NCBI GenBank assembly: GCA_015232405.1
Contig: JADFZS010000009.1
Location: 1-64,000 of the forward strand
Direction of reading: 5' to 3'
Origin: Magnetococcales bacterium
GTDB lineage: Bacteria > Pseudomonadota > Magnetococcia > Magnetococcales > JADFYX01
Length of the DNA: 64,000 nt
Shown here: one piece after another, positions 1 through 64,000 of the stretch
Position numbering within the stretch: position 1 is the stretch's first letter
Layout of the letters: the number at the start of each line of letters is the position of its first letter
Program-made: the position numbers and the translations under genes
Notes under the pieces: model-generated
What the model saw: only the letters and a program-made list of their open reading frames with translations
Told to the model about the DNA's origin: nothing
Database searches by the model: none

Positions 1-95
1 TTGATCTGTTTATTTTTCTTGTCGATAAATTCGGTATAAAAATAACAGGAAGTATCCCCGGGCCAGGGATTTTGCCAGCTCGCTAACCTTGGAAG

Positions 96-1037
96 GTGTC
101 AATTAATATGACACATTCACTACCATTCAGTGGCGTAGAGAGCCAGATATTATCTCAAGTCCCCCTCAACCGACGCACAACATGGCGCATTGGTGGTGTT
201 ACTCGCTGGCTGGCAACACCTAAAAACTGTGAGGAGCTGGCCCAACTTTGGCGACAGTCAGCCGATGACATTCCCCGTTTTCTTCTGGGGGGTGGTAGCA
301 ATATATTGGTTGAAGATTCCGGTTTTAACGGCTTGGCAGTTAACTTAAGCCAACATATAAACCAGATAAAGCTATTGGATGATGATGAGGGTTTACAGAT
401 AATGGCTGAGGCCGGGGCAAGCACAAGTGCCCTGGCCCATTTTGCCAGATTGCACAGTTTAACAGGGGCAGAATTTTTAGGGGGAATACCGGGAACCATT
501 GGAGGAGCAGTTAAAATGAATGCCGGGGCCAATGGTGGTGATATCGCAAAAATATTAATCAATGCCCAACTTTTGGACTGTAACGGTAACAGCCATATCT
601 GGCCCGTGGAAAAACTTGGCTTGGGCTATCGAAAGTCCCAAATACCCAAAGGGTGGATATTTGTAAAGGGGACATTCAAGCTAAAACATGGCGAGCAAAA
701 AGCGATAAAAGAAAAAATGCGCCAGTTCAACCAGCACCGTTTAAAGAGCCAACCACTGAACTACGCTTCGGCTGGCAGCACTTTTAAAAATCCCACCAAG
801 GGTCCAGCAGCCTGGAAGTTGATTGACGATGCCGGGTTTAGAGGTATGCGCATTGGTGATGCCCAGGTGTCCGAGAAACATAGCAATTTTCTTGTCAATT
901 TAGGCAAAGCCACAAGCTATGACATGTTGGCTCTAATTGATAAAATACGAGAAAAAGTAATACAAAAAACCGGGGAGAGCCTCAACCTTGAGGTGGCAAT
1001 ATTGGGACCGCAGGGTTTCAGGGGTAAAGACTTGTAG
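96..1037 (+). CDS. murB: UDP-N-acetylenolpyruvoylglucosamine reductase (MurB)
   Basis: FAD-binding motif LLGGGSNILVEDSGF, GGIPGTIGGAVKMNAGA, YASAGSTFKNP; GTG start at 96 or ATG at 108; dcw context. Confidence 0.95.
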   Translation: MSINMTHSLPFSGVESQILSQVPLNRRTTWRIGGVTRWLATPKNCEELAQLWRQSADDIPRFLLGGGSNILVEDSGFNGLAVNLSQHINQIKLLDDDEGLQIMAEAGASTSALAHFARLHSLTGAEFLGGIPGTIGGAVKMNAGANGGDIAKILINAQLLDCNGNSHIWPVEKLGLGYRKSQIPKGWIFVKGTFKLKHGEQKAIKEKMRQFNQHRLKSQPLNYASAGSTFKNPTKGPAAWKLIDDAGFRGMRIGDAQVSEKHSNFLVNLGKATSYDMLALIDKIREKVIQKTGESLNLEVAILGPQGFRGKDL

Positions 1038-1133
1038 CTTGAAGCAATAAAGTTTTTGTTTGAATTTAAACAGTTATATGTATATCAGTAGGAGCAAGAA
1101 CACTCCTACCTATAACAGTTAGGAGCAGTTGAT

Positions 1134-2117
1134 TTGTCTGACACAAAACCTCATATCGGTGTTCTTTTAGGCGGCAACTCTACAGAGAGAGAGGTGAGCC
1201 TTAACAGTGGTGAAGCACTGGTTGGTGCTTACAAACAGCTTGGATACAAGGTAACTCCCATTGATACCGCCGATGGAGCCAGTCTACCAGCTACTCTGTT
1301 GGAGAAAAAGATTGATGTAGCAGTTATTGCACTTCACGGCCCCGGTGGAGAGGATGGTGCAATACAGGGCCTGCTTGAAACCATGGGCATACCATATAGC
1401 GGCTCTGGGGTTGCAGCCTCTGCTGTATGTATGGATAAAGTGCTTACCAAGCAAATTTTACGTGACTCTGGCCTGCCAACTCCCCCTTGGAGTGAGGTCA
1501 CTGTAGAAAAATGTAAAATAATTAAACGCCAAGCAACAGCGCAAAATTTAACACCACCCTATTTTATAAAACCCTTGAACACCGGCTCTAGTGTGGGGGT
1601 AATAAAAACAGGGCCAGACACCAAAGCCGATGATAACATTGATGAATTTCTTATAAAATCGGCTAACGATGCCGCCCCTGATGGTAGCGAGACAAGGGTG
1701 TTAATTGAGAAAGAGGTGGCTGGAACAGAGGTTACTCTGACAATTTTAGACAAAAAAATATTACCCATCATTGAAATTCTTCCAAAAAAAGGGTTTTATA
1801 GTTACGATAATAAATATACAGTAGGTAGGACCCAGTACCTAATCCCCCCAAGAGAGCTTGGTGAGGGGACCCTTAAACGGGTGGGTGAGTTGGGACTTGC
1901 TGCGGGGCAACTACTTGGTTGCCGGGGGTTATACAGGGTCGATTTTATAGTTGATGCCAATGAACAGCCCTGGATATTGGAGCTAAACACCATACCCGGT
2001 CTAACCAGAACAAGCCTAGCCCCTAAAGCTGCATTGGCAATTGGCCTCTCTTTTGAGGAGTTGGCGAGTCAGATACTGGCTGGAGCCAGGTTGGATATAT
2101 GTATCACAAAACAGTAA
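1134..2117 (+). CDS. ddl: D-alanine--D-alanine ligase
   Basis: ATP-grasp motifs: HIGVLLGGNSTEREVSLNSG, HGPGGEDGAIQG, FIKPLNTGSSVGV, LELNTIPGLTRTSLAPKAA; TTG start preceded by TAGGAG. Confidence 0.95.
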   Translation: MSDTKPHIGVLLGGNSTEREVSLNSGEALVGAYKQLGYKVTPIDTADGASLPATLLEKKIDVAVIALHGPGGEDGAIQGLLETMGIPYSGSGVAASAVCMDKVLTKQILRDSGLPTPPWSEVTVEKCKIIKRQATAQNLTPPYFIKPLNTGSSVGVIKTGPDTKADDNIDEFLIKSANDAAPDGSETRVLIEKEVAGTEVTLTILDKKILPIIEILPKKGFYSYDNKYTVGRTQYLIPPRELGEGTLKRVGELGLAAGQLLGCRGLYRVDFIVDANEQPWILELNTIPGLTRTSLAPKAALAIGLSFEELASQILAGARLDICITKQ

Positions 2118-2812
2118 AGATTGTTGCTGTGATTTTACTGCTGGGAGGAGTATATCTTGGCTGGATAGAGGCAAAAAAACCGGGACGTTTTCCTCTCCAG
2201 GAGATACATCTTGAGGGTGTTGTCAACAGCGATGTTGATGAGGCCTTGAAGATAATAAAAATAGATAAAGGGGTAAATCTATTAAATATTGATTTAACCA
2301 AAGTAAAAGATAGCCTGTTGACTCTTCCCTGGATTAGATCAGTACGGGTCAAAAGGGTTTATCCCGGTACTCTAGCTATCAATCTAAGTGAGAAGATAGC
2401 GGTATGTATGGGTAAAGAAGATGGTCGTCTCCATCTTTTAGATGAGTATGGGGCGAGAATCAAACAGCTAGAAGCAAAAGATCCATTGGTGTTTCCGGTT
2501 GTGGCAACAACAGACCTAAACCGTGAAAGAGCTGCAAAAATAGTTTGGCTGATAAACCTATTAGGTCGCCATCCATGGATCAAAGACAGGGTTTCAGAGG
2601 CGACTGGATATGCGGGAGACCGTTGGGTTTTATATACCAAGAAGGGTATAAAGCTGCTTTTATCGGCTGATGCTGATAAGGAGCTTGAGCAGCTTTTGCG
2701 GTTGCAAAAACGTTACGACATACTAAACCGTCAGGTTAGACAGATTGAGCTGAGAATTCCCGGTCGTGTGGCTGTGCGGATGAGCAAGCCGAACCTGGAA
2801 ATGATTATGTGA
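2099..2812 (+). CDS. ftsQ: Cell division protein FtsQ (POTRA)
   Basis: N-terminal TM, POTRA-like IHLEGVVNSDVDEALKII...LPWIRSVRVKRVYPGTLAINLSEK; overlaps ddl by 19 nt and precedes ftsA. Confidence 0.88.
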   Translation: MYHKTVKIVAVILLLGGVYLGWIEAKKPGRFPLQEIHLEGVVNSDVDEALKIIKIDKGVNLLNIDLTKVKDSLLTLPWIRSVRVKRVYPGTLAINLSEKIAVCMGKEDGRLHLLDEYGARIKQLEAKDPLVFPVVATTDLNRERAAKIVWLINLLGRHPWIKDRVSEATGYAGDRWVLYTKKGIKLLLSADADKELEQLLRLQKRYDILNRQVRQIELRIPGRVAVRMSKPNLEMIM

Positions 2813-3041
2813 TGGTTGTGTGATGAAAGAATAGGAAGATGGTTGTTATATCTTCCTAGAATAAGCGGGGGGCTGAGTGTAGAGCGATTTTTTTTAAACT
2901 GATACTAGGTGGTAGATTTTAGTTTGCCACAATCGGTTTTTTGCTGGTTGCTCGATGACGTTGGCCTATAGTCGGATTGAAAGCTTGGATTTTATTTCAA
3001 GCCGGAAGATCTGTCATTTTATTGTAAAGCTGGACGAATCA

Positions 3042-4280
3042 ATGCCCAAACAGGATCAGAACCTGATCGTTGGACTCGACATTGGCACTACAAAAATTGT
3101 CTGCATCGTTGCAGACCTTCAGCCAGATGGTCGATTGGATATTGTTGGCTTAGGCTCCCACCCTTCACGGGGTCTGCGAAAGGGAGTGGTTATCGACATC
3201 GACTCCACAGTCGAGAGTATGCGCATGGCTGTGGAAGAGGCCGAGCTTATGGCTGGTGTCGAGATAAACATGGTCTACGCTGGTATTGCAGGTGGCCATA
3301 TCAAGAGCGGCAATTCAAATGGAGTTGTAGCCACCAAAGAGGGCGAGGTTACCCCCCAAGATATCCAGAGAGTACTTGATGCAGCACGAGCCCAGAACAT
3401 TCCCATGGATCGCGAGATCCTCCACGTTATACCACAAGAATACAATTTAGATGGTCAAGATGGTATAAAAGAGCCTCTTGGTATGTCTGGTGTGCGTCTT
3501 GAAGCCCATGTCCATGTGGTTACAGGAGCGGTCTCCTCCGCCCAAAATATCATAAAATGTGTCAATCGCTGTGGTTTGGATGTTGGGGATATCATCTTGG
3601 AGCAGCTCGCCTCCTCCGAGGCTGTGCTCACCTCAGATGAGAAAGAGTTGGGGGTCTGTATCCTTGATATTGGTGGCGGCACTACAGATATTGCCATTTT
3701 TGCAGAGGGATATGTAAAACACACCGCAGTTCTTGCCATTGGTGGCGACCATTTAACCAACGATATTGCTGTTGGTCTGCGTACCCCCACCAAAGAGGCC
3801 GACATGATCAAGCGCAAATATGGTTGCGCTCTATCTTCCCTGGTGGTTCCAGAGGAGACAATTGAAGTTCCGAGCATTGGCGATAGAGAGCCACGCTCAT
3901 TGGCACGACATATTTTAGCTGAAATTATTGAACCACGGGTTGAGGAGCTATTCACCCTTGTTAACCGGGAGATTGCCCAGTCTGGTTTTGAAGAACATAT
4001 CACAGCTGGCATTGTCCTTACTGGTGGCTCCGCTATAACAACTGGCATGGTTGAGTTGGCAGAAGAGATTTTCAATAAACCGGTACGCCGGGGAATACCA
4101 CAAGGTGTGGGAGGTTTGAATGATGTAGTAGCAAGCCCAGTTTATGCAACCGCAGTTGGGCTAGTGCTGTTTGCAAGCCGTAATGAACGTGACATGTCCA
4201 AAAAGTTCATCCCAGAAGAAGCTGGCAGTGTTCAGGGTATAATACAGCGTATGCGTGCGTGGCTAAGTGATGTTTTTTAA
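3042..4280 (+). CDS. ftsA: Cell division protein FtsA
   Basis: LIVGLDIGTTKIVCIVADL, GGGTTDIAIF, TGGSA; likely start ATG at 3042 (MPKQDQNL), not the 2955 ORF start. Confidence 0.95.
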   Translation: MPKQDQNLIVGLDIGTTKIVCIVADLQPDGRLDIVGLGSHPSRGLRKGVVIDIDSTVESMRMAVEEAELMAGVEINMVYAGIAGGHIKSGNSNGVVATKEGEVTPQDIQRVLDAARAQNIPMDREILHVIPQEYNLDGQDGIKEPLGMSGVRLEAHVHVVTGAVSSAQNIIKCVNRCGLDVGDIILEQLASSEAVLTSDEKELGVCILDIGGGTTDIAIFAEGYVKHTAVLAIGGDHLTNDIAVGLRTPTKEADMIKRKYGCALSSLVVPEETIEVPSIGDREPRSLARHILAEIIEPRVEELFTLVNREIAQSGFEEHITAGIVLTGGSAITTGMVELAEEIFNKPVRRGIPQGVGGLNDVVASPVYATAVGLVLFASRNERDMSKKFIPEEAGSVQGIIQRMRAWLSDVF

Positions 4281-4327
4281 TATGTGTCCTGGTCGTTAAA
4301 GACCGAGACTGAGAGGGGTATATAAAG

Positions 4328-5527
4328 ATGGCAATTGAGTTTGAGACCAACGAACCGTTAGAAGCACGGATTAAAGTCGTCGGTGTAGGAGGTGGCGGAG
4401 GCAACGCCATTAACAACATGATCCAGTCGCAACTGGAAGGTGTTGAGTTTATTGTTGCCAATACCGATGCCCAGGCTCTATCCCGCAACCTTGCCCCAAC
4501 TAGACTGCAAATTGGTGAGGCTGTCACCCGTGGCTTGGGTGCTGGAGCCAAACCTGAGGTTGGCATGAAGGCAGCTGAAGAGAGTCGTGACCGTATCCAG
4601 GAGATGTTCACTGGAGCCGACATGGTGTTTATCACTGCTGGTATGGGTGGTGGAACCGGAACTGGTGCGGCCCCTATTATCGCTTCTGTTGCCAAAGAGA
4701 TGGGTATTTTGACTGTAGCTGTTGTCACCAAACCTTTTAACTTTGAAGGTAAACGACGACTGCAACTTGCAGATGAAGGACTTGCTCTGCTGAGAGATCA
4801 GGTTGATACCGTTATCACCATCCCCAATCAAAAACTGTTATCAATAGTCGGCAAAAATACCACAATACTTGATGCCTTCCGCAAGGCTGATGATGTTTTG
4901 CAACAGGCGGTAAGGGGCATTACCGACCTTATCACCATCCCCGGCCTCATAAATGTTGACTTTGCTGATGTTAGAACCATCATGGATGAGATGGGGCAAG
5001 CGATGATGGGCGCTGCTGAATCTACCGGAGACACAAGAGCTTTGGATGCAGCAACCAACGCCATTTCAAGCCCTCTACTGGATGATGTATCAATTCATGG
5101 TGCAAAAGGTGTATTGATCAACATTACTGGTGGCTATAATCTGGCCTTACAGGAGGTTGATGAAGCTGCCACCGTTATCCGGGATATGGCCCATGATGAT
5201 GCCAATATTGTTTTTGGTGCTGTGCTGGATGAGTCCATGGAAGACTCTGTAAGAGTTACCGTTGTTGCCACAGGTATTGGTGGCGCAGAAACAGTAGCAT
5301 TCCCCAATAAAATGTCTTCTAATTCCCGTCTGTCACAGAGGCAACCGCCATTGGCTGCTTCAAACGACTCCATTATTGAGCCGGATTCCCCTGCTAAAAA
5401 AGCCAAAAAAAGCAGCAAAGCCCGTCGTAAAGTTGACAACAATCGATTTAACGGTCAAAGCTTAGACGATATCAACCAGCTTGACGCCTTTGATGTGCCA
5501 ACATTCTTACGCCGTCAGATGGATTGA
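4328..5527 (+). CDS. ftsZ: Cell division GTPase FtsZ
   Basis: GTP-binding [18 protein letters not shown]-terminal tail [11 protein letters not shown]. Confidence 0.98.
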
Positions 5528-5564
5528 TTAGGGAATATGGTGACAAAAAAAACACAAATTGTGA

Positions 5565-5600
5565 CAAAAAATCCACCATTTTGGTGGATTTTTTGTTGTT
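5565..5600 (+). terminator. Rho-independent terminator after ftsZ
   Basis: caaaaaatccacca-ttt-tggtggattttttg: perfect 14-bp stem, 3-nt loop, with T-run in the 3' arm. Confidence 0.85.
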
Positions 5601-5697
5601 GATGTCACAAAAACTTGTTATTTGAGAACAATTTTCATTTAGACACCTGCAGAGTTTACGCTTAAAATTTCAATAACTTACACAACACACCCTACTC

Positions 5698-5723
5698 AAC
5701 CATGAAGGTTTCATGGTTTTTTT
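5698..5723 (+). terminator. Second candidate terminator downstream of ftsZ
   Basis: aaccatgaa-ggt-ttcatggtt followed by ttttt. Confidence 0.7.
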
Positions 5724-5788
5724 CTTTCATGTAAATGTAATATTGTGTTATATTATTGCGATATGGTGCTAAATTACATCACCTAGTT

Positions 5789-5806
5789 TTGGCACATAAC
5801 ATGCTT
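5789..5806 (+). promoter_or_regulatory. Candidate sigma-54 -24/-12 promoter upstream of lpxC
   Basis: TTGGCACATAACATGCTT: GG-N10-GC spacing matches the sigma-54 consensus; ~100 nt upstream of lpxC. Confidence 0.3.
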
Positions 5807-5908
5807 ATTGAAAGCTAGGGATATGGAAGATGTCAAAGTGCATATGAACTGTTGCTCTTACACTTCCAAGGTTTATTTTTTACACATCAATAAACGGAAA
5901 GCCACCAA

Positions 5909-6841
5909 ATGTATTTACAACGGACACTAAAAAATACCATTCGCTGTACTGGAATAGGGCTACATAGCGGTCGCAAGGTCTATATGTCCATCCGTCCTGC
6001 GTCTGAGAATACCGGTATTATATTTCACCGTACTGACTTAAACGGTGCATTGGTTCCTGCCAATGTCGCAAACATATCTGATACTCGTCTCTGCTCAACT
6101 GTTGCCAATGCCCAGGGGGATGTTGTCTCTACAGTTGAACATCTAATGGCTGCATTTGCTGGCCTGGGTGTGGACAACGCATTTGTCGACCTTGATGGCC
6201 CGGAAGTCCCCATTATGGATGGCAGTGCCGCCCCATTTGTATTTCTAATCCAGTGTGCTGGGGTTGTTGAACAGAACCTACCTAAAAAGTGGATTCGCAT
6301 CAAGAAAAAGGTCACCGTCAACGATGGGGAGAAAGAGGCCAGCTTTGAACCTCTTGACCATTTTAAAATCAGCTTTTTAATTGACTTCAACCACCCTATC
6401 ATCTCCCAGCAAGGTTTGGAGATGGATATTACTGAAACCACCTTTATCAAAGATGTCAGCCGTGCAAGAACCTTTGGTTTTCTGAAAGATATGGAGATGC
6501 TACGCTCCAACGGTCTTGCCAAGGGTGGCTCATTGGAGAACGCCATCGTTATTGGTGACTTCAGAATTTTAAATGAGGGTGGTCTACGTTACGAGCAGGA
6601 GTTTGTACGTCATAAAATAATTGATGCCATCGGCGACCTCTATCTACTTGGTCATCCAATCCAGGGCCATTTTAAAGGTATTCGTTCCGGTCATGCTCTT
6701 AACAACGCACTGTTAAAAAGCCTTTTGGCACAAAAAGATGCCTGGGAATTTGTTGAAAGCACTCCCGATATTGTTGTAGATACAACAGAAGATTACGCCA
6801 CACAAGAGAGCTTTCAGCCAGCAATGGCTATTCCTGCTTAA
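5909..6841 (+). CDS. lpxC: UDP-3-O-acyl-N-acetylglucosamine deacetylase LpxC
   Basis: [38 protein letters not shown], zinc-site [33 protein letters not shown]. Confidence 0.97.
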
Positions 6842-6936
6842 AAAAATCCGCTACGGGGTTGTCATCTTTACAACCTCCCTATTGCTATCTTTAGCAAGCC
6901 CACGGTTGCAATCATCCAACAAGACAACATAAACTG

Positions 6937-6974
6937 ATACCGGATCATGGCAGAAGAGTGCCATGATCCGGTAT
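6937..6974. repeat. Perfect 16-bp inverted repeat downstream of lpxC
   Basis: ATACCGGATCATGGCA-gaagag-TGCCATGATCCGGTAT; no T-tract follows. Confidence 0.85.
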
Positions 6975-7028
6975 GGGTTCGTGTGGTTGTTCTGCTAGTT
7001 AAAGCTTTGCAACAAGCCTTTATCAGTA

Positions 7029-7649
7029 ATGTTTACGAAGGTCGGAGAGACCGCTAAAATGGTTGGAAATTCAAGTCAATTCCGTAACATCACCATTGGT
7101 TTTATGCTCTGTTTGCTTCTTTTGACTGTGGGTTGCAGCCAAGAGCCAAAAAAGAAGAGTACCAACCCTATTGCCACTGCTTCTGCTTTTTTGCAAGGGG
7201 GTGATCTCTATGCAAGAGCCAACCTGCATCCAAAATTTTCCCAAGCAGTGCTAACCGCCCTACTCCATGGCGAACCTATTCAGGTTACATACCATTTCAG
7301 TTTTTTTCGTCGCCAACAGTATCTGCCGGACCTACCTCTAGCAAAGGTAGCATTATCAAAAAGTCTGCGGCTGCGTTTGGTCACCCAGAGATATGAGATG
7401 CACGATCTTTCAACAAACAAGATCCACTACACCCCTTATCCCGATGATGCAATACGATTTTTCAGCAATCCCCGTTTTGTACTGTTGGGTAGAAATGCCA
7501 ATTTAAAAAAAGAGTCCAGTTATTGGTTACGGGTTAATGTTGAGATCGACCATCGGGGCATGTCCCCTCTTTTTCGTACTTTAAAACAGTGGCTTACAAT
7601 CGACCAAGCCATGGACTATCATTATGATGTGGACTTTTTCAAACCATGA
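7029..7649 (+). CDS. DUF4390-type lipoprotein/periplasmic protein
   Basis: Signal/lipobox-like region LLLLTVGCSQ; immediately upstream of an NtrY-like kinase, the usual DUF4390 position. Confidence 0.6.
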   Translation: MFTKVGETAKMVGNSSQFRNITIGFMLCLLLLTVGCSQEPKKKSTNPIATASAFLQGGDLYARANLHPKFSQAVLTALLHGEPIQVTYHFSFFRRQQYLPDLPLAKVALSKSLRLRLVTQRYEMHDLSTNKIHYTPYPDDAIRFFSNPRFVLLGRNANLKKESSYWLRVNVEIDHRGMSPLFRTLKQWLTIDQAMDYHYDVDFFKP

Positions 7650-9877
7650 AAATATCAGCTAGAACCTGGAAGCGTTGGGGCTTTGGCTTACTGCTATTAG
7701 CCATCATTACCACCACATTTTTTACCGGGCAGAATTTAAAAGGCTCGGCAGTGGTTGGGGGTGGAGATTATGGGATGGTTTTTCTCATCCTTCTCTATCT
7801 CAACCTGTTTTTTGCTCTTATTCTCGGTATTGTTGTTTTTAGAAACCTCTTTCATCTCTGGACCGATAGACAGAGCCGAAGACCAGGATCCAAGTTACGC
7901 ACCCGGATGGTGATGATGTTTGTCGCCCTCTCCTTGATACCCACTCTTATTTTGGCAATTTTATCGGTAAATTTTCTCAACCGTGGTGTTGACTCCTGGT
8001 TTTCAGACCAGATATCCCAAGCGTTGGAAAACTCTTTATCGGTATCCCGTGCCTATTATCGGGAAAACCAGCAGACAGTGAAACATGATGCCGAATCCAT
8101 TGTACGTAACAGAGCAGTTACCTCTGCTCTGGCACTGGAAGGGGCAGGTGCGGCAGGTGCGGTTTTGGAGTTGGAACGGCACTCCCGTGGCCTTGATGTT
8201 GTTACCCTGTTTCGTAGTGATGGTACTCAGCTAGCCCAGGCTGGACAGTTACCATTTGACCCCATACCCGATTTAAGTGGCTTAAAAGAGGGAACCAACA
8301 AAGCCCTTTTGGTTACCAGTGATAAAGGGGATAGGGTAAGGGCATTTGTCCGTCTTGGTGATGATCTCTACATTTCAACTGGTCGCTGGATAGATCGCCA
8401 GATTCTCGCCCAGATGGATACCATCGAGTCGGCCTATGTCAACTATCACAAGCTTAGGGCGGCCCATGGTCTGCTCAAGTCAAACCACACTGTTACCCTG
8501 GCTCTAATAACCCTGCTCTTGACATTGGCGGCTATCTGGTCCGGTTTCCGTATAGCTGATGATATCAGCAGCCCCATCACCGAGCTTGTGATCGGCACTA
8601 GAAAGGTGGCAATTGGCGATTTGTCGGTCAACCTTTCGGTAACTGGTGACGATGAGCTTGCCACCCTTATGGCAGCCTTTAACGCCATGACCAAAAAGCT
8701 TAATGAAAACCGAGAAGAGTTACAGAGTACCAATGCCCTACTTGATGAACGACGCAGATTTATGACCGCTATTGTTCGCAACATCTCTTCAGGAGTGATC
8801 TGTATAAACAGCTCCAATGAGATAACCCTTATGAACCCGGCAGCCGGATCGATGATAGGTATTGATCCTATAAAATCAATTGGTCATAATTTTGAGGATG
8901 TTACACCAGTTGAGGTTCTTGATCCTTTGAGCAAACTTTGGGAAGAGATTAAAAACCCTGACCGGGTAACACCGCCACCGTTGCCAGGAAGTAGTGCAAA
9001 CGAGCTTTCAACAATGGCAGCCCAGATCCAGATCAACGAAGGTGACAAACCTTTAACTTTGATGATGCGCGTTACCCCCCGTGAAGATAGCAAGGGAATT
9101 AACAAGGGGTTTATTGCCACATTTGACGATATCAGCGAAGTGCTGGTTGCCCAACGTACATCTGCCTGGAGTGAGGTTGCCAGACGTATTGCCCATGAGA
9201 TTAAAAACCCTCTGACACCTATCCATCTATGGTCCCAGCGTTTACGACGCAAATATCTGAAAAATGGTGGAATTGATAAACCCGATTGGCAAATTTTAGA
9301 TGAGGGAACCAACGCTATAATCAAACAGGTAGAGGAGTTGAAGGTACTGGTTAATGAGTTTTCCACCTTCTCACGACTACCGCGTCCCCAGCTACACGAA
9401 AATGATTTTCACGCTACAATTCGTGAGGTTATCTCCTTGCACTCCCAGGAGCTAAAAACCGTTAAACTGGAGACAAAGTTTGCCAAAAAGTTAAAACCAT
9501 TTCCCCATGATCCGGGACAGATGAAACAGGTATTAACCAATCTTATTGCCAATGCATTAGCGGCTATAAGTGACAAAACACAAGGTGATGCACATATAGC
9601 AATCATCACCACCCTCCCTGAAGAGACTGGGTGGGTACATCTGCAAGTAGAAGATAGTGGCTCAGGCATTCCGGCTGCTGATAGATCACGTGTTTTTGAG
9701 CCATATTTTACCACCAAAAAGAAGGGAACAGGTCTCGGTTTAGCCATTGTCAAAAAAATAATTGAGGACCATGGAGGCACAATTCGCTTGCGTGAATCCA
9801 AACGGGGAGGCATTCTGGTAGATATTCAACTGCCCATTGTTAGTCGAGAACCACATAACGGGACGGCTAAAGTTTAA
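7646..9877 (+). CDS. NtrY-like sensor histidine kinase (TM, HAMP, PAS, HisKA, HATPase)
   Basis: HAMP ISSPITELVIGTRKVAIGDLSVNL; H-box RRIAHEIKNPLTPIHLWSQRL; GTGLGLAIVKKIIEDHGG. Confidence 0.9.
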   Translation: MKISARTWKRWGFGLLLLAIITTTFFTGQNLKGSAVVGGGDYGMVFLILLYLNLFFALILGIVVFRNLFHLWTDRQSRRPGSKLRTRMVMMFVALSLIPTLILAILSVNFLNRGVDSWFSDQISQALENSLSVSRAYYRENQQTVKHDAESIVRNRAVTSALALEGAGAAGAVLELERHSRGLDVVTLFRSDGTQLAQAGQLPFDPIPDLSGLKEGTNKALLVTSDKGDRVRAFVRLGDDLYISTGRWIDRQILAQMDTIESAYVNYHKLRAAHGLLKSNHTVTLALITLLLTLAAIWSGFRIADDISSPITELVIGTRKVAIGDLSVNLSVTGDDELATLMAAFNAMTKKLNENREELQSTNALLDERRRFMTAIVRNISSGVICINSSNEITLMNPAAGSMIGIDPIKSIGHNFEDVTPVEVLDPLSKLWEEIKNPDRVTPPPLPGSSANELSTMAAQIQINEGDKPLTLMMRVTPREDSKGINKGFIATFDDISEVLVAQRTSAWSEVARRIAHEIKNPLTPIHLWSQRLRRKYLKNGGIDKPDWQILDEGTNAIIKQVEELKVLVNEFSTFSRLPRPQLHENDFHATIREVISLHSQELKTVKLETKFAKKLKPFPHDPGQMKQVLTNLIANALAAISDKTQGDAHIAIITTLPEETGWVHLQVEDSGSGIPAADRSRVFEPYFTTKKKGTGLGLAIVKKIIEDHGGTIRLRESKRGGILVDIQLPIVSREPHNGTAKV

Positions 9878-9924
9878 GTTTGATGTTAATTATAAACAAC
9901 ACTTAAGAAGAGTTAGAGGCTCCA

Positions 9925-11307
9925 ATGAATAAGACCATCCTTATTGTTGATGATGAAGCACCAATAAGAACTAGCCTACGGGGTATTTTAGAAGACGAGG
10001 AGTACTTGGTAACTGAGGCTGAATCTGGTGAGACAGCCTTGGAGATACTAGCCAAAGGTAACATATCCGCTGTATTGCTGGACATTTGGATGGAGGGTAT
10101 TGATGGTATTGAGACCCTGCGCCGGATAAAGTCTAAAGATAGCAACAACCCCATTGATCAAGATGTTCCGGTTATCATCATGTCTGGTCATGGCACAATT
10201 GACACCGCAGTTTCTGCCACCAAAGAGGGTGCATATGACTTTTTGGAAAAGCCTCTCTCGTTGGATCGGGTACTGCTGTTTCTCGACCGTGCCATCAATG
10301 CTGTAGACCTGATAAAAGAGAACCGTGCCTTAAAAGCCAAGATGGAAGATGAGCTGCCACCCATGATTGGTGAATCTCCAGCTATGTCACAGCTCAAAGA
10401 GCAGATTGATAAATTGGCCCCCACCGATGGCTGGGTTTTGATTAGTGGTGAAAACGGCTCAGGTAAAGAGGTGGCAGCAAGGCAGATCCACAGTTTATCC
10501 AACCGTTGTAACGGCCCTTTCATAGCCGTAAGCTCCGCGGCCATCCCTGAAGAGCGTATTGAGGTTGAACTGTTTGGTATTGAAGAGGGTAGTTTAGGAG
10601 GCAAGCCAACCATACAGGCAGGACGATTTGAACAGGCAAGTGGTGGAACACTGTTTTTGGATGCCGTTGGTGATATGTCCTTAAGAACCCAAGCAAAAAT
10701 ATTAAGAACACTGCAAGAGAGGCGTTTTCAAAGAGTTGGTGGCAATAAATCCATCCAAGCTGATGTAAGAGTTATCGCCTCGACTAATAAAAATTTAAGC
10801 CTGGAGATTGAAGAGGGCCGTTTTCGTCAAGATCTATTCTACCGCCTTAATGTCATTCCACTACAACTGCCATCACTAAGAGAGAGACTGGATGACATCC
10901 CGACATTGATCAGCTTTTTTGCCGATCTTTTACAGCGGGATACCCAGAGCAAAAAACGGACATTTGCCCCTGCAACGGTAAAAACACTGCGTAGCTATAA
11001 CTGGCCTGGTAACGTGCGAGAGTTGAAAAATTTAGTTGAAAGACTATTGATCATGGCTCCAGGAACAATTATTCAACCGGAGGATCTGCCGGAATTTGTC
11101 CACAAAAAACAGTCAGTCCCGGCATCTACACCCTGGGGTTCATTGTTGGATATTGAAAATTTACGGGAGGCGAGGGTTGGCTTTGAGAGAATTTATTTAA
11201 AACATTTTTTAGAAAAGCATAATGGCAATATATCCAGAACATCAGAGACCATTGGCATGGAACGCTCTGCCCTTCATAGAAAGTTGAAAACTCTGGGGCT
11301 GGGCTAA
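9925..11307 (+). CDS. NtrX-like sigma-54-dependent response regulator
   Basis: REC TILIVDDEAPIRTSL; AAA+ ISGENGSGKEVAARQIHSLS; NVIPLQLPSLRER; C-terminal Fis-type HTH. Confidence 0.9.
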   Translation: MNKTILIVDDEAPIRTSLRGILEDEEYLVTEAESGETALEILAKGNISAVLLDIWMEGIDGIETLRRIKSKDSNNPIDQDVPVIIMSGHGTIDTAVSATKEGAYDFLEKPLSLDRVLLFLDRAINAVDLIKENRALKAKMEDELPPMIGESPAMSQLKEQIDKLAPTDGWVLISGENGSGKEVAARQIHSLSNRCNGPFIAVSSAAIPEERIEVELFGIEEGSLGGKPTIQAGRFEQASGGTLFLDAVGDMSLRTQAKILRTLQERRFQRVGGNKSIQADVRVIASTNKNLSLEIEEGRFRQDLFYRLNVIPLQLPSLRERLDDIPTLISFFADLLQRDTQSKKRTFAPATVKTLRSYNWPGNVRELKNLVERLLIMAPGTIIQPEDLPEFVHKKQSVPASTPWGSLLDIENLREARVGFERIYLKHFLEKHNGNISRTSETIGMERSALHRKLKTLGLG

Positions 11308-11422
11308 GATAGAGAGAAAATTATGGTAACATTTGGTTAAATAAAACTATCTTTTGCTCAATTCTGATACTTTATCCAAGGGAGCAGAGTTGCCAATTAG
11401 CTGTATAGATCCCCCCATTTAT

Positions 11423-11480
11423 TCAACCAAGGCCACTCCAATGAAAGTGTCACCTTTCACCATGAGTAGCCTTGGATTGA
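11423..11480. repeat. Long imperfect hairpin in the intergenic region upstream of the hybrid kinase
   Basis: tcaaccaaggccactc ... gagtagccttggattga arms enclosing a second palindrome tgaaagtgtcacctttca. Confidence 0.7.
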
Positions 11481-11643
11481 GATGTTCTACCAAAATCAAT
11501 TCCAACACAACAACCTTATTGTTTTTATAGCAGCAACATGCAACATATTGTAACTGATTTATTGTGTCTCAACCCTAATTCCACTATTCTGATGGGTTAA
11601 AAGCATTGGCATCTGTTTAGACTCAGAGATAAGAGGGTTAAAA

Positions 11644-14600
11644 ATGAGTAGTGAGGCTACCACAAAGCTCGCACAACCAACGACCAAGACAGGTTTTGCC
11701 TTGTGGCAAGAGGACGGCTCCCTATCTCATGTTAGCGGAGCTTTACCCACTTTAACAGCCTTCTGGCCTTCCCCGGATGCGTGGTGGGCAGATGTTCAGA
11801 AAAACATAACCCCTCCGCCCCCAACCCAATGTCCTGTCTGTGATCGTGGCAGAAGGGTAGGAATATTAAAAGTTTCACTGGTATATCCCAAGGCTCCTCG
11901 AAAAACCCCTCCCTTGCTGTTTGAAATTGAATTTTTTGGTCATCCCCATGACTGGATAGATGACAGCTATGGTGAGTTGATTTTTGTCCGTGATATCACC
12001 AAAGAGCATCAAGAGACAAAGCTGGTTCACAAAAATATTCAACAGTATGAATCCATATGTAGTTTTATTGAGGATGTTTATTATCGTATTGATCTAAAGG
12101 GTAGAATCAAATTTATCAGCCCCTCATGTGAAAAACTACTCCGTTATAGCCCCGATGAGCTGCTTGGCAAATCCATGGGTGATATCTGTGTATCACCAGC
12201 ATATTTACGAGAGCTGCTGACAATCTTGAAAAAGACCGATTCTGTCACTGATTTTGATCTGGTTTTACAGTGTAAACACAGCAACCATGTTCCCATCTCA
12301 TTAACTGCTCAGGTGGTATATGATGAAAATGGCAAACAGGTTGGTGTTGAAGGTATTTTTAGCGATATTACGGAGAGGGAGCAGCTCGATACCCTGCTTG
12401 TGGAACGAACTCGCCAGTTCCAGGAGTCCATGGCCAAGTTGGAGTTTCAAAAAAAGGCCATTGATGAGCACCATCTGATTACTGTTATCAACCAAGATGG
12501 TGTTATCGCCTATGTCAACGATAGGGTTGTGGAACTTTCACAATATTCAAAAGAGGAGTTGATAGGGCGAAACCTTGAGATTTTCAGCTCTGGCCACCAT
12601 CCAAAATCTTTTGTAAAAGAGATGTGGCGAACCATTCGCAATGGGAAAACCTGGAAAGGTGAGGTAAAAAATCGCAAAAAAAATGGTGAATTTTACTGGG
12701 TTGATGAGAGCATCACTCCATTTCTCACCTCCTCGGGACAGCCGTTTCAATACATATCAACAGCGACAGATATTTCCGAACAGATATCATCCATTGCCCG
12801 GCTTGAAGATAACCGTAAATTTCTCCACAGTATTGTTGATGCCCTTGGTGATGGCATATATGTTCTCGACCTACAAGGACAGCTACTCTCTTTAAACAAA
12901 GAGGGAGAAGAGCTATTGGGTTTTAAGGAGAGCGAATTACTGCACACAAATTTTCACAAGGCTGTCCACCACACCCGTCGGGATGGAACCCCTTTTAAAA
13001 CTTCTGACTGTACCATCCATCAGAGCCTCTTGGGGCGATCTTTTCGTAAAGAGGAGGATTATTTCATCCGTAAAGATGGCTCTTTCTTGCCCATATCTCT
13101 TGTGACATCACCTCTTATGGATGGTCAAGATATTATCGGTTCTGCAGCTATATTCCGGGATAATTCCCAAAGAGAAAAACAGCGTATCGAGCTGGAGGAG
13201 ACATGTGCGGCTGCTTTGGAGTCTTCCAGGTTGAAGTCTGAATTTTTGGCTAATATGAGCCATGAAATTCGTACTCCCATGAGTGCAATCGTCGGTATGA
13301 ACGATCTACTTATGGATACCAATTTAAGTGATGAACAGTTTGGCTTTTCCCAGATTATAAAAGAGTCTTCCATATCTCTTTTGGCGTTGATCAATGATAT
13401 TCTAGATTTCTCCAAAATTGAGGCGGGAAAAATAGACATTGAGGAGATCGACTTCTCCCCCGTAACGGTGGTAGAAGGTGCAGCAGAGCTTATGGCTGGT
13501 CTTGCCTATGAAAAAGAGCTGTCTCTGCTTACCTTTATCGACCCCAGACTGCCAAATATCCTCAAAGGAGATCCCGGCCGACTTAGACAGATGCTGTTAA
13601 ACCTCATCAATAACGCTCTTAAATTTACCGAAGATGGTGAGGTTGTGGTAAGAGCAACCATAGAGTCGGAATCTGACGATGATGTGACTGTACTCTTTTC
13701 GGTTAGCGATACTGGAGTTGGTGTCTCTAAAAAGGGCAGAAAAAGTCTATTTGAACCATTTACCCAAGCTGATAACAACACCATGAAACAGGGTGGAACT
13801 GGCTTGGGTCTGGCAATCACAAAACGGTTGACTGAGCTGATGAATGGTAAAATAGGCATTGAGAGTGAAGAGGGGCGTGGCTCCACATTCTGGTTTCAGG
13901 TCCCTTTTAAATGCTCGTCTATCACCAAAAAAAGAGACAGTAGCAGCTTGAACATCGCTCCTTTGCGAAAACGCAAAGTTCTAACTGTAATTGAGAACAA
14001 AACCGACCAGGAGGTTTTAAAACAGTATTTTCAATCTTGGGGAATTGAGGTGCAAAGATGCTCCTCATGGGAGAAGGGTGTTGCTGCCATTCGGATTGCC
14101 AACCTCAAGAGAAAGCCCTTTGATATAGTGGTTTTAACCACTGAGCTTTCCGATGAACATGCAGAGTTTATCGATATACCCGGCTTTTTAGAAGAGGAGA
14201 AAATCCTCAACAACACCCATCTTATCGCCCTTATGGAGAGGGATGATAAAGAGCAACGGGAGTTGCTGTTGGAGTCTGGCTACGGGGCTACCATCACAAA
14301 ACCGGTTTTGCAGTCGGAGTGGGTGGAAACCATGGTTGAGCTGTTGGACCCCCAAGCTATACAGCCAAAAGTAGAGGCCATTGCAAACAGTGCCGAGGTG
14401 GAAAACCAAAAGGTAATTGATCCTGACTCCTATGACGCTTTGGAGGATGGCAAGCTGCTGTTGTTGGTTGAAGATAATTTAATAAACCAAAAAGTGACCT
14501 TATTACAGCTAAAAAAACTCGGCTATGCTGCCCATACGGTGGTCAACGGCAAAGAGGCTGTAGAGGCTATTGATCAGCTGCCATACGCCCTTATTTTAAT

Positions 14601-15159
14601 GGATTGTCAAATGCCGATCATGGATGGTTTTGAGGCTACCCATGCTATACGTAACCTGGAGAAGGTAAACTCACGCCACACCCCCATAATAGCAATGACC
14701 GCAAACGCCATGAAGGGTGACCGGGAAAAATGTCTCAATGCCGGAATGGATGATTACCTCAGCAAACCTGTTGATCCTGAAAACCTTCTGAAAAAATTGC
14801 GTTACTGGATACCAAAAGGCTATGGTGAACAGGCTCCCATCGACATCAACCAACTTCGTCAGCTATTTGGTAATGATGATGGAATGATTCGCGAACTGTT
14901 GCAACATTTTATCCCTTCCTCTGAAGAGCTATTAGGCCGATTATGGGAGGCCAACCAAAATCAACAAGCAGAAGAGTTGACCCAAGCAGCAATTGAACTG
15001 CGCGAAGCCTGCACCAACCTAGGAGCAGCAAATATGGCACAGTTGGCACGAAATGCCGAGAGAGCAGTGGAAAAAAATGATTGGAAAATGGCACAAGAGA
15101 CTATGGATGCTCTAAACAGTGCTTTTGATAAAGTGGAGAATTTTGTTGCTGAGTTTTGA
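11644..15159 (+). CDS. Hybrid sensor histidine kinase (multiple PAS, HisKA, HATPase, degenerate REC, REC, degenerate Hpt-like tail)
   Basis: FLANMSHEIRTPMSAIVGM; GTGLGLAITKRLTELMNG; REC LLLVEDNLINQKVTLL...ILMDCQMPIMDG. Confidence 0.9.
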   Translation: MSSEATTKLAQPTTKTGFALWQEDGSLSHVSGALPTLTAFWPSPDAWWADVQKNITPPPPTQCPVCDRGRRVGILKVSLVYPKAPRKTPPLLFEIEFFGHPHDWIDDSYGELIFVRDITKEHQETKLVHKNIQQYESICSFIEDVYYRIDLKGRIKFISPSCEKLLRYSPDELLGKSMGDICVSPAYLRELLTILKKTDSVTDFDLVLQCKHSNHVPISLTAQVVYDENGKQVGVEGIFSDITEREQLDTLLVERTRQFQESMAKLEFQKKAIDEHHLITVINQDGVIAYVNDRVVELSQYSKEELIGRNLEIFSSGHHPKSFVKEMWRTIRNGKTWKGEVKNRKKNGEFYWVDESITPFLTSSGQPFQYISTATDISEQISSIARLEDNRKFLHSIVDALGDGIYVLDLQGQLLSLNKEGEELLGFKESELLHTNFHKAVHHTRRDGTPFKTSDCTIHQSLLGRSFRKEEDYFIRKDGSFLPISLVTSPLMDGQDIIGSAAIFRDNSQREKQRIELEETCAAALESSRLKSEFLANMSHEIRTPMSAIVGMNDLLMDTNLSDEQFGFSQIIKESSISLLALINDILDFSKIEAGKIDIEEIDFSPVTVVEGAAELMAGLAYEKELSLLTFIDPRLPNILKGDPGRLRQMLLNLINNALKFTEDGEVVVRATIESESDDDVTVLFSVSDTGVGVSKKGRKSLFEPFTQADNNTMKQGGTGLGLAITKRLTELMNGKIGIESEEGRGSTFWFQVPFKCSSITKKRDSSSLNIAPLRKRKVLTVIENKTDQEVLKQYFQSWGIEVQRCSSWEKGVAAIRIANLKRKPFDIVVLTTELSDEHAEFIDIPGFLEEEKILNNTHLIALMERDDKEQRELLLESGYGATITKPVLQSEWVETMVELLDPQAIQPKVEAIANSAEVENQKVIDPDSYDALEDGKLLLLVEDNLINQKVTLLQLKKLGYAAHTVVNGKEAVEAIDQLPYALILMDCQMPIMDGFEATHAIRNLEKVNSRHTPIIAMTANAMKGDREKCLNAGMDDYLSKPVDPENLLKKLRYWIPKGYGEQAPIDINQLRQLFGNDDGMIRELLQHFIPSSEELLGRLWEANQNQQAEELTQAAIELREACTNLGAANMAQLARNAERAVEKNDWKMAQETMDALNSAFDKVENFVAEF

Positions 15160-15171
15160 GGAATTTTTAGT

Positions 15172-16188
15172 ATGACAGATGATGTAGCAAAAAAGGAGGT
15201 TTCTAGTAAAAGCTTAAAACTAGCCGAAGAAATTCTCAATCATGCGGAGTTTATGTTGGATAGCTCTCTTACCCGGCAACAGAGGGACCACTTAAGCCGT
15301 ATTCGTCTGGCAGCCAAAGGGTTGACCGCCAATCTACAGCATGAGCTTGGTAAACAGTCTGATGAAAATATTGATCAAGATTCTCAACTGGAAAATGGGG
15401 CGATTCCCCCACTAAATGTTCTTTTGGCAGAAGACAACCCTTTTACACAAAAATTGATGGAACGCCTTTTGAGCCAAAGCCACCACAAAGTGGATATAGC
15501 AACAAACGGACAAGAGGCTTTGGATAAATTTAAAGATGGAAAATATGACTTGGTGTTGATGGATATTCGTATGCCGACCCTTGATGGGTTAGAGTCGGCA
15601 AAAGCCATGCGTAAACATCAAAAGAGCAAAAAAGAGGCAAACATACCCATTATTGCAGTAACAGCATTGGTTGATGAAGAGGATAAAAAACGTATTCTTG
15701 ATGCAGGTATCGATGGCTACCACGGCAAGCCAGTTCGCAGTAAGATCTTGAATCAAGAGATAATCCGAGTTTTAGGAATTACTCCTAATGGAACTAAGAT
15801 GAAAAAAGCGAAGAAAGAATCTAAAGAGCAACTTGTTAAGTTGGATATAACCAGCTTATTAAAAACTGTTGATAATGATTGGTCTCTGATTAAAGAGATA
15901 ACAGATCTGTTTTTTGCCGATGCTCCCAGACAGATGGAACGTATTCAAAAAGCCATAAGCACTGAAGACACAACAGAGCTTTTAGAGGCGGCCCACAGTT
16001 TAAAAGGGGCAGCAGGTGCCTTTGGTGATAGCATTGTTTATGATCTGGCCTACGAGTTGGAACAGTTGGGAAGATCCAACACCGTCGTATCGGCACAAGA
16101 GAGTCTTGACACCCTTAGTGAAGCTCTCACCTCCATGGAGAAGAATCTTCAGACTATTTTAGCGCAAAAGGGAGATTACAAGTCGTGA
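15172..16188 (+). CDS. REC-Hpt phosphorelay protein
   Basis: VLLAEDNPFTQKLMERLL...LVLMDIRMPTLDG; Hpt motif LLEAAHSLKGAAGAFG. Confidence 0.85.
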   Translation: MTDDVAKKEVSSKSLKLAEEILNHAEFMLDSSLTRQQRDHLSRIRLAAKGLTANLQHELGKQSDENIDQDSQLENGAIPPLNVLLAEDNPFTQKLMERLLSQSHHKVDIATNGQEALDKFKDGKYDLVLMDIRMPTLDGLESAKAMRKHQKSKKEANIPIIAVTALVDEEDKKRILDAGIDGYHGKPVRSKILNQEIIRVLGITPNGTKMKKAKKESKEQLVKLDITSLLKTVDNDWSLIKEITDLFFADAPRQMERIQKAISTEDTTELLEAAHSLKGAAGAFGDSIVYDLAYELEQLGRSNTVVSAQESLDTLSEALTSMEKNLQTILAQKGDYKS

Positions 16189-17423
16189 AATTGATCCAAC
16201 CTTTTCCAGGATGGCGACCTAAAGAAGAACTTGTAGAAAAAATTTCAGCTCCACCATACGATGTTCTCAATCGGCAAGAGGCATATGAGCTGGCAAAGGA
16301 CAACCCCGATTCATTTTTACATGTTTCCAAGGCAGAGATTGACCTGCCAGATGATATCTCCCCCTATGATAACAAAGTTTATGAAACAGCAAAACAACGT
16401 TACATAAGTATGCAACAAAGGGGACTCCTTAAACAGGACCCGGCCCCATACTTTTATTTTTATCGTTTGATTATGGACGGCAGGGAGCAGCTGGGTTTGG
16501 TGGCTGCGGCATCAGTTTTGGCATATGATGAAAACCGTATAAAAAAACATGAATTTACCCGCCCTGCCAAAGAGGATGATCGCACCCGGATTTCTGAAAC
16601 CCTGGGTGCTCATAGCGGCCCGGTTTTTTTAACCTATCGCCACTCAACAGCCATAGACAAAATTGCCGCAAATTGGATTTCCAGCCAAACCCCGGTTTAT
16701 GATTTTATCGCTGACGATGGTATTAAGCATACCTTATGGTTGGTTGACGATGAGATCACGATTAGTGACCTTATAGAGGCTTTTGAGGCACTTGACTGTC
16801 TTTATATCGCCGATGGTCACCACAGGTCAGCGGCAGCATCACGTGTAGCAGCCATAAGGCAAAAACAACAAGCAGACCATGGACCCAGCGGAGCTAACCG
16901 ATTTTTAAGTGTGATTTTTCCCGACAACCAGATGCGGATATTGGATTACAACCGTGTGGTTTGTGATTTAAACGGCTTGAGTCACGATGAATTTTTGGCA
17001 GCAGTGGGAGAAAATTTCACCGTCATCCCCTCCCCCACTCCGTTCAAACCCCAACAGCCGAACAGCTTTGGGATGTATATAGCCAAAAAATGGTATCAGC
17101 TAAAGTTGGAGTCTGACAAAATAGACAGTAGCAACCCGGTTGCTCGCTTGGATGTCAGCCTGTTAAACCAATATCTTCTAGAGCCAATACTGGGAATTAA
17201 AGACCCAAGGCGTGACCCAAGAATTGATTTTGTCGGTGGTATACGAGGTCTGCAAGGTCTTGTTGACCGGGTGGATTCCAAAGAGATGGAGGTAGCCTTC
17301 TCAATGTATCCCACCGCTCTATCAGAACTAATGTCAGTAGCCGACGCCGGAGAGGTAATGCCCCCCAAATCCACATGGTTTGAACCAAAACTAAGGGATG
17401 GGTTGGTGATTCAGGAGATTTGA
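16185..17423 (+). CDS. DUF1015 family protein
   Basis: Starts KLIQPFPGWRPKEELVEKISAPPYDVLNRQEA, YIADGHHRSAAASRV, RDPRIDFVGG. Confidence 0.8.
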   Translation: MKLIQPFPGWRPKEELVEKISAPPYDVLNRQEAYELAKDNPDSFLHVSKAEIDLPDDISPYDNKVYETAKQRYISMQQRGLLKQDPAPYFYFYRLIMDGREQLGLVAAASVLAYDENRIKKHEFTRPAKEDDRTRISETLGAHSGPVFLTYRHSTAIDKIAANWISSQTPVYDFIADDGIKHTLWLVDDEITISDLIEAFEALDCLYIADGHHRSAAASRVAAIRQKQQADHGPSGANRFLSVIFPDNQMRILDYNRVVCDLNGLSHDEFLAAVGENFTVIPSPTPFKPQQPNSFGMYIAKKWYQLKLESDKIDSSNPVARLDVSLLNQYLLEPILGIKDPRRDPRIDFVGGIRGLQGLVDRVDSKEMEVAFSMYPTALSELMSVADAGEVMPPKSTWFEPKLRDGLVIQEI

Positions 17424-17555
17424 AAATTTATAAACTTATACACAACTAAATGTGGTTATTTCTTGTTTTGTTACCTAAAATAGGGCTAGCATAAAACACA
17501 GTTTTGTCTCTTAAGAAAAGCCTGTGCTATTTTTTGTTTAATTTGAGGTTTTGAT

Positions 17556-17870
17556 ATGATTCAACCATTCATAGCCGAAAAAATGGATAAAATAGCCGAT
17601 TTGTGCATTCACCATAAAGTCAAGAACCTAGATCTATTTGGTTCATCTACTTCTGACTCTTTTAACCCAAACCGTAGCGATCTGGATTTTCTGGTTGAAT
17701 TTCACAAACTACCCCCTTCCCAGCATGCCGATGCTTTTTTTGGCCTTTCAGAGGATCTAGCCAATATTTTTGCCATGCAGATCGACCTGGTAGAAAAGCA
17801 GACCATAAATAACCCCTACTTGCAAAAAGCTATAGAACAGAGCAGGGTTAATATTTATGTCGAGTCTTGA
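17556..17870 (+). CDS. MntA-type minimal nucleotidyltransferase (antitoxin of an MNT/HEPN pair)
   Basis: LFGSSTSDSFNPNRSDLDFLVEF (GSX11DXD nucleotidyltransferase motif). Confidence 0.85.
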   Translation: MIQPFIAEKMDKIADLCIHHKVKNLDLFGSSTSDSFNPNRSDLDFLVEFHKLPPSQHADAFFGLSEDLANIFAMQIDLVEKQTINNPYLQKAIEQSRVNIYVES

Positions 17871-18201
17871 GGCTAAAAAATATTTTTTTGATATTCAACA
17901 GGCTTGTGAACGAATAGTCTCTTTTACAAAAAACAAAACACAAACCGAATTTTCAAGTGACGACCTTTTACGCTCAGCAGTGGAGAGGCAGTTTGAAATT
18001 ATTGGTGAGGCTCTAAATCAACTTTTAAAAAAACAACCCCACTGGGGAAATAAAATAAGTGATGTTGCTAGGATCATAGCTTTTAGAAACTACCTAATAC
18101 ATGGATACGCTAACATAGATAGTGGAATCGTTTGGGGAGTAGTAGAAACAAACATTCCTAAGCTCAAACAAGAGATAGATTTTTTACTTAAAGAAGATTA
18201 A
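17857..18201 (+). CDS. HepT-type HEPN toxin
   Basis: RX4HXY motif FRNYLIHGYANID; ERQFEIIGEALNQL; overlaps MNT gene by 14 nt. Confidence 0.85.
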   Translation: MSSLEAKKYFFDIQQACERIVSFTKNKTQTEFSSDDLLRSAVERQFEIIGEALNQLLKKQPHWGNKISDVARIIAFRNYLIHGYANIDSGIVWGVVETNIPKLKQEIDFLLKED

Positions 18202-18440
18202 ACCCCATGACATTAAACACCTAATACATCATTGTGTTTTATAAAAATTTTCGTAGTAATTAAAAATTTGATGATTTTTATATTTAGTTCATTTTGTAGT
18301 TATCAATTATAACAGATTTTTCAGACAGCACTAAAAAGCAAAACAAGGTTGATAATACTAAATATATTTATTGTGTTGAGTAATTTTGCTATGGTGGTAC
18401 ATCTACTTTTATGGAATATAAATAAACGGTGTGACACCCT

Positions 18441-19037
18441 ATGCATATTGATTTAAATGATTTAAAACCGGGCCATATTTATGGTCTTATGACCCAAATA
18501 TTGATCCCCAGGCCCATTGCCTGGGTGTTGTCGGATAATGGCAATGGTGAGTTTAATCTGGCCCCTTTTTCTTATTTTACCGGTATCAGCTCTTCACCCC
18601 CCCTTTTGATGATATCAATTGGCAAAAAGCAGGATGGTTCCAGCAAGGATACTCTGGCTAATATTGAGCATAGGGATAATTTTGTCGTGCACATTCCTGC
18701 TACCAGCCAGCAAAAAGAGGTGACAGCATCGGCAGAGCCACTTCCAGCTTTGGAGTCTGAGGTTAAAAAGCTTGGCCTGGACTTAGCCGATATAAATGGT
18801 TTTCCCCTACCCAGACTAAAGACATGCCAAATAGCCATGGCCAGTGTGAAACACCAGATAATCCGCCTTGATGGTGTTGCCCAATCCATGGTTGTAGGTA
18901 GGGTTAAATCTGTCTATATATCCGATGATGTGATCAAAGAAGGTGAACGGTTAAATGTTTCAGCACTGGCTGTAGACCCGTTATGTCGCCTTGGCTCTAG
19001 TGAGTATGGCAATTTAGGAAAAACCATTAAAGATTGA
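18441..19037 (+). CDS. Flavin reductase-like (FMN-binding split barrel) protein
   Basis: YGLMTQILIPRPIAWVLSDNGNGEFNLAPFSYFTGISSSPPLLMISIG. Confidence 0.85.
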   Translation: MHIDLNDLKPGHIYGLMTQILIPRPIAWVLSDNGNGEFNLAPFSYFTGISSSPPLLMISIGKKQDGSSKDTLANIEHRDNFVVHIPATSQQKEVTASAEPLPALESEVKKLGLDLADINGFPLPRLKTCQIAMASVKHQIIRLDGVAQSMVVGRVKSVYISDDVIKEGERLNVSALAVDPLCRLGSSEYGNLGKTIKD

Positions 19038-19200
19038 ACATATGACATGAGACAAAAAGGTTTTTTGCTTTAAACAGCACTATTTAACACTTATTGCTTA
19101 GAGTTTGCAGACAATCTTTAAAGACTGTAGAATCTAGGATAATGAGCTTGTTGTTTGTCTTGCTTTTAATGGTTGGATAGCTGGTTAGAAAAAAACCACG

Positions 19201-20229
19201 ATGAAAAAAACTCTGTTTTATGCAATTTTGCTATTTTTCAGTGCATCTATAAGTGCAATTATGGGTGAGGGTATCTTGCGTTTGGTGGACTATCAACCCC
19301 AGATACTCATACCTCCCTATCTCTATGACAACCATCCTAAAAGCTGGTGGACCTTACGCCCCGGTTTTAAGGGTAGTATAAAAAGAGGTGATAATATAGT
19401 TGACTATAATATCAACTCCCAAGGTATCAGAGCACCGTTTGATATTCCCCACAAAAGCGATGACAGACAGTCCCTTTTTATTATTGGTGACTCATTTACC
19501 TTTGGTTGGGGGGTAAATGAAGATGATTCATACGCCCGTATTCTTGCCAACAAGCTAAAGAAAAAAGATTTGGCAGTGGATGTGGTCAATCTTGGTGTTG
19601 CCGGGTTTGGTACTATGCAGTCCTATGAACGGCTTGCTGAATATGCCCAGAGGCTTGGTTCACCTGATGCCATAATTTACATGTTCTGTCCCAATGATCC
19701 AGCTGATAATATTGCTGGCAAAAAAACAGTAGTGGATGGTATCCGCATGAACGCCAACTGGAAACATAAATGGCTGTTTGTAAGAATAAGCCACGCCTAT
19801 CATTATTCCAGATTGGTGGCATTTTTTGCCGATTTTTATATGAAATATCACGGAAACCCTCGCCGTAAAATAACTGATAAGTATAACAACTCACAGCAAA
19901 ATGTTGAGGAGCTACCACCTTTTATTGCAACAAAGGGATATGTTAAGCAGTTGATAAACTGGGCTAAAGAGCGTGATATACCTCTTTTGGTGGGAACAAC
20001 CAGCAAATCTGACTATTCCAAACCGTTGCGCAGGTTTCTTTCTAAAAACAAAATTCAAATGTTTGAAGTAGAAGATATTTTTATTAACAACAAACTAAAC
20101 AAAGATGCAATCATGAACCCCAAACCAGATGGTCATTGGAACCAGCTGGGCAATAGTTTGGTGGCTTCTAAGATAGAACAAATTATTATTGATAATCACT
20201 GGTTTGCCACATCACAACCAGCCAGATAA
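19201..20229 (+). CDS. SGNH/GDSL-type hydrolase-like exported protein
   Basis: FIIGDSFTFGWGVNEDDSYARIL (GDS block) and PDGHWNQLGN (D-x-x-H block). Confidence 0.7.
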   Translation: MKKTLFYAILLFFSASISAIMGEGILRLVDYQPQILIPPYLYDNHPKSWWTLRPGFKGSIKRGDNIVDYNINSQGIRAPFDIPHKSDDRQSLFIIGDSFTFGWGVNEDDSYARILANKLKKKDLAVDVVNLGVAGFGTMQSYERLAEYAQRLGSPDAIIYMFCPNDPADNIAGKKTVVDGIRMNANWKHKWLFVRISHAYHYSRLVAFFADFYMKYHGNPRRKITDKYNNSQQNVEELPPFIATKGYVKQLINWAKERDIPLLVGTTSKSDYSKPLRRFLSKNKIQMFEVEDIFINNKLNKDAIMNPKPDGHWNQLGNSLVASKIEQIIIDNHWFATSQPAR

Positions 20230-20329
20230 AAGCTGGATTTTGCTTTTTCAAGTTTTTGGCTCATGGGGTTATGGGTCAATTCATGATGTCTTTACAGAAA
20301 CACTTTTGCCCCGTAGTATGTTTAAACAT

Positions 20330-20665
20330 ATCCAGGTCACATGTGGGAACCCGGTGTAAATCCGGGACTGTCGCGCAGCGGTAATGGGGTAGTTTAAAAG
20401 TGGTTGATTTAAACCATGTGTTAAACCTAGAAACAGCAGTTGTCAGCACGCACCTGACGCAACCTATTGATTCATCTGGCATAACAGAGCAAAGTCTCAT
20501 CACCAACAAGGTGACTTCGATTTGCTCTGTTACACCAGCTAAACCAATATGTTACGCCATGTACGCACTACCAACTGCCGTTTCTAGGTTAAACACTCCC
20601 AAAGTCCGAAACCAAATGGTCTGGTGGTGTCGAGCCTTCGCATGAGAGGTTCACCGGAACCATAT
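20330..20665 (+). ncRNA. Cobalamin riboswitch (core with a large insertion), upstream of cbiM
   Basis: 5' core gggaacccggtgtaaatccgggactgtcgcgcagcggtaatgggg; 3' core cccaaagtccgaaaccaaatggtctggtgg; boundaries approximate. Confidence 0.88.
20421..20592. repeat. Large palindromic insertion within the cobalamin riboswitch
   Basis: Outer arms ttaaacctagaaacagcagttg / caactgccgtttctaggttaa; inner arms ctgg-ca-taacagagcaaa (20476-20493) / tttgctctgtta-ca-ccag (20521-20538); apical tcacc-aacaa-ggtga (20500-20514). Confidence 0.85.
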
Positions 20666-20699
20666 CTTTTTATTTGCTCTCCTTCTTCCGGTTTTTTTT
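20653..20699 (+). terminator. Candidate intrinsic terminator of the riboswitch expression platform
   Basis: accggaa (20653-20659) / ttccggt (20686-20692) followed by a T-run; alternative hairpin ggttc-accg-gaacc (20648-20661) is mutually exclusive. Confidence 0.65.
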
Positions 20700-20751
20700 C
20701 TCTTCAGCTCATCTCGGCATTTTTCACTCTCGCGATTATGGAGTAAATATC

Positions 20752-21366
20752 ATGCATGTTGTAGATGGGGTTTTATCAGCACCAGTTCTAGCTATAGGCG
20801 GTTTTGTTGCTGTGGGAGGTTTAACGGTTGGGCTAAAACAGGTTACAAGCGAAAAAATCCCCCAGGTAGCCATGTTGAGTGCAGCCTCTTTTTTAATCAC
20901 CCTTATTCATATTCCCATTGGCCCTTCCAGTATCCATATGGTGCTAAACGGCATAATAGGGCTTTTAATGGGCTGGGTTGCCTTTCCCATTTTTTTGACA
21001 GGGCTTTTGTTGGATGCAATATTTCTTGGTTTTGGAGGACTGCTCTCCCTGGGAGTAAATCTCAGCCTTATGGCTCTACCCGGTGTTGCGGTTCACTATC
21101 TATTTGCTGCAAGATTAAACCAGAGCCAACGCCCGTTTTTGTGGGGAGCATGTGGTGGAGCAGTTGCCATTGCAGCCACAGGATTGCTAGCTGCCTTGGC
21201 GTTGGGATATAGCAGTACCGCCTTTATACCAGCTGCAAAGGTTGTGATTGTCAGCCATATTCCACTTGTAGCATTGGAGGCATTTTTATGTGGCTCTGCC
21301 ATAGCCCTAATGAGCAGAGTCAAGCCAGAACTGTTTTTAGCTACACCACAGTTGGAAAGAGATTAA
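20752..21366 (+). CDS. cbiM: Cobalt/nickel ECF transporter substrate-specific protein CbiM/NikM family
   Basis: MHVVDGVLSAPVLAIGG N-terminus (metal-binding MH..DG), integral membrane; ATG at 20752 with GGAG. Confidence 0.9.
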   Translation: MHVVDGVLSAPVLAIGGFVAVGGLTVGLKQVTSEKIPQVAMLSAASFLITLIHIPIGPSSIHMVLNGIIGLLMGWVAFPIFLTGLLLDAIFLGFGGLLSLGVNLSLMALPGVAVHYLFAARLNQSQRPFLWGACGGAVAIAATGLLAALALGYSSTAFIPAAKVVIVSHIPLVALEAFLCGSAIALMSRVKPELFLATPQLERD

Positions 21367-21368
21367 GG

Positions 21369-22085
21369 GTGAAGGGAGTTGATGGCAGGGTTCGTATTAT
21401 CGCTGCTGTCCTGTTTGCCGTTGTCACAACAGCATGTTCCCGGCTTGATATCTTAACAGCCATCATGTTTTCTGCTGTTTTATTGGCTTGGTTTGCCAGG
21501 CTGCCTGTTGTTGAGACAATAAAAAAACTACTCTCAATGGATGGTTTTATTTTAATTCTTATAGCTACCCTACCCTTTACCACAACAGGAACCCATTGGT
21601 TTGGTTTTTCCGGGTTTACTGCCTCAGTGGAGGGAGGGCAACTTGCCATGGAGATTTTTCTCACCGCCAACGCCTGTATGTTGAGCTTTTTAGCTCTGGT
21701 GGCTGCCATGCCTCATCCTGCTATTGCCAGTGGTTTAAGAGGGTTGGGATGCAGTAAAAATTTAATCCAGATACTACTCTTGACCATCCGCTATATAGAA
21801 ACCTTGCGGTTGGAGTATCAACGACTACGCACAGCTATGCAGGCCCGTGGCTTTCAGCCCCGGAACAATCTGCATACTTGGCGCAGTTATGGCTATTTGG
21901 CAGGTATGCTCATTGTACGTAGTCTTGATAGGGCAGACCGGGTTTTAGCTGCCATGAAATGCCGTGGATTTAGGGGAAGCTTTCCCACGGTTGCAGAGGA
22001 TGCAAAACTGACAAAAGCCGATTATGTGTTTTTATGGTGGTTTTTCTTGGCTGTGCTGTTTGTGGTGGTGTGGCAATGGGGCTAA
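21369..22085 (+). CDS. cbiQ: ECF transporter transmembrane protein CbiQ
   Basis: AMQARGFQP and AMKCRGFRG (the two ARG motifs of ECF T components); GTG start at 21369 likely. Confidence 0.88.
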   Translation: MKGVDGRVRIIAAVLFAVVTTACSRLDILTAIMFSAVLLAWFARLPVVETIKKLLSMDGFILILIATLPFTTTGTHWFGFSGFTASVEGGQLAMEIFLTANACMLSFLALVAAMPHPAIASGLRGLGCSKNLIQILLLTIRYIETLRLEYQRLRTAMQARGFQPRNNLHTWRSYGYLAGMLIVRSLDRADRVLAAMKCRGFRGSFPTVAEDAKLTKADYVFLWWFFLAVLFVVVWQWG

Positions 22086-22711
22086 TAAAACTAACGGCGG
22101 TATCTTTTTCTTACATTCCTGATAAACCAGTAATATCAGGGCTGGATTTTGAACTTTGCAACGCTGAACGAATAGCCCTTAGTGGGGCAAACGGTGCTGG
22201 CAAAAGTACAATTTTAAAAATAATGGTGGGGCTTTTGCAACCTGATGGTGGGGTGGTAGAGGCTTTTGGCAGGGTTAGAACAAAAGAGAGAGATTTTTAT
22301 GAAGTTCGCAGCCGTGCCGGACTGCTTTTTCAGGATGCCGATGACCAGCTATTTTCACCAACAGTAATTGAAGATGTAAGGTTTGGTCCCTTAAACCAAG
22401 GGTTAAGTCAGACCAACGCAGATATAAAAGCCCATCAAGCTCTGCAAATAGTCGGTCTATCAGGCTTTGAAGATCGTGTTGCCCACAAACTGTCAGGAGG
22501 GGAAAAACGTCTTGTGGCCCTTGCTACCGTTTTGGCAATGGAACCAGAAGTGCTGTTGCTGGATGAGCCTACCGCTGGTCTTGATAATAAAACCATGGCT
22601 AGACTGGTTGGTATTTTAGAAGATCTACCACAGGCTATGGTGATAATCTCCCATGATCAGAACTTTTTGAAAAAACTGGTTACTCGCCGGGTAAATTTAG
22701 TACCCACTTAA
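22076..22711 (+). CDS. cbiO: ECF transporter ATPase CbiO
   Basis: Walker A SGANGAGKST, LSGGEKRLVALATVLAMEPEVLLLDEPTAGLD, ISHD; likely start MGLIKLTAVSFSY at 22076. Confidence 0.92.
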   Translation: MGLIKLTAVSFSYIPDKPVISGLDFELCNAERIALSGANGAGKSTILKIMVGLLQPDGGVVEAFGRVRTKERDFYEVRSRAGLLFQDADDQLFSPTVIEDVRFGPLNQGLSQTNADIKAHQALQIVGLSGFEDRVAHKLSGGEKRLVALATVLAMEPEVLLLDEPTAGLDNKTMARLVGILEDLPQAMVIISHDQNFLKKLVTRRVNLVPT

Positions 22712-22759
22712 ACCTAGAAACAGCAGTTGTCAGCACACACCACCAACCGCTGTTTCTAG
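22708..22759. repeat. Short palindromic copy of the riboswitch insertion element
   Basis: ttaaacctagaaacagcagttgtcagcac identical over 29 nt to 20421-20449; arms ctagaaacagcagttg / caaccgctgtttctag with one mismatch. Confidence 0.9.
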
Positions 22760-22767
22760 TATAACCG

Positions 22768-23814
22768 TCACTTAAGGTTGTCCCGTAAATAGGTTGCCAA
22801 CGCTTTGGTGTAGCGGTTTTGATCTTTTTTGGTCAGGTGGCTGCCATCGATAGTTGCCATTGGCTTGTCTTCATCGGGATGATAATAAAAGGCTGTTCCA
22901 CCCAAAATTTTTGCCACTTGATTTGGTCTCATGGAGCAACTACCGGGAAATGGAACCTGGAGGCAGATAATTTTTATGTTTGGGTTTAACTTTAAAATCC
23001 GCTTTTTAAAGTTGAGTAAATCGCGTAAATACCTTTCGTTGAGAGGTTCACAATTATCATTAGGTATAAAATCCAAGCTTTTGAGATTTTTATGAAAACT
23101 CTCGGTAAACTGCCAGCCCCCAGTAACCATTGAACGAGACATCCAATATTTGGGAATCATCTTTTTGTCTACTGGCATAAAACGGTTTATTTCGTGAAGA
23201 GCTGCAACAAACAGGGTCAACCACAAAGATTGTTTGTTGTACCAACCAGACCCCTCTTCCACCACTTTTTCGGCACGCTCGGTAAGGTGAGGATTAAAAT
23301 AACCGGGATTTGCATTTATTATGATCGTCTCCGGTTTTAGATTAAATTTTTCCATAATCCGTAAGGAAAACTCGCTCTTTTCGCCATGACCAAAGGCAAG
23401 TATATGAAAGGGAATTCCCATGGCTTCCATTTGCGGTTTTAACAGTCGATCATTGATGCCAAACTGAATACGGCTGTTACCAAGGAACAGCAGCTTGGCT
23501 CCCTTTAGATGGGGCAACATATCGGATTGACCGATGTAATAATAGCTGTGGTCCAGATGACCAGTACGGGAGGTATAGGCAGGTAGTAGTTCGCTGTTTT
23601 CAACCTCTATGCGAAAATCTTTATACACCTTGTCAGATACCCACTCAAAGTTACCTCTGTGCCGAGGGTAGCCGTGAAAAACAAAGTTCATCAAACCACT
23701 GAACAGAGTAGCAAAAAGCAACAACCACAAATGCCATCGTTGGCGTAATGGTGACATACCCAAAAAGGTGTGGTTAGAATTGGAAGTAGATGAAGGCATT
23801 ATAATCACTAGCAA
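22768..23814 (-). CDS. SGNH/DltD-like membrane-anchored protein partnered with MBOAT
   Basis: N-terminal TM; LLFLGNSRIQFGIND (GNSR block), TIDGSHLTKKDQNRYTKAL; adjacent to MBOAT gene. Confidence 0.65.
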   Translation of the reverse strand: MLVIIMPSSTSNSNHTFLGMSPLRQRWHLWLLLFATLFSGLMNFVFHGYPRHRGNFEWVSDKVYKDFRIEVENSELLPAYTSRTGHLDHSYYYIGQSDMLPHLKGAKLLFLGNSRIQFGINDRLLKPQMEAMGIPFHILAFGHGEKSEFSLRIMEKFNLKPETIIINANPGYFNPHLTERAEKVVEEGSGWYNKQSLWLTLFVAALHEINRFMPVDKKMIPKYWMSRSMVTGGWQFTESFHKNLKSLDFIPNDNCEPLNERYLRDLLNFKKRILKLNPNIKIICLQVPFPGSCSMRPNQVAKILGGTAFYYHPDEDKPMATIDGSHLTKKDQNRYTKALATYLRDNLK

Positions 23815-25279
23815 AATAAACGCTGGCTACGGTTAATATGATAAAGTAGCTGGTGACTACACTGGGTCGCCTTAGAAAAGCAAACGGTAGGGCTACTTGG
23901 TTGGCAGTTGTTTGGGGTTTGCCATATTCGTTATAATTGACAATCTGTTGGGTGTTGGGAGTGAGCCAGACAAAAGCCAGAAGTATGCTACAAAAAATCC
24001 AATAACCCCAACCAAAAGATATTCCATCATTGACCACTGCCGGACTGAAACCAAACATACAGGACATTAGATTCATGGCCCCCGGCAGAGTCTCGGCCCG
24101 AAAAAAGCCCCAGGCTATAACAACTGCCAAGAAGGTTAGAGTTCTGCTAATAATGGTAAAACGCAAAAGTTTGCTAATTGCGACAGTTATGGATGAGTTT
24201 TGCGGCAGCAGCCTTCTCCAGTGGTGATTTATCAACAGATAGAGGCCGTGGAGACCGCCCCATATAACAAAGTTCCAACCAGCTCCATGCCACAAACCAC
24301 CGATAAGCATGGTTAACATCAGGTTTATACTTGTACGTATTGCTCCCTTACGGTTGCCACCCAAGGGTATATACAGATAATCCCGTAAAAAGCGTGATAG
24401 GGTAATATGCCAACGTTTCCAGAAGTCTGTAATACTTGTCGCTTTATAGGGGGAGTTGAAGTTTAAAGGTAGGCGAATACCCAACATCAGACCGAGACCT
24501 ATTGCCATATCTGAGTAGCCGGAAAAATCAAAATATATCTCAAAGGTAAAAGCCATCAACCCACCCCAGGCATCAATGGGGTCCATCGTTTTTAAAGACT
24601 CGGCAAATTTAAATGCCTCATTGGAATACATTCCCATTTGGGCAGCTATAACCGTCTTTTTAAATAGCCCGATGATAAATATATTGCTGCCTAAAAAGAG
24701 GTTGTTGAGCACCTGTCCACTACTTTTCTGGCGAAAAAAATTGCTAAACTGTGGAATAACCTCTTTATGATGAACAATAGGTCCTGCTATTAATTGGGGG
24801 AAAAAAGTGACAAACAGGGTGTAGGAGACCATATCAGGCAGTTTCTCTTGACCTTTGGAGAAATCCACTAAAAAGGCTATCTGCTGAAAGGTAAAAAAGG
24901 AGATTCCAATAGGCAGGATAATATCCGGTAAAGCAATGTTGGCACTAAACAACATGTTGATATTTTCAACTGCAAAAATGGTATATTTAAACACCCCTAA
25001 AAGAATTAAATTAAAGCTGATTCCCAGCCATAATATTCTCGATACAGAACCATTTTTCTGCATTTTTGCGTGCATCAACCTGACTATTATCAGGTTGAAG
25101 ATGATTGATCCTATGAGTAGCAGTATAAGTTTTGCATTCCAAGCAGAGTAAAAATAGAGTGAGGCTGCCACAAGAAAAAACATGGAGGCCCTTAACCCCA
25201 CCCATTTTTGGATGGCATAACAGCCTATCAAGACAATGGGAAGAAACTGAAACAGGAATATATTTGAGCTATAGTACAT
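23774..25279 (-). CDS. MBOAT family O-acyltransferase (AlgI/DltB-like)
   Basis: FLPIVLIGCYAIQK; FDFSGYSDMAIGLGLMLG; FWKRWHITLSRFLRDYLYIPLGGNR; GGLWHGAGWNFVIWGGLHG. Confidence 0.93.
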   Translation of the reverse strand: MYYSSNIFLFQFLPIVLIGCYAIQKWVGLRASMFFLVAASLYFYSAWNAKLILLLIGSIIFNLIIVRLMHAKMQKNGSVSRILWLGISFNLILLGVFKYTIFAVENINMLFSANIALPDIILPIGISFFTFQQIAFLVDFSKGQEKLPDMVSYTLFVTFFPQLIAGPIVHHKEVIPQFSNFFRQKSSGQVLNNLFLGSNIFIIGLFKKTVIAAQMGMYSNEAFKFAESLKTMDPIDAWGGLMAFTFEIYFDFSGYSDMAIGLGLMLGIRLPLNFNSPYKATSITDFWKRWHITLSRFLRDYLYIPLGGNRKGAIRTSINLMLTMLIGGLWHGAGWNFVIWGGLHGLYLLINHHWRRLLPQNSSITVAISKLLRFTIISRTLTFLAVVIAWGFFRAETLPGAMNLMSCMFGFSPAVVNDGISFGWGYWIFCSILLAFVWLTPNTQQIVNYNEYGKPQTTANQVALPFAFLRRPSVVTSYFIILTVASVYFASDYNAFIYFQF

Positions 25280-25460
25280 AAAAGGCAGTATTTCCCGTTT
25301 TTTTAAACTTAACTTGAATAAACAGAGCTAAATGGTCTTTATCCTGGATTCGGCAGTTGGACGATTGTGCCACCATTTGTAACTCAACAACTCACTTACT
25401 CGCAACGTTTAATCCCGGTAATATGTTTTACAGTAAAGGGGTGAGTTTGATATGCATAAT

Positions 25461-25952
25461 TTAAATAGATTTTATAAACTGTTTTAGTTTTTCAAGCTGT
25501 TTCAGACCGGGCAGTGCGGCTGAAATGTAGGTAGCCTCTTTTGGCTCTTCCAAAGTTGCAAACTGGCTATCAAGTAGGGTTATGGGCATGAAGTGGTTTT
25601 CTCTTTTTGCCAACCTATCATAAATCAACTCTCTGTCACCATGGAGATAGACAAAATGGACATTGGCTCCACTTTCCCCTTTGAGTTGCAACCGATAAGC
25701 ATGTTTTAAGGCAGAACAAGCCAGGATAGTCACCCCGTCTTGTCTGCTCCATTTTGTTATATTATCGGCTAAAACAGCCAACCACGGCTGACGATCTTCA
25801 TCTCCCAGGGGTTCACCCCTTGCCATCTTGTTGATATTGGCTGCTGTATGGTAATCATCCGCCTCATAAAAGCGACCTCCTAGCTCTTGGGCTGCCAACT
25901 CACCGAGAGTGGATTTTCCTGACCCACTAACTCCCATTATCACAACTACCAT
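25461..25952 (-). CDS. gntK: Gluconokinase
   Basis: VVIMGVSGSGKSTLGELAAQELGGRFYEADDYHTAANINKMARGEPLGDEDRQPWL; ILACSALKHAYR. Confidence 0.92.
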   Translation of the reverse strand: MVVVIMGVSGSGKSTLGELAAQELGGRFYEADDYHTAANINKMARGEPLGDEDRQPWLAVLADNITKWSRQDGVTILACSALKHAYRLQLKGESGANVHFVYLHGDRELIYDRLAKRENHFMPITLLDSQFATLEEPKEATYISAALPGLKQLEKLKQFIKSI

Positions 25953-25956
25953 TAAT

Positions 25957-27363
25957 CTATTTTTCCTCCCACTCGGTGTGGAACTGTCCGTCTCTATCAA
26001 TACGTTGGTAGGTGTGAGCACCAAAGCAATCACGTTGAGCTTGGAGAAGGTTTGCCCCACAGCGAGCTTTGCGAATACCATCAAAATAGCCAAGGGAGGC
26101 GGTTAAAGCCGGAACGGGTATGGCAGCAGCAATGGCAGCGGAAACTACTTTTCGCCATGATGATTCACCACGGCTCAAGCTTTTGGCTATTTCATCATCT
26201 GCCAAGATAGAGCCATCACCGTTAGATCTCTCCCACACCCCACGAATTATATCCAAAATTTCTCCCTCTAAAATGCTACCACAGTTCCAGACATCACAAA
26301 TAGCGGTATTTGAGAGGTTGGATGCCCAGTTGTAGTGATCTTTCCCTGCCTTGAGCAGTGAAAAACCTTCGGCAAAGGCGCAGATTATCCCGGCATACAG
26401 AGCAGTCTCATAATCCCTGTTATCAAGGTTGGCTTTTGTTGGGGCTTGTTTGTCTTTATTGCTGTATAGATTTTGGAGGCTTTTTCGCAGATCACCCTGC
26501 ATAGAGATGGAGCGGGCATCTACTGCTGATAGTAGAGTTGGGGCAGGTACACCAAGCTCAAGGGCGGTATTGGCTGCCCAACGTCCGGTTCCACTCTGTT
26601 TTGCCCTATCCAGAATATGATCAAGGAGCAGCCCATCTTTAGCATCACGATAGTTTAAAATTGCCACATTCATGTTCATAAGGCTGGAACGCAAAGATCC
26701 CCTGTTAAGGGCGGTGAAGCTCTTGGCTATCTCATCCCCAGCCAGGGCTTGCAGATCTCGCATAATAAGATACAGCTCAGCCTGGAGCTGCATTATGGCA
26801 TACTCCACAACATTGTGGACCATCTTTACAAAATGGCCTACACCATCATCACCACAATAGACAAACCCCCGTCGCTCTCCCTTTTTAGCAGCCATCCCTG
26901 AAAGTATGGGCATAACCAGTGGCAGACCCTCTTGTGGCCCACCAAGCATCACAGCTGGGCCGTTACGCGCCCCCTCTTTGCCCCCTGATATCCCTGCCCC
27001 ATAATAAAAAATCGACTTTTTATCAGCTACCCCTCCACGTCTTTTGGTATCTAAAAAATAAGAGTTACCACCATCCACAACAACATCACCCTTATCCAAC
27101 AGGACCATCAGCTCATCAAGTACAACATCAACAGCATCACCTGCCGGAACCATGAGCAGAACCAGACGTGGGATTGGAAGTATTGCGACCAACTCTGCCA
27201 AACAGGATACACTTTTTATACCTGCACCCTGTAACTCATGTAACTGCTTATGCTGTTTGTCAAATACAACAACCTTACATCCCCGTTCTGTAAGATTGAG
27301 AGCAAGCTGACCACCCATGGTGCCTGTTCCCACAATACCTATGGACCCCTGCAATTTATCCAT
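25957..27363 (-). CDS. gnd: 6-phosphogluconate dehydrogenase (decarboxylating)
   Basis: IGIVGTGTMGGQLALNLTERG; VVDGGNSYFLDTKRR; GISGGKEGARNGPAVMLGG; VKMVHNVVEYAIMQ. Confidence 0.96.
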   Translation of the reverse strand: MDKLQGSIGIVGTGTMGGQLALNLTERGCKVVVFDKQHKQLHELQGAGIKSVSCLAELVAILPIPRLVLLMVPAGDAVDVVLDELMVLLDKGDVVVDGGNSYFLDTKRRGGVADKKSIFYYGAGISGGKEGARNGPAVMLGGPQEGLPLVMPILSGMAAKKGERRGFVYCGDDGVGHFVKMVHNVVEYAIMQLQAELYLIMRDLQALAGDEIAKSFTALNRGSLRSSLMNMNVAILNYRDAKDGLLLDHILDRAKQSGTGRWAANTALELGVPAPTLLSAVDARSISMQGDLRKSLQNLYSNKDKQAPTKANLDNRDYETALYAGIICAFAEGFSLLKAGKDHYNWASNLSNTAICDVWNCGSILEGEILDIIRGVWERSNGDGSILADDEIAKSLSRGESSWRKVVSAAIAAAIPVPALTASLGYFDGIRKARCGANLLQAQRDCFGAHTYQRIDRDGQFHTEWEEK

Positions 27364-27364
27364 T

Positions 27365-28264
27365 TCATCCACTGTAATCACCAACCCTCAAACCTGCTAT
27401 TCCCGGTCTATGACAAAATAGAGAACCAGATAACGGAGCCTGGGCCAACTGCTGTTTATCAAGACCTATACTTGCTGAGGTGATATAGAGATCCATAAGA
27501 TCATCCCCCCCAAAAGCACAACTAGTAGGCCGTGGTACAGGCATTTTTATGATACGGTCAACACCACCACTTGGAGTATAACGGGTAACACGCCATCCAT
27601 CCCAATGGGCGCTCCACACCCCACCTTCAATATCTACAGCCAACCCATCCGGGTAGCCGTGTTCCTGATCTATCTGAGCAAAAACCCGGCGATTTTGCAG
27701 CGGTTCACCATGGGGATCATGGTCAAAAGCCAATATTTGCCGATTTACCGAGTCGGTAAAATAGAAGGTCGTACCGTCAGGGCTCCAACCCAGTCCGTTA
27801 CATATCACAACTCCATTTAAAATCTGCTCCATACTACCATCACCAGCAATGCGATAGAGATTTCCTGTGGCTTTACTCTCCCCATCATCCATACTTCCCA
27901 ACCAAAGGTTGCCCCAAGGGTCACATTTGCCATCATTGGGACGGTTGTTGGCTGGCTCTGTGGTAAAACTATTTTTAATTGCTACCTTTCCTGTAGCAAA
28001 ATCAAAATACCCAACGCCATCTGTGGTTGCGGCAACCAACCCACCATTCCGGCCCAGGGCCAGACAGCTGATTAGGCTCTCAACATTTTGGCTCTCTTTT
28101 TTACCGCTATCAACATGGAAGCAAAATACCCGGTTATTCTTTATATCCAACCAATAAAGCACCCGTTGATTTTGTGCCCACACCGGTCCCTCGCCCAAGA
28201 GAGAGCTGTTTTGCCAAACACAATCAACCTTTAAAGGGTAGTTTTGCGGTTTTTGCTCTTTCAT
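27365..28264 (-). CDS. SMP-30/gluconolactonase/LRE family protein
   Basis: LGEGPVWAQNQRVLYWLDI, NRPNDGKCDPWGNLWLGSMDD, VICNGLGWSPDGTTFYFTDS. Confidence 0.92.
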   Translation of the reverse strand: MKEQKPQNYPLKVDCVWQNSSLLGEGPVWAQNQRVLYWLDIKNNRVFCFHVDSGKKESQNVESLISCLALGRNGGLVAATTDGVGYFDFATGKVAIKNSFTTEPANNRPNDGKCDPWGNLWLGSMDDGESKATGNLYRIAGDGSMEQILNGVVICNGLGWSPDGTTFYFTDSVNRQILAFDHDPHGEPLQNRRVFAQIDQEHGYPDGLAVDIEGGVWSAHWDGWRVTRYTPSGGVDRIIKMPVPRPTSCAFGGDDLMDLYITSASIGLDKQQLAQAPLSGSLFCHRPGIAGLRVGDYSG

Positions 28265-28580
28265 CACACCTCTTATCAATTAAAATATAGCCTTGTGAGC
28301 TGAATTTTTACCGGGGCTTTTGATCATATGGAAAATCTTGCAAATACACGGCTGTGCTATTATTAAATTATGGATTGTATAACAAACTACAAATTTAAGA
28401 GACAACATAATTGAAAATTTTTGTAGCTCCATAACTACAGCGCAAATAATTGTGATGTAGACTTCTCGGCCAATTCAAGGCAGAATGTAGCCGATACAAG
28501 TGGGGCATTTTATCTACAACCACTTGAAAATACTACTAATTTGAAAAGAATATAGTGTTCTACAAAGGAAAGAGTGGAGT

Positions 28581-29876
28581 ATGTCTGACAGTAGAATGTA
28601 TTTAAATGAAGGATCCTTTAAGGTACTTATCGTTGAAGATGCAAAAATAATAGCAAATGCTCTAAAACGTGATATTGAAAAAAAATTAGGGCTTGAAGTG
28701 GAGCTGGCATCAACAATGATTGAGGCTGTCAATCTTCTTGAAGAACGGCCCGATCGGTTTTTCCTAGGTCTTCTGGATCTTAACCTGCCCGATGCTCAAC
28801 ACGGTGAAATTGTCGATTTTGTAATTGGCAAAGATATCCCGGTAATTGTCTTTACCGCACTGTTCGAGGAAGAGATAAGAACCCAGATGCTCAACAAGAA
28901 GGTGATAGACTATGTTTTAAAAGATAGTCCATCTACCATCAGCTATCTCACATCTCTGGTTCACCGTATTAAAAATAATATCCATACCAAAACCTTGGTG
29001 GTGGATGATTCAAAAAGCTCTCGCAAGCATCTTGTTGACCTTCTACGTCTCCAGAGGCTCCAGGTATTTGAGGCTGAAAGCGGTGTTGAAGCCCTGGCCT
29101 TGTTAGATAAATATCCTGATATCAGCCTTGTTGTCACCGACTATCACATGGAGACTATGGATGGCTTGGAGCTAACCCATAATATACGCAAAAAATATAG
29201 TCACGAGGATCTGGCAATAATTGGTGTCTCCTCATACGGCAATAATGTTATATCAGCAAAATTCATAAAGCATGGAGCCAACGATTTTCTCAACAAACCT
29301 TTTTTAGCAGAGGAGTTCTCCTGCCGGGTTTCACAAAACCTTACCATTGTGGAGACCATACGCAAACTAGCGGATTTCTCCATCCGTGATGCCCTAACCG
29401 AATTACATAACCGTCGCTACCTGATGGATACCGGTAAACAGCTATTTGCCAGTGCCACTCGCAAACAGATAAACCTTGGGGTATGTTTGGTGGATATTGA
29501 CCATTTTAAAGCGGTCAACGACACCTATGGTCACGAAGCAGGAGATATTGTTCTTAAATATATCTCGACCATATTAAAAAATAATTTCCGTAAAACCGAT
29601 ATTGTCTCCCGCTTTGGTGGTGAAGAGTTCTGTATTTTGTGGGTAAACATGACAATAGAGAGGGCAAAAGAGAATCTGGAGCTATTACGGGCCAAAATAG
29701 CCGCAGAAAAAATTAAATTTGGTAACACCACTATATCTGTAACAGCAAGTTTTGGCGTAACCTTACAGCTTGAAGACACCCTTGAAATAATGATTGCCAA
29801 AGCCGACAAAAAACTATACGAAGCAAAAAATGGTGGGCGTAACAGGGTTGAAATTAATTATGCTGGACAAAAATGA
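28581..29876 (+). CDS. Diguanylate cyclase response regulator (REC-REC-GGDEF)
   Basis: REC KVLIVEDAKII and TLVVDDSKSSRKHL; active-site RFGGEEF. Confidence 0.9.
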   Translation: MSDSRMYLNEGSFKVLIVEDAKIIANALKRDIEKKLGLEVELASTMIEAVNLLEERPDRFFLGLLDLNLPDAQHGEIVDFVIGKDIPVIVFTALFEEEIRTQMLNKKVIDYVLKDSPSTISYLTSLVHRIKNNIHTKTLVVDDSKSSRKHLVDLLRLQRLQVFEAESGVEALALLDKYPDISLVVTDYHMETMDGLELTHNIRKKYSHEDLAIIGVSSYGNNVISAKFIKHGANDFLNKPFLAEEFSCRVSQNLTIVETIRKLADFSIRDALTELHNRRYLMDTGKQLFASATRKQINLGVCLVDIDHFKAVNDTYGHEAGDIVLKYISTILKNNFRKTDIVSRFGGEEFCILWVNMTIERAKENLELLRAKIAAEKIKFGNTTISVTASFGVTLQLEDTLEIMIAKADKKLYEAKNGGRNRVEINYAGQK

Positions 29877-32202
29877 GGAAGATTGGCTTTTTTCAGCTCA
29901 ACAAAATTCCCTCGACCACGCCCAACTGATTTTTGATCAAGGGGTAGAGCTACATCGGGCTGGTCATCTAGAGGGTGCAGTTGCAAAGTATAAAGAGTGT
30001 TTAAAAACCCTCCCCAACAACCCGATCATTTTTTATCACATGGGCTTGGCACTGCACAATATTGGCAGGTTTGATGAAGCCATCATCAACTACCAAAAAG
30101 CTACCGAATTACAAAGTGACAATGCTGAACTGTTCTACAACCTAGCCACTGCCTTTATCGCCATAGGCAGCCATGAAGAGGCAGTTGACAATCTGCATAT
30201 AGCCATTGCTCTTAACCCTGGATATGCCCAGGCCCACCTAAACCTTGGTAACTCCCTCTACCAGTTAGGCAGGTTTGATTCTGCTGTTATCAGTTATCAA
30301 CAGGCAATAGCAACAAAACCTGACTTAGTGGCAGCATATTGTAATCTTGGCAAGCTTTTAACTGAGCAAAAAAGACCAGATGAAGGGGTTTTGCTGTTGC
30401 AAAAAGCGGTAGCTATCGACCCCCAATATGCCGAAGCCCACTGTAATCTTGGCAACGCCCTGTATGAACAGGGTAGATATAATCAAGCCATAGCCAGCCT
30501 AAAACAAGCTTTTACTATTAAACCAAACATGGCCCAAGCCTATTTTAATATTGGCATCTCCCAAAAAGCTCTTGGTGATTTGGAGTCGGCAGTTGCCAGT
30601 TTACAAAAGGCAGTAACATTGAATCCCAACTATCATGAAGGGTTCAATAGTTTGGGTTTGGTTTATGCTACTATGGGAAATTATGCTGATGCTATATTGA
30701 ATTTGCAAAAAGCAATAACAATCAAACCCGACTATATGCATGCCTATTATTTTCTGGGCTATATTCTAAAAGAGCAGGGCCAAATTGATGCCGCAGTTGC
30801 TACATATAAAAAAGCAATAGCCATCAAACCTGATGTGGGACTTGAGTTGACATTAGCTTTGACACAATCTCCCATTGCCCCATCAAAAATTGCCATAACC
30901 AGGTTCCGCAATAATTTGCAATTTGACTTAATAAGATTGCAAAACCGCAAAAGCACAACCAACGATCCATATTTAGCAGTTGGCACTACCAATTTTTACA
31001 CCGCATACCATGCCTTAAATGATAAAACCATACAGCAACAGATTGCCGAATTCTGCCTGAAGACATATCCCATGCTGGGATGGTCTAGCAATATTGAAGA
31101 CGCAAACACCACCACCGCAAAAAAAATTAAAATCGGCATACTATCAACCCACCTCTATAACCACACAATTGGCAGCTTGAACCTGGGCATAATAGAACAT
31201 CTCAATAGAGATAGGTTTGAGGTGATTATATTTCGCCCCCAAGGTAAAGAGGACAGTTTTTCTAAAAGAATCGATCAAGCTGCCGACAGGGTAGTCCCCA
31301 TTAAATTTGATATTCAAAATGCCAGGCAAACCATTGCTGCTGAAAAATTATCTCTGCTCTATTATCCCGACATAGGCATGAATAGTTTTACCTATTTCAT
31401 GGCTTTTAACAGGTTGGCCCCGGTGCAGTGCACCACTTTTGGTCACCCGGTAACCACTGGAATTCCCAACATGGACTATTTTATTTCATCCCATAGTTTG
31501 GAACCAGAAAACGCCCAAGAACACTATTCTGAAGAATTATATTTAATGCATGGGCTGCCCTGTTATTATCAGCTGCCAAAACCTATAACCAAAAAAGCCA
31601 GCCGTACAGACTATGATCTGCCAAAAAGTGGTAATATCTATCTGTGTCCCCAATCTCTATTTAAAATTCATCCCGATTTTGATGAAACAATCATGGAGAT
31701 ATTGCAACAGGACCCCAACGGCTGGTTGGTGTTAATAGAAGGCGGAGATGATAATTTAATAACACTGTTGAAAAAACGCTGGGACAAGCTCTTGGTCAAC
31801 AAAAGTGAGCAGATAATATTTTTGCCAAGAATGAGTGAAGACAAATACGCTCAACTGTTTGGTCTGGCAGATGTTGTTCTTGATACTTTTCACTTTTCAG
31901 GTGGAAAAACAACATCCCAGGCCATTGCCTTGGGTGTCCCGGTTATTACTCTTCCCGGTGCTTATATGCGAGGTAGAGTTACATTTGCATGTTATAAAAT
32001 TATGGGGGTTATGGATCTGGTGGCACAAACACCCAAACAATATGTTGATTTAGCCCACCGCCTCATTAATGATCAACCATGGCGCAGAAAGGTTATCGCT
32101 AAAATAAGCAGCAAAGCCCATTTGATCATGGAAAACAGAGATACAGTTAAAGAGTTTGCTGAGTTTTTCAGCTATGCCGTGGCAAAGAGCAACAATCAAT
32201 AA
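29860..32202 (+). CDS. TPR-repeat O-GlcNAc-transferase/SPINDLY-like glycosyltransferase
   Basis: Many TPRs (e.g. AIINYQKATELQSDNAELFYNLATAFIAIG); C-terminal GT-B region IVFLPRMSEDKYAQLFGLADVVLDTFHFSGGKTTSQAIALGVPVITLPG; ATG at 29860 likely. Confidence 0.75.
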   Translation: MLDKNEEDWLFSAQQNSLDHAQLIFDQGVELHRAGHLEGAVAKYKECLKTLPNNPIIFYHMGLALHNIGRFDEAIINYQKATELQSDNAELFYNLATAFIAIGSHEEAVDNLHIAIALNPGYAQAHLNLGNSLYQLGRFDSAVISYQQAIATKPDLVAAYCNLGKLLTEQKRPDEGVLLLQKAVAIDPQYAEAHCNLGNALYEQGRYNQAIASLKQAFTIKPNMAQAYFNIGISQKALGDLESAVASLQKAVTLNPNYHEGFNSLGLVYATMGNYADAILNLQKAITIKPDYMHAYYFLGYILKEQGQIDAAVATYKKAIAIKPDVGLELTLALTQSPIAPSKIAITRFRNNLQFDLIRLQNRKSTTNDPYLAVGTTNFYTAYHALNDKTIQQQIAEFCLKTYPMLGWSSNIEDANTTTAKKIKIGILSTHLYNHTIGSLNLGIIEHLNRDRFEVIIFRPQGKEDSFSKRIDQAADRVVPIKFDIQNARQTIAAEKLSLLYYPDIGMNSFTYFMAFNRLAPVQCTTFGHPVTTGIPNMDYFISSHSLEPENAQEHYSEELYLMHGLPCYYQLPKPITKKASRTDYDLPKSGNIYLCPQSLFKIHPDFDETIMEILQQDPNGWLVLIEGGDDNLITLLKKRWDKLLVNKSEQIIFLPRMSEDKYAQLFGLADVVLDTFHFSGGKTTSQAIALGVPVITLPGAYMRGRVTFACYKIMGVMDLVAQTPKQYVDLAHRLINDQPWRRKVIAKISSKAHLIMENRDTVKEFAEFFSYAVAKSNNQ

Positions 32203-32211
32203 TTTTTGCTC

Positions 32212-34485
32212 TTAATGCCGATTTTTTAACCATTTTTGCCAGAGTTTGCGATAGATAGCCTCAATTTCACCAGCATACAGTTTGCCGTTCCCCAAAACAG
32301 ACTCATCAAATCGGCGTCGCATCTGCTCTCTTAAGGTTTTTAATTTTTGAATATCTTTGGCAAACGCCACCCCTTTTTCAAGATAATCTGCCTTATATTC
32401 AGCTCGCCACTCATCCATCCCCATCACATGTAAAATAGATGCACTTGTGGGGCAGCGTGTTAATTTTTCGCAGGTTAAAACAGGAACCCCCATCCTTACC
32501 GACTCCAAGGTTGTCATACCACCGTTATGGGGAAAAGGGTCCAGCATTATATCCAAGTTATTGTGTAGTCTTAGATGTTCTTGGTGGCTGGTTCTCCCCA
32601 TGATAATAAGACGGTTTTTATCAATTCCACATTTGTTAAAATAATCTTCAATATCTTTTTTGCGCTCTTCGGACTCCAATTTAAGGCTTTTTATCAACAG
32701 TTTTGCCTCCGGGAGTAGCAGCAAAAGCTCCGCCCATAACGAATAGACCTCACTGTTATATTTCTCCAAACGGTTAAACGCCCCAAATGTGATATAGCCG
32801 TTTTGCAAAACCGGTGGTTCAGTAACATCAGGATAATCGGTATAGGGATTGAGATGGATGACACAAGAGAGGTCAATAATCTGCTCACGGTATTTATGGC
32901 GTTCATCAGCCGGAATAAATATCGGATCAGCAAATAGGTAGTCCATGGCAGCCATGGCAGTACCATGGGGATAACCCCAAGCGGTAATCTGTATGGGTGC
33001 GGGTTTCCGGGCAAAAACCATAAGGCGATTACCTTTTGTGTGTCCGGCGGTATCAACCAAAACATCAATTTTATCTCTGTGGATTTGTGCTGCCAATGTG
33101 GCATCATCCATATTGACAGTAGATACCCAGTTAGTTGCAATCTTCTTGTACTGCTCGGTCATGTCATCTTCTACACTGTTACCAGCATAACAATAGATTG
33201 CAAATTTATCTCGGTCGTGGTTTAACAAAACAGGGCCAAAAATATGGGATGCTGAATGGTGTTTAAAATCGGCATTTACATAGCCTATTCGTAGCACTTT
33301 ATTGCTATCAACACTGTTGTTGAATGTAGGCCAAAACTTGCGCAGAGGTTCGGCATGTAACCTGTTGAACCGTTCACGTTCTGTTTGAAATAGATCTGTT
33401 GCTATATCAGAAAACATATCTATACAGAAAATCATATTGCTATGGGCAGATGTATAGTCCGGCTTAAAATCCAGAGCCTTGTTATAGCTGGCTACGGCTT
33501 GTTCATATTTTCCTTGCTCTTGCAGCACATCACCAAGACCACTATAGGCTTCTGGATAGTCCGGTTTTATGGATATGGCTTTTTTAAAACTGCTAACTGC
33601 ACTATCAAATACCCCTTGTTTGTTATAAACAGTACCAAGGTTACAGTGAGCTTCTGCCATGGTGGGTTTTAGTTCTATAGCTTTTTGATAACACAAAACA
33701 GCATCATTTAACCTATTTTGATCCAGCCTGACCTTACCCAAATTGTTGTGTGCAGAGGCAAAAGCAGGATTTATAGATATGGCCTGCTTGTAGCTAACAG
33801 CCCCCTCTTCTACTCTTCCCAACTCAACCAGGGCATTACCTAAATTGCTGTGTGCCTCGACCAAGTCTGGTTTAATTGCCAGGGCTTTTTTATAAGTTGC
33901 AACAGCTTTATCAAGCTTTTTTTGCTGTTGCAAAGCCACAGCCATATTACATAGTGCCGAAGTGTTTTTTTTATCTATGGCAAGAACCATATTATAAAAC
34001 TTGATTGCTGCATCAAGATCACCAGAAGTGTGGGCAGCAATAGCAGACTGCAAAATTTGTTCAGCCCCATTGTCAGCTGTTTTGGTTGATTGTGTTGGAG
34101 TTGGGTTTTGTTTTATTTCCTTAAAAAAATTTTTAAACTGGCGGTTATTGGGTTCAATCTCCATTGCTGTTTTGAGAGACTCCACAGCACTGTTTTGTTG
34201 CCCGATTTGGTAGAGTGATATGGCTAGATTAAAATGCAACATCCCTCTTTTATCATCTATCTCAATGGCTGTTAAAAACCTCTTGACTGCCATATCGTGG
34301 CGATTGACTTTTTGAGCTATTACCCCCAGCATGTTAACAGCATCGATATTATCCGGCATGGCTGCAAGAATTGCGTTGCACAACCCTTCGGCATCCCCAA
34401 AGCGCGCTGCATTAAAATTGTCTACAGCTTTGGCTATGGCTTCATCTATTGTCAGCTCATGATCATCCATATCTTTGTTAAGCAC
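32212..34485 (-). CDS. TPR-repeat SPINDLY/OGT-like glycosyltransferase
   Basis: TPRs then LRIGYVNADFKHHSASHIFGPVLLNHD...PAPIQITAWGYPHGTAMAAMDYLFADP...IMLDPFPHNGGMTTLESVRMGVPVLT. Confidence 0.9.
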   Translation of the reverse strand: MLNKDMDDHELTIDEAIAKAVDNFNAARFGDAEGLCNAILAAMPDNIDAVNMLGVIAQKVNRHDMAVKRFLTAIEIDDKRGMLHFNLAISLYQIGQQNSAVESLKTAMEIEPNNRQFKNFFKEIKQNPTPTQSTKTADNGAEQILQSAIAAHTSGDLDAAIKFYNMVLAIDKKNTSALCNMAVALQQQKKLDKAVATYKKALAIKPDLVEAHSNLGNALVELGRVEEGAVSYKQAISINPAFASAHNNLGKVRLDQNRLNDAVLCYQKAIELKPTMAEAHCNLGTVYNKQGVFDSAVSSFKKAISIKPDYPEAYSGLGDVLQEQGKYEQAVASYNKALDFKPDYTSAHSNMIFCIDMFSDIATDLFQTERERFNRLHAEPLRKFWPTFNNSVDSNKVLRIGYVNADFKHHSASHIFGPVLLNHDRDKFAIYCYAGNSVEDDMTEQYKKIATNWVSTVNMDDATLAAQIHRDKIDVLVDTAGHTKGNRLMVFARKPAPIQITAWGYPHGTAMAAMDYLFADPIFIPADERHKYREQIIDLSCVIHLNPYTDYPDVTEPPVLQNGYITFGAFNRLEKYNSEVYSLWAELLLLLPEAKLLIKSLKLESEERKKDIEDYFNKCGIDKNRLIIMGRTSHQEHLRLHNNLDIMLDPFPHNGGMTTLESVRMGVPVLTCEKLTRCPTSASILHVMGMDEWRAEYKADYLEKGVAFAKDIQKLKTLREQMRRRFDESVLGNGKLYAGEIEAIYRKLWQKWLKNRH

Positions 34486-34501
34486 GTCTTCTCTTATAAT
34501 C

Positions 34502-34529
34502 CTAGGAGTCCAGTCCGACAGACTCCTAG
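34502..34529. repeat. Perfect 9-bp inverted repeat between divergent TPR-glycosyltransferase genes
   Basis: ctaggagtc-cagtccgaca-gactcctag. Confidence 0.75.
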
Positions 34530-34672
34530 TATAATGTATTGTCTTTGTAAAAAATTTACAATAACCTCAACTCTCTATCCAGGGAGCTTAATTGACTTGA
34601 TAGTGGTTTATGGCACAATGAAAGCCAGCATCCAAGCTTAATCTACAAAAATAATACATTGTGAATTGAATA

Positions 34673-37096
34673 ATGGATAAAAACAGTACAACAAAAATAG
34701 CCGATGATAAAAGCCCCCAACTCACAATTGAAGAGGCTTATAAGCTAGCCTTGGAGCATTTTCACAACGGACAGTTTGAAAAAGTTGACCAGATATGTAC
34801 AGCCATAACCAATGCAGTACCAGATCATATTGATGCCTTGAATTTACACGGGGTATTGGCACAAAGACATGAACTTCACGAAAAAGCCATTGAGCTATTC
34901 AGCCGTGCAGTAGCAATTGATGATAAAATAGCCCAGCTCCACTATAACTTGGGGCTATCACATTTTAATTTGGGTCAGAAAAACCCTGCCATCAGCTGCT
35001 ATAATAGAGCTATAGCTTTAGCTCCTGAATTTTGCGATGCCCATTATAACCTTGCAATTGTTTTACAGGAACAAAACCGACTTGATGAGGCTATTGCAAG
35101 TTATAAAAAGGTGCTATCAATTAAAGCTGATTATGCTTCTCACCATAATTTAGGAATTCTATATCAGTTACAAAACAGGCTTGAAGATGCAAAAGCAAAT
35201 TACCAAAAAGCAATTGAGTTAAAACCGGATTTTGTTGAAGCATACTGCAACCTTGGCAATGTATTAAAAGAGCAAGGGAGAGTTGATGAGTCATATTCAG
35301 CCTTTAAACAAGCGGTAAAAATCAACCCCGACGATCTAAAAGCCCACTATAATTTGGGTGTTATTCAACAAAACCGAAAAGAGTTTTTAAAAGCTGCTTC
35401 CAGCTTTAAAAAAGCGGTAGCAATTAAACCTGACTTTGCCAAGGCACACTATAATTTAGCTATTGTTCTAGAGGAACAAAATAGACTTGATGAAGCAATC
35501 ATAAGCTATAAACAGGCAGTTGCTATTGAGCCAGACTTTATTGATGCCAACTACAACTATGCTGTGGTTTTACAAAAACAAAACAGGTTTGATGAAGCCG
35601 TAGCCAACTACAAAAAGGTAATAAAACTCAACCCTGAATATAGCAATGCCCACTATAACATTGCCTGTATCTACCAAAAACAGGATCTTTTAGTAGATGC
35701 CGTAAACCATTATAAAAAAGCCATCGCAATAAGAGAGGATTTTGCCGCTGCTTATAACAATATGGGTATTGCCAAAAAAGAGCAGAGCGAACTAAAAGAG
35801 GCGGTACTCTATTTTAAAAAAGCAATAGAGATTGACCCGGAATTTATCAACGCCCATAACAACCTTATCTTTTGTACCGATGTGTTTGCCGACAATGAAT
35901 CCGACCTTTTTCAAATTGAACGGATTAAATGGGCCAAACAACATAGCGAACCCCTTAAAGCCACTTGGACTCCACCACAAAACAGCCCCGACCCTGATAA
36001 GGTTTTACGAATCGGCTATGTTGGTGCTGATTTCTGGCGACACTCTGCAGCATATATATTTGGCCCCTGTATATTGCACCACAACCCAGAACAGTTTAAG
36101 ACATTCTGCTATGTTGGTAACACAAAAGAGGATGCCTTGACAAAAGAGTTGAAGAAAAGCTCAACCAGTTGGTTAATTACAAAACATATGGATGATAAAG
36201 CCCTTGCCAAGCAGATACAAAAGGATGGTATAGATATTTTAGTTGATTTGGCAGGTCATACCCCTGGCAACCGCCTTTTAACTTTTGCCCGCAAACCTGC
36301 TCCAGTACAAATAACAGCATGGGGATATCCCCACGGAACCAACATGGCAGCAATGGATTATCTTTTTGCCGACCCAATTTTCATTCCCCAATCACAACGC
36401 AATAAATATAGCGAACAGATAATAGACCTGCCCTGTGTTATCCATATGTATGCCGACACTCCATTTGCCCAGGTTACACCCCCCCCGGTTCTGGAAAATG
36501 GCTATATTACCTTTGGTGCTTTTAACCGTATTGAAAAATATAACAGTGATGTCTATTCCCTATGGGCGGAAATATTGCGCCGTATACCCACAGCTAAACT
36601 ACTGATCAAAACAGGAACCCTACACTCGCCAAACTATATTGCGGATACAAAAGCATTTTTCAAAAAAGAGGGTATATCCCCTGAACGTCTGATTTTACTA
36701 CTTGGCAGCACCCCAAAAAGAGAGCATCAAGAGACCCACAGCCAAGTTGATATCATGCTGGACCCCTTTCCCCATAATGGGGGGATGACTACCTTGGAAT
36801 CCTTACGTATGGGCGTTCCGGTATTGACCCACGAACAAAAAACCCGTTGTGCCACAAGTGCTTCAATATTACATGTTTTGGATCTTGATAAATGGCGAGC
36901 TGCAAGTGATAAAGATTATGTTGATAAAGCTGTGAACTTTGCCATGGATGTAGAATCCCTTGTTACCCTACGGCAAGAGCTACGTGGAAATTTTGAGAAA
37001 TCGGTGGTTGGCAACTCTCAACTATACGTAACACATGTGGAGAAGACATATCGCCAGCTATGGAAAAAATGGTGTGAAAAAATCAAACAATCATAA
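34673..37096 (+). CDS. TPR-repeat SPINDLY/OGT-like glycosyltransferase
   Basis: Close paralog of 32212-34485: LRIGYVGADFWRHSAAYIFGP, ITAWGYPHGTNMAAMDYLFADP, MLDPFPHNGGMTTLESLRMGVPVLT. Confidence 0.9.
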   Translation: MDKNSTTKIADDKSPQLTIEEAYKLALEHFHNGQFEKVDQICTAITNAVPDHIDALNLHGVLAQRHELHEKAIELFSRAVAIDDKIAQLHYNLGLSHFNLGQKNPAISCYNRAIALAPEFCDAHYNLAIVLQEQNRLDEAIASYKKVLSIKADYASHHNLGILYQLQNRLEDAKANYQKAIELKPDFVEAYCNLGNVLKEQGRVDESYSAFKQAVKINPDDLKAHYNLGVIQQNRKEFLKAASSFKKAVAIKPDFAKAHYNLAIVLEEQNRLDEAIISYKQAVAIEPDFIDANYNYAVVLQKQNRFDEAVANYKKVIKLNPEYSNAHYNIACIYQKQDLLVDAVNHYKKAIAIREDFAAAYNNMGIAKKEQSELKEAVLYFKKAIEIDPEFINAHNNLIFCTDVFADNESDLFQIERIKWAKQHSEPLKATWTPPQNSPDPDKVLRIGYVGADFWRHSAAYIFGPCILHHNPEQFKTFCYVGNTKEDALTKELKKSSTSWLITKHMDDKALAKQIQKDGIDILVDLAGHTPGNRLLTFARKPAPVQITAWGYPHGTNMAAMDYLFADPIFIPQSQRNKYSEQIIDLPCVIHMYADTPFAQVTPPPVLENGYITFGAFNRIEKYNSDVYSLWAEILRRIPTAKLLIKTGTLHSPNYIADTKAFFKKEGISPERLILLLGSTPKREHQETHSQVDIMLDPFPHNGGMTTLESLRMGVPVLTHEQKTRCATSASILHVLDLDKWRAASDKDYVDKAVNFAMDVESLVTLRQELRGNFEKSVVGNSQLYVTHVEKTYRQLWKKWCEKIKQS

Positions 37097-37226
37097 GATC
37101 ACTATTAAAGAGTTAAAAATCTACTTGTATTAATTGATTAAACAATAAAGTTTAAGGTTTAGGCATCCATAACAATGTACAGTGCTGCTTATCTTCAACT
37201 TGATGCCTACAACAACCAGATAAAGA

Positions 37227-40200
37227 TCAACTATTTTTTGCTATACGGGATTTTATCTCTCTACCAACAGCATTAACAACATCACCCCAATCACCCTGCT
37301 TTTTTTGCCGAAAGAGGGTCAAACTTGGATACCATGGTGAATCTGTACGATTCAGCATCCAGTACCATATGGGAACCTCTCCCAACATCAAAAGTGTTGG
37401 CACTCCTAGAGCACCAGATATGTGGGCTGTTGTGTTGGAGATTGTCACAACCAAATCCATGGCTGCAACCTGGGCAGCAAAACTATCCAGGTTTTCCATT
37501 TGATCAATAGAATCATCATGGACAAATGTAATGTCCCCACTTTTTTTCAACTCTTCCCTTTCTTTTCTTGTGTCACCATATTGCAGGTTGACAAAGGTAA
37601 CTCCCTCAATATCAAAAAGAGGACGTAAATTTAACAGAGAGATGGATTTGTTTTTATATTTCAGACTATTACTGTACCAAGCTATACCCACCAAAATATC
37701 TTCGGGACTTTGCCGATAGGAGTTGCGCAACTTGGTTGTATGATCACCATCAGCTACTAGTAGGCTGGGATTTTGTGGATAGGAATCAAGATCGGGTCGC
37801 AACCAAGAGCAGAGATTTCCAAATGGTACTATGTAATCAAAATTTTTCTCCAAATCCTCCAAAGACACCTCTTTGGCTGGAGAAATACAGGTTATTGTTG
37901 GATAAGATCTTGCGAATAGCTTGATAAGGCTATGGTTACACTCTAAAACTATACTAGCTCCGTCATCAATAAGGTCTGTGAGCATTCTAGAGAATATAAT
38001 ACTTTCTCCCACCCCCTGCTCGGCCCAGATATAAATCCGTTTGTTGGCAACAGGCTCTCCTCGCCAAAGATTTTTTTTATGAATATAGTAGCGATGAGAG
38101 TCATATTGGTCTGTTTTCCAACGCCACACATAATTGCTCCAGCCCTGTTTAAAGTCACATTTTAATAGCTGCACCAAGCTTAAATTGTTGTAAGTGTCGG
38201 CATAATCGGGTTTTATGGCAATACCTTTTTTATAGATTGCTATTGCACTATCAAGCTGCCCCTGTTCCAAGGTGATAATACCAAGATTATTATATGCCTT
38301 GGCATAATCAGGCTTGATTGTTATGGCCTGTTGGTAACTTTCAACAGCTTGGTTTAGCCTTCCTTGTTCCTGCAAGGTCACACCGAGATTATAGTGGGCC
38401 TCGGCATAATCTTCGTTAATGGCAATTGCCTTTTTGTATGACTCTACCGCTAAATCAAATTTACCCTCTTTATGTAAAGTAAGGCCAAGATTATAGTGGG
38501 CCTCGACATAATCTGGTTGAATTTTCAAAGCTTGCTGATATATGGCTACAGCACTATCGAGCTTTCCCTGCTCTTGATAGATTATGCCTAGATTATTATA
38601 GGCAGCAACATCATGTTTGCTAATTGCTATAGCATCTTTATAACTTATAATAGCTTCATCAAATTTGCCTTGTTCCTGAAGGCTTACAGCAAGATTAAAA
38701 TGGGCTTTGGCAAAATCTTTTTTTATTGAGATTGCTTTTTTATAACTCGATATTGCCCCATCAATTTTTCCGGCTACCCTAAGTATATTACCAAGATTAT
38801 AGTGGACATCCACATACTTAGGGTTTATTGCAATTGCTTTTTCACAGCTACTAATTGCCTTATCAAGTCTCCCTTGAACCTGAAAAGCCAACCCCAGATT
38901 AGATAGGGCAACTATATTTTCAGGTTGAATTTCCAAAACCTCTTCATAACACTTTATTGCCCCATCAATACTACCGGAATTGTGTAGTTCAACCCCTTTT
39001 GCTAAAATTGATTGTATTTTATTTAAAGTGGTTTCATCTGAACTTTTGGTTTCGCTAATCAAGGGTAAAAAATTTGTGGTTATCTCTTTTGTGACCTCCA
39101 CAACCACATCTTGCCAAACACCTATTTCTTGCTGCCTGTAGAGAGTCAAGCTTGAATACCAAACACAATCCTTTTTATCCAACATCCAATACCAAATTGG
39201 TAACACCCCTAACATAACAAGGGTTGGAACACCCAAAGCTCCAGCCATATGTGTGGTGGTATTGGATATTGTAACCACAACATCCATTGCTGCAACTTGG
39301 GCAGCAAAGCTATCCATTTCTCCCATCTGGTCAACTTCTGGATCATCAATAATATTTATTTTGGTCTTCTCAAAAAACAGCCTTCTCTCTTCACTTGTAT
39401 CGCCATATTGTAAATTTACAAATGTTATCCCTTCAATTTCCAGTAGAGGGAGAAGATCCATAAGAGTCATGGATTTGTTTTTATAACCTGTACTTTTGCT
39501 CATCCACGATAAGCCAACCAGAAGATTATTGCTCTCCTTTAGATAGCGTTTGCGAAAAACCTGTTTTAGATTTTCATCAGCTATAAGATGGTATGGTGTT
39601 GGTGAAAATGAGTTTATATCAGGTCTTAACCACTGGCATATATTGCCAAAAGGGACAATATAGTCATACTCCAAATCATGTTTTTCAATTTCCAATTTCT
39701 CAGGGTGAGGAATTACAGTTATGGATGGGAATGACCGTAAAAATAGTTTTAAAAGCCTTTCATTACACTCTAAAACTATATCATCACCAATTTTGATAAG
39801 GTCTTTGACAACACTGGCAAACAGTAGATTTTCCCCAACCCCCTGCTCTCCCCATACCAATATCCTTTTCCCAGCCAGAGGTTCTCCTTGCCACAGTTTT
39901 TCTTTATGAAACGAATAACGATCTACATCATACTGATCAAGCTCCCAACGCCAGGAAAAATTTCTCCAACCGTTTTTATAATCCCCCAACAACAGCTGTA
40001 CCAAACCTAGATTGTTGTAGGCACTTGCATATTTATCATCAAGCAAAACAGCCCGTTTATAGTAGTCAACAGCCTCATTTAATCTGCCCTTTTTATTTGC
40101 GATGGAACCTAAGCTGTTGTGGGCAATGGCATAGTTAGGGTTAATAGCTAAAACCCGTTGTAACAGCAAAACAGACTCTGCAAGCTTACCCTGCTCTTCA

Positions 40201-41147
40201 AAAACACTAGCTAAGTTACTTATGGCTTCTATATAGTCTGGTTGAATATCAATGGCTCGTTGATAACTGGTTGTAGCCTCATCTAATCTAGCCTGTTCTT
40301 CCATTAAATAACCGAGATTGTTATGGGCTACTGCAAATTTTGGATTTAACGATATGGCTTTGTTTATAAAGTTGGCGGCCTCATCAAATTGTCCCAACTC
40401 TGTCATGATAAAACCAAGATTGCTGAGAGCTTCCACATAATCCGGTTTTATTGATATGGCCCGTTGATAGTTTGCAACAGCCTGATCCAGCTTTTGTTGC
40501 TCTTGGAAGATACTACCAATACAGTTATACACCTCAGCAAAGTTGGGATTTATTGAGCAGACATGTTGATATACAGCTATGGACTCATCAAACCTACGCT
40601 GCTCTTGCAGGATAATACCAAGATTATATAACGCTTCAATGTAGTCAGGTTTTATGGCTATGGCCTGTTTGTAGCTGGCTATAGCCATATCAATTCTGCC
40701 TTGGGCCTTTAAGATATTGCCAAGGTTAAAATGGGCATCAATATAGTTTGGTTGTATTGATATCGCTTTTTGGCAACAAATGACAGCTTCATCCAATTTG
40801 CCTTGCATCTGTAAAGCAAAGGATAGATTTGAGAGGGCTATGGTATTGTCGGGCTGTAGTTCAAGCACCTTTTTATAGGATGCTATTGCTTCATCTATTC
40901 TGCCGGACTGATGGAAAGAGACTCCTTGGCTTAAAGTGGTTTGCAACTGCAGATCATCACCCTTTGCAACAATATTAGAACCACGTTTTTTTTTAGACTT
41001 TTTCTTCTTATGCCTCCTATCTGCTCTTTTCATCTCTTCTATCTCTTTTAAATAAACCGTTGCTACAGTTTTTTTCGAAAATTCCAAACTTGATTGTGCC
41101 ATAAACCCTGAACTGTTGTAAATTATCCACCGCAACTCCCAAAACAT
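37227..41147 (-). CDS. Giant TPR protein with two TPR + glycosyltransferase-like modules in tandem
   Basis: 1306 aa; two repeats of TPR array followed by W(R/K)xDQYDxxRYxxHKxxLWxGEPxAxKRIxxWxEQGVGE...GALGVPTLxMLGxxPIWYWML. Confidence 0.85.
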   Translation of the reverse strand: MFWELRWIIYNSSGFMAQSSLEFSKKTVATVYLKEIEEMKRADRRHKKKKSKKKRGSNIVAKGDDLQLQTTLSQGVSFHQSGRIDEAIASYKKVLELQPDNTIALSNLSFALQMQGKLDEAVICCQKAISIQPNYIDAHFNLGNILKAQGRIDMAIASYKQAIAIKPDYIEALYNLGIILQEQRRFDESIAVYQHVCSINPNFAEVYNCIGSIFQEQQKLDQAVANYQRAISIKPDYVEALSNLGFIMTELGQFDEAANFINKAISLNPKFAVAHNNLGYLMEEQARLDEATTSYQRAIDIQPDYIEAISNLASVFEEQGKLAESVLLLQRVLAINPNYAIAHNSLGSIANKKGRLNEAVDYYKRAVLLDDKYASAYNNLGLVQLLLGDYKNGWRNFSWRWELDQYDVDRYSFHKEKLWQGEPLAGKRILVWGEQGVGENLLFASVVKDLIKIGDDIVLECNERLLKLFLRSFPSITVIPHPEKLEIEKHDLEYDYIVPFGNICQWLRPDINSFSPTPYHLIADENLKQVFRKRYLKESNNLLVGLSWMSKSTGYKNKSMTLMDLLPLLEIEGITFVNLQYGDTSEERRLFFEKTKINIIDDPEVDQMGEMDSFAAQVAAMDVVVTISNTTTHMAGALGVPTLVMLGVLPIWYWMLDKKDCVWYSSLTLYRQQEIGVWQDVVVEVTKEITTNFLPLISETKSSDETTLNKIQSILAKGVELHNSGSIDGAIKCYEEVLEIQPENIVALSNLGLAFQVQGRLDKAISSCEKAIAINPKYVDVHYNLGNILRVAGKIDGAISSYKKAISIKKDFAKAHFNLAVSLQEQGKFDEAIISYKDAIAISKHDVAAYNNLGIIYQEQGKLDSAVAIYQQALKIQPDYVEAHYNLGLTLHKEGKFDLAVESYKKAIAINEDYAEAHYNLGVTLQEQGRLNQAVESYQQAITIKPDYAKAYNNLGIITLEQGQLDSAIAIYKKGIAIKPDYADTYNNLSLVQLLKCDFKQGWSNYVWRWKTDQYDSHRYYIHKKNLWRGEPVANKRIYIWAEQGVGESIIFSRMLTDLIDDGASIVLECNHSLIKLFARSYPTITCISPAKEVSLEDLEKNFDYIVPFGNLCSWLRPDLDSYPQNPSLLVADGDHTTKLRNSYRQSPEDILVGIAWYSNSLKYKNKSISLLNLRPLFDIEGVTFVNLQYGDTRKEREELKKSGDITFVHDDSIDQMENLDSFAAQVAAMDLVVTISNTTAHISGALGVPTLLMLGEVPIWYWMLNRTDSPWYPSLTLFRQKKQGDWGDVVNAVGREIKSRIAKNS

Positions 41148-41230
41148 AATTTTGCTATATAGTTAGTGAAGATAAAATAACAAAGTACAAAATGAGAAAA
41201 TAGCCTGTTGTCCAAGAAATTCATGATTTT

Positions 41231-41260
41231 TTGCAACTTATCTTAACTTGGTGTTACAAT
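41231..41260 (+). promoter_or_regulatory. Candidate sigma-70 promoter upstream of PilZ gene
   Basis: ttgcaa-18 nt-tacaat. Confidence 0.35.
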
Positions 41261-41325
41261 GAGCCGAGTAAAAGGAGAGAATATAGAAGCTATGACTAGC
41301 TTTAACAAAAAGCAGGAGCGTAAAA

Positions 41326-41703
41326 ATGAGCGACCAAGACAGCCCTGAGACTCCATCTTCCAACCGACGTTTTTTCTCCCGGGTAGATTTCTCTCACGAT
41401 ATAACTTTACAGACAGAATCTGGCGAGACTATTCCTGGTGCTTTTAGTGATATAAGCTTAAAAGGTATGCTATTTCTTGGCGATACTCTACCCCAAGAAG
41501 GTGAAAAAGTTACCGGAACCCTGGAACTAGGAGATATTACCATTAATATCAGTGGAGAAGTGTTGGCCTCAAACAAGGAACGGGGAGCAGCTATTCTTTT
41601 TAAAGATCTCGACTTTGATTCATTTGCCCATCTACGCCAACTACTCTCTTTAAACCTTGGTGACTCCGACAAAATCGATAAAGAGTTTTTTACTTCACTT
41701 TAA
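41326..41703 (+). CDS. PilZ-domain protein (putative c-di-GMP receptor)
   Basis: RRFFSRVDFSHDITLQTESGETIPGAFSDISLKGMLF (RxxxR-like and DxSxxG-like motifs). Confidence 0.75.
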   Translation: MSDQDSPETPSSNRRFFSRVDFSHDITLQTESGETIPGAFSDISLKGMLFLGDTLPQEGEKVTGTLELGDITINISGEVLASNKERGAAILFKDLDFDSFAHLRQLLSLNLGDSDKIDKEFFTSL

Positions 41704-43998
41704 GCCCTCAATAGCTCCTTTTTTCTCCTGTAGCAATTTTTCAAACTCTACAACGCTCACAGGTTCGCTATAGAAGAAACCCTGTACATAGTTACAAAAA
41801 TGTTCTTGTAAGAATTTAAGCTGTTGAGCGGTCTCTACACCTTCGGCAACAACATTTAATTTTAGTTTTTGCGCTAGAGATATAATAGCGGAGACTATCT
41901 CCTGATCGTCAGAATCCTCAGTCAGCTCCATGACAAAAGAGCGGTCTATTTTCAGAGTTTGCAATGGAAAACGTTTTAAAGCACTCAACGAGGAGTAGCC
42001 AGTACCAAAATCATCCAGGGATATCTGAACCCCCATATCTCTGATGCTCTCCATTGTTACCACAGCTTGATCAACATTTTCCATAAGCATACTCTCTGTT
42101 ATCTCAAGTTCCAGCAACTCAGGTGGCATACCTGTTTTGTTCAATATTGCTGTGATGGTATCGACAAGATCTGCTCCTCTCCTAAATTGCAGAGTTGATA
42201 TATTTACCGAGACAACCAAACCTGAATATCCCATTTCATTCCAGATTTTATTCTGTCTACAGGCATTCTCAAGCACCCACATATCCAAAAACTCTATGAG
42301 TTTTGTATCCTCTGCCAAAGGAATAAAATCAGCTGGCATTACAATACCAATATCCTCTCTTTTCCACCGAACCAGAGCCTCCATACCGTTAACAGCACCG
42401 GTTGTCAGATTTAGCTTGGGTTGATAGTAGAGAACCATCTCACCTTCAGATATCCCTTTGCGCAGATCAGCCTCAAGCTTATACCTCTCTGACATAAAGG
42501 TATTCATCTCTTTGGTGTAAAAACGGAATGTAGAGCGACCAGCTGTCTTAGCCTGATACATGGCACTATCAGCATGTTTTATCAGCTCTTCGGCATCTTC
42601 TGCATCATTGGGAAAAACTGTTACACCAATGGAGCCGGAGACCAATGCCTCCCCCTGGGGTAGATTAAAAGGTGTCTCCAGCTGCTCAAGAATTTTTCTT
42701 GTTACCAGCTCAACATAAAAAGGGTGGGTGAGTTGGGGCAAGATGACGGTAAATTCATCTCCTCCCAAACGAGCAACTGTATCGGAGTCACGCACACATG
42801 AGGATATTCTCTTTGCTGCCTCTTGCAATAATATATCCCCAGCCTCATGTCCCATTGTATCATTGACCAGTTTAAAACGGTCAAGATCAAGGAACATCAA
42901 CACCACATCCTTGCCAGTTCTTTTGGCAAACTTTATCGATTGATTTAAACGGTCATGGAACAGAACACGATTTGGCAATCCTGTCAGCTCATCAAACTGC
43001 GCCTGTTGCTTTAACTGCCTCTCCAAACTACGTCTCTCTATCAAACCCACAATAGTGTTTGAAGCTGAAGTCAAAAACTCGCTCTCTTCAGGTATAGGCT
43101 TATGGCCATCTTCCATATAAAGGGTTAAAACACCAAAAACCTGGTCGCTGGTAAGCAGGGGGATACAGTAGTGAGCATGTGGTACTCCCCCTTCATATTT
43201 GATCTCATGGTCAGGATCAGAGGATGAAGAGAAGATAATCTGTTTTTTCTCTAACGCCTTACCACAAAGGCAGACCCCCGGTTTCAACCTGGAACAAAAT
43301 TCAAGTTGCTCATCGCTAAAACCACGGCTACATGATAGCACCAGATCTTCTGTCTCTTGATCAACCAAAAAGACCCCTCCCTTTTTTTGCAGAGAGAGCC
43401 AAGGAACTGAAAACAGAATATCCAATACTGTATCCAACTGCTCTTCAAGGGATATGGGATCAAGGGCGGTCTGTAGCAGTTTACTTATGGCAATACGTGA
43501 CTCATAAGCACGGCTGATCTTATCTTCAGCTTGATGTCGCTGGTCAATCTCATACTCTAGCTGTTGGTTTTTTTCTTGCAGCAGTAAAGCCGACTCCTCA
43601 ATGGTTCGTCTTTTATTGTTCAGCTCTAGAAAAACCCCAACTTTAGACAGCAGAATACGATTGTCGATGGGTTTTCTAACAAAATCTACAGCACCGACTT
43701 GGTAGCCCTGTAAAATTTGATAAGCATCTGCTTCGGCAGCTGTGACAAATATAATGGGTAGTCCCTTGGTCCGTTTTACCCCGTATAGAATCTCAGCCAA
43801 CTGAAAACCGTTCATTTTTGGCATATTGACATCCAACAGTGCCAAAGCAAAATCATGTTCGGCACACAGTGCCAAAGCATCTTCCCCGGATTCAGCTTCA
43901 AACAACTTCGCCTCTACCTTGCTGAGAATCTTCCGCATCGCACTGATATTGGCAGGTAGATCATCAACAATTAATATTTTAGGTAGAACATTGTTCAT
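41695..43998 (-). CDS. Response regulator REC-GAF-GGDEF-EAL
   Basis: REC KILIVDDLPANISAMRKIL; RLGGDEFTVIL; EALVRWKRED; DDFGTGYSSL. Confidence 0.93.
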   Translation of the reverse strand: MNNVLPKILIVDDLPANISAMRKILSKVEAKLFEAESGEDALALCAEHDFALALLDVNMPKMNGFQLAEILYGVKRTKGLPIIFVTAAEADAYQILQGYQVGAVDFVRKPIDNRILLSKVGVFLELNNKRRTIEESALLLQEKNQQLEYEIDQRHQAEDKISRAYESRIAISKLLQTALDPISLEEQLDTVLDILFSVPWLSLQKKGGVFLVDQETEDLVLSCSRGFSDEQLEFCSRLKPGVCLCGKALEKKQIIFSSSSDPDHEIKYEGGVPHAHYCIPLLTSDQVFGVLTLYMEDGHKPIPEESEFLTSASNTIVGLIERRSLERQLKQQAQFDELTGLPNRVLFHDRLNQSIKFAKRTGKDVVLMFLDLDRFKLVNDTMGHEAGDILLQEAAKRISSCVRDSDTVARLGGDEFTVILPQLTHPFYVELVTRKILEQLETPFNLPQGEALVSGSIGVTVFPNDAEDAEELIKHADSAMYQAKTAGRSTFRFYTKEMNTFMSERYKLEADLRKGISEGEMVLYYQPKLNLTTGAVNGMEALVRWKREDIGIVMPADFIPLAEDTKLIEFLDMWVLENACRQNKIWNEMGYSGLVVSVNISTLQFRRGADLVDTITAILNKTGMPPELLELEITESMLMENVDQAVVTMESIRDMGVQISLDDFGTGYSSLSALKRFPLQTLKIDRSFVMELTEDSDDQEIVSAIISLAQKLKLNVVAEGVETAQQLKFLQEHFCNYVQGFFYSEPVSVVEFEKLLQEKKGAIEGLK

Positions 43999-45518
43999 GG
44001 TAATTCACATCCCAACATAAGACACAATTCCAAGGGTATTCCAGATAGTGGTAACACTCGTCCTGCAACCCCAGCCTCGATTGCAGAGCGTGGCATCAGT
44101 TCAGACTCAGCAGTGCTCGGATCTTGAACAATAGTCACCCCACCTTTATCGATTATTTTTCCCAACCCCTTGGTACCATCCGAATTTGCTCCAGTCAATA
44201 GAACACCGATTACCTCTTTGGGATATGCCATTATGGCACTTTCAAATAAAATATCTATTGCAGGACGTGAATAGTTGAATTTGGGATCGTTACTCAACGA
44301 CAAAGATCCTGTTGCCTCAACCATAAGATGAAAACCAGGGGGAGCAATATAGACAAATCCTGGCTTCATCACCTGTTTGTCAAACGCATCCATCACTGTC
44401 AGCTGACTGTGGTTATCTAAATAAGCGGCGAGATATTCAGAATCGGCATCCATAGCTAGATGTTGCACAACAACCAATGGAACAGGTAAATTTTTGGGTA
44501 GGGCGCTTAAAATCATCCGCAACGCAACCATTCCACCAGCAGAACAGCCGATCACCACCACCTTAAAGGTCCGTTTAGGAATATTGAGAATATCTCCATC
44601 ACTTTTTGCTACACGTCTGTCACCACTCTCCCGTCTATCCACCCTATCCCGTCTATCTCTATTACTGAGTACACGAGTATTGGTGACACGTTTTTGGAAG
44701 ATACGCCATTTATCAGAAATGGGAAGGAAATGGTTCTCTACATCAGAAAACCTTAAAGTTTCACGACTGCCCAGACATAAGACCCCCCCATGAACCAGAC
44801 TATCATGGAGAAGTTTTAACACCCGATTTTGCAGGGTGCTGTCAAAGTAGATCAATACATTACGACATAAAACCAGATGAACCTCGGTAAAAACACTATC
44901 TGTGGCCAGGTTAAGAGAAGAGAAAACAATATTTTTCACCAATGATGGATCAATACGGGCATGCTTGTTTTCCACATTATAGTAGTCAGCCAGAGATCTA
45001 CTACCACCCGCCTTTTTATAATTGGATTCACTAGCGACAAGATCTTCTGTTCTATAGAGAGCTTCGGCTGCCTTTTGTAAGGAGTCGTTATTAAAGTCGG
45101 TGGCATAAATACGCACCTTTCCCATCAACCCCTCCTCTTCAAGGAGGATCGCCATGGAGTAGACCTCCTCACCTGTAGAACATCCAGCATGCCAGATATT
45201 TACAAAAGGGTAGGTCTTTAAGATAGATACAACCCGATCACGAACTATGCGGAAAAAATGTGGATCACGAAAAAACTCTGTAAAGGTGACAGAGAGGCTG
45301 TATAGAAGCTCATTAAAAAATTTTTGATCATGAATAATGCGGGGTATAGCCTCAGATATTTTATCGATACCACATGATTTTAGACAATATAGTAGTCTGC
45401 GACGTAGAGAGGCTTGGGCGTAGTGACGAATATCAAAGCCACAACGATGACGCAGTGCCTCAAGAAGAAGTCGTATCTCAAGCTCCTGAGTATTATCGTT
45501 ACCCATGGACGATCTCAC
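43995..45518 (-). CDS. CheR-CheB fusion (methyltransferase + methylesterase, no REC)
   Basis: CheR part TEFFRDPHFF...IWHAGCSTGEEVYSMAILLEEEG...NVLIYFD; CheB part VVIGCSAGGMVALRMIL...VVVQHL...LLTGANSDGTKGL. Confidence 0.92.
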   Translation of the reverse strand: MRSSMGNDNTQELEIRLLLEALRHRCGFDIRHYAQASLRRRLLYCLKSCGIDKISEAIPRIIHDQKFFNELLYSLSVTFTEFFRDPHFFRIVRDRVVSILKTYPFVNIWHAGCSTGEEVYSMAILLEEEGLMGKVRIYATDFNNDSLQKAAEALYRTEDLVASESNYKKAGGSRSLADYYNVENKHARIDPSLVKNIVFSSLNLATDSVFTEVHLVLCRNVLIYFDSTLQNRVLKLLHDSLVHGGVLCLGSRETLRFSDVENHFLPISDKWRIFQKRVTNTRVLSNRDRRDRVDRRESGDRRVAKSDGDILNIPKRTFKVVVIGCSAGGMVALRMILSALPKNLPVPLVVVQHLAMDADSEYLAAYLDNHSQLTVMDAFDKQVMKPGFVYIAPPGFHLMVEATGSLSLSNDPKFNYSRPAIDILFESAIMAYPKEVIGVLLTGANSDGTKGLGKIIDKGGVTIVQDPSTAESELMPRSAIEAGVAGRVLPLSGIPLELCLMLGCELP

Positions 45519-48500
45519 CCTTCCTCTTGGGTAATGGTAATACCAATAAGCTCGGCCAATGCTTGCAAATGTTTATGTGCTTCGACAAAATCATATTTTT
45601 CGATAGCAGACTCCAACAACCCCATGGTTTCCGAGTTAACTTCCTGCCCAATTTTAGTTTTTAATGTTGCCAACTGTTTTTTGGCACGGAAACGTTTTTT
45701 CTTAAGAGAGATAGCCAACTCATTAATCTCTTTTTCTATCTCATCTAATTGGGCCTCATGGTGGGAAGAGTTGTTGGTATTTGTATCATCACCAGCTTTA
45801 TTCATAGCTGAAATGGAACGCATGACCAAATTACAGGCTACGGTAAATGCCTCCATCATATCCAACCAATCATCAGGACGGTTCTCTATGATAGCTTTTT
45901 CCAAATTGGAAGCGGCAAGGTTTAACTCCGTGGCAGCCAGATTTCCCGACATACCACGCACACTATGTAGCAGTCGTCTAGCAGTTGGAATATCCTCTTT
46001 AACATCATCAAACAGACAATTTCTGACATCCTCGACAACAGTAGAGAACTCCTGGACAAAATCCTCTAAAAGAGCCATATAAAGCTCCTGGTTACCATCT
46101 AACCGCTCGACACCAACCTCAACATCAATTCCGGCTAAAAACTCTGGCAGTGTAGAGTCTTCAGAGTTGCTGATCTTCTTTGGAGACACCACTACTTGCG
46201 ATCTATCTTTTTCTGGAATCAATCTTATCATGGCATCAAAGAGCTTTTTCTTATCAATGGGCTTGGGAATATGATCGTTCATACCGGAAGCCAAACAGAG
46301 CTGCCTGTCCTCTTCAAGAGCATGAGCAGTTACTGCAATGATGGGTACATCTTTGCCATAAGCCAATTTACGTATGTGGCTGGTGGTCACAAACCCATCC
46401 ATTTCAGGCATCTGAATATCCATCAAAATCACATCAAATTCTACACTCTCAACCATACGAATGGCATCCATACCATTATCTACAATCTGAACTTCAAGAC
46501 CGACATTACCGAGAATTTCTGCGGCAACCTGCTGGTTAATATGGTTATCTTCAACCAACAACACATGGCAACCAGCAATTTTTTTTGTCACATCATCAAG
46601 ATAGTCAGGGCTTATCTGTAGAGTAAATTCTTCAACCTCTCCACTTTTCACTGGCTCACCAGCTGTTCGCAAAGCAAAAGCAGCGGAAAATTGAAAATTA
46701 CTGCCTTGCCCAGGTGTGCTCTGAACCTGGATTATACCACCCATTTTTTCAACCAGACGCTTACAGATAGTCAACCCCAAGCCAGTACCACCATATTTTC
46801 TTGATGTGGAACTATCCTCTTGAATAAAAGGCTGAAACAACGATTCGATATACTCAGTACTCATACCAATACCGGTATCCCTGACAGAAAACATCAGTAC
46901 AACCTCATCTTTTTGTTGGGATACAACCGAAACTGTAACCCCTATTTCACCTTCATCTGTGAATTTTATCGCGTTGGCAATCAGGTTCATTAAAACCTGT
47001 TCCAAGCGCAGGGAGTCACCAACCAACATATCGGGATATTTGGCTGGTAGGTGCATCTGTAGGGTGACACTCTTCTCCGCCACTTTTTCGGAAAAAAGAT
47101 CTGCCAGGTTATTCAACAGATTGGAGAGCTTGAAATCGACCATTTCAAGTTCCAACTTACCCGCTTCAATTTTAGAAAAATCTAGGATATCATCAATTAT
47201 CCGTAACAAAAAACGTGATGAGTTCATCACTTTTTTGAGGAAGTTTTGTGTTCTATCAGGTGGTTCAGTGAGCAGGGCTTGATCGGTTAGACCAATGATG
47301 GCGTTCATTGGCGTTCTTATTTCATGGCTCATATGGGCCAAAAAGCGATCCTTGGCCTTGCTAGCCTTTTTCTCGGCAATCAACAGCTGTTTCTCTTTTT
47401 CCAACAGCTCCTCCTCTGCCCGTTTATACTCTGTAATATCTTTGGCAACCAGAATAATGCCAGAGACCTCTTTATTGGCGTTGTAGAGTATGGACGATGA
47501 GATCAATACCTGCACTGTACATCCATCTAAAGATCGAAAATTATCCTCAGAGTTTTGTGACTCATTGTGGGCTTTAATGCTGTCTACACACACCGTCATC
47601 TCATTGTCATCAAGACCATCTAAGATATAGCTGGAGAAAAACTCCGATATATTTTGCCCAACCAAATCAGCCTCAGAGCCTGCCAACATTTGACATGCAG
47701 GTTCATTTACCCTTTGGATCAACCCTTTTGTTGATAGAACAATCAGGGCATCGCCCATGGAATCGATGATGCTCTGGGTGTAGGCGTTGGATTGGGTTAT
47801 GAAATCCTTTTGTTGGTTCAGCTCCTTATGGGCATCTTCAGCAGCCTCCAAGGTTCCGACCAAAGCACGGGAAAACTGTTTGCGGTCAGTGATATCACGG
47901 AAAAAAGCGGTTAGATGTGTACCATCTTCACATGAAAATGATGATATCGATACCTCAAGGCTGATCCGCTTGCCGTCAGCACGTAACCCCAAGGTGTCCA
48001 CCATTCTTGAATTGCCACCGATCTCCTTGCCACAGTTCATTTTTTCAATATATCGGGATAGACCCTGCCTATGTTGCTGCCTTAGCTCAGGAGGGACAAT
48101 CTTCTCGGCAATATCTTTTCCCAGAATCTCATGCTGTTTAAAACCAAATAGATTTTCTGCTGCCGGATTAAACTCAACCACAATGCCATTGGTATCAATA
48201 CAGATAATTGCATCCAAGGCATTTTCCATGGTTGCTTGGAGTCGGCTCTCTCTATCAATTGCCCTGATGGTGACACTTTGGTGACTTATACGGAGCTGCT
48301 CTTCAACCTCTTTACGTCTTTTTACCTCCCTCTCAAGCTCTTTTTTCTGTTCAGCCAGAAGCAATATGGAGTCCTCTCTTGCCCGTTTTTCATTCCACAG
48401 CTTTAAAAAAACACTCACCCTGGCCAGCAGAATTTTGTCTTTAAGGGGCTTTTGAATAAAGTCCACCGCCTCCAATTTATTGTATGCTGCCACCACATGC

Positions 48501-48784
48501 TGGTCATCCATATCGTATGCGGTTATAAACAGTATGGGCAGGTTTTTGGTAGCCTCATTTTTACGCAACTCTCTTGCGACCTCAAAGCCATCCATCACTG
48601 GCATGATCACATCTAAAAGAACAACTGCAAAATCATGTTCACGACACAGTTTTAGAGCCAACTCACCTGTTTGTGCTTCTAGAATCTCGACGTTGGTTAC
48701 CGATAATATGCGTCTTAAAACGACTATATTAGGTCTCTGATCATCAACAATTAGAATTTTTGATTTTTGTTGCAGCTGGGTCAT
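45515..48784 (-). CDS. REC-PAS-PAS-HisKA-HATPase-REC-Hpt hybrid kinase
   Basis: REC ILIVDDQRPNIVVLRRIL; FLAHMSHEIRTPMNAIIGLTDQAL; REC VLLVEDNHINQQVAAEIL; Hpt ARRLLHSVRGMSGNLAA. Confidence 0.93.
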   Translation of the reverse strand: MTQLQQKSKILIVDDQRPNIVVLRRILSVTNVEILEAQTGELALKLCREHDFAVVLLDVIMPVMDGFEVARELRKNEATKNLPILFITAYDMDDQHVVAAYNKLEAVDFIQKPLKDKILLARVSVFLKLWNEKRAREDSILLLAEQKKELEREVKRRKEVEEQLRISHQSVTIRAIDRESRLQATMENALDAIICIDTNGIVVEFNPAAENLFGFKQHEILGKDIAEKIVPPELRQQHRQGLSRYIEKMNCGKEIGGNSRMVDTLGLRADGKRISLEVSISSFSCEDGTHLTAFFRDITDRKQFSRALVGTLEAAEDAHKELNQQKDFITQSNAYTQSIIDSMGDALIVLSTKGLIQRVNEPACQMLAGSEADLVGQNISEFFSSYILDGLDDNEMTVCVDSIKAHNESQNSEDNFRSLDGCTVQVLISSSILYNANKEVSGIILVAKDITEYKRAEEELLEKEKQLLIAEKKASKAKDRFLAHMSHEIRTPMNAIIGLTDQALLTEPPDRTQNFLKKVMNSSRFLLRIIDDILDFSKIEAGKLELEMVDFKLSNLLNNLADLFSEKVAEKSVTLQMHLPAKYPDMLVGDSLRLEQVLMNLIANAIKFTDEGEIGVTVSVVSQQKDEVVLMFSVRDTGIGMSTEYIESLFQPFIQEDSSTSRKYGGTGLGLTICKRLVEKMGGIIQVQSTPGQGSNFQFSAAFALRTAGEPVKSGEVEEFTLQISPDYLDDVTKKIAGCHVLLVEDNHINQQVAAEILGNVGLEVQIVDNGMDAIRMVESVEFDVILMDIQMPEMDGFVTTSHIRKLAYGKDVPIIAVTAHALEEDRQLCLASGMNDHIPKPIDKKKLFDAMIRLIPEKDRSQVVVSPKKISNSEDSTLPEFLAGIDVEVGVERLDGNQELYMALLEDFVQEFSTVVEDVRNCLFDDVKEDIPTARRLLHSVRGMSGNLAATELNLAASNLEKAIIENRPDDWLDMMEAFTVACNLVMRSISAMNKAGDDTNTNNSSHHEAQLDEIEKEINELAISLKKKRFRAKKQLATLKTKIGQEVNSETMGLLESAIEKYDFVEAHKHLQALAELIGITITQEEG

Positions 48785-48801
48785 AACGGTTCTATACCTA
48801 C

Positions 48802-49719
48802 CTATTGGCTCTCATTAGGTTTGTCGTCAGAGTTACGTTTAATAACAGCCAACACTTCATTACCTTTATTTTGATAATTAATGGAGTCAAAGCTTACCTT
48901 TAGTGCCATGGCAATTCCACGCCCATGGGTATCAAATACCCGGCTGGGATCGATCTCCATGTATGGCTCCCAATCAAAACCTTCACCCTCATCAACAATC
49001 AAAAAGCGCAATTCATCATCTAGCTTTTCATACTCTACGACCACCTTTTTATTCAGATTTTCAGGCAGCTGTAAACGACGATTGACCTCTTGTTTCCATC
49101 GATCTTTTTCATTAAGGATAGTTTTTTCTCTGTAGGTTATCCCTAGATTACCGTGTTCCACCCCATTCATGAGTAGCTCCAAAAGCCCCAAAACACTGCG
49201 TTGGGGATCAGGACATAACCTTGCCAAACGTACCGCTAGTTCATGGGCATCATCTGTGGTTCTGATACTAAAGAAACCTCTATCCAGATAATCAAAATAG
49301 CCATCCTCATTAGCATCTACCTCTTCTTTGAGGTTTTTGCTATCGGCAATATCCTCAAGAACAGATTTAACAACCGCTTTTAATATTTTGGAGTCAATTG
49401 GCTTGGTTAGATAATATGAAGCACCAACCTCCAAACCTTTTACAATTTCTTCTGGATTGGAGTTTGCCGTGGTAAAGATTACCGGTATTTCAGAGGTCAC
49501 CTCATCATTTTTTAATCTCTGACACACCTCATAACCGTCCATTTCAGGCATGATGACATCAAGTAGAATCAGATCTGGCAACTCAGCAGCCGCCAATGCC
49601 AAAGCCTGTTCACCGTTATTGGCAACCAATATGTCATAATCAGCCTCTAGAATACCCCCAAGAAGTGATATGTGACCTGGTGAGTCATCGACCAGCATAA
49701 GTTTGGCTGTAATCGACAT
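48802..49719 (-). CDS. REC-HATPase_c (RsbW/SpoIIAB-like) protein
   Basis: REC LMLVDDSPGHISLLGGIL; GHKL motifs ELLMNGVEHGNLGI, DEGEGFDW, HGRGIAMAL; no HisKA H-box. Confidence 0.82.
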   Translation of the reverse strand: MSITAKLMLVDDSPGHISLLGGILEADYDILVANNGEQALALAAAELPDLILLDVIMPEMDGYEVCQRLKNDEVTSEIPVIFTTANSNPEEIVKGLEVGASYYLTKPIDSKILKAVVKSVLEDIADSKNLKEEVDANEDGYFDYLDRGFFSIRTTDDAHELAVRLARLCPDPQRSVLGLLELLMNGVEHGNLGITYREKTILNEKDRWKQEVNRRLQLPENLNKKVVVEYEKLDDELRFLIVDEGEGFDWEPYMEIDPSRVFDTHGRGIAMALKVSFDSINYQNKGNEVLAVIKRNSDDKPNESQ

Positions 49720-49721
49720 TA

Positions 49722-52460
49722 TTATTCCTTTTTCTCGCTATCTAAATCTATTTTCAAGCTTTCGCTAATTAGATTCAATTTCTGTTTTGCCTGTTCAAAA
49801 TCAAACTGTCCAAGATCTGCCTCAAGCTGATCCATCTCTTTGCTCACTCCCATATTGCGCACCATTGGTTTTAAGGTTTGCAACAATTTACCAGCTTTAA
49901 ACCGTTTATTCTGGATATTATCACTCAACTCTATTATCAGTGACTTAACATCCTCAATATCTACCGCCTCGCCACCCTGTTCAGACTCCTCTTTGATGGC
50001 ATCCTCTTTTGCCTTCGCTTTTTTAAGAGGCTCAATGGAGGTGATAACCTGATCTGATAATTTGGCAAATATCTCTAAAAGAGCGGGCCACTGTTCTTTA
50101 TCCTCTTTTATTATACTATTTTCCAGCTCAGTGGCAGCTTTTGTCAGCTCAACCATACCGAGATTACCAGCCAAACCTCTCACAGTATGGACATGGCGAC
50201 GAGCATTTTCGGGGTCTTCGGATCTGTGTCCTGTCAAACCACGCTCCACATGTTTTACCACATCGTTAAACTCATCGGAAAATTTAATAAGCAAGGTGCG
50301 GTATAACTGGCTATTATTATCCACTTGGCTTAAACCAGTATCGGTATCGATTCCCGGTAGTTCACCGCCAAATGGCTGCTCTTCAATCTGTACTGAACTA
50401 CTCGCCACAACTTGACTTTTTGACTGTTTGGAGAGAGGCAGCCATTTTTGCAAGGCAGCAAACAGCTGTTTTTTATCAATAGGTTTAGCCACATGGTCAT
50501 TCATACCAGCAGCCAAACATTTCACCCTGTCCCCCTCCATGGCATATGCTGTCATGGCGATGATGGGAATTTTCTCAAAGTCCGGCATCTGCCTTATTTT
50601 TCCGGTGGCGGTATAGCCATCCATCTCCGGCATCTGGATATCCATCAAAATCAGGTCAAAGGTAGATGCCTGCACCTTCTCCACACCATCTAGACCGTTG
50701 CTTGCCATCTCAACTTCAATACCAACATTTTCCAGAATCTCTCTGATAACCTGTTGATTAATAGCATTATCTTCCACCAGAAGAACTCTGGTAGAAGTAA
50801 ATTTCAAAGTAAACTCCTCTCTGTTTTGATCATCCTTTTTGTTGGTGAAGGTGTCGGTCATATCCCGGTTGAATATGCTTATTATGGCCTCATACAACAA
50901 AGAACGGGTAGCAGGCTTGGAGAGAAAAGCGTGGACTCCAGCCTCAATTGCCTTTTTGCTGACCTCATCCCGACCAAAAGCGGTGAGCATGATAATTCTT
51001 GGGCAATCTTTATCCTGCAATATTATACCAGCTGTCTCAATGCCGTCCATCTCCGGCATCCGCCAATCCATAAGAACAAGGGGGAACGGCTCTCCAGCTT
51101 TTTTGGCCTTTTCCAACTCCTCCAAAGCAAGGGGGCCAGACTCCACCAATGTAGGCTGAAATGACAATGTCTCCAGATCATCTCGCAAGGTCTCCCTTGC
51201 CACCTTGTTGTCATCACAGACAAGTACTTTCATACTGTGAAGATCTTTTGGTAGCCCCAACCTGGGCTTTCTTTTACCTTTTGACCGTTTAAAAACAGTG
51301 GTAAAAGAGAAAACACTACCCTTTCCTGGTGTGCTCTCTACCTTGAATTTACCCCCCATCATCTCAACAATATGTTTGCAGATTGTAAGACCTAAACCAG
51401 TTCCACCATATTTTCTGGTGGTGGAGTCATCAGCCTGCACAAAAGCACTGAATAACTTGGGAATTCTATCAGAATCCATTCCTATTCCGGTATCACTCAC
51501 GGAAAAAGAGAGATTTATATGGTCGGTACTCTCCTCGATAATGGAGACCTTGATTACTATTTCACCCTCTTTGGTGAATTTAACTGCATTACCCAAAAGA
51601 TTAATCAACACCTGCTCTAAACGAACTGAATCACCTATGAGATGGCAAGCGTTATTCTCTGGTAGAGATTGTACCAGTTCCAACCCTTTGTCAGAGACCT
51701 GCTTTTTAAATACATCGGCAAGCCTTTCAAATATCTCTTCAAGGTTGAAAGGGGCTGAGTCAAGCTGCAATCGCCCTGCCTCAATTTTAGAAACATCCAA
51801 TATATCGTTGATTAAACTCAACAGTGAATATGAAGAGCTTTTTATCTTATTGAGATAATCCCTGACCTTTGGTGACAGCTCGGCTTTTATCGCCAGATCT
51901 GAAAGACCGATAATGGCGGTCATGGGGGTACGAATCTCATGGCTCATATTGGCCAAAAACGCACTCTTGGCACGATTGGCAGTCTCAGCAGCCTCTTTGG
52001 ACTGTTTCATGGAGATCTCTGCCTGACGGCGTTTTTCAATTTCATCTTCAAGATCTTTATTTTTCTGCCTTAGCTCACGGTTAAGTGCGCTCTTTTTCAA
52101 ACAGCCTTCAATATGTATGGATAGCTCTTTTAGATCTGGTGGCTTCAACATGTAGCCAGAAGCACCACGATTTAATGCCTCAACAGCATTCTGCATATCA
52201 CCATAACCTGTAAGAACAATTGCCTGTATCTCACTGTTAAGTTCAGCCACCTTGGATAGTAGTTCCAAGCCATCCATCCCTGGCATTCGCAGATCGGTTA
52301 TTAAAATATCTATATTGTTGTTATTTATAATCTCCAGACCATCCTTACCAGAAGAGGCGGTAAAAACCGTATGAGATTGCAGACGCAGCTCACTTGCCAA
52401 AGCTTGTATAATGGCGGGCTCGTCATCTACCAACAATATTGTTGCTTTTATGCTATCCAT
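49722..52460 (-). CDS. REC-HisKA-HATPase-REC-REC-Hpt hybrid kinase
   Basis: REC TILLVDDEPAIIQAL; FLANMSHEIRTPMTAIIGLSDLA; REC VLVCDDNKVARETL; REC VLLVEDNAINQQVIREIL; Hpt ARRHVHTVRGLAGNLG; start MDSIKATILL at 52460. Confidence 0.93.
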   Translation of the reverse strand: MDSIKATILLVDDEPAIIQALASELRLQSHTVFTASSGKDGLEIINNNNIDILITDLRMPGMDGLELLSKVAELNSEIQAIVLTGYGDMQNAVEALNRGASGYMLKPPDLKELSIHIEGCLKKSALNRELRQKNKDLEDEIEKRRQAEISMKQSKEAAETANRAKSAFLANMSHEIRTPMTAIIGLSDLAIKAELSPKVRDYLNKIKSSSYSLLSLINDILDVSKIEAGRLQLDSAPFNLEEIFERLADVFKKQVSDKGLELVQSLPENNACHLIGDSVRLEQVLINLLGNAVKFTKEGEIVIKVSIIEESTDHINLSFSVSDTGIGMDSDRIPKLFSAFVQADDSTTRKYGGTGLGLTICKHIVEMMGGKFKVESTPGKGSVFSFTTVFKRSKGKRKPRLGLPKDLHSMKVLVCDDNKVARETLRDDLETLSFQPTLVESGPLALEELEKAKKAGEPFPLVLMDWRMPEMDGIETAGIILQDKDCPRIIMLTAFGRDEVSKKAIEAGVHAFLSKPATRSLLYEAIISIFNRDMTDTFTNKKDDQNREEFTLKFTSTRVLLVEDNAINQQVIREILENVGIEVEMASNGLDGVEKVQASTFDLILMDIQMPEMDGYTATGKIRQMPDFEKIPIIAMTAYAMEGDRVKCLAAGMNDHVAKPIDKKQLFAALQKWLPLSKQSKSQVVASSSVQIEEQPFGGELPGIDTDTGLSQVDNNSQLYRTLLIKFSDEFNDVVKHVERGLTGHRSEDPENARRHVHTVRGLAGNLGMVELTKAATELENSIIKEDKEQWPALLEIFAKLSDQVITSIEPLKKAKAKEDAIKEESEQGGEAVDIEDVKSLIIELSDNIQNKRFKAGKLLQTLKPMVRNMGVSKEMDQLEADLGQFDFEQAKQKLNLISESLKIDLDSEKKE

Positions 52461-52470
52461 ATAATTAGCC

Positions 52471-53967
52471 TCATGCTGCTGGCAATTGAATTTTGAATGT
52501 TGCACCCTTACCAAGTTGGCTATCAACATGGATACGCCCATTCATCTCTTGTACAATACCGCGAATTATGTGTAGCCCCAAGCCTGTCCCTTGCCCCACC
52601 TCTTTGGTGGTAAAAAAAGGCTCCAAACAACGGTCTCTATCATGGGTGGACATGCCAATACCGTTATCTGCAACCTCTAATATTACCCATTTGTTGTCGT
52701 CAGAAGCATAGAGGCGCAAGGCAATTTTTTTCTGAAAGCTGCTATCCTCTGACCGTTTTTTATCAACCGCATGACGGGCATTGGATAGAAGGTTGACCAC
52801 CACCTGTTCAAAACGCCCTGCATGTAAAGAGACCTCTGGTAGATTTTCACCAATTTGCATATCCAGTTCAATCTCATGGATACGAAACTGCTCCTGGAAA
52901 AACAGCAGGGCCTCATTTGCTGGTACTGCCAGATCTGTTGCTTCTGGTGGTTCATCACTCTCACCCCGGGCAAAAGCTCGCATATGGGTTATGATGGTTG
53001 TGGCCCGCTTCATCTGCTGGTCAATCTCTTTTGTCGCCTCGGTCACACGCTCTGCAGATACCGATCCCCGGCCCACATCGTTACCTAAACTTTGCGACCA
53101 GATACGGATAACAGCCAGAGGCTGGTTTAGCTCATGGGCTATACCAGCAGCCATCTCACCCATGGCAGTTAGACGACCGGTATGGACTAGCTGGGCCTCT
53201 CTCTCCCGCAAGATTGTCTGGGAACGTTTATAGTCGGTAATATCTTTGGCAACCAGTACCACACCCGTTACCTCTTCGGTTAGATCACGGTGTACAGAAC
53301 CGGAGAGCAGTACCGGGGTCTCACGATCATTTTTTGAGACAATGGTGGTATCAAAACTACTTAGAAAACCATTTTTTAGTAGATCTTCAAACCCATTTTC
53401 GCCAAAAATTGAGTGCATAGAGGCGAAGTTTTCAAGCTTTTTGCCCACCATCTCCTCTTCACTATATTCCAACATATCACAGGCAAGGCGATTGACCGTC
53501 TGCACAGTGCCATCTGGTGATATGACTATCAGAGCATCAGCCATTGACTCAATGATACTCTCCAGATAACGCAGGTTTAAAACAAGTTGTCGTTTCATCT
53601 CCACCTGTTTTATACAACGCCCAAGATGTATACCCAGCTCATCCAGATCAACAGGTTTCAACATATAGGCTACAGCACCGTTGTTCAGGGCTTTAATTGC
53701 GTTACTCATATCCCCATGTCCGGTCAAGACAATGGAACATATACCCTCTCGCACATCTGGTACTTTGGTGAGAAGCTCCAGCCCTCCCATACCCGGCATA
53801 CGTAGATCGGTTATCATGATATCTATACTTTGCTCGGCTAAAACCTCCAAAGCTTTGATACCAGACGAGGCGGTATAAACACTGTGGCCATTAATCTCAA
53901 GCCAGTCTTGCAGCCCTTCGACTATTCCAACTTCATCGTCTACTACCAATACAGTTGCCTTTTTCAC
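52471..53967 (-). CDS. REC-PAS-HisKA-HATPase sensor kinase
   Basis: REC TVLVVDDEVGIVEGLQDWL; GEMAAGIAHELNQPLAVIRIWSQSL; GTGLGLHIIRGIVQEMNG. Confidence 0.92.
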   Translation of the reverse strand: MKKATVLVVDDEVGIVEGLQDWLEINGHSVYTASSGIKALEVLAEQSIDIMITDLRMPGMGGLELLTKVPDVREGICSIVLTGHGDMSNAIKALNNGAVAYMLKPVDLDELGIHLGRCIKQVEMKRQLVLNLRYLESIIESMADALIVISPDGTVQTVNRLACDMLEYSEEEMVGKKLENFASMHSIFGENGFEDLLKNGFLSSFDTTIVSKNDRETPVLLSGSVHRDLTEEVTGVVLVAKDITDYKRSQTILREREAQLVHTGRLTAMGEMAAGIAHELNQPLAVIRIWSQSLGNDVGRGSVSAERVTEATKEIDQQMKRATTIITHMRAFARGESDEPPEATDLAVPANEALLFFQEQFRIHEIELDMQIGENLPEVSLHAGRFEQVVVNLLSNARHAVDKKRSEDSSFQKKIALRLYASDDNKWVILEVADNGIGMSTHDRDRCLEPFFTTKEVGQGTGLGLHIIRGIVQEMNGRIHVDSQLGKGATFKIQLPAA

Positions 53968-54081
53968 GCTTTTCTCCTAAACCTTCTAATTAAGGGTACT
54001 AAAAGCTTAAATACCAAGGAAATTATTTACATTTCAGCCCCTTGGAGCCGGGTTGAAAATAGATAAAAAATGGACCAATAC

Positions 54082-55698
54082 CTACGTAGCCAACTTTACA
54101 ACCGGAAATTGTACCGTTAGCTTTGTCCCTTTACCTTCAACACTTTCCATCTGTATGGTTCCCTGTCTCTCTCTTATGATGCTATGGATTATATAAAGTC
54201 CCAACCCAGTTCCCTCACCCACCTCTTTGGTGCTAAAAAATGGCTCCCAGCAACGTTTCTGCTCCTCTTCAGACATACCTATACCGTTGTCATCAACCTC
54301 CAAAATTATGGAGCCAGCACCCTCTTCAATGTAAGATAGCTTTATTATTACCTGCTTTTTATACTCCTCTTGTTGGTCGCCCTTTTTATTTACCGCATAA
54401 CGAGCATTAGAGAGAAGATTTACAACAATCTGTTCATAATGGTTGGGGTGGATGGCAATTTTGGGAAGACCCTCGGTAATCTCCGTGACCAGCTCAATAT
54501 CATGAACCCGATACTGTTCGCGAAAAAAGGTAAGGGCGTCCAAGGTCGGGATGGATGGGTCAACAATAACATCATCATCATCTTTACCTTCACTACGGAC
54601 AAATGTCCGCATCAGGTTGATAATGCTTGCTGCCCGGTCAACCTGCTTCATTATTTTATCACTTATCTGCAGGGAGTCCTCTTCACCCAACATCCCTTCA
54701 GCCATTCTGTAGCCAAAATTCTGCGCAGCCATACGAATTATGGTTAGGGGCTGGTTTAGTTCATGGGCAATACCGGATGCCATCTCGCCCATGGCGGTAA
54801 GTCTTCCGGCATGGATAAGCTGTGCCTCTTTTTCCCGCAGCTCTTTTTGCGCCTGTTTATAATCGGTGATATCCTTGGCAGCTACGATAATCCCCGTCTC
54901 CTCACCCCGATCATCACGCATGACGGAAGCCGAGATAAGAACAGGAATTTCCAGACCATTTTTTGCTATAAATACAGCTTCCAGGTTATCAAAACCCCCG
55001 GCAGGAAGCATGGCTTTCAGCTCTGCTCCCAGGGAAAACACCTCTTCATCATCATCCACATGTTGACGGCAAAATTGATCCACATGACAGCCCAAAAACT
55101 CACTTTCCGAATATCGCAACAGTTGGCTGGCAGAGCGGTTGACCTTCATGACCATGCCATCAAAAGTGGTGACCATAAGTGTGTCAGCCATGGAGGCCAA
55201 AATAGTATCGGTATAGACCTTGGCCTGTTGTAACTCCTGCTCTGCCTCGGTCCGTTTTAATACCTCCAGCTCCAGCTCCTCATTTCTTTTTTTCAGGGTG
55301 CGGCCTAGAATAATTCTTTTTTTGCAGCTAGTTATCTGCTTATCAAGCTCATTTAAATCTGGTGGCTTAAGCATATAACCTGCCGCACCACGGTTTACCG
55401 CTTCAATAGCATTTTTCATATCGCCAAACCCGGTAAGAACAATGGTCTGGATCTCATCCTGTATTTTACTGGCTGATGTAAGAAGCTCCAAACCATTCAT
55501 ACCCGGCATGTTCAGGTCGGTTATCAAAATATCAATTTTTTGCTCTTCTAAAAGCGTTAACGCCTCCTTTCCTGAGTTGGCGGTAAATACCGTATGTGAC
55601 TGTAAACTCAACTCACTACGCAGAGCATTGACTATGGTTGCCTCATCATCCACCAGAAGGATTGCCACTGGTGCATTTATATCGGTTGTCACCAACAT
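54082..55698 (-). CDS. REC-PAS-HisKA-HATPase sensor kinase
   Basis: REC ILLVDDEATIVNALRSELSLQSHTVFTANSG; GEMASGIAHELNQPLTIIRMAAQ; GTGLGLYIIHSIIRE. Confidence 0.92.
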   Translation of the reverse strand: MLVTTDINAPVAILLVDDEATIVNALRSELSLQSHTVFTANSGKEALTLLEEQKIDILITDLNMPGMNGLELLTSASKIQDEIQTIVLTGFGDMKNAIEAVNRGAAGYMLKPPDLNELDKQITSCKKRIILGRTLKKRNEELELEVLKRTEAEQELQQAKVYTDTILASMADTLMVTTFDGMVMKVNRSASQLLRYSESEFLGCHVDQFCRQHVDDDEEVFSLGAELKAMLPAGGFDNLEAVFIAKNGLEIPVLISASVMRDDRGEETGIIVAAKDITDYKQAQKELREKEAQLIHAGRLTAMGEMASGIAHELNQPLTIIRMAAQNFGYRMAEGMLGEEDSLQISDKIMKQVDRAASIINLMRTFVRSEGKDDDDVIVDPSIPTLDALTFFREQYRVHDIELVTEITEGLPKIAIHPNHYEQIVVNLLSNARYAVNKKGDQQEEYKKQVIIKLSYIEEGAGSIILEVDDNGIGMSEEEQKRCWEPFFSTKEVGEGTGLGLYIIHSIIRERQGTIQMESVEGKGTKLTVQFPVVKLAT

Positions 55699-55701
55699 AG
55701 C

Positions 55702-57237
55702 TTAACCATCACCTTCAATATCTGTAGCTGCAGGCAGAATTACCTTGGCAACTGTGGAAACCCCCTTTTCACTTTCAACGGTAATTTCGCCTTTTAACTC
55801 CTCGACGATACCCCGTACAATATGAAGACCCAACCCGGTCCCCTTTCCCTCCTCTTTAGTGGTAAAAAAAGGTTCCAAACATCTTTGCAACTCTGTTTCA
55901 GACATCCCTATACCGTTATCTTTCACTTCTAGAATTACATTTTTTCGTTCAGCTCCCTCACTGAGACTCAATGTTATCTGTTTTTGATAATCCTCGTCAC
56001 TCTCCGCTTTTTTATCTACAGCGTAACGCCCATTGGAGAGAAGGTTAACCAAAATCTGTTCAAAACGGTTGCCGTGCATCCGCACCAATGGCAGATTTGT
56101 ACCTATCTTCAACTCCAACTCAATCTCCCTGATGCGAAACTGCTCTTTGAAAAAAAGCAGTGCCTGATTGGCAGGAATAGCTGGATCAATCGCCTTGACG
56201 GGATCATTAATCTCAACCCTGGCAAAAGCGCTCATATGGTTGATAATTGTAGTGGCCCGGTCTATCTGCTGGGTAATCTCACTACTTACTTTAGAAACTA
56301 TATCTGCCTCGATAGTGGTACCGTTGTTAACCGCATGCCCCAGACTTTGGGAACGGATACGAATAACTGTGAGGGGTTGGTTCAACTCATGGGCGATACC
56401 AGTTGCCATCTCACCCATAGCAGTCAAACGGCTGGAATGGACCAACTGGGCCTCTTTATCTCTGAGAGCCTTTTGTGCCTGTTTATAGTCGGTGATATCT
56501 TTGGCGACCAGAACAAAACTACTGATATCTCCTTGTGCGTCATGACGTGGCGAGCCAGATAGCAATACCGGAACCATTGAGCCATCTTTGGCCTTTAGTT
56601 TGGCATCGGTATTGTTGACCGCACCCTCCACCAATAGATTTAAAATAGAGTCGTCACCAAAAGCGTCAGAATCGAAAAGTTTATCAACCTGGGAGTCTAG
56701 CAACTCAGAACTACTATAACCAAAAAGAGTCTCCTGGTTGATCTTGGTTATCACCCCTTGGGTTGAGACAAAAAACAGCGCATCCATCATCAAAAGCAGA
56801 ATGCTCTGGATATTTTGTAACTCGCTATTTTTCTCCTGCAGCTCTCTTTTTTTATTGTAGAGATCGACAAAAACGTTCACTTTTGAGCGCAAAATACGGT
56901 CATCAATGGGTTTCAAGATAAAATCGACGGCACCCATTTCAAAACCTTTTAAGGTCTGATACTCATCAGAGGCAGCAGCGGTTACAAATATAATGGGAAG
57001 ATCACGGGTTTTCTCAACACCTCGCAGTATATTTGCCACCTCAAAACCATTCATATTGGGCATGTTTACGTCCAACAGCAGCAGAGCATAATCATTCTCT
57101 GAACACAGAAGCAGAGTTTGCGCCCCAGAATCAGCCTCATGGATCTCAGCATCCATTTTAGAGAGCAGAGAGTGCATGGCACGTAGATTCGCCGGAAGGT
57201 CGTCTACTATTAAAATCTTTGGAAGGTTTTCGCTCAT
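55702..57237 (-). CDS. REC-PAS-HisKA-HATPase sensor kinase
   Basis: REC KILIVDDLPANLRAMHSLL; GEMATGIAHELNQPLTVIRIRSQSL; GTGLGLHIVRGIVEELKG. Confidence 0.92.
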   Translation of the reverse strand: MSENLPKILIVDDLPANLRAMHSLLSKMDAEIHEADSGAQTLLLCSENDYALLLLDVNMPNMNGFEVANILRGVEKTRDLPIIFVTAAASDEYQTLKGFEMGAVDFILKPIDDRILRSKVNVFVDLYNKKRELQEKNSELQNIQSILLLMMDALFFVSTQGVITKINQETLFGYSSSELLDSQVDKLFDSDAFGDDSILNLLVEGAVNNTDAKLKAKDGSMVPVLLSGSPRHDAQGDISSFVLVAKDITDYKQAQKALRDKEAQLVHSSRLTAMGEMATGIAHELNQPLTVIRIRSQSLGHAVNNGTTIEADIVSKVSSEITQQIDRATTIINHMSAFARVEINDPVKAIDPAIPANQALLFFKEQFRIREIELELKIGTNLPLVRMHGNRFEQILVNLLSNGRYAVDKKAESDEDYQKQITLSLSEGAERKNVILEVKDNGIGMSETELQRCLEPFFTTKEEGKGTGLGLHIVRGIVEELKGEITVESEKGVSTVAKVILPAATDIEGDG

Positions 57238-57842
57238 TATTGCTCTACTCCCAAAATATCACATATTTTTTTGTCAATCTTATCTAAGGATACCACATGG
57301 TCAGCAACCCCAGCAGCTATAGCAGAACGGGGCATAAGGTAGGCTTCAGCCCGCTCGGGATCTTGCACAATAGTTGTACCACCCAGCTCTTTGATGCGTT
57401 TTAATCCCATTGTGCCATCATCACTACCCCCTGTTAATAAAACACCTAATAGAGCTTCGTCATAATAGTCGGCAGCACTCTCAAACAGTATGTCAATGGC
57501 AGGACGAACATAATTGTATTTAGGATCAATGGTTAATGCGAACGATCCATCTGTCTCCACCAAAAGATGATACCCAGCAGGTGCTACATGAACACAACCA
57601 GCAGTAGCCAAATCCCCCGGCTCTGCTTCACTGACACTGAGTTTGCAATTGTCATCTAAAAAAGAGGCCAAAAAGCCGTTATCATCACTCGCCCTGTGCT
57701 GTACCAGTATAATCGGCACAGGAAAATCACCCGGCAGCCCACTGAGAATGGTATTAAACGCATCCAGGCTTCCTGCCGATCCTCCTATGACCACCCCTCG
57801 AAAATTAGCTGGGGAGGATGTCATGTTTTTTGCTCTCTGCAC
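57237..57842 (-). CDS. CheB-type methylesterase domain (no REC)
   Basis: VVIGGSAGSLDAFNTILSGLP, LVQHRAS, LLTGGSDDGTMGL; GTG start at 57842 or ATG at 57824. Confidence 0.9.
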   Translation of the reverse strand: MQRAKNMTSSPANFRGVVIGGSAGSLDAFNTILSGLPGDFPVPIILVQHRASDDNGFLASFLDDNCKLSVSEAEPGDLATAGCVHVAPAGYHLLVETDGSFALTIDPKYNYVRPAIDILFESAADYYDEALLGVLLTGGSDDGTMGLKRIKELGGTTIVQDPERAEAYLMPRSAIAAGVADHVVSLDKIDKKICDILGVEQ

Positions 57843-57854
57843 ATATTTACCCCC

Positions 57855-58745
57855 TTACCTAGCTTTTTTGGGATTTTTTTGAAAAATCCGCCACTGTTGG
57901 GAGATTGGTGAAAAGTTATTGACCACATCAGAAAATTTTAAAGACTCCCGACTACCCAAACATAATAGACCATCATCTACCAATGTATCGTGGAGCAGAT
58001 TTAATACCCGGTTTTGTAAAGTGCGATCAAAGTAAATTAAAACATTACGACAGAGCACCAGGTGCATCTCGGTAAAAACTGAATCTGTGGCAAGATTAAA
58101 GTTTGAAAAAAGTATATTTTTCTTTAAGTCAGGATCAATCAGTGCCAAACCATATTTGGCATAATAATAATCTGACAACGATCCCTTACCACCGGAATTT
58201 TGATAATTAATTGAATAATCTCTGAGGTTCTCTATGCTATAGACCCCCTCTTTTGCCAGAGATAAAGAGCGATTGTTGATATCGGTGGCATAAATTCTAA
58301 CACGATCAGATAAACCCTCTTCATGTAGCAATATCGCCATGGAGTAGACCTCTTCACCAGTAGCACAACCAGCGTGCCACACATTGATGATGGGAAATTT
58401 ATCCAGCAGGGGGATTATCTCTTCACGCACTGTTTTGTAAAAAGGTGGATCACGAAAAAATTCAGTTACAGTAACCGAAAGGATATAGAACAGTTTTTGA
58501 AAAAATGCCTCATCGTGGAGAACCCTAGGGATTGCATCAGAGACATGCTCTATACCACTGACTTTGATAGCATGGAGAAGTCGCCTTTTTAGAGAAGCCT
58601 GAACATAGTTGCTGAAATCAAAATCATAACGATAGCGCAACGACTCCAACAGTAACCGTATTTCAAAATCTTGCAGTTCTATCCGGCTCATGTCACATAC
58701 CTGCCCATGGATAGCTCTTCTTGAGCATAGAGAGGACAAATACAT
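57855..58745 (-). CDS. CheR-type methyltransferase
   Basis: TVTEFFRDPPFYKTVREE, NVWHAGCATGEEVYSMAILLHEEG, HLVLCRNVLIYFD; start likely MSRIELQDF (58691). Confidence 0.92.
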   Translation of the reverse strand: MYLSSLCSRRAIHGQVCDMSRIELQDFEIRLLLESLRYRYDFDFSNYVQASLKRRLLHAIKVSGIEHVSDAIPRVLHDEAFFQKLFYILSVTVTEFFRDPPFYKTVREEIIPLLDKFPIINVWHAGCATGEEVYSMAILLHEEGLSDRVRIYATDINNRSLSLAKEGVYSIENLRDYSINYQNSGGKGSLSDYYYAKYGLALIDPDLKKNILFSNFNLATDSVFTEMHLVLCRNVLIYFDRTLQNRVLNLLHDTLVDDGLLCLGSRESLKFSDVVNNFSPISQQWRIFQKNPKKAR

Positions 58746-58799
58746 GAGAGGCTGCCAACAAAACAGTCTCCCCGTTCTCTATGTTCAAGAGAGTTGATT

Positions 58800-60395
58800 C
58801 TACTCTTTGTCATGAAACTCATTTCCAATAAAATAGGTCTCGGCCTTCTGGTTACGAATTAAATTTTCCAACCCCAAGCCAATTATTGGGATAACCTCGC
58901 CTATGAACACCTTGCTTAACGGGGTAAAAGATTTAAAAGAGGCCATCTCTATTACCTCCACTACATTATCTCTAAAACTAACAGGAATTACCATGATCTC
59001 CTTGGGTGTGCCATCACCTAAGGCGGAGCTGATTTTTATATACTCCTCAGGAAACTTGGTTAAGAGGATTATTTTATTCTCACGGGCGCATTGACCAACA
59101 AGGGACTCACCAGGGGCAAAAGAGAGCTGGGTTATCTGCTGACCACAGTAACTACCATGGAGCTGATACTCCCCTGACGGTTCATCAAAGACAAAAAACA
59201 GCCCGGTACCAGCATCTAATAGAGGCACAAGAGTTGAAATAAGAGAGTTTGACAATTCACCTAAAGAGGTGGCCTTTTGCACCATGGCAGAAAATTTGGC
59301 AGTGTTCTCTTTCAGCCAATAATCTTCCCCCATTTTTTGCACCATGTCATTAAACACCACACCCAACTGCCCGACCTCATCTTCCTGGGGGTTTTTTACC
59401 CGGGCCGACATATCACCAGCACTTAAACTGTTGGAAACCTTAACCAACTCTAAAATCCGCTCTATTATCCCTTTTGCCGTGCGCAGACCAATAAGCCCAA
59501 TTCCCAATACTACCAACAGTGACATGGCGACTATTTTAAGAGTGGTATCACGCTGTATAGTTGCAATATATTCACTCCTCACAGCCAAAATCATGGTCGC
59601 TATATGTTTACCTCTACCGTCCTCTTCCCTTATGGAAAAAAATGAGAGATCCAGAGATACTCCCGACTTAGGTTGAAACGAATCCAACTCCATCCGGTTC
59701 TTTTTCAGCTTCTCCAGGCTATCCTCAGACATTTTATAATCACTTAAAAAGTCTGATGTTGAGGCATCGACTCTATCATTAAAATAGCTAGCCACCTCTA
59801 TTTGGGTATTGCCCTTTATTTTGCCGAGAAAACCACTGTTTATCAAATGACCACTGATAAATACCCCAACAAATTCAGACTCCTCATCCATCTTATGGAA
59901 GATGGGTGTCGTGGTAATTATCATCAATTTACCATCAATCAATTTAATAAAAGAGTGTGATTTGCGATCTTCGAGGATATTGTGAAATAGCTCAGGGTTT
60001 ACATGATAGTTAAAGCGGGTCAAATCATCATTATATGCCAAACCCAGCCCCTTATTATCAGTCACTATCATTAAATCTATGGGTTTTCTTGTATAAATCT
60101 CTTTTAAAGACTCGTTAATTGGCTCCCGCTCGCCACCAAATTTCAGGTAATAATACATGCTCTCAGTCAAGTGACCATTACGGGCTATTATTTGTGAAGC
60201 CTCAAGTAGAGTGCGCTCCTTGGACATAAAAAGGTTATTGATAAAACGGGTATTGTTGGCCATCTCTTTGACACGCATAATCTGGGCAATCTCAATTAAT
60301 GCCGTCAAAGAGAGGATAGATATGCTAGCAACAGCTATTACCACCAATATAAGTGGCAGGGTTATCAACCGTTGTTTGATGCTAAATGATTTCAT
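58800..60395 (-). CDS. Membrane sensor protein: periplasmic sensor domain-HAMP-GAF, no kinase or MA domain
   Basis: N-terminal and central TM segments, HAMP-like NSLSAGDMSARVKNPQEDEVGQLGVVFNDMV, C-terminal GAF-like LFFVFDEPSGEYQLHGSYC; ends without H-box. Confidence 0.8.
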   Translation of the reverse strand: MKSFSIKQRLITLPLILVVIAVASISILSLTALIEIAQIMRVKEMANNTRFINNLFMSKERTLLEASQIIARNGHLTESMYYYLKFGGEREPINESLKEIYTRKPIDLMIVTDNKGLGLAYNDDLTRFNYHVNPELFHNILEDRKSHSFIKLIDGKLMIITTTPIFHKMDEESEFVGVFISGHLINSGFLGKIKGNTQIEVASYFNDRVDASTSDFLSDYKMSEDSLEKLKKNRMELDSFQPKSGVSLDLSFFSIREEDGRGKHIATMILAVRSEYIATIQRDTTLKIVAMSLLVVLGIGLIGLRTAKGIIERILELVKVSNSLSAGDMSARVKNPQEDEVGQLGVVFNDMVQKMGEDYWLKENTAKFSAMVQKATSLGELSNSLISTLVPLLDAGTGLFFVFDEPSGEYQLHGSYCGQQITQLSFAPGESLVGQCARENKIILLTKFPEEYIKISSALGDGTPKEIMVIPVSFRDNVVEVIEMASFKSFTPLSKVFIGEVIPIIGLGLENLIRNQKAETYFIGNEFHDKE

Positions 60396-60526
60396 TATAG
60401 CAGCCTAACAGAGTTATATAACTGTAACTCTTGAAATTATTATTAATTATACTCTATTTATTTACCCAAGATCCAAAATAACGATACCTTAATGGACCAT
60501 AAACAAGAGTGTCTAAAAAGCTTGAA

Positions 60527-61345
60527 TCAAGGGGCGAACCGTTGTGATGGAACCACATACTTTTCTGTATAAAAATGCTTGGCAGCTGGGCTTTCTAAAA
60601 ATGTTGCAACCTTGGTCTCTGCAGCTGTTGGGCTGGCTGGAAGGGCCAGAGATATGGGTCTGAAAAATGGGTATCCCTTATCAAACACCGCAGGATCAAG
60701 GGGATCTATCCCATCAACCTTGACTACATTCATCATTTTAGGATCATAAAGCACAGAACCAAGGTGACCTATGGCTCCTGGGAGTTTAGCCACAGTGGTT
60801 ATCATGGTTAAAAATTTATCTACCTTGATATGGGGCTGCCACTGCTCTCTTGGTAAAATGGTTTTCCAGTGTCCCGGCCTCGGGCCACAATGGGGGCGCA
60901 TGACAACAACAATTTTTTGGTCTGCCCCACCAACCTCATTCCAGTTTTTAATCTTACCCGACATGATCATACGTACCTGAGCGGTGGTGAGATTTTTAAC
61001 CCTGTTTTTTTTGTTTATGGTGATCATCAACGGTTCAAGGGCTAGTGGGTGCAGCACAGCACCACCCATTCTTGCCAACTCAGCATCATCCAGGTGGCAA
61101 CACACAGCACCAACACCGCCACCCGTAGTGACATTTTTTACAGCATCACCGCAACCACCGGGTTTGGAAAAATCTACATTGACTTTGGTTGCTCTGTTTA
61201 TGGTTTTCATGTGGGGTTCCAAGGTTAAATAAAGAGCATGGCTTCCCCTGATTACAACTGTGGAATCCCCAGCTTGGGTAAAGGAAATCCCAGAGATAAA
61301 AACGGTCAAAAAACTGGCTAGAAATACATTTAATCTAAGTTTCAT
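60527..61345 (-). CDS. PstS-like periplasmic substrate-binding protein
   Basis: Signal peptide LNVFLASFLTVFISGISFTQAG; VVIRGSHALYLTLEPHMKTIN, PLMITINKKNRVKNLTTAQVRMIMSGKIKNWNEVGG, LPGAIGHLG. Confidence 0.8.
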   Translation of the reverse strand: MKLRLNVFLASFLTVFISGISFTQAGDSTVVIRGSHALYLTLEPHMKTINRATKVNVDFSKPGGCGDAVKNVTTGGGVGAVCCHLDDAELARMGGAVLHPLALEPLMITINKKNRVKNLTTAQVRMIMSGKIKNWNEVGGADQKIVVVMRPHCGPRPGHWKTILPREQWQPHIKVDKFLTMITTVAKLPGAIGHLGSVLYDPKMMNVVKVDGIDPLDPAVFDKGYPFFRPISLALPASPTAAETKVATFLESPAAKHFYTEKYVVPSQRFAP

Positions 61346-61374
61346 TAGTTTCTCCAATTGGTCTATTTAAAAGA

Positions 61375-64000
61375 TCATTTGTGCAACCAAACTCTCATCA
61401 TAGAGAACAACTTATTCATATCAACAGGCTTGGTGAGATAGTCACTTGCTCCGGCATCAAGACATTTTTTCTTATCATCAGACATCGCTTTGGCGGTGAG
61501 AGCTATAATGGGGAGCTTTTTTAAATTCTCACGTTTACGAATCTCTCCCATAGCGGCATAACCGTCCATTACCGGCATCATTATATCCATGAGAACAATA
61601 TCGACTTCTGGATGTTTTTCCAACATATCCAAAGATTTCTGACCATCGGCAGCCATCACTGTTTTAAGATTTTTGCGCTCTAGCTGTTTAGCCATTGCAT
61701 AAAGATTGCTCACATCATCATCAACTATCAGTACGGTCTTATCGACAAACACATCCTCCTGATCATAAAGTTTGCGAATCATCATACGCTGTTCATCTGG
61801 TAGGTCCCGCTCCATACGATGCAGGAAGAGAATCACCTCATTTAATAGTCGCTCTGAGGACTGCACACCTTTTACGACAAAGCTGTTGGTGTATGCCTTT
61901 AAGCGATCATACTCCTGTCTGGTCAAGTCTCTGCCGGAGTAGACAATGACAGGGGGAGCAGTGAGAGAGGCATCAGCTGCGATATTATCCAATAGATCAA
62001 AACCACTCATATCCGGCAAACCCAGATCCAGGATCATACAGTCAAATGATCTGGTTTTTATAACCTCCATGGTCTCAGCCCCAGTGGAAGTTTCAACTAT
62101 TTCAATATCTTTACCTGCCAACAGTTTTGCTGTTGCCATACGAGAATTTGCATCATCTTCTACCAACAGCAGTGAACGTGGCCCGGTATCGGCAAAGTGG
62201 GCCATTTTGGCAAAGGCCTCCTCAATATGGGACTTGGTGACAGGTTTGTTGCAATAACCCACCGCTCCCCGTTTCAACCCCTCCATGTTGTCATCCATCG
62301 CCGACATGATATGGACAGGTATATGGCGTGTTTCGCTGTTGGATTTAAGATTATCCAGTACCTCCCAACCATCCATACCGGGTAGACCAAGATCCAGGAT
62401 GATACTGGTTGGATTGTGCTCAACAGCTAGAGCCAAGCCACTCTCACCATCGTTGGCGGTAATACATTTAAAACCGGATTTCTGCGCCATATTGACTATA
62501 ATCTGTGCAAAACTGGCATCATCCTCAATCACCAACATCACCCTATCACCCTGCACTATATGCTCCCGATCATCCTCGACCCTGTCGGTCTTCAAAGCAG
62601 GCATAGTAACAACAGGCAGTTCAACGGGAACTTCAAGCTTGGGTTGGGGGGATGAGGTGGTGGATTCCTCACTTTCAACAGGAGCATCGGGCAATACAGA
62701 AATAAAGAGAGAGAAAACACTCCCTTTACCTTGGGTGCTCTCTAAATGGATTTTACCATTCAACAACTTGGTCAACTGATAAGATATGGATAGACCAAGG
62801 CCGGTTCCACCATATTGTCGGCTGGTAGAGCCATCTTCCTGGCGGAAAGCTTCAAAAATTGCTTGGTGTTTATCTGGTGATATTCCAATTCCGGTATCAT
62901 GGACAGATATCACAACCCCACCATCTGTAGGTATCTGGTTACCCTTGGTAATCCACCCTTCGGTTGGTGGTGAGATGCGAACTGTAACCCCACCCTTGCT
63001 GGTAAACTTAAAGGCGTTGGAGAGTAAATTTTTGATAATACGCCCGGCCTTTTCAGGGTCGGTGTAAATGGTCTCCACACTCCCTTCCATAAACTCTATG
63101 TTAAAGTCCAGTTTTGCTTTGTCAGCAACTGGTCTGAACTGACGCTCCAGGCTCACCGCCATATCAGACAACACCAAACGCTCAGGATGGACATCCATCC
63201 TTCCCGCTTCAATCTTGGCTAAATCAAGAATTTGGTTGATCAGACCAAGAAGATCACTGGCAGAACCGTAGATAATTTCGGCATCTCTCACATCACCTTC
63301 TGAAAGGTTGCCATCCTCGTTATCGGCAAGGCTTTTGGATAAGATCAAAAGACTGTTTAAGGGGGTTCTTAGCTCATGGGACATGTTGGCAAGAAATTCA
63401 GATTTATATTGGCTGGCTTTTGCCATCTCAACCACTTTGTTTTCAATCTCTAGTTGAGCCAACTGTAGCTGTTCATTTTTCTGGGTGGCCACCTCTTTCT
63501 GCTCTTCCAACTGCTGGGCCTGAGCCTCCAACTCTTCATTGGATACCCGCAACTCCTCACGCTGTTGCTGCAATCGTGACTCTGAGGCTTTTAGAGAGTC
63601 GGTCTGTTCTTGGAGTTTGGCATTGGAATCTTCAAGTTGTTTGCCAGCTTTCTCCAAAGAGTCGGTCTGCTCTTGCAGCTTGGTGTTGGATAGCTCCAGA
63701 TCCACCTGCTGCTTTTTCAAGGATATTGCCTGCTCCTTGGTTTTAATTAGCATCTCTTCCTGTACCACCCGAGATTTGGTTACAGCAGTCGATATGGCAA
63801 TTCCCTCTGATGCCTGCTTGATAAAATCCATATGCAAGTCGGAGAAATCGTTAAATGTTCCCAACTCAACAACTGCCTCTACCTTGTTGTTGTGTATAAA
63901 AGGGAAGGCCATCAATGTCCGGGGCGAAGCAGACCCCATACCGGAACGAACTGTTATATAGTTTTCGGGAAGATTGCTTAATGTGATGGTTTTTTTCTCA
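61375..64000 (-). CDS. Hybrid sensor kinase (GAF-coiled coil-HisKA-HATPase-REC-REC-REC), N-terminus beyond the right window edge
   Basis: Frame remains open to 64000 (EKKTITLSNLPENYITVRSGMGSASPR...); FLANMSHELRTPLNSLLILSKSL; three REC domains (VMLVIEDDASFAQ, LLLVEDDANSRM, VLIVDDDVSNLYAM). Confidence 0.9.
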   Translation of the reverse strand, partial: EKKTITLSNLPENYITVRSGMGSASPRTLMAFPFIHNNKVEAVVELGTFNDFSDLHMDFIKQASEGIAISTAVTKSRVVQEEMLIKTKEQAISLKKQQVDLELSNTKLQEQTDSLEKAGKQLEDSNAKLQEQTDSLKASESRLQQQREELRVSNEELEAQAQQLEEQKEVATQKNEQLQLAQLEIENKVVEMAKASQYKSEFLANMSHELRTPLNSLLILSKSLADNEDGNLSEGDVRDAEIIYGSASDLLGLINQILDLAKIEAGRMDVHPERLVLSDMAVSLERQFRPVADKAKLDFNIEFMEGSVETIYTDPEKAGRIIKNLLSNAFKFTSKGGVTVRISPPTEGWITKGNQIPTDGGVVISVHDTGIGISPDKHQAIFEAFRQEDGSTSRQYGGTGLGLSISYQLTKLLNGKIHLESTQGKGSVFSLFISVLPDAPVESEESTTSSPQPKLEVPVELPVVTMPALKTDRVEDDREHIVQGDRVMLVIEDDASFAQIIVNMAQKSGFKCITANDGESGLALAVEHNPTSIILDLGLPGMDGWEVLDNLKSNSETRHIPVHIMSAMDDNMEGLKRGAVGYCNKPVTKSHIEEAFAKMAHFADTGPRSLLLVEDDANSRMATAKLLAGKDIEIVETSTGAETMEVIKTRSFDCMILDLGLPDMSGFDLLDNIAADASLTAPPVIVYSGRDLTRQEYDRLKAYTNSFVVKGVQSSERLLNEVILFLHRMERDLPDEQRMMIRKLYDQEDVFVDKTVLIVDDDVSNLYAMAKQLERKNLKTVMAADGQKSLDMLEKHPEVDIVLMDIMMPVMDGYAAMGEIRKRENLKKLPIIALTAKAMSDDKKKCLDAGASDYLTKPVDMNKLFSMMRVWLHK

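Follow-up and report, generated by a model that had tools for sequence, protein, structure and literature searches.

Mobile palindromes have been met in structured RNAs of bacteria before. Rickettsia palindromic elements (RPE) have been described from the genes for tmRNA and for the RNA of RNase P (M1 RNA) (PMC2229807, PMC10969869), the trp leader of pneumococcus has a BOX element separating two T-box riboswitches that are both apparently still active (PMC3049150), and the NEMIS/Correia elements of Neisseria have been proposed as RNase III targets (PMC2229807). Where a review of prokaryotic MITEs from 2024 speaks of riboswitches, it is only as something that MITEs might form (PMC10969869). Our own search of the open-access literature (subscription papers were outside its scope) turned up no case of a riboswitch aptamer with a mobile element in it.

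The locus described here lies in a 64,000-nt stretch of a Magnetococcales genome, the whole of which we call the window. It has the conserved core of the Rfam family RF00174 in its two halves and precedes cobalt-uptake genes, but is split by an insertion of 168 nt. Like the RPE, palindromes of about 100–150 bp, the inserted MITE is found in frame in protein genes and inside a structured RNA with no obvious destruction; unlike them, it has different ends and clear 5-bp duplications, is mostly intergenic or at gene edges, and has a riboswitch aptamer as its host RNA. We compare the two by behavior alone. The resemblance to BOX is that of a strongly structured repeat in a riboswitch-bearing leader, but BOX stands between two complete riboswitches, whereas the MITE sits within one aptamer.

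A cobalamin riboswitch in two halves

The preliminary description, made from the letters alone, had claimed that both conserved halves of a cobalamin riboswitch are present and had proposed the RF00174 covariance model as a check. In an Rfam scan of 20250–20760 under an E-value threshold, this model matched 20345–20427 (26.4 bits, E = 7.8e-5; E = 2.1e-4 over the whole genome); the match comprised the 5′ half only and ended at the start of the insert. Since the insert interrupts the riboswitch, the score falls under the Rfam gathering score of 31.5 bits and annotation overlooks the locus: with default settings, Rfam gave zero matches anywhere in the window. The 3′ half (20598–20657) gave no Rfam match on its own, and the other matches within 20250–20760 were microRNA long-hairpin models on the palindrome, far under their cut-offs. 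The conserved core and the P5/P6/P7 context are found in the two halves, upstream of cobalt genes, and the 3′ half is recognized by its identity to an ortholog (see below), so that both halves are indeed present. The features of the locus, all on the + strand, are as follows.

20345–20425, +: riboswitch 5′ half (GGGAACCCGG, P5/L5, J6/3, P7 5′ strand, small hairpin), from RF00174 and identity to the ortholog
20385–20389, +: P7 5′ strand UGGGG, part of the 5′ half
20401–20416, +: first small hairpin, UGGUU-GAUUU-AAACCA, part of the 5′ half
20421–20425, +: left target-site duplication TTAAA, from the alignment of copies
20426–20588, +: 163-bp palindromic MITE with ends CCTAGAAAC...GTTTCTAGG, from genome copies, boundary alignment and hairpin fold
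20589–20593, +: right target-site duplication TTAAA, from the alignment of copies
20594–20657, +: riboswitch 3′ half (CAC of the interrupted hairpin, P7 3′ strand, AAGUCCGAAACC, downstream stems), from identity to the ortholog
20597–20601, +: P7 3′ strand UCCCA, part of the 3′ half
20653–20699, +: likely intrinsic terminator of the expression platform; function predicted from the fold
20653–20659 and 20686–20692, +: terminator arms ACCGGAA and UUCCGGU, then a U run, from the fold
20752–21366, +: cbiM, substrate-specific component of cobalt uptake and the regulated gene (PF01891, 160.6 bits)
21288–22085, +: cbiQ ORF in its longest reading, the true start probably lying further in (PF02361, 88.3 bits)
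22034–22711, +: cbiO-like ABC ATPase ORF in its longest reading (PF00005, 100.4 bits)
22713–22760, +: shortened MITE relative of 48 bp with an internal deletion, lying 2 bp past the stop of cbiO; its duplication is not intact

The genes cbiM, cbiQ and cbiO are intact downstream of the interrupted riboswitch. A second cobalamin riboswitch, uninterrupted and scoring 74.7 bits, is present in the same genome (locus L031, 1501–1705; G000:C262:19307–19511).

The orthologous leader without the insert

A congeneric genome (G002, contig C433) encodes a CbiM ortholog that is 81% identical, and its cbiM leader, a complete RF00174 match (40.2 bits, model positions 1–189), is without the insert. The conserved blocks agree closely between the two leaders (42 of 45 positions identical in the 5′ core, 20345–20389, and 55 of 60 in the 3′ block, 20598–20657), and the spacing between them is 37 nt in G002 vs. 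208 nt in the window; taking away the 168 nt of the element plus one duplication leaves 40 nt. The comparison with a related leader, which had also been proposed as a check, therefore establishes that an insertion took place, as the preliminary description had inferred, and that the segment is not a conserved part of the riboswitch.

The periphery of cobalamin riboswitches is indeed variable in length, and the hairpin might accordingly be taken for an ordinary long peripheral extension that involved no insertion. This reading is refuted by the ortholog without the segment and by the recurrence of the same 163 bp, with duplications, about 40 times in the genome, and we give it practically no credence. 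A misjoining of contigs through a repeat is equally improbable: the assembly does consist of 335 contigs, several of which end inside copies of the MITE, but this copy is flanked by two halves that complement each other to a single riboswitch, follow the order of the ortholog and carry a common 5-bp duplication, which a chance join would not produce. The matching duplications on two halves of one riboswitch exclude a chimeric join.

Anatomy and family of the inserted element

Positions 20415–20600 are predicted to fold as a single long hairpin (−75.1 kcal/mol, z = −10.7; none of 200 shuffles was as good), with arms at 20418–20493 and 20521–20596 that are 79% complementary. Long outer arms are followed by an inner stem of 4 bp and 12 bp around a 2 × 2 internal loop, and by an apical 5-bp stem with the loop AACAA. 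The fold thereby confirms an anatomy that had first been drawn on paper, and also the claim that the insert folds on itself. The segment, first placed at 20421–20592, is real, but its exact limits are 20426–20588 plus TTAAA on each side. The window copy differs from the genome consensus at 4 of 163 positions, and its duplication is perfect on both sides.

A search of the genome with the insert gave 40 matching-strand places. Of these, 35 (among them the window copy) have full or near-full length and 93–100% identity, most of them 93–98%; two are truncated at contig ends, and three have 86–87% identity. Matches on the reverse strand were mostly the same places, the palindrome being read backwards. 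In an alignment of the best 30 copies, the length was exactly 163 bp, with no longer or other length fitting consistently, and the ends formed terminal inverted repeats (CCTAGAAAC.../...GTTTCTAGG), as expected of a MITE. A perfect 5-bp duplication flanks 23 of these 30 copies, that in the window among them (TTAAA, TTTAA, TTGAA, ATTAT, ATAAT, CTAAA and ATTAA were seen); in our own count from the table of copies, 58 of 80 copies across five genomes carry a target-site duplication. About 40 dispersed copies in the genome, together with the duplications, demonstrate the mobility of the family and bear out the proposal that the insert is a mobile palindromic element. Four congeneric genomes contain diverged copies (∼74–89% identical, nearly all 162–164 bp long, many with duplications), and the rest of the order gave at most a weak match, in 3 of 36 genomes. 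As judged from these matches, the insert family is a MITE family at the level of the genus. The MITE had no match in a plasmid collection searched with it.

The element has no transposase of its own: it is 163 bp long, the only stop-free frame of the window copy has 54 codons, and the window ORF that runs through the copy has no Pfam match within it. We rejected the idea that the center of the element flips relative to its ends, the two apparent classes of copies being simply the two strands.

A shorter version of 48 bp seems to have lost its interior by deletion between ACGCACC direct repeats, and 7 of its 10 copies have 5-bp duplications of their own. The one at 22713–22760 is absent from the G002 ortholog; the cbiMQO operon of the window is bracketed by the 163-bp MITE and this 48-bp relative. 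An isolated single end, CCTGGATTCGGCAGTTG, lies between two genes at 25343–25359 of the window and is perhaps a relic.

Ends of the element and search for an autonomous parent

ISEcp1 is an element of the IS1380 family. Its IRL is CCTAGATTCTACGT, and it makes 5-bp duplications such as TCATA (PMC7864471). The ends of the MITE, CCTAGA(AA/TT)C, resemble those of ISEcp1 as printed there, being of the CCTAG type and adjoined by an AT-rich duplication of 5 bp, within the 4–5 bp looked for. The likeness lies in ends that begin with CCTAGA (some copies and relatives have CCTAGATTC) and in the 5-bp duplication; unlike ISEcp1, the MITE is non-autonomous.

We searched this genome and seven relatives with an IS1380 model and scanned for ends around the matches. 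IS1380 transposases are present in the genome of the window, with ends other than those of the MITE or unresolved, and the most complete copy has the ends CCCGGATATTTCATGAA and the duplication CTAA. In the congeneric genome G003, which carries the MITE, no IS1380 transposase was detected. An autonomous parent with matching ends was not found among the copies examined, nor did an end pattern allowing three mismatches reveal one in G003 or, among the first 100 matches listed, in the genome of the window. An end-to-end pair of 1398 bp on contig C277 was rejected as a parent because it proved to be a MITE copy with an IS110-type transposase gene in its interior. The gene lies in the loop region of that copy (L080, 622–2019; G000:C277:3121–4518), with the TTGAA duplication kept, and the likeness to QMITE2 of Coxiella, which has IS1111 inside (PMC10969869), is one of arrangement only.

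The end pattern occurred at nine places in the GTDB collection, ∼4 of which are expected by chance by our own estimate, and no clear transposase adjoined where ORFs were read. A Gammaproteobacteria MAG (L119, 6486–6719; JAOTWM010000091.1) contains a stretch of 234 bp that is bounded by CCTAGATTCGGYAGTTG ends and has a TTCAA duplication, and similar ends after AT-rich bases are found in distant phyla, which suggests a widespread family of ends. Because the most complete IS1380 copy has other ends and G003 is without a detected IS1380 transposase, we put the mobilization of the MITE by an IS1380-type transposase, which its termini suggest, at likely rather than higher.

Other landing sites

Going by rough gene calls, the 30 best copies lie mostly between genes or only a few bases from the end of one. 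None of the 29 loci other than that of the window has a recognizable Rfam family interrupted by the element; the Rfam matches there were to tRNAs outside the element, or were weak or to microRNA models. Residence in frame in protein genes, as known for RPE, is seen twice. Copy L002 (G000:C111:28390–28552) lies in a cysI-like sulfite/nitrite reductase ORF of 722 aa that is open throughout and is followed by a cysH-like gene, and the diverged copy L042 (G002:C411:5838–6000) lies in a gluQ-like gene (tRNA-synt_1c, glutamyl-tRNA-synthetase-like). The element and its duplication add 168 bp, or 56 codons, and one frame is stop-free in most copies. Coding selection on this open frame is unsupported, with pN/pS ranging from 0.44 to 1.61 between subfamily consensus sequences, and the lack of stops is expected by chance in 47–82% of simulations.

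Site of insertion and predicted fold

When the ortholog is aligned to RF00174, its variable peripheral subdomain is closed by a stem of UGGG and CCCA. This closing stem is P7 in the usual numbering. The MITE entered the loop of the second small hairpin inside the subdomain, GUG-UUAAA-CAC. As TTAAA is nearly self-complementary, its two copies pair save for one A-A mismatch, and the outer arms of the element therefore prolong the host hairpin.

We performed ensemble folding over 20310–20662, with 60 shuffles of the insert as a control. The predicted fold of the insert is self-contained: the expected number of pairs between insert and riboswitch was 3.8, chiefly in the helix of TTAAA and flank, compared with 33.4 ± 9.9 (minimum 15.6) for shuffled inserts, and the disturbance of riboswitch pairs was 16 vs. 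a mean of 45 (minimum 28). P5 retained its pairing probability of 0.98–1.00 with the insert, and the first four pairs of P7 went from 0.88–0.93 without it to 0.76–0.82 with it. These values are from thermodynamic folding, which ignores tertiary contacts (the L5–L13 kissing loop) and cotranscriptional folding. The preliminary description had supposed a tolerant peripheral stem and an insert that folds as a closed extension; the site, a small-hairpin loop in the P7 subdomain, and pairing of the insert almost only with itself bear out both suppositions.

The same fold recurs across the family. Among 69 distinct copies, 93% of cells in the consensus hairpin are paired, compared with 32–40% in slid controls, and changes on both sides occur at 25 of 54 hairpin pairs, a count to be read with the shared descent of the copies in mind, and one in which arm-to-arm conversion would mimic a signal of selection. 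Judged by these paired changes, the hairpin of the element stays closed, whether through selection or through arm-to-arm conversion.

Retained sensing or damage

As the predicted pairing persists in the ligand-binding core and at the foot of the subdomain, corrinoid binding and control of cobalt uptake are probably retained, as the preliminary description had also inferred. The closed fold, the plausible terminator and the intact cbiM, cbiQ and cbiO point the same way, and we regard retained B12 sensing as somewhat more likely than its loss. The conservation of the core is no proof of selection since the insertion, which is young (four differences, intact duplication).

The MITE might instead have broken or biased the switch, through slower folding, RNase III cleavage of the long duplex, or loss of an effect of the peripheral subdomain, leaving cbiMQO constitutively on or off and the damage neutral and awaiting purge. 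So recent an insertion might be tolerated damage, the long RNA duplex is a plausible target of RNase III, and the genome has its second, intact cobalamin riboswitch. However, the insert lies distal to P7, where the length of the subdomain varies greatly (other cobalamin riboswitch matches in the same order span roughly 130–266 nt), and the predicted pairing of the core is preserved. We hold this outcome to be rather unlikely, while giving it appreciable weight.

A benefit of the element at this site, selected as a processing site or as a cotranscriptional delay that retunes the switch, is far less probable. The composite pneumococcal leader with its BOX element and two T-box riboswitches offers a precedent (PMC3049150), and two of the three stem differences from the consensus convert an A-C mismatch into an A-U pair. 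The third, however, disrupts a pair; no meaning can be read into as few as three changes, and there are no relatives with a common insertion in which conservation could show.

Discussion

We consider the explanation as a whole quite probable: a MITE inserted into a loop of the P7 subdomain, and the aptamer, on balance, still works. A non-autonomous palindromic element of 163 bp with IS1380/ISEcp1-like ends entered the TTAAA loop of GUG-UUAAA-CAC and duplicated the TTAAA; the mobility of the family, the insertion, its position and the self-contained predicted fold are shown. In the RNA, most of the one duplication would pair with the other and the element would fold back on itself, enlarging a hairpin of 11 nt to ∼180 nt without loss of pairing in the ligand-binding core or at the foot of the subdomain. 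The riboswitch would then most probably still bind corrinoid and control cobalt uptake.

A bolder interpretation, which we offer only tentatively and by analogy with RPE, is that a working cobalamin aptamer carries a transposon as a peripheral domain and that the family, convergent with RPE, is made to do no harm wherever it inserts. A closed hairpin kept by paired changes, a length of element plus duplication that is a multiple of three, a mostly open frame, and a preference for near-palindromic AT-rich targets whose duplications pair might together let it pass in protein genes and structured RNAs.

The case points to a blind spot of annotation, in that a riboswitch split by a mobile element drops under the Rfam cut-off and is lost. 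It also provides a natural insertion experiment, in which a closed hairpin of ∼170 nt has been placed on one peripheral tip of a riboswitch, and the tolerance of the P7 subdomain is directly testable because the insert-free ortholog of the congeneric genome serves as a control. The short list of structured RNAs that host mobile palindromes, tmRNA and RNase P RNA, is extended to a riboswitch aptamer.
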